From: Paraglomus occultum
Taxonomy: Eukaryota; Glomeromycota; Glomeromycetes; Paraglomerales; Paraglomeraceae
NCBI GenBank assembly: GCA_910592205.1
Contig: CAJVPJ010000458.1
Span: 1 to 24,567, forward strand
DNA length: 24,567 nt
Reading direction: 5' to 3'
Shown: in pieces, positions 1-24,567 of the stretch
How the letters are laid out: every line of letters begins with the position of its first letter
Numbering within the stretch: the first letter of the stretch is position 1
Translations under genes and position numbers: made by a program
Notes under the pieces: model-generated
What the model saw: the letters and a program-made list of their open reading frames with translations, nothing else
Databases searched by the model: none
Told to the model about the DNA's origin: nothing

Positions 1-137
1 ATAAGTCTCATTATACCGAATATTGCTTGACTTTAAGCCTAACTTCGTTATATGGAGGTACCTCACTATACCGAATGCCTCGTTATACCGAATCGTGGAT
101 GCCTCCCCCGACACTTCGGTATAACGAGGTTTGACTG
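1..137. mobile_element. Right terminal region of a Tigger/pogo-like DNA transposon
   Basis: The motif CCTCGTTATACCGAA (78-92) faces its exact reverse complement at 115-129, forming 15-bp arms around a 22-base spacer. Diverged direct copies of the same motif lie at about 7-21 and 61-75. The right edge reads TTTGACTG followed by TA (138-139), which matches a terminal CAG plus the TA target site used by Tc1/mariner-Tigger elements. The body would lie to the left, outside the window, so no transposase is seen. The repeated motif is probably a transposase-binding site (inference). A solo terminal repeat or MITE is also possible. Confidence 0.6.
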
Positions 138-139
138 TA

Positions 140-841
140 CTGTAAGTATGTTAAAAGAATAAAAGAATAAATAAAAATAAAATAATATGGTAAATAACAA
201 CTACAATATAATATTAAAAACTCCACAAGAGCAACAAAAAGAGGCGCGTGGATGTGTGTAAAAGATATTAAAGGTAATACTTCCCTTGATTGACAGAGGT
301 TAAAATGGATGAGTAAAACGCGTTAAACAAATAAGTGACGCCACTTTCACTTCAACACGTGACTGGTCCACTTGAATAAAATACTTCCGGCCTCTATCCC
401 AGCGAACCTGCATAAAACTTAAACTATTTACGATGGAAACGAGAAACCATATAGAAACCAAGCCGTCAAGTTGGTGCATGCCAACCCCAGCAGCGAAGCT
501 GTGCACAGGTAGAGCCGTTACGTAGACTTTCGCACCTGCGGTTGTGATAATAAACACACCTTCTTTCACCGACCGCTCGCGTAATCCGTACATTGCGATT
601 CCTCCCGCCCACCCTGATATTTGTATATATCTTGAATTCAGAGTGCATTTGCCCCCCTCGCCTGCGCGTTTCCTGCGGCAAGCTCGGCTTGGGAAGCACA
701 TTCCCATCTCCAAACACGTCGTTCACACGATAGTTCGGACATTACACATTCAACACTAGACATTGGTATTGAGGTAGGATTGGCGCACAGCCGTTGTAAA
801 AGGTAAACTGGCATACGACTATCCCTATATAAAATAACCAT
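140..841. other. Interval without a supported gene; GC-richer from about 450
   Basis: 140-300 is AT-rich low-complexity sequence. From about 450 to 780 the composition is clearly richer in G and C than the rest of the left arm. The minus strand is open from 713 to 300 (137 codons, two hydrophobic stretches) and also in another frame over 466-726, with a short plus-strand opening at 544-759. None resembles a known family, the frames compete, and no convincing splice pattern or start context separates them. A fragment of a decayed gene is possible. The composition changes again just before the ORF at 842. Confidence 0.3.
826..835 (+). promoter_or_regulatory. TATATAAAAT box just upstream of the 86-codon ORF
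   Basis: TATATAAAAT ends six bases before the ATG at 842. That is too close for an ordinary eukaryotic TATA box but suits a bacterial -10 element with a leaderless or very short-leader transcript, as is frequent in mollicutes. Similar boxes precede the second copy of this ORF and the transposase-like gene. Function is inferred. Confidence 0.3.
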
Positions 842-1102
842 ATGAAACTCGTTTACATCAAGTCCACCATGGAACCCAAGAATTACAGCACTATTAGAGG
901 CATTCTAAAAAAAGCTCAAGGAGAAAAAATTGCGCCTTACGTTTTTAAAATCAACAATACCCAAACTCTCCAAGAATATCTAGATCAAGAAAAAATAACT
1001 TATGAAATTTACCAGGAAGAACGAAAAATTATAACTAATAAACGAACATTACCACCAACACATGATGAACCAAGAAAGAAGCGAAAATTAGATAAAATGT
1101 AA
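842..1102 (+). CDS. 86-residue lysine-rich protein, copy 1 (unknown function)
   Basis: An intact 86-codon ORF starts MKLVYIKSTM and has no cysteine or tryptophan. The N-terminus (KLVYIKST) looks like a beta strand. The middle is a charged region rich in Lys, Glu and Gln (QTLQEYLDQEKITYEIYQEE) and probably helical. The C-terminus carries DEPRKKRKL, which resembles a classical monopartite nuclear localisation signal. A second copy of exactly equal length lies at 7722-7982 on the other strand. By hand alignment they differ at about 28 of 261 bases and 11 of 86 residues, with no indel, and similarity stops at the start and stop codons. The family is not recognised. It adjoins genes that read with TGA as Trp, so an endobacterial origin is likely, but it contains no TGA that would prove it. 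Confidence 0.6.
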   Translation: MKLVYIKSTMEPKNYSTIRGILKKAQGEKIAPYVFKINNTQTLQEYLDQEKITYEIYQEERKIITNKRTLPPTHDEPRKKRKLDKM

Positions 1103-1265
1103 TGCAAAATATCTAAGATCTTTGTTTGAGGATTATCTCTTTTTTCAATAACATATCAAAGGCTATATTTTTAGTTTCACTTAAACGAAAATGATTGCCA
1201 TTTCTTTGACAGTTAAAATAATCAATTTATATGGTAGAAAGTAACCAAAATTTTCGACCTTTAAA

Positions 1266-1829
1266 TTATTTCCTCCCTTTCAATCAAGACCATTTTTTAG
1301 GTTCTTTAATTTCTATTTGGGCAGTTAGTTGAGTTTGCTGCTTTTTTAGTTGTTCAACCTCATTTTCTAGCCTTTGAATTTTATCTAATAATTCTTGCTT
1401 TTGCTTATTGTGCCAATCCTTTGAAACTTCCAAGGCTTTTAAATGAGTGCTAATTTCCTCTTTTGCACTATCTAATTGCTGTTTAAAATCTTTATTTTGT
1501 TGTTCCAATCTGCCAACATAACTCTGTGCCATTACTTCTGTTATTGTTGGAGGAGTTTTTTTTGTTTTATCTTTTCTTAAACAGAAGAAACAGTCTACTC
1601 CATTTCTCATAACTCGACCACAATTATTACAATGAGGTAGAGCATCAGCATTAAGAGCTTCTTTACATTCAACACAGATATAAGCAACATCACTACAACC
1701 ATTATTGCTTATATTGTAAGATACTGCTTTATAAGTAGCAATTGAACCATTTTCTCTTTCAAAAGAGCAGAAATCACAACTCCATCTGCCTTCTCTCTTT
1801 AATTTGATAACTTGATATTCCAATTTCAT
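1266..1829 (-). CDS. Zinc-ribbon plus coiled-coil protein, code-4 reading
   Basis: The preferred start is MKLEYQVIKLKREGRW at 1829, because it sits one base after the stop of the upstream gene. A longer start at 1859 (MLTFYKRVNS) would overlap that gene. The N-terminal half has four Cys pairs (WSCDFCSF, YICVECKEA, HCNNCGR, DCFFCLR), so two treble-clef or ribbon zinc sites are likely. From about residue 100 onward the chain is a Gln/Glu/Lys-rich coiled coil with heptad-like Leu spacing. In the standard code the frame ends at TGA (1284-1286). Read as Trp, it runs five more codons to TAA at 1266 and ends WSWLKGRK. The coiled coil shares the pattern HLKALEVSKDW with the upstream gene (HLEALEVAKEW), so the two are paralogues. 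Function unknown; I infer a mollicute-type mobile-DNA or plasmid accessory gene. Confidence 0.55.
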
Positions 1830-1830
1830 A

Positions 1831-2408
1831 CTATTTACTCTTTTGTAAAATGTAAGCATTAAACTTTTCTCTAACTATTTCTTTTGTTTGGCTAACTTTA
1901 TTCTTTACTTTGTTAGATAGGTGTTTAAAATTTTTTTCTTTCTTTGGTAAGGATGGTAGTTCTTTAAGTTCCTTGTCTCTTAAATAACTCTGTCATATCA
2001 CATCATTTCTTAACATTTCTATTTTGTCATCTTTTTCTTTACTTTGTCTTATTCTCCACTCCTTGGCTACTTCAAGAGCCTCTAAATGACATTCAGATGT
2101 TTCCTCCTCCAATTCTAGTGCTTCTTCTAACTCTTGATTAGTTTGTTCTAACTCAATAACTTTTTTTTCTAGAAGAGTAGTCTTTTCTTCTAATTCTTTT
2201 CTAAATCAGACTTAGCTTCTTTTTCTTTTTTGATCAGCAGTTCATTAGTTTGATTGATGAAAAAAACATCCTATTTTAGTGGGAACTTCTTGGATTTTAC
2301 CTTTTTTTTTGCCACTGTTGAGCGATGTGTTGTAATAAATTAGATTTGCCTAATGCAGTTTAGGCTTTTGGCGTTGTTTATTATTTGTTCTTGATTATTG
2401 TTTGTCAT
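1831..2408 (-). pseudogene. Coiled-coil paralogue of the next gene, frameshifted, code-4 reading
   Basis: The frame opens with MTNNNQEQIINNAKSLN at 2408 and is broken by several small indels between about 2170 and 2360. After the breaks it continues as ALGKSNLLQHIAQQW, then a poly-Lys tract, then a long Glu/Leu coiled coil. The last 120 or so codons are open to TAG at 1831-1833 only if TGA at 1993-1995 is read as tryptophan (NDVIWQSYL). The stop is separated by one base from the ATG of the following gene, a bacterial operon-like arrangement that is odd in a fungal nucleus. HLEALEVAKEWRIRQSKE matches HLKALEVSKDWHNKQKQE of the neighbour. AT-rich sequence with TATA-like stretches precedes the start. 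No named family is recognised. The frameshifts indicate it is no longer functional. Confidence 0.55.
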
Positions 2409-2590
2409 ATTTTTGCTGTTTATGTTTATGTTTTTAATATACTTATATCAAATTTTTATAATTAAGTATATAATTACTTTGATTTTTTTTATTTAACTTT
2501 GAAAAATTAAAGTGAAAATGTTAGCCATATTCATTGAAAAAATTAAACGAAAAACTTAACATTAAAATGATAAATTTTAGTCTAAATATT

Positions 2591-4355
2591 TTATTCATTG
2601 CCAGTATATGTTGGTTGTGGACAAGTAATATCCTTGAATTCGTCTCTAACGAATTGGTAAATATTATGATAAAGATATTCTTGTCTTTTGTAATCCAAAG
2701 GAGGAGGTATTAGTACGAGGATGAAAAAGATTTAATTTTTTTTGGTAATTTTAGAAACGTTTGTCTTTCTCGTTTTTAACAAATTAAATTCAGTAAAAGC
2801 ACCATTAGCAACCAGCTGGGTTTTGACAATTCCAGGTCGAGCCGCTTCGAATACAAAATGCTGATATTTTTGTAAACCATTCAATTTTTTAAAGAAAATT
2901 CCCAACACGGAATTAAGATCAAGGTATTGAAAACCTTTTCCGTTGTCATAACGCTGGGCTTTATTTAATCCGGCTGTACTCGATTTTTTCACAACCTCAA
3001 CAATATGATTCACACGATCTACGGTCGTTTTGCGGTATAGTTTCTTAATCAATCCAAAACTACCATCACGCTTAAATTTGGTATGTCCCGGTACCGTAAA
3101 ATTTAATTCGATACTTTCATAATAGCCGCAGATTACTAAATATAAGTAAAATCAAATAGTAGCATTATTTTTATTCTGTCCACCCGCATTGTCACAAGTA
3201 ATTTTTAAATGTTTTTCGCCTTTATTCAATCGCTTAATCCCATCGAATACCAAGCTCAGCGTACCATTAGGGCCTTTGCCGATAATTTCATCCTCATCGA
3301 GAACGTAATTAATCTGTTCGCGTACTGCTTCATTTTGAATACCAAATAAATGCACTTTACGCGGACTAAGATAATAGATCTTACTTACTTGTTGATCGGA
3401 ATGGGGCATTTGAACGTTTTGTGCCCAACCGTAACTGTAATGAGCAGTAGCGTCAATGCTACAATAATCAGCTTTACCTCTTGTTATAAAATGTTCGTCC
3501 ACCAATTTTCTTTGTTGTTCTGCTAATTTTGTATTTTTGTTGTAATAATTTCTCTCAGTTTTAGCCTTAACTAAATGTTCTTTGAATTTTTTTAGTAAAT
3601 CTTTTGCTTCTTCTTTCTTACGAGCATTATACTGCAAACCGTTCCGAAAATGTTGGCACGTGTCACACAAATCCGTTCTTGGACTCATGATTTGAATATA
3701 AGGCGTTAATTGGTGTCATAACTTGCGAAATGCATCATATTTTAACAATTTCAATGTGCTATCATTTTCGAGACCAGCAATAAAATTGCGATAGACCGAT
3801 TTATAACTCTTTTCGGCTGGTAAAAGTGTAAGCGATTGCGTAATTCGATTAACATTTCTACCAGGACTTGGTAAGCCATGAATTTCCGCATAGTTTTCGA
3901 GAAAATTTTTCACAGCAGTAGCAACATTTATATCAATGGTTATCTTGGTTTTCCATCGTGGCATTCGTTTGATGTTACCGTGAATGCGTGGTATTATACC
4001 ATTCGTCGACAAGTGATTTCTAACGTTTTCGAAGTGCGTGCGACCAATTCCTAACATATTGAGATAGGTTTTTTGACAAAGAGGTGTGTTACGATCTCAA
4101 TAATAAAAAGTTCTCTTATTAGCACGCGTTTTCTTTTTAAGACGTCGGCTGACAGTTATTTCTCCGCCATTCATTGCTTTCAGTTGGGCCATTACAAATA
4201 TATCTTGCTCGGGTCTAGCGAGAGCTTGAAATGCTTCACGTAATTCAGCAAACTTCTCTCGGAATTTTTTTTGAGCAACCACATTTGCAACCTATTTCCA
4301 AGAAACGTATGGCTATGTCATATTCAGTGGAGCCATTATATTCATTATTTATCAT
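2591..4355 (-). pseudogene. Transposase-like gene (DUF7869-type) with TGA read as Trp
   Basis: One frame runs from 4282 to 2732 if three TGA codons (4097-4099, 3716-3718, 3152-3154) are read as Trp: FYYWDRN, FRKLWHQL and NATIWFYLY. Flanking motifs are those I associate with DUF7869-type transposon proteins: a Cys-rich N-terminus (EIGCKCGCSKK), PRTDLCDTCQ, CDNAGGQNKN, and PGHTKFKRDGSFGLIKK. The family typically has Trp near the last two TGA sites. The start MINNEYNGSTEYD (4355) joins the main frame through a one-base slip in the eight-T run at 4265-4272. Near the C-terminus a TAA (2732-2734) interrupts the frame, yet family-like sequence (LDYKRQEYLYHNIYQFVRDE) continues in the same frame to TAA at 2591. 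TGG is also used, at PRWKTK and YGWAQN. The likely role is DNA transposition by a DDE/RNase H-like nuclease (inference). The reading implies descent through a genome that decodes UGA as Trp, followed by decay. Confidence 0.7.
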
Positions 4356-4799
4356 ATACGAGTAGTCCTATATAAAATTTTAGTACTTTATGTGGTTTTG
4401 TTCTTTTGTTGCCTTGAAACGTACAATTAGTCACCCGATAACCAACTTAAGAAAGATTGTTATAGGACCAATCCGTATGGCGTCCAAAAATTTTCGATTC
4501 TGTCGCAGCAAACTCCATAATAGGATGACAGAGTGATGAGATCGTTCACATTCCATAGATGCAAAACATTTGGCATGCATTAACCTTACCAGGCTCTTAA
4601 CCGACTCTACAGTAAGATGTGAAAGAAAATTTTACGTTGGTCTATCCAAGAATAACTACAAGACTTCCCTCATACAAAGTTTCTATGGACCACAAATAAA
4701 AACACATTTAATCATAAAAGAAATGACAATCGAAATTTATTCACAAAAATAAGTGATGCCATCTTAACTAATCATGGTACTTTGAAATATTAAACAATT
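4356..4799. other. Intergenic interval, no gene seen
   Basis: A minus-strand TTTTATATAGG box at about 4367-4377 lies some 12 bases before the ATG of the transposase-like gene, resembling the box before the 86-codon ORF. The rest is AT-rich with only one short plus-strand opening (4570-4752) that has no recognisable content. The junction between code-4 DNA and fungal DNA should lie here; I see no clear target-site duplication or terminal repeat. Confidence 0.35.
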
Positions 4800-7551
4800 T
4801 CAACATTTTTTCTTCGGCGTGTTGAATACAGGGAAATTAATATTGGTTGTAATCTGCTTGATAGATGGCAGATTCGATATTTTGTGAATTGTCTGTGACA
4901 GTAACGTCATGCGTTGCTGAAAAAGGTATTATATTGTTATCTGACCTTATAGGAAGAAACATAGTGTGATTAAAGATACTTACATCCAAGGATAATAGGT
5001 ACTTAATACAGTGTTCTAGTAATCCTAATTCTGTTGATCGTGTTGGCACATGGAATTCCCCAATCGAAGTGAGCCGGTACATTGGGCCTTTTGCATCCAG
5101 TTTGTATAGTATGAACTGAGGGCCTATATATATACTTAGCGTATATTATTAAGCAGGCATTAGGCTCCACAAGATTCCAACATACCTATTACTTGAATTC
5201 CGAAAAGATGTAATTCTTCCAATACTTCTCCCAACCCACATTCTACAGTTCTTATACGCAGTTCATCGAAGATACGTTTCATTTTCATGAGTATCCGCCG
5301 TTTGTCAAATTCGATTTTACGTTTTGTTGCATGTGGTCATGCCACTTCTCCAACAGCACACACTGTATTGCTCTTGTCCTTAATAATTATCTTGATATCA
5401 GGACGACGTCTGTTTGAATGATCGGACTGGTCCCTGGACAAATAAGCATTCAGCACACTCCAATGAAAGCACAGTATTAGTCATGCAACAAATTACCATT
5501 CAATCCATTTGCCATAACTGCCAAGGAGAGTGTTAACAATGGGTGCTACCATGTTCACAATATAATCCATTTCTGAACCACATATGCTTGGTGGATCGTT
5601 TTTGAAGTACCTGATGCTGTGAGCCAGTTAGTATAGATTGTTTGTACTCACCAAGTAAATAATATTGTTCTGAACTTACAGATGTCCATACAACCATTGG
5701 ATTTTCATAGTTGTCTCATTTTCAGCTGCCAAGTTCCAATTTTGAAGCAAATACTCTCCATGATCAAGGGGGACTCCTTCACACAAACCTATCATAAAGT
5801 AATGATCAATCATACTGATTTTGCAGACATAAATGACAAATACATTGATAATACCTCACTATATTCACAAACAAGTTTTTCTCCAAGAGTTGTTATTGAG
5901 ACCGGTTGCAACTTATCGACACCAAGAATAAGTGATTTCCACACATGATCTGAGAATTTCTTACGTATCCCCGAATTTTCACTCAAATCAACTATACCAG
6001 ATAGAGCACTACAACAAGAATTTAGCCACTTGTATAGATTGCATGCCACAAGTAAAAATTGCTTCTCTGTTTACCCACATCCTTGCATCTGCTGTCATCA
6101 AAATATTTTGTTCTTGAAGCTCTTCTTGGTATGATTTTAGTACTTCATGTACATTAATTCCATCAACAATCCACTAAAACCTTAAGAATGTTTGTGAGAA
6201 ATTGTAATCAAATGCTGACATGGTATTAAACATCATTACCGCATCTGATAATGGAATCTGTTTGAGTCGTGAAGTAAATCCTTGTTCAACATCTTCATCA
6301 TCCTCTTCAACATCTTCAACATCTTCATATCCTCTTCAACATCTTCAACATCTTCAACATCCTTGCTATGGTAAAGGAAAAATATCACTCGTGTATATTT
6401 ATCATTAACAAATGGATAGACGCGAAATAGCTTACTTCACATGAGTAGCATTAGCATCATCAATGTATTCATCAAACGAGACACTGAAACTGGGATCCGT
6501 TCGGCACTGTAACATAATCAAAAGATGCTTTAATGAATACATAATATTTATCTAAAGATGGAAAGTGAGCCAAGAAACCTTTGTAATCAGTCACCTTCTT
6601 TGATGACTCCACAACTGTTATATCTTCTTGAGATCTTTTTGTAGCATTTGTTACAAAGGCTTCTGACATGTCTGAAATAATTGCTTCAACACCATGCCTC
6701 CGAGCCTCATCCAAAACATTTACGCTAGACATTACGTAATGACGCTGAGTCGTTCGCTATATACCGTCAAAATACAGAATATAGAGAAAGTTCCCTTTAC
6801 AAACCCGTCTTCCCAAAATTTAGAAACATAAATGTGCGCATTCATCTATTTCTCCAAAAATACGATGCAACGGCACATAAATTATGCTGACCTTCTTGCG
6901 TTCAAATATAATATCTTCAAAAAATGATTTCATCGGAATATGCGGATGTTGCTGCACGAAGGAAAAATAACAACAATATCAAAAGTAACTAAATACTTAA
7001 CAAACAACCCTTTCATAGTATAAAGCAAATCGCAATGAGGGAGCATTGAAAATTCCAACAAAATTTCCAAGCTGCTCAATATGATATGATGTTAACCATA
7101 TAATAACAGCCGAGAAACGCATCACCATCATCACTCGGGTACCGAAAATTTCCGGCAAAACCTCAGAGTTGCTCAATACATGCACACACGCATGGCGATT
7201 TATTTGACGTGCTATTACAACGTATAATAACAACTCAGAAGCACCCTCTCGCTTCCTCTTTTATAGAATAAAATCAAACCTGTTTGTCAGCACTTTTTGC
7301 TTCTTTCAAGTATCGTTCATACCATATACCGTCGAGTCCGTACCAATCTTCAGTATACGGCGGAGCTTGCAAGATGACATCCCGCAACTTAACAAGGAAA
7401 TCAGAATAGGTGCCAGTGGTGTTATCTACGTCGCGAAAGTAGGCGATAACGGCTAGGAACGAGTAACAAGAGTAAGAGCTCGTTGACGAACATGAAACTG
7501 CGAACGTCGAACTAACATACCATTGTACCCTAAATATCGTTCGCCACTCAT
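4800..7551 (-). pseudogene. Multi-exon fungal family gene broken by nonsense and frameshift mutations
   Basis: The start MSGERYLGYN (7551) follows a TATA box by about 40 bases. Exons with matching phases are 7521-7551, 7280-7452 (LQAPPYTEDWYGLDGIWYER), 6892-6951 (MKSFFEDIIFE), 6595-6756 (EARRHGVEAIISDMSEAF) and 6436-6506 (SFSVSFDEYIDDANATHV), then an acidic Asp-Val-Glu repeat exon from 6365. Later exons read IPLSDAVMMFNTMSAFDYNF, NDPPSICGSEMDYIVNMVAP, LMKMKRIFDELRIRTVECG, TSIGEFHVPTRSTELGLLE and, in the last (4800-4916), INFPVFNTPKKKC. Breaks are a one-base deletion in the acidic repeat near 6328, TAG at 6174-6176 and TGA at 5337-5339. That TGA falls before PHATKRK, where I expect Arg, so it is an ordinary nonsense change. 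I recognise the style as a lineage-specific Rhizophagus hypothetical family; its function is unknown. Confidence 0.6.
6285..6361 (-). repeat. Nine-base coding minisatellite (GATGTTGAA units, Asp-Val-Glu)
   Basis: The plus strand shows runs of TTCAACATC separated by TCATCATCCTC and TCATATCCTC. On the minus strand this encodes Asp-Val-Glu repeats with Glu-Asp-Asp spacers. One spacer has lost a base near 6328 compared with its sister, which shifts the frame. Slippage in the repeat is the likely cause. Confidence 0.75.
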
Positions 7552-7589
7552 CGTGTTCGTGTTCTCGTGTCGAATTGTCGCGGATAGGG

Positions 7590-7597
7590 TTTATAAA
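7590..7597 (-). promoter_or_regulatory. TATA box (TTTATAAA) of the minus-strand family gene
   Basis: The palindromic TTTATAAA ends about 38 bases upstream of the ATG at 7551, a normal distance for a eukaryotic core promoter with a short 5' UTR. No other element is evident. Confidence 0.45.
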
Positions 7598-7721
7598 TGC
7601 AATCCACGTGACTGTAGATCGGTTTTAGTCCGAGAGATTTCCGGATTAGTCCACGCAGATCATAATCATTAGCGAAGATAATTATATGGTCACTCGACCC
7701 ATGGCTGCTGGATTTGTTTCC

Positions 7722-7982
7722 TTATGTCTCTTCAAGTTTTCGTTTCTTTCTTGGTTCATCATGTGTGGGTGTTAATGCTCGTTTATTATTTATTATTTTT
7801 CTTTCTTCTTGGTAAATTTCATAAGTGATTTTTTCTTGATCTAGATATTCTTGGAGAGTTTGGGTATCATTGATTTTAAAAATGTATGGAGCAATTTTTT
7901 CTCCTTGAGCTTTTTTTAAAATACTTCTAATAGTGCTGTAATTCTTGGGTTTCATGGTGGATTTGATGTAAATTAGTTTCAT
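7722..7982 (-). CDS. 86-residue lysine-rich protein, copy 2 (unknown function)
   Basis: This intact ORF starts MKLIYIKSTM at 7982 and ends at TAA (7722-7724), the same length as the copy at 842-1102. Substitutions are scattered and include many silent changes (for example CTC/CTA, AAG/AAA, GCG/GCT, CCT/CCA), with no frameshift, which hints at past coding constraint. The basic DEPRKKRKL tail is fully conserved. TATATATAAAA lies about 30 bases upstream. The frame stays open upstream to 8090, but similarity to copy 1 begins at the ATG, so that start is preferred. Just upstream a separate short frame ends VPIIIPEGDEYKP. This copy lies between two fungal genes, about 3.4 kb from the transposase-like gene, so it is a separate insertion or was separated by rearrangement. 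Confidence 0.6.
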   Translation of the reverse strand: MKLIYIKSTMKPKNYSTIRSILKKAQGEKIAPYIFKINDTQTLQEYLDQEKITYEIYQEERKIINNKRALTPTHDEPRKKRKLEET

Positions 7983-8210
7983 ATTAATATAAATATTTTT
8001 ATATATAGAGGTAATCCTATTAATCCTGTTATGGTTTATATTCATCACCTTCTGGTATGATAATGGGAACATTAAAATTAACCAGTCCATAAGTATGAAT
8101 GAGCACCATTATTATTTTTCAAAATGTTGTTGTCAAATTAGTTAACTTTCACATCAGCCTCACATTTATGTCACATAACAGAATGTTCACTTTGTCTGGT
8201 TTTGTTGCAG

Positions 8211-8505
8211 TCTGCCCCATTTAATAACCACTGGCGAACCACCTTTTAGGAATAGAAAATTTGATGGAGATTTATTATCTGATATTATGGGTGGACTACG
8301 ACCAATGATGCCTGATTCAGCACCAGAAGAATACAAGAAACTTGCTGAGCTGTGTTGTGATGCTGACCCTGATAAGCGTCCGGATGCATGCACACTTGTG
8401 ACCGATCTTAACAATGTTGCTCGAAAAGTGGACGAGGACAATTCTGATGACAGCGTGTGGAATTTCGTTTATCGTAATGATGTAAAGCCCCAAGACGGAG
8501 AGTAA
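8211..8505 (+). pseudogene. Orphan 3' exon of a TKL-like protein kinase
   Basis: A good splice acceptor (TTTTGTTGCAG, ending 8210) opens an exon reading LITTGEPPFRNRKFDGDLL, then DIMGGLRPMMPDSAPEEYKK, then CCDADPDKRPDACTL, and a hydrophilic tail ending KPQDGE at TAA 8503-8505. This is the C-terminal lobe of a eukaryotic kinase: the TGxPPF stretch of subdomains IX-X and the KRP motif of subdomain XI, with its conserved Arg. It matches the very large Rhizophagus kinase family. The N-lobe, the catalytic HRD and DFG motifs and all earlier exons are absent upstream, where the 86-codon ORF lies instead. It is therefore a fragment that cannot catalyse phosphorylation. Confidence 0.75.
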
Positions 8506-8720
8506 AATATTCTAGTCTGCTGGAGATTTGCCTGGTACTAAACTGAGGCGTAGCTATGATTTGAGTAAAAGATAACAATTATCAATTTATCAATGTTAAG
8601 ATTGATGATTTATATAATGACCTAAACTCTTTTTGCATAAACTTGTAGTTTACATTTGCGTATGGCTTTGTGAGTTTATTCAATAGTTTACTTCTCCTCC
8701 ACACGTACCAATGGGGTATT

Positions 8721-8876
8721 ATGGCAAGTTACATAAAATGTTGCAATGGACGATTTGTATTGATATTTGACTATTTTAAAATAACAACTTTAGTTAGCAT
8801 TGTCGTACTGTTAACATTATGGTTACGATTACAAGTAAGAAGAAAAGTTGCGGCTCAAAAGAAAATGAAGAAATGA
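8721..8876 (+). CDS. Possible small single-pass membrane protein
   Basis: The ORF starts MASYIKCCNGRFVLIFDYF and carries one strongly hydrophobic stretch (ITTLVSIVVLLTLWLRL) followed by a basic tail rich in Lys and Arg (RRKVAAQKKMKK). That gives a predicted 51-residue membrane peptide with a positively charged C-terminus. An in-frame start at 8670 would add 17 residues. No family is recognised and no intron or promoter supports expression. It may be a chance opening in the 3' region of the kinase fragment. Confidence 0.25.
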   Translation: MASYIKCCNGRFVLIFDYFKITTLVSIVVLLTLWLRLQVRRKVAAQKKMKK

Positions 8877-9131
8877 CCGGGAGATGATTAAATAATAGAT
8901 GGAGGCAAATTCGTTACAATACCCTCTTGGCGGATTGAAAATACTTTATAGAAACGGAGCCTGAGAATCTGTTTCCTCTTTACTTCATGATGATGGAAAA
9001 AAAAATCTCGACATTCGGCTAGCATAAAAAATTAGTAACGGAATACGCGTTACAAATTTTTGTGTCGCAATCACATGATTGGTGGTAACATAAATTTTGG
9101 TGACTTTTTTAAATTTAATCACCTTTATAAC

Positions 9132-10562
9132 ATGGCCGGCATTTATCGCACTTCGACACATGTAGGCGTATACAAACATCTACACAGTCATACTGCATAT
9201 TCCCTGCATTCTTCATTCTGCATATTATTTAAACAACCTGTCACTTACATAGCTTTTAGACGAAATGCAAGTGCGTTTGCATCACGCAAACAGTTACTTG
9301 GAGGACACAGTCTCGCTGACACCTCGAAAACGACAGCAAGAGAGTCAACAAGAGCATTAAGCACGACTACAAACACTAACCCAAAATCCGAAAACCTCAT
9401 ACCGTCCTTTGCAGCCGCGCGGACAAAGAACAACAATAATAACGACACAAAGAGTTCCTTACTGGAAAAGAAGAATGATAAAAATGTCAAGACCAACAAA
9501 CCCGAACCTGCTACTATGAAAATACTGAATACTCCGAATTCTTCTATCGTAAGGCATCGGCTAAATAATCTTGGCATATTAGGTGATTGATCTATCTAGA
9601 TCAGTTTTGAAAAAGCGCGAGAGAGAGACTCGTTGACCAACTTTGTCTCTGCTTGATTACTAGACGCGTACGTTCCGCCAGAGAAAATGCCAAAGATGTT
9701 TACGAAAGAATATTTCAGAAAACTTCGGCAACGGTCAAAGAATTTTTGGAAAAATTTTATTCAGTAAGACGGGGACTTGGCTGGCGCATTCTCCATCATT
9801 CTTTTCCCTCGCTCTAAATAATTCTTATTTTCAATGTTAGCGTTGGGCTAACGAGACGAGCAGAGTATAAATTAAGGCTCCCAGCAGACAAACAATGGAA
9901 ACCTACCCTGTTTAAAATAGAAGCCGTTGAAACATACAAGGAAATGAATAGACATTTTGCAGAAGGAAACATCAAAGGTCTCAAAAAATTTTGTCACGAG
10001 CATATGTTACAGGTAAGACGAGGCGAGGGGAATGTAGAGAGTTTGAGAGAAAGAGTGAAACAGTTGATAGTTGCTTTTAGCTTACGAGTTTTATTCATGC
10101 GATCCTAGTACTTAATCGGTTCTCTTTCCAGGGGTTTAAAAATCAACTGAAATCGAGATCACCAGGCAGATACGTATGGAAATTTGGAGGAATGGTCGAA
10201 AAGCCACGTATCGTCAATGTTCGAGCCTTTCAAGTCATGAATCCAACCGAGTATGTGCTTAATCAAGTTATCATCCGTATACACTCGAAACAGGTAAGTT
10301 CATACGTTTCATAGTTATTTTCTCAGTTACGCTTCTCCCTTTTACATTCATACTCTCTTGTCCGAACCAGTCCTTGGTCGTTTACGACACTTCTAATAAC
10401 TTGCGCGGAGGGGATCCAAACAAATTCCGAAATGTCCTAGAATATGTAGTATTTCAGCGACGTTTATGGGAGCCGGATGAGGGTTGGCTTATTTACGGTT
10501 ATTATGTGCCCGAGAGAGGTCCAAATAATGCCGTGAGCCAGACAAAAGATGGTAAAAAATAA
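9132..10562 (+). CDS. Mitochondrial Mba1 / ribosomal protein mL45-like (Tim44-like domain)
   Basis: Five exons join in phase: 9132-9582, 9682-9763, 9841-10012, 10132-10293 and 10371-10562, giving 352 residues. The start MAGIYRTSTHVG opens an Arg/Ser-rich, acid-poor N-terminus typical of a mitochondrial targeting sequence. A low-complexity Asn/Lys/Thr linker follows. Exons 3-5 form the Tim44-like domain shared by Mba1 and mL45: EAVETYKEMNRHFAEGN, LKSRSPGRYVWKFGGMVE, FQVMNPTEYVLNQVIIRIHS and VVFQRRLWEPDEGWLIYG. Proteins of this fold bind the mitochondrial ribosome near the exit tunnel and the inner membrane and help insert nascent chains. An earlier in-frame ATG at 9075 is possible but less like a presequence. 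All introns are 77-119 bases with GT-AG ends. It converges on the CTF8 gene. Whether it is Mba1 or mL45 cannot be settled by eye. Confidence 0.85.
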
Positions 10563-10785
10563 GGGAAACGAGCGGTGAAAATAGTGAAACAGGCTTGTCA
10601 AGTGTGTAGATTTGATGGATAGCTCTAACTTTTCCTTCTTGGCGAGTCAAAAATGAGTAGTGAGAGGGGATCGATGTTCAATAAAAAAAGACTCTTATTT
10701 ATGTCCATGAAAATCTCTAAAAACAAAACAATTATAAATGCGTATATTAATATGTCATGTCTCTAATGCCACATTATCCCAACAT

Positions 10786-11378
10786 TTAACGAATGTTCAA
10801 GGCTTCCTTCCACTTGGCCTCCATCATTGGCAACGGTCGCTTCGCGAACACGTACTTTTTCCATATTAGAGATACTGTACAATACTCTATCTTTGTTTTC
10901 GCACTCAATTCACCGCCTTCATCTGTACGACTATTCGCCACCACCCCAGCATCTAAATAATCAGTCATTTCGACATCTTGTAGCTCTGATTTTGACTGAT
11001 TTTGAGACGAAGGAAACGGATAATGCGTCCGTTTAACGATTATACAATGCGGAGATTTTAGTTCCACTAGTTTGCCTTCTATGCGGTTATGATCGACGTA
11101 GAGAATTGGGACGCCCTAAAGAGGTCGTTACATAAAGCTCATTATTTCCTCGAGTCAAATTGTAAATAGCATTCGCATAAAGCAGCGTTTATCATGATGC
11201 ATACCTCTTCGAATCGTATTCTCCCAACATACAGATCTTTCCACTCTTCAGCACCATACTTTTCTAATTCTCCTTGCAATTCAATCAATACAATATTGTT
11301 CATGTTTGTATCTTGTGGAAATGATGTGGAGGATGCAGGAGCAAAAGTGCATGGCCGATCGATTAGAAGCTTGACCAT
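10786..11378 (-). CDS. CTF8: Chromosome transmission fidelity protein 8 (Ctf8)
   Basis: Two exons, 11205-11378 and 10786-11115, joined across an 89-base GT-AG intron at a phase-0 junction, give 167 residues. The diagnostic Ctf8 core is IVLIELQGELEKYGAEEWKD, followed by VGRIRFEE, then across the intron GVPILYVDHNRIEGKLVELK. These are the beta-barrel segments of the family. The start MVKLLIDRPCTF and the end KWKEALNIR look normal. Ctf8 joins Dcc1 and Ctf18 in an alternative RFC clamp loader that loads or unloads PCNA at forks and supports sister chromatid cohesion in the nucleus. The middle (SSQNQSKSELQDVEMTDY) is a low-complexity insertion relative to the core. The gene converges with the mL45-like gene, leaving 223 bases between the stops. 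Confidence 0.9.
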
Positions 11379-11624
11379 TGTTACTGTAAAGGTTTTTTGT
11401 CGACAGGGAAAAAGTTTGAAACGCTATTGAGAATTTCACTTAACGCGACCTAGCGTTACAGCGCGTGAACAATTTCCATAAATGTACATTTACATATTTC
11501 ACGTGCCCCAACTTCATCTTATCCAATCCATTCCGTCCATATGTCACTTTCTCTCTACATGTCTCTTTTACCCTCTTCACACATACCTTCTTTCTTTATA
11601 GCTTTACCTTAAATTTACAGAAAA

Positions 11625-13238
11625 ATGTATCAACAACAGAAATTTTACCCACAACAGACCGCTCACTCCCCGCCACCATTACAACACCCGATCCCCACTC
11701 ATCCACCGATACAAATGCGTGACCCACCGTCTGGTCCGCCTGGTTCGCCGTCTCCACCAATATCAACGGGATATAGTATGATGGGACAGCCAATGTCAAC
11801 ACAAGGAAATTACCAAGGAAATTTCCAAGGGTGGCGGCTGGAGGGAGAAGCAGCGCAGATGAGTTTACAGTTTGGGAAAACTGCCGTTATTGCTGGTAGC
11901 GAATACGTTGAGAAGAATGTAAGCAAGTGAGTCGAAAAAAAAAAATCGGGGTGCTGGTATGAAAGTATTTTGGAGAAAGATCGATTTGCCAAGGTTATAA
12001 GGAAAATAGAACAAAACAAAGAGCATTCTTGCAAGTTTAAATTTGATTGATTGATTGATCTTGTTGGGATATTATTAATATTTCTCAGCTTTGATCATGC
12101 CACCTTTTATCACTTGCTGAAATAATCTCTGTATCCTTATTTTGCGCTAAAAAATTCTCGCAGATAAACCGCTACGTGAATTTTCCGGCTCTTAAACATT
12201 ATTTCAATGTGAATAATTCTTATGTTGCAAATAAGATTCGCCTAGTATTATTTCCTTGGCGACATAAGGTAAAGTGAAGAAGAATATATATAATTGTTTT
12301 ATCTTGGTTTCCAATGTTTTGATATTGGGCAATTTGTATGTGGGGTTTTGCGCGAAACACTGACGATTTGATTGTTGGTTTGCCACAATAGCCATGGACG
12401 AGGTTGGTGAGAAGATCTGAGCAAAATGGACAAATGGAAGGGTATGAGCCACCACGAGAAGATATAAATTCGCCTGATTTGTACATTCCAAGTGAGTGTA
12501 GATTGTTCCCTGATTGTAACATATTTGAATACTCGTAAACTAATGATTGCGGTCTGTTCTTGCGTAGCAATGGCTCTTGTAACATACGTATTACTTACAG
12601 GAATAGTAGCAGGAACTGAGCACAAGTAAAGAGCGTGTTTATAACAAACTGAAATCTTGCTAGATAACGTGTTCGCGTGTTGCTGATACATTCTAATCTT
12701 ATCCAATCTAGATTCCACCCAGAAGTATTAGGAATGAATGCTACAGCAGCATTCCTTATTGTTATTTCTGAATTGGCGTTCATAAAGACTGGATGTTATT
12801 TGCTGAGTATTACGTCTGAAAGTCAGTTCTTGGATCTCATGGCATATAGCGGATACAAATTCATCGGGTATGGAATCTCTGTTAGATGAAAAAGATGTCT
12901 ACTGAAAAATCAGCAATGACATTAACAATTTCGCAAATTTCAATACTACAGATCCATAGCAACCCTGCTTGTATCTCTCGTGGCTCCATTCTGGATTGTT
13001 CTTGTAACATTCTTTTACGCTGCATTTGCCAACGGATTTTTCCTTGTAAGCATCGTTAATCAGTCGTAAGGATCGCTACGCTTTACACTTACATTTATTT
13101 CCTTCTATACAGCTTCGGTCGCTTCGGTATATTGTGATTCCTGAGGCGACAACAACTGTCAAGCGTAAACGGAGAATTAACTTTCTATTTTTCATTGCAG
13201 CTTTGCAAGTAGTATTGATGTATTTATTAGTTAAATAG
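11625..13238 (+). CDS. YIF1: YIF1 family ER-Golgi transport protein
   Basis: Seven exons join in phase: 11625-11918, 12164-12268, 12392-12491, 12568-12625, 12712-12867, 12952-13045 and 13113-13238, giving 310 residues, close to yeast Yif1. The N-terminus is a Pro/Gln-rich cytosolic region (MYQQQKFYPQQTAHSPPP). INRYVNFPALKHYFNVNNSY and IRLVLFPWRHK are signature stretches, followed by RPW-like PWTRLVRR. Several membrane segments follow: MALVTYVLLTGIVAG, ATAAFLIVISELAFIKTG, SIATLLVSLVAPFWIVLVTF and the C-terminal LFFIAALQVVLMYLLV. Yif1 works with Yip1 and Yos1 in COPII vesicle budding and fusion at the ER-Golgi boundary. TTTACAG just before the ATG suggests a 5' UTR intron. In exon 1 the donor GTAAGC after AAT was chosen because it restores the family sequence. 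Confidence 0.93.
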
Positions 13239-15835
13239 TCTAAATACGGTGTGAGGTAAAAAAAAAAGTATATTTATTATACAAAACGTACAGTAACAAT
13301 ATAACGTCACTTTAAATCATTCTACAAAATAAAGTATAGAAATCGTAAAAAGCGAACCAGGGCAAAAAAACGAATAAATAGAGGATTGTCCATTATAATC
13401 CGAAGCGTGAGGCAGGCGTTAAGCTTTTCTTTTACTATGATATTTTGGCAATAAGAAATCTTTACAATGCCATTATGTGCGAGAGGCAATAGGGTGGAAT
13501 GACCATTTGTAATGTCCGTTTAGAGAGAGAACCCGTTATCTATTGTAATGCATGTCTCCGGCATGGATGCTTCGCTTGTTATTCCATTAATAACTCAGAC
13601 GTGACATTACATGTAGTGAAATCCTAGAATAGGATCATAACATCTTATTCAGAACATCAAAACACCCCGCGTCACTCACAACTCTTTTTTTGCCTCAGGT
13701 CAAAGTTGCTCTAGTCGTGGTTGGATAAACGCCTATATGAAATTACGCTGCCAACACATGGGTGTTATATTTTATGATGCCATTTGGGATTATTGACAAC
13801 AGTGTAGTGGAGAATTTCGAATTAAAAACGTTTTATTACCTGTGACTTACTGTTTTCGGAATCAAAATTTGTTGCCGGAGACTGTCTTAAACCTCAACAT
13901 GGTAATAGAGTTCTGTTGTTTCTGCACAGTTTCAACAGCCTTACAAAGCTGTCATGACACCACAGCGAGAATTAATTAAGTAGAATAGTCACTGCTTGAT
14001 TATATATAAGAGTTGCAACTTTCCGTTAGATTCTTCACGTTCTACTTGATTCAAGAATCAAACGAACTTTTTTTTTATTCTTCATGAATTGGTGTAATAA
14101 ACACTAGCTCTCATACTCGAAAACAAATATACGATTTTTGTTTCCCAGGTAAATAGTAGCAAAATTACCAATTCCAGTATCGATTAGGAATATTCCCGCG
14201 AATGTTCTCGTGTCATTCGTGAATATAAACGCGTCCTAGATAGTTGTAATTAGACTCCAACATTATGAGTTTCCGAAATAATCCTGATCATGAATAGTAA
14301 GCTTGTTGAAAGGTCAATAACTGTTATTGTATTAACTAAGAGTAGGAACCGCAGCTCCGCTCGGAAACAGCTAAGTACCAAAGTCAATGATAAACTGCTC
14401 TCTTACGGCTATCTACTCGAAGAAGTCGAATACTCAAGTGCTAATAGTATTGATGAACCTTTTAACAACACATATGAGTGTGAGCTTACACTTTAATATA
14501 GAAATATCAAAGACCGCCCTTCAAAAAAGAGTTATGTCCATGTCATAATTAATAAGCATGTTTGTTTCATAAAATACAAGTCGGAAAGCTCATTACTATT
14601 ACAGATAGCCAATTCAAATCTGGATGCTGTTTTTCTAGCGCAATCTTTATTTTGGCTGCGGTTTTCTTCTTGCTGACGTTGTGCATAACAGGGTTAGGGT
14701 TAAGTTTGTAAACGGCTTGACTCTAAATTTCAGAAATGCGTTTTCCCTTTTTGCAGACGGCTGACATGACGTTTATGAGAATATCGAAATTTCTACGATC
14801 TTGTGTCTATGGTTCTAAATGCGCTTTTGACATTCGCAATAACAAAAATTATTAAGAAGACGAAACAAAACGATATGTATATGACAAGTGACACTTATTG
14901 AATAAAGTAGACATTAGAAAAACGTGTTTGTTGTAATGTAACTCTTATTCTATTATCTCGGCCAGTTTTTTTCCCTAGCACTTTAACACCGCGGAAATTG
15001 GGGACAAAATTATATTTGTAAAGTATTGATTATACATCAGCAAGTGTTTCACGATTTCCTCTCCGTGCAATGAATATAAAGTATGAATGATAAAAAAAAT
15101 AAAACTGCTAATATAACTATTTTTTTTGACTCTACAATTCTGTGAATAGATACATGAAATTATATCAATGACTATTGTATCAGTAAACCTGTGCAAGTGT
15201 AAATGCGGAATTGTTAATTATTTTTGAAATTTTTACTTTTTTGTTGAAAAAACGCGTGCCAAGTTTTTCGCGGATCTAAAACACGCAAGCTTTAAGAAAA
15301 ATAGAGGACGGAAACCAAACTGTTAACAGACCATTTATTCCATTCTCATTATATAAACGCCTCAAATCAATACTTGGACAAACAGTAATCTAAAGTCTTA
15401 AAAATTATGCAACAGGTGCGCTCGCATAAACGCTTATTGTTCACCGCACCGATACAGAGAGGCGATATAACATTTTTTATTATATTATTCGTTGTTGATG
15501 TTGTAAGGGGGGTGGGAGCGATAGATGAATCAGACTCGGAATTGAAAAAAAAAAGGTTTCCACCAGCAACGCATTAGGATGTATCAACTCTCATTGAATT
15601 TATTAATCAAAACGATTATGAGATAGACGCTAGTTGCATATACAATTTGAGCAAATTGAAGAAAGCAATAGTCCTACATAATGAAAAACAAATCTCGATC
15701 AATTTCTTGTTTTTGATTATTGACGAATACACTTTTACCGTGTACATTGGCTAAATAAATAAAAACCGTTATCAAACACTTTCTGAGTCTGCTATATTAA
15801 TATTAATATCGGATTTTCGATAAACCGGATTATCA
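13239..15835. other. 2.6-kb interval without a supported gene
   Basis: The first ~150 bases are probably the YIF1 3' UTR (A-run, AATAAA-like signals). The remainder is AT-rich with short openings only (14290-14496 plus, 14975-15196 minus) that show no known motif, intron pattern or protein-like composition. A single TTAGGG pair occurs at 14691-14703. I see no tRNA, rRNA or long repeat. It may be intergenic or heavily decayed transposon sequence, since a transposon end closes it on the right. Confidence 0.4.
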
Positions 15836-15890
15836 CGATATAACGGATTTTGTGCCTCCTGACGAATCCGTTATATCGACTTTCACTCTG
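15836..15890. mobile_element. Second Tigger-like transposon end, different family
   Basis: CGATATAACGGATT (15836-15849) faces its exact inverse AATCCGTTATATCG (15865-15878), separated by 15 bases. The sequence then ends ...GACTTTCACTCTG followed by TA (15891-15892). Layout and terminal CAG/TA match the element end at 1-137, but the sequence differs. By orientation the body should lie to the left, where no transposase is seen and no matching left end was found, so it is a remnant or a non-autonomous element. Confidence 0.55.
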
Positions 15891-15899
15891 TAGTTCACT

Positions 15900-17160
15900 T
15901 GATGGATATAAGACATCTACAACAGTTGCGAATGCATCGGCTACGGCTGCTAGTGTCAGTGACGACATTAATGGATATATGCTGCACTTAGTGCTTGTAA
16001 GACGTTGGCTGAGAGTTTGACACCGTACAGAGAAAACATCCCAAAGCTTTTTTCAAAAAGGTGAACATTATGTTATAGCATAATAACGTTAATATTAAAA
16101 AAAGATCACTGATATAATTTTAAATCTGTAAATCTTATGTTAATATTAAATGTCATAATTATTGTATATTGTGATACTAACATTTATTAGTACCAGATGA
16201 AAGAACAAATGCGCGCATTCGAGAAATGAAACAATGCTATTCATACAGATTTTGCTCGAATTAGTTACTAAGCACTAAAATAATACAGGTATAAATGTAG
16301 CGTCGTATTCCGTGACTAATTGAAAAATCCTTCACCGTACTTACTGATGTAAGACAAACCCTTAATCATGCTATTATAAAATCATAACGACTAATAAGCG
16401 GGCATGAATGTTCCCATATATTTCACTGACAATGTCTTGAACAACATGTAAAAATCCTTTCACGATGTCCCAAATGCAAACAAGAGATTGAATGGGTCTC
16501 CGATTCAATCATTAAACCAGTTGAATGAGATTCTTCACAACTATCCCAGTCGACTACTTTATCACTAGTTAGAAGGATGACCAATCAACATCAGCTCAAT
16601 TCACCATCATTTCTGAGGAGGAAGCAGAGCTCTCGCGATCGTACGACCGGAGCGAAGATGCTTTCGCATCTCGAGTGCCCGACTTATCAGATGATACAAT
16701 AGAAGCGGATGAAACGCCTAACGAAACCTCTTCCGCTTTACCATCTAAATTCCTGTCAAAAGACAAAAGACTGGTAAAAAAGGAGAGTCTTCTATCATAA
16801 AGAAATTAATTAAAGAATTGACGGTAGAAAAGGTTCGGATACAAACATAACTTCGCCTTCATCACAAGCTACATCATCAGATTTTGTCCGTTTATATAAT
16901 GAAATTGTTTGATGCCGAAACTCAAAACGTCAACGCAAGCCAAAATGTGATAAGAGCTTACTTCAATTTCGGTATAGGTTTGCTGGATCGTTTAAATTAC
17001 CCAATCGGGAACGCGCATCGCTTATCCTGGTCAATAAGGAGGTTAGAGAACAACTCTCTAAAGATATTACTGATGCGACGCTTTATAAAAAAAGAGAAAG
17101 GGCGAGGAAAATATACGAGCTTTTTGAAATATATGTGTATCTAGAATATCGTGTGTAAAA
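15900..17160 (+). pseudogene. Decayed member of an expanded fungal gene family
   Basis: Protein-like pieces follow one another on the plus strand in shifting frames: TTVANASATAASVSDDING (about 15920), KTLAESLTPYRENIPKLFSK (about 16000), then a Ser/Glu-rich exon after an AG at about 16572 (ISEEEAELSRSYDRSEDAF, ending KKESLLS). KKLIKELTVEK, TSPSSQATSSDFVRLYNEIV, DAETQNVNASQNVIRAYFNF and LVNKEVREQLSKDITDATLY follow. Frame changes fall near 16000, 16790, 16840, 16910 and 17025. I recall this order of motifs from a repeated Rhizophagus hypothetical family. No function is known, and with at least four shifts it is not expressed as one protein. Confidence 0.6.
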
Positions 17161-17316
17161 TCATTTTCAGATTTATTGTCATTCGTTTCACGTGATCTGA
17201 CCTCTGGTCAGGTTATCGCAGAAAATTTTGGGTAATTTCGACTGCATAACACATAAGAAAAAGGAGAGGAAGGTAGGGGACACCTTAAAAAGAGAATAAA
17301 TTGCAAGGTCATGGAA

Positions 17317-19886
17317 TTATTTCAATAGTCGGTCACATGGAGATCCGGGATCTGACGATGGCGGAGAACTAGTTTCCTTCTTCCCTTTGTTTTGCTTTTT
17401 CGGTGTCTCTTGCACTGAAACTGTGCTGATATAATCGTTTTCAATCGTGTCAATAAAGCAATTGCTTTCTTTGACTGTCTTCAAGACATCACTCTGCAAT
17501 AATGAAAGCAGGCAACGTTAGTATCATGCAAATGCTTGTATGAGCCCTAATGGCATTTATCATTAAACCATTACCTGAAAATTCATGAGTACCATTATGT
17601 CTCTAGCGAACTGTTCCATTTGACTGAAATTCTTGGGGTATCTGATACATGCGAACTCCTCGTACAGGTATATTGATGGGAGAGGTCGAACCATGTATCG
17701 TATGTACATCCGTTCATCTTACAGAAATATTATATAAATAAAAACTTTTTTTTTACCAACTATATGTTAATGTGATGCCAATACTCACTCACGTTTTGAA
17801 CTGTGTACACCCGCACCTTGTTACAAGGGATTTTTTTGAGCATTTTGTTTAAAATTCTCGTGGCGTTGCGACACAACTTCACTCTATCTTCATAATCTTT
17901 GGACATAGGGGCCTTTCTACCGAAGGAAAACTCAAATAACGCCAGTATCTGATGAGTTTGCTTTGTCAGAAGAGCCTTCATGACTCCATCGATCTTGCGT
18001 TTACTTGTATCGGGAGTGAGAATTTCAATCCTGAATTGAGTATAGGTGTGGGGTAATTAATAGGCAATATAATTCGAGTATTGAACGTGCAATTGATATT
18101 TACCAAACTAAATCCACTTCATCTTGATGCATTTTGAAGAGTCTATTAATGATGTATACAATTGTATCGATGGCGAATGTCCTTTCCAGATCCAATGCTT
18201 TTGACTCTATATTGCTCGGGGCTTCCAAACGTAACGAGCTATTGACAATCGATATCAGTAACCTTTCGGAAAGTTTGGCCTCACATAAAGCAAAAATACA
18301 TACAAATGTTTCATTATATCTTGCGCGATATCATGCCCTTCGTCAAAAAAGGAATCAAACCGTCCTTTAACGAAGGACTTTCGGACTAAATTAGGGACTT
18401 GAACACGATTGCATGCATCATCTGTGAACTGGTCACAGTATTCCTTGAACGAGGGTGTTGGCTTCCACGCTTGTTTCCTTAATACCTGATCTAACCATGA
18501 TTGTTGTTCTTCGTGCAATGTCGATTTTATTTGTCGCCTCATATCCGCATCTGTTAAATCAATTATACCGTTAAGGAATGTTGAATTCATAAAGGTTTTT
18601 TCCGATTCTAAATCCCTAGATTTACGTTGGCTGAGAACATCAAGTAAAGTATTTCGAATGGACACCTCAGTGTCATTCAAATTATTTACTTCCTAGAATG
18701 TTGGACAGAGATTAGTTTATTTTTCATATACAAGTAAAGCAAAGCTATAAATAAAAGGTAGCAAATGCCACAGTACTTGATTGAGGTACTCAATTTCTGT
18801 ATCATTCGGTTCAGCATCAGCGTCGTCTGAATCAGAAATTTCTTCTAAATCAATTGCTGCGGCATCGATGTCTTCCCAATTATCACTAGTTTTTGCCTGC
18901 GTACATCCGAACGATAGAAAAAAATTACCTTCTATAAAAGGCAATTTTTTGCGGGCAAAATTTAAGCTAGATACCGACCCTTTTTTCTGATGAGAATTTC
19001 TTCGACTTTTCCTCAAAACGTACTCGCTTTGTTTGTTCTTGCACCTCATCGTTCTAAACAATTAAAATTAGTTTCACGAATTCTCAACTTCTAGATAAAA
19101 AAAGCATTTCTATAAGATACTAACTTTTTCCCTCTAAAGCCCTCTCGCTTGCGTTTAGTAGTAGCTTTAGGAGTTGAAGTGTTCCCAGCAACGGCAAAAG
19201 AGTTTCCTGATAATGTCGAGTTGTGGTTGTGGATGTAAATCGAAGAGCCACTGCTTGATTTACGTGTTTTTTCCCAATTCTTGACGCGTTGTTTGTCTGG
19301 TTTATTTTCCTTTCGCAAACAAGATTTAAATTAATAACATTCTTTACTAACATATCCTGTTTTCCACCTGATTTCCATCCTACAAGGTCAACGATCGCTA
19401 TATCAGCGAGTGGTTTTGAACATCAGCCAACCGATTGAAGGGTTATCTGTGCCCTAGTAGGATCAGTGCTGGATCAGCGGTTGCTAGGTAAGCAAATGGC
19501 TTTGAACATCAGACCACCGAGTGAGTTACCAACATGGGTCGCCTGAGTTCCAGCACTGATTTTGTGGCTCGGCGGTCGCGAAAAATGCGAATGGCCTTGA
19601 ATGATCAAGCACCGAGTGGATCTTGGGTCCTTGTCACGCCACTATTTTTCACTTGCATATTTGACAAAAAAATTTTACTTACTTCAATGTATCTTCTGAG
19701 AAGCTCTTCTGCCTTTTCTTTTCTCTCTTTTTGCTCACCACGAGCAATACATCTGAGGCACCTAATGTATCGATTCACCTTTTTTTCGTACGGCTCAAGG
19801 TCGCATTGCTCTAAGAATTCTATAATGTCCCATTTTGAGGGTTTTCGTTCGAAATATTCATAATATTCATTCCTACTTCCGTCCAT
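17317..19886 (-). CDS. Multi-exon gene of an expanded AMF-specific family (possibly decayed)
   Basis: The start MDGSRNEYYEYFERKPSKWD (19886) heads exon 1 (19683-19886), which ends LRCIARGEQKERKEKAEELL. After an intron of about 350 bases come a Ser/Lys-rich exon (about 19130-19310) and an acidic exon (18777-19056: SDNWEDIDAAAIDLEEISDS). The long exon 18104-18692 carries FMNSTFLNGIIDLTDADM, WKPTPSFKEYCDQFTDDA and DSFFDEGHDIAQD. Exon 17789-18030 reads LTPDTSKRKIDGVMKALL and KLCRNATRILNKML, 17575-17717 reads MVRPLPSIYLYEEFACIRYP, and 17317-17493 ends the protein. Phases match over the last four joins. Near 18302 the frame must jump to pass from GHDIAQD to AKLSERLLIS, and the only GT-AG pair there would be a 20-24 base intron, so a frameshift is likely. 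The frame of the acidic exon is also uncertain. Function unknown. Confidence 0.6.
19395..19625. repeat. Degenerate tandem repeat, about 85-95 bp units, in intron 1
   Basis: Three related segments share a core: GTGGTTTTGAACATCAGCCA (from 19410), ATGGCTTTGAACATCAGACC (from 19495) and ATGGCCTTGAATGATCAAGC (from 19590), each followed by ACCGA(T/G)TG. The block is richer in G and C than the surroundings. Similar blocks are, to my recollection, dispersed in Rhizophagus genomes. The first two spacings are 85 and 95 bases. Confidence 0.55.
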
Positions 19887-20179
19887 CTAGAAATGGCGAA
19901 ATACCCGTAATGAAATGTAATTTGTCGAAAATTTCTATACGGGGTACTTAACGTGAACAATTTTGATTGGATCAATAGAATGCACCAATCACGTAAGAAC
20001 AAGCAATTTTTACTACAAAATAATGCTTTATTTTTTCATAAAATAATATGAGAAAGGGCCGGCCGGCTAAGTAAAAATAACAGAGTAGCAGGATGTTTCA
20101 AGGGAGTAAAGGCACAAAGATCATGCCTGCTTGATAAGCCTGCCGAGCCCTAACCCATATATTGGCAGTTCCTTTCCCG

Positions 20180-20514
20180 CTACTCACTATCACGTGTAAC
20201 TGTTTTACTATCGATCCATAAATCAATTTGATCTAAAGTACTAATATAACTCGTGAACGACAATTGACCTGAGCTTGCAGAGGAAGCTTGACTCGCCACG
20301 CTCTGTTGATCGGATTCGTCAAAATTGTTGTGATGGGTTTGAAGGACTCGTTCGATTTCATCGAGTCTTGCTGTAAATTTTTCACGGTAATCAGCAAGTT
20401 CGGTTGCGATTCTGGCGTCACGATTATCAAGTACATAGAGATCTTCTCAACGAACATCAAGACGTCGTCGAAATCCAAAAATGGAGCGATTCCCGAAACA
20501 GCAAGCGATGACAT
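20180..20514 (-). pseudogene. Small frameshifted gene, N-part and coiled-coil C-part in different frames
   Basis: From ATG at 20514 one frame begins MSSLAVSGIAPFLDFDDVLM. The protein-like continuation, DLYVLDNRDARIATELADYR, then EKFTARLDEIERVLQTHHNN and a Ser/Gln-rich tail ending DSKTVTRDSE, lies in another frame and stops at TAG 20180-20182. The shift is near 20443-20450. The first frame also stays open to 20233, and the opposite strand is open over 20288-20539, so composition alone does not decide. I favour the coiled-coil frame because its residues look like a normal soluble protein. A similar Ser/Gln tail occurs, from memory, in Rhizophagus hypothetical proteins. No function is assigned. 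Confidence 0.4.
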
Positions 20515-20539
20515 CTATAAGTGGAAATTGGTCTATTAG

Positions 20540-21391
20540 CATATATACATGAATGTGGGGAGGTGTCATGGCATATAAACAAATAAACAAATAAACAAAC
20601 CTTAATCGTTAGAAATTATATATTATTTCGAGTGTATAAATCTTTTTATTTATCGTGGGTAAGATTTATTAAAATTTGTTAAATGTCTTATTCTCCCAAA
20701 TCGTTAATTATTATAACGAAGGAGTAAAGGGGTCTCGGATATTTTTCTCCGCCTTTTATATAAAAAATCACAAATCAAAATTTATTTATAGACTTGGACG
20801 GGAAAGGACCAGAAATTGCCAGAACGTTTTTATTGCAAAGCAGGCCTATTACTATAGGGACGACTCAGGTACCTTTTTTTCAAAATAAGAGTCATAGGTA
20901 ACCCACCGGATCATAATCGCTGATTATACTCGAGGTTAAATAGATCAATGGATTAGCGTATACGATACGACCGACACATTCGTAAATATTCAAAGCCTGT
21001 TAAAAGGTCACTAACTGTGTAGAAGAATTAGTGTTTCCGACGCCGTTGGAAGACGCTAAATCTCAAGGAGGTTACACGATCGCTCTCCCACGTGTCACGT
21101 CACGACATTTGAAAGTCGAGTATTTTATTTCGGGCTTTAGGTGTCCCGCACCATAGTAAGAAAAATCACGTAACAATATCACTATACACGCGTGTTCGGC
21201 CATCACCAGTCGCTGAAGATGCGATTAAACAAATGCCAATTTCGCAGAGTTTTCTAACCCCAGCCGCTTGATGTTATACAACATAATTTTATTTTTCTTT
21301 CACCATTCGGCAATTTGAACGTGCTACGAAATGCACATCGACGTAATTATTAAAAAAAACAAGGCTTTACACATGATTAAAATATAATATG
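20540..21391. other. Interval without a supported gene
   Basis: AT-rich sequence with a short ACAAATAA repeat near 20575-20600 and one brief plus-strand opening (20676-20888) lacking any motif. 21000-21250 is less AT-rich but not open. No RNA gene is seen. It probably contains the 3' flank of the Crinkler gene. Confidence 0.4.
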
Positions 21392-23530
21392 CTAGTTCCT
21401 TTCGCGTAACGTAGCTGCAATGTCGACTTTCAATGCCCATTGTTGAACAAGTCGAATTTCCTGAGCCAAGTTTTGAGCATTGTGACCGTTAACTGTCAAG
21501 TAGTAAATTTCTTCCGGGACGACAAAATAAAGAAAGAATCTATCCATTGTCGGATTTGCTCTAAGCATTTTTTTGATAATTTTTACTAATCTATTCATCT
21601 TAACACCATGATTTGGATTAACTGTAATTTGGAAAATCTTGTTAGGCGACACAATAAAATCAGTAGCGGGAAAGTTGGTGTGGAGTGGTATAAAGAGCTC
21701 ATTTGAAAATTCGTCCGGTATTTTGAATTCATTTACATTTTCAACACGGTAAATCCTGGGGTTGGAAGATGCATTGAGCATGGCTGTGCTTGAGCTTCCA
21801 AGTCTCTTAGTTGTGAATTGCTTGCCCCCAGACCGCCATAGATAGAGAACATATAGCTTGAACATTTTCTCTCTGTAGCTGGTATCATGGAAAGTATTAT
21901 TAGCTAATACTAATTGTTGTAACATATATCGTACAGTTTCTTCTGTGAAGCGATCCTGGATTTTGTCAAAGACATAACGTGAAGCAAACGTATGGTAAGG
22001 GAACCTGTATGTATCATCACTATTCCAAGTGTGAATCAAACGGCTACAGTATGTCATGCAATAATCTCCACCACAGAAGCATTTCAAAAGTTGGATCGTA
22101 TTACCAAGTTCTTTAAAAGCCTGAAAGAAATGTCGCAAAGCATTTTTTTCAACAGTATCAAAATTTTTGTTGTTGATAGGATCATCCCATTGAATCTGCG
22201 CCTGCTCCAGTACGTATCTTGGGATACCTCCAGCCTTAAGGTAAAGTTTGCTAACCAAAGTGGGGGGGTAAATCTGGGAAGATCTGCTGCTGGCAGGATG
22301 TCAGCTCATCAACACTCCAGGGAGGCATATAATGTGTAATAGATTTTTTAGCATAATCTTGAAACTGTTTATTGCCATATTCATAGAGTGGAATAGCAAC
22401 AACAATATTTACATCAAAAATAAGGGGGTCCACAATGCCATCAGCTAAATACCATGTAGTTTTAAAGACCAAGAGGGGAAGAAAATCCTCATGAGTTCTT
22501 CCACAATGAACACTTGTCCCACAGAAGCAGTACCATTCATGCAATAACCTTTAGTTTGAAATATGACAGCATTTGGAGCTTGATCAGTGCTCTCACTCAA
22601 CAGGCGGATAGCAAAGTATATAAGAAAGCTGGATTTTCCAATGCCGTGAGGTGTATGCGACCACCCTTATTGATGATGATGTCATAGAGTTTTACATAAT
22701 CAGGCCTTACAAAGAGCTGATGCATGTGAAAGGTAAAGGTTCATCTGACGAGATGGTATTTGATGAGATGATGATGCCATTGTTTCCGGGCATTGGAACC
22801 TGGTTGTCTTGATTAAAGCAGCAGTATCATTTATCGTATGAAACAAGTCCCCACCAATCAATGGTTGACCGAGTTTCTTGATGAAACGCACACGATCTTC
22901 ATGGCTTAGATTATCCAGAACGATGCAATTCCGAGTATTGTATGCATGTTCCAAACCTAATTCATTGAGAATTTCGGAAAAAGTTGTCTTTTGCCTTTTA
23001 GGTGAAAATTCACCCTCTAAAAGAAATATCAGAGATATAAAGAATATGAAATAAAGATTCTAAATTTGCAGAATTCACTCTGCCAGCCAATAACATACCA
23101 AGCTCTGGCGCTTCATGACAAACTATTCGTGATCGTAGATGGAAAGCAGAAACCATAGAAGAGAGGGAAAAAATATAAGTTTAGCGAAGAAATATGATGA
23201 TTTATATAATTATGATGCAAACAAAATCTCTAAGCACGAGATAAGTAAGTATTCGCTATTATTGGCAAACATTATAGAAATGAAAGTTTAAGCAACGTTA
23301 TATTATGCTAAGTTAATATTAATTTAGAAAGTAGAATTACTTACCAGACTTTAAGAGTCCTCTAAGATATTTGATTTTTTGTTCGTCGTTCTTCAATTCA
23401 GAAAGAACATTTATTGCGACTCCTTTCTGACCACAGTTCTGGGAGAAATATAATGAAGTAAATCCTTTTCTTTTTCAGCCAGTTGAAGAATTTTAATTTG
23501 CTTGGACAAGTTTATCTTATTTGTTGACAT
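21392..23530 (-). pseudogene. Crinkler (CRN)-type NTPase gene with multiple frameshifts
   Basis: The start MSTNKINLSKQIKILQLAEK (23530) heads exon 1, which ends at 23345. An intron of 328 bases (23017-23344) leads to EFSPKRQKTTFSEILNELGL. Then come QLFVRPDYVKLYDIIINKGG and the Walker A stretch TPHGIGKSSFLIYFAIRLLS (P-loop at 22628-22654), CGTSVHCGRTHEDFLPLLVF and GGIPRYVLEQAQ, and a 288-codon open frame (21392-22258) with HTNFPATDFIVSPNKIFQ and ITVNPNHGVK. That tail resembles the nuclease-like C-terminus of CRN proteins but has Q-x-T where an active PD-(D/E)xK enzyme would have ExK. Frame breaks: two extra bases near 23450, one or more near 22730, a loss just before the P-loop (about 22655), and the seven-G run at 22262-22268. 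CRN proteins are candidate secreted or nuclear effectors in these fungi. This copy looks inactive unless the homopolymer break is a sequencing error. Confidence 0.75.
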
Positions 23531-24567
23531 TATTATTGACGCTGGAAGGGTTTGTAAGAAAAAAAAAAGAGACGCCAGTCAATACGAAAGAAGATTCCTT
23601 ATATATTATATACACATGACTGCTTGCATGTGATTGAATATTCCCAGTAATAACGTAATTTTTCTTCTAAGGGTGTAGTACCGCTGGTGTTGGCCAGATT
23701 ATAGCTAATTCTTCCTGCTAGCTCAATGTCAATGGAAAAAATCAACACATTGTTCCAAATTTTATTTTAATAATCTCCGTTCACCAAGGCTGTGCAGAAG
23801 TTTGTCATGATTATCTGCGGGCTGATCAATCAACTTTTAGCAAAAATGACATCTTCCGTCTCTGCTCATGCTGCCACTTACATTGTCTGTTTGTTGAAAA
23901 TTTTCTCGAACGACAGCGGGAACAATATTTGGCGTTAGCCTCAGGAAGCTAAATAGCTGACGATATTTGGTTAAGTCAAATTTGTTGCTACTCTCGTTAG
24001 GAATAATCCTAACAGAAATATAAAATCACTAAATATTAGTATTTTGAATAGACATTCTCTTTGTATGTTTCTGCGCATATCCAGTAAATAGTAAATTTTT
24101 TTGAATTAATTAAGTCCATATATGTGAATAAATCTCGTTAGTTTATAAGAAACGACGGTCGTATTTCTAATCGCCTGGCAACCAAATTTGGAAAACCGAT
24201 TGCATTGGGTTTTACGATTGTCTACCTACTTTCAACAAGGTTAACAAATCTGCAAACGACTTTGTTTAATCGTAATTATTGAAAATTTGAAAATGCTTTC
24301 ATTCAAATTAAACCTTTCTAACACGTTAGTCGCTTCGAATAAAAAGTTTACAACATTGATATCCAATTAGGGTGATTTACTTATCATTATCAATATCAAT
24401 ATTATTATTACAGAATTAAAATATGAAACGCAATCAGTTGTCATAGAATATGGTAAAAAAAAAGAAACGCAATCGTGTTTCCAAGATATCTAAAAAAACT
24501 GGATGCTGCAAGGTGGACGGACATTGCATATTCGTGTTACAAAATTATCCAATAGATGACCATCACA
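23531..24567. other. Upstream flank of the Crinkler gene, no gene seen
   Basis: A TATA-rich stretch (TTATATATTATATACAC, about 23599-23615) lies some 70-85 bases upstream of the Crinkler start and may be its core promoter. The remaining 950 bases are AT-rich, have no long open frame on either strand and show no RNA gene or recognisable repeat. Confidence 0.35.

Follow-up and report, generated by a model that had tools for sequence, protein, structure and literature searches.

Genes and repeat units in the window

The window, which is the whole 24,567-nucleotide stretch analysed here, comes from one contig of a 32.3-Mb fungal assembly. It carries on the minus strand a broken DUF7869 (PF25273) transposase gene (2591..4355), recognized by Pfam, predicted fold, codon counts and genomic matches. 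Its Trp codons read as TGA lie at 4097-4099, 3716-3718 and 3152-3154 (minus strand), and these are the sole stops within a 517-codon frame at 2732-4282(-). The original prediction had located TGA codons at 4097, 3716, 3152, 1993 and 1284, and all five were confirmed. It had also described transposase segments lying in one phase across the TGAs, which this frame bears out; however, the gene is longer than the shared-phase stretch, with frame breaks near 4280 and near 2735. P0050 matched DUF7869 with 56.1 bits against a curated cut-off of 26 (residues 309-487, E 4.8e-15); ORFs of the window scanned singly against Pfam had no hit above a curated cut-off in one scan and none at E 0.01 in another. 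The predicted fold of the transposase is a DDE/RNase-H core. Across 47 rows, an Asp at column 285 is present in at least 90% and those at columns 364 and 406 are invariant, and from this alignment we assign D285, D364 and D406 as putative catalytic acidic residues; the window copy has Gly at column 285. Identity of the window family to DDE/RNase-H transposases and integrases (Mos1, IstA, retroviral integrase) was 6-14% in the compared rows, a likeness that does not imply membership.

Upstream of the transposase start lies a conserved right-hand edge (4356..4382), where other copies have the motif GGTAATCCTATATA. The edge near 4382 is conserved at the 13 other loci shown, and similarity among copies fades at 4381-4398, close to it. 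A search for inverted repeats of the transposase unit found no left end matching this edge, and no terminal repeat matching 4356-4382 was proven.

Downstream on the same strand is gene 1 (1266..1859, minus), defined by code-4 reading and genomic copies and encoding 197 aa with a Cys-rich N-terminus and a coiled coil. Its 191-codon ORF is closed by the TGA at 1284-1286, the second Trp of WSWLK, and code 4 extends the frame to 1266. In its own genome gene 1 has 85 matches at E <= 10, of which 60 reach E <= 1e-3, and the single organism-named entry among its 49 database relatives is from Entrophospora candida. The start of gene 1 is overlapped by the remnant of a second coiled-coil gene (1831..2408, minus), whose frame is broken by a frameshift and stops. 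Code 4 leaves the part at 1834-2205 (124 codons) open, its single TGA being at 1993-1995 (Trp), the N-terminal piece sits in another frame, and the DNA is conserved up to 2117-2130 in other genomic copies.

On the plus strand, genomic rows delimit the LE unit (813..1108), the left-hand unit of a terminal-repeat element present in high copy number. It is truncated at 813 compared to other copies, which extend leftwards by about 200 nt more and reach a terminal repeat of 38 nt. At least 30 other genomic rows match the unit at 82-92% identity and others match it more weakly, with 40 of the 388 candidates scored. Database relatives and variant counts mark the 86-aa ORF of the LE unit, which has no Trp (842..1102, plus), and Dentiscutata erythropus is the one organism named among the 120 of 681 database relatives listed; database entries without an organism name were assumed to be of metagenomic origin. 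Over 35 alignment rows, the synonymous share in this ORF was 48% for shared and 23% for private variants, against a neutral 27%. The block of the original prediction (842..4355) takes in this ORF, which is part of a high-copy unit found on its own as well. A second LE unit (7711..8223, minus) is an inverted repeat of 840-1113 at 88% and carries at 8187-8223 a terminal repeat free of mismatches over 32 nt (0 of 100 shuffles). One LE locus has both terminal repeats (38 nt, 92%, 1,320 bp), and among the 32 other single ends listed a few have shifted or altered first bases. Any target duplication is at most TATA and ambiguous, and an empty-site probe with the left flank of locus L059 matched only that flank itself. 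By eye, the two ends had looked like direct repeats (LTR-like), an interpretation that was rejected: the end motifs are inverted and the true LE end lies about 200 nt further out. An LE unit was found in three of four loci examined around distant gene-1 relatives, the exception being L079.

TGA at tryptophan sites and selection in the source

The transposase family has at least 156 matches counted in its own genome (150 of 322 candidates scored), spread by row count over more than 100 contigs. The window had been read as holding a single bacterial block in fungal DNA; the bacterial-type origin held up, but what is present is a mobile-element family occurring genome-wide. Thirty loci, the best 30 of the 156 matches to the window's own copy, were sampled, a choice that may under-represent young copies and very old ones. 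At the five Trp columns of 29 of these loci the codons were 69 TGA, 38 TGG, 2 TAG, 1 TAA and 6 others (116 cells), whereas the other 511 columns held 20 TAA, 12 TGA and 12 TAG, 44 stops in 10,849 cells. The stop rate was therefore 62% at Trp columns (72/116) compared to 0.4% elsewhere (p = 2e-18 for TGA versus TAG at Trp columns), and the five TGA-richest of the 516 columns are exactly the five Trp columns. Counting all HSPs at 30 loci gave a similar picture (78 TGA, 43 TGG, 2 TAG, 1 TAA and 7 others; 131 cells). Stops common to at least two copies are the TGAs at the Trp columns, found in 21, 8, 9, 16 and 15 copies; beyond these there are just three sites, each in 2 copies. Eight distinct haplotypes were found among the 11 copies with complete TGA/TGG haplotypes, and on a star-like DNA tree of 26 copies with long end branches the TGA/TGG changes numbered at least 6, 6, 6 and 1 at four Trp columns and 0 at the fifth.

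The four Trp columns of 11 genomic copies of gene 1 held 23 TGA, 7 TGG, 2 TAA, no TAG and 5 others. In transposase and gene 1 alike, TGA swaps with TGG at Trp sites and other stops are avoided. A cargo gene of related LE units elsewhere also had 23 TGA and 3 TGG at its Trp columns. The proposal of code-4 (UGA = Trp), bacterial-type DNA within a fungal chromosome is thus supported: TGA occupies at least one Trp site in 27 of the 29 sampled copies, so that within this genome the copies do not follow the pattern by which the original prediction would have been refuted, TGG at all sites in homologues (plain decay).

Transposase variants shared between copies were synonymous in 486 of 827 cases (59%), whereas private (singleton) variants were so in 232 of 962 (24%), the neutral expectation being 27.7%. 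This count kept HSPs of at least 60% identity, whereby locus L037 was dropped, and a stop variant was a single base change that alone makes TAA or TAG from the majority codon. Taken together with the TGA pattern, the excess of synonymous changes among shared variants demonstrates that the source genome decoded UGA as Trp, and that the family was under purifying selection in the source and decayed neutrally in the fungal copies after arrival. Two copies on contig C771 have equal scores and equal stops, implying some duplication in the nucleus or in the assembly.

Other cargo of the LE units was also compared. The 'HTH' cargo is TGG-only in 13 of 13 cells, from two Trp columns only, and may be a standard-code cargo. 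Its synonymous share (10 rows) was 48% in shared compared to 26% in private variants, so selection acted on this cargo too, somewhere. No such contrast appeared in the membrane-type cargo (6 rows), where 30% of shared variants and 37% of singletons were synonymous against a neutral 28%, a result that counts against the reading preferred below.

Genomic context and relatives

The three copies whose surroundings were examined lie 2-8 kb from the fungal genes YIF1, XRN1 and Crinkler/AAA, and in each context the fungal gene domains are split over reading frames. The YIF1 gene of the window (11625..13229, plus) is split as introns would give, with the Pfam YIF1 domain scoring E 2.1e-40 in a frame whose best stretch is 12158-12490 and E 7.5e-9 in a second frame (13110-13229); 11625-11930 is presumably its first exon. 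This gene shows that the window contig is nuclear, and the nearness of fungal genes to three copies argues against a chimera. The alternative that two genomes had been joined in assembly therefore found no support, the matches being on more than 100 contigs.

Protein models related to the transposase exist in Ambispora, Geosiphon, Diversispora and Gigaspora, many of them jumping over the Trp sites, and a relative is present in a Ca. Moeniiplasma MAG. Among 111 relatives, the 45 that are at least 50% identical have models with gaps at 53 of 138 Trp-column positions compared to 449 of 7,557 elsewhere. The MAG protein, I3273_02745 of Ca. Moeniiplasma glomeromycotorum (P0108), is filed under a mollicute and shares DUF7869 with the window family; it is partial (329 aa), 55% identical and known here from the protein alone. 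In a midpoint-rooted protein tree of 61 chosen rows it fell in the sister clade of the window family, the joint group of 46 rows having support of 100/100. Rhizophagus irregularis GLOIN_2v1484099 also has DUF7869 (PF25273), with about 40% identity and the motifs CDN..GQNKNN and GHTKF..D. However, such Glomeromycotina DUF7869 proteins have full-length models and form a separate clade, whereas the window family is broken and has TGA for Trp. The named relatives outside the joint clade are eukaryotic (Rhizophagus, Gigaspora, bivalves), bar one archaeal MAG label, implying that the ultimate origin of the transposase may be eukaryotic.

The same assembly contains a mollicute-type contig, C537, with 16S, 23S and 5S and alpha/spc operon genes, and ten of its open frames of at least 200 codons hold 35 TGA against 12 TGG. 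No copy of the transposase, gene 1, LE or cargo was present in the 20 kb examined of its 22.4 kb. A search of the assembly for bacterial DnaA found 0 of 1 with a profile that detects 13 of 14 controls, suggesting that sequence from the resident endobacterium is probably incomplete there. When GTDB contigs were scanned with the transposase alignment, three matched, labelled Thiomargarita, Desulfobacterales and Cycloclasticus, and no Mollicutes; the GTDB scan with gene 1 returned none, IMG/VR scans with transposase, gene 1 and LE gave no relative, and plasmid and phage records gave no match.

Origin of the elements

The block looks like the remains of mobile elements written in the altered code of the fungus's endobacteria, and the sampled copies look like separate arrivals that were unreadable in the fungus and have decayed since. 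Most probably, mobile-element DNA of a Mollicutes-related endobacterium (MRE) of Ca. Moeniiplasma type became lodged in the nucleus of an arbuscular-mycorrhiza (AM)-type fungus by repeated entry and decayed there. In the endobacterium, where UGA is Trp, the DUF7869 transposase with its DDE/RNase-H core would move itself and perhaps also the companion units, LE plus code-4 cargo genes. Many entries into the fungal nucleus would have drawn on a varied pool of working source copies. The standard fungal nuclear code reads UGA as stop, so a nuclear copy would make no transposase, be dead on arrival and decay neutrally. The donor was probably an MRE of this lineage, and insertion probably occurred by transposition rather than by repair of leaked DNA, precise ends being shown only for LE units.

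One or a few ancient entries might instead have been followed by fast nuclear amplification, with a standard-code relative providing the transposase in trans. The star-like tree with long end branches, the full-length DUF7869 proteins in Rhizophagus and Gigaspora, the C771 pair with the same stops and the LE units with TGG-only cargo in the same genome would all fit. However, after a burst from one dead founder few shared synonymous variants and a larger number of shared lesions would be expected, whereas shared variation here is rich and 59% synonymous, with 8 TGA/TGG haplotypes in 11 copies and just three shared non-Trp stop sites, and we consider such amplification improbable. A source in the fungal mitochondrion is much less probable still. 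Mitochondria of fungi read UGA as Trp (table 4), the same codon rule, and mitochondrial DNA often enters nuclei, but a relative is carried by the Ca. Moeniiplasma MAG, the overlap of gene 1 and the remnant gene is a bacterial-looking arrangement, and the assembly holds a mollicute-type contig of like codon use.

Contamination by endobacterial DNA, or a chimera, might be suspected from the presence of C537, and PMC10507103 reports contamination of Glomeromycotina assemblies by MRE contigs. It is rejected, with very little probability left to it, by the flanking fungal genes in the three contexts, the split domains 2-8 kb away; moreover, the matches are on more than 100 contigs, the copies are decayed, and close relatives in four other AM fungal genera have protein models with interruptions at those Trp sites. 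That a standard-code fungal transposon simply decayed by nonsense mutation has almost no probability. The copies do decay by private TAA, TAG and TGA stops, and at non-Trp sites these number 18, 12 and 8, yet Trp sites have 69 TGA against 2 TAG and 1 TAA, and of 516 columns the five with most TGA are the Trp columns; these codon counts reject it.

The findings suggest that endobacterial mobile elements entered host DNA many times. In the passages of PMC10507103 and PMC5982333 considered here, transfer from fungal host to MRE is in print, and transfer between fungus and mollicute is described mainly as host-to-bacterium; PMC5982333 counts very few known bacteria-to-AMF transfers, and its own donors are not known MRE. 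The case proposed for the window has the same two partners as this exchange, but runs from bacterium to fungus, via mobile elements and in many copies. No description of bacterial UGA-Trp transposons in a fungal genome was found among open-access titles and abstract openings, a scope outside which most subscription literature lies. The terminal repeats of LE units are also found on both sides of a cargo whose Trp codons are all TGG. It is possible, if rather unlikely, that a two-kingdom system operates, in which the LE/DUF7869 elements reside in the endobacterium, transposase made there with UGA as Trp inserts element DNA straight into host chromosomes, and elements may shuttle genes between two codes.

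In several published AM fungal genomes, gene models may hold false introns at UGA-Trp codons. The altered codon is a label of code-4 origin inside a fungal genome, with which sequence alone reveals the direction of bacterium-to-host insertions, how many there were and how they rank in age. If the two-kingdom system is true, the fungus keeps a fossil record of the transposons of its endobacteria.

In-frame TGA codons and fungal surroundings

The original prediction was that bacterial DNA written in code 4 (UGA read as Trp) lies in a fungal chromosome, on the strength of five in-frame TGAs at Trp-like positions in the block 842-4355. All five TGAs were found at their predicted coordinates. The DUF7869 (PF25273) transposase region of the block, 2591-4355(-), contains a frame of 517 codons at 2732-4282(-) with three internal stops, every one of them TGA. 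Comparison of 29 transposase loci (HSPs with identity of at least 60%) showed that the five alignment columns with Trp codons (Trp columns) held 69 TGA, 38 TGG, two TAG, one TAA and six other codons, and that the non-Trp columns of the same loci held 20 TAA, 12 TGA and 12 TAG among 10,849 cells. With all HSPs (30 loci), the Trp columns held 78 TGA, 43 TGG, two TAG, one TAA and seven others. When the 516 transposase columns were sorted by TGA count, the top five were the Trp columns (21, 16, 15, 9 and 8 copies), and the sixth had two.

TGA was also frequent at the four Trp columns of gene 1, 1266-1859(-), across 11 loci (23 TGA, seven TGG, two TAA, five other), and at the five Trp columns of the membrane-type cargo, an extra gene carried inside LE units, in six copies (23 TGA, three TGG, three other). 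Many of the gene-1 database relatives examined read through the C-terminal W[PS]WLK; P0002, P0014 and P0020 stop just short of its first Trp and P0013 just short of its second, as would a standard-code gene caller meeting TGA.

The window, contig C458 among the 1,408 of a 32.3-Mb assembly, contains a YIF1 gene spread over frames at about 12.2-13.2 kb, starting about 7 kb from the block. This gene, together with the arbuscular mycorrhizal genera from which the named database relatives of the element genes come, identifies the window as fungal. Two further contexts were covered: XRN1 domains lie over two frames about 5 kb from the copy at C125:36561, and Crinkler and AAA-ATPase domains lie over three frames about 2-4 kb from the copy at C1:98352, on a 146-kb contig. 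The TGA-rich Trp columns, reflecting a source in which UGA encodes Trp, and the fungal genes near the copies thus support the prediction. At 6282-6370 the window also holds a short tandem array, mostly in 9-nt steps, of the CTTCAACAT type with six register copies.

Anatomy of the LE units

LE units, high-copy elements with an 86-aa LE ORF, start at a sharp terminal repeat, TGGGGCA..CTGCAACAAAACCAGACAAAGTGAAC, and their outer flanks differ among loci. At L059 both repeats are present (38 nt, 92%), with 1,320 bp between them holding LE and the membrane-type cargo. In the window, an LE unit cut at 813 is followed by gene 1, a second-gene remnant and the transposase; at L019, which has no gene-1 match, LE and transposase keep this order with 594 bp between them. 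The LE unit, its cargo and the transposase may together make up one mobile element. Four loci were examined around gene-1 relatives with 26-37% identity; in three of them LE, whole or partial, adjoins the relative, and the LE and gene-1 pairing is therefore probably old.

The second cargo type, the HTH cargo, was found at L057:2087-2635(-) and at L049, L056, L058, L060, L062, L065 and L066; judged by eye, it is perhaps DNA-binding. It had TGG alone (13/13 cells) at two conserved Trp columns, and may represent the unit in standard-code form.

Selection, decay and probable repeated arrival

Transposase variants were scored against the majority codon as shared (in at least two copies) or singleton (in one copy). 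Among shared variants, 486 were synonymous, 328 were nonsynonymous and 13 created a stop (199/116/512 by codon position), and the corresponding singleton counts were 232, 693 and 37 (317/295/350); the neutral expectation was 27.7% synonymous and 3.0% stop-making. Diversification of the transposase therefore took place in a host in which UGA encoded Trp and the protein was kept functional; decay of the fungal copies came later. Synonymous changes likewise made up 48% of shared versus 23% of private variants in LE (35 rows), 43% versus 22% in gene 1 (14 rows) and 48% versus 26% in the HTH cargo (10 rows); the contrast was absent from the membrane-type cargo (six rows; 30% versus 37%).

A DNA tree of 26 transposase copies, built without the Trp columns, was star-like (median end branch 0.089), TGA/TGG changes recurred on it at four of five Trp columns, and 11 copies with complete Trp-codon haplotypes showed eight distinct ones, a pattern that favours numerous arrivals from a varied source over the spread of a dead copy. 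This reading is qualified by two copies of equal score and equal stop counts 8.3 kb apart (C771:400-858 and C771:8691-9149), explained either by duplication in place once decay had occurred or by a repeat in the assembly.

Relatives, probable source and proposed route

Among 111 database relatives of the transposase, 45 had at least 50% identity; in these, Trp columns fell in protein gaps in 53/138 cases versus 449/7,557 at comparison positions more than 25 residues from every Trp column. Models from Geosiphon, Ambispora and Diversispora skip, or terminate at, several Trp sites; from these protein models, we read the skipped sites as false introns around TGA codons. In a 61-row protein tree, copies from the window genome were mixed with Ambispora, Geosiphon, Diversispora and unnamed database entries in a clade that also included one Gigaspora rosea model, P0071. 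Its sister clade included a protein from a Ca. Moeniiplasma glomeromycotorum MAG, and both clades excluded the full-length proteins, about 40% identical, from Rhizophagus and Gigaspora. Short contigs assigned to Thiomargarita, Desulfobacterales and Cycloclasticus (L069, L070, L071) carry DUF7869 relatives with 31-35% identity, which represent either contamination or real spread.

The fungal assembly also contains a 22.4-kb contig, C537 (L074, L075, L078), with 16S, 23S, 5S, Lon and alpha/spc operon genes. Ten open frames on it, each with 200 codons or more, together contain 35 TGA versus 12 TGG, and its SecY frame 14 TGA and five TGG; from codon use and gene content rather than 16S comparison, we call it mollicute-type. 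It also encodes a Pfam CPT (chloramphenicol phosphotransferase-like) match without TGA. No element proteins were found in the 20 kb searched of C537, and no bacterial DnaA was found in the assembly.

Acquisition of host genes by Mollicutes-related endobacteria (MRE), and contamination of fungal assemblies by them, are in print (PMC10507103; PMC11423566), and a review puts the horizontally acquired share of MRE genes at about 5% (PMC13315312). According to PMC5982333, reports of bacteria-to-AMF transfers had been very few, and the bacterial donors in that study were not known MRE. No description of UGA-Trp transposons in fungal nuclei was found in the open-access titles and abstract openings searched.

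The UGA-as-Trp source, the selection, the decay, the multiplicity of copies and the fungal genes nearby are shown by these data. The elements would transpose within the endobacterium, and their DNA could reach fungal nuclei through the shared cytoplasm, with insertion by the transposase or by break repair; the precise LE ends suggest the transposase. UGA is a stop in the standard fungal nuclear code. Translation of nuclear copies would halt at the first UGA, and such copies would thus be unable to spread on their own.
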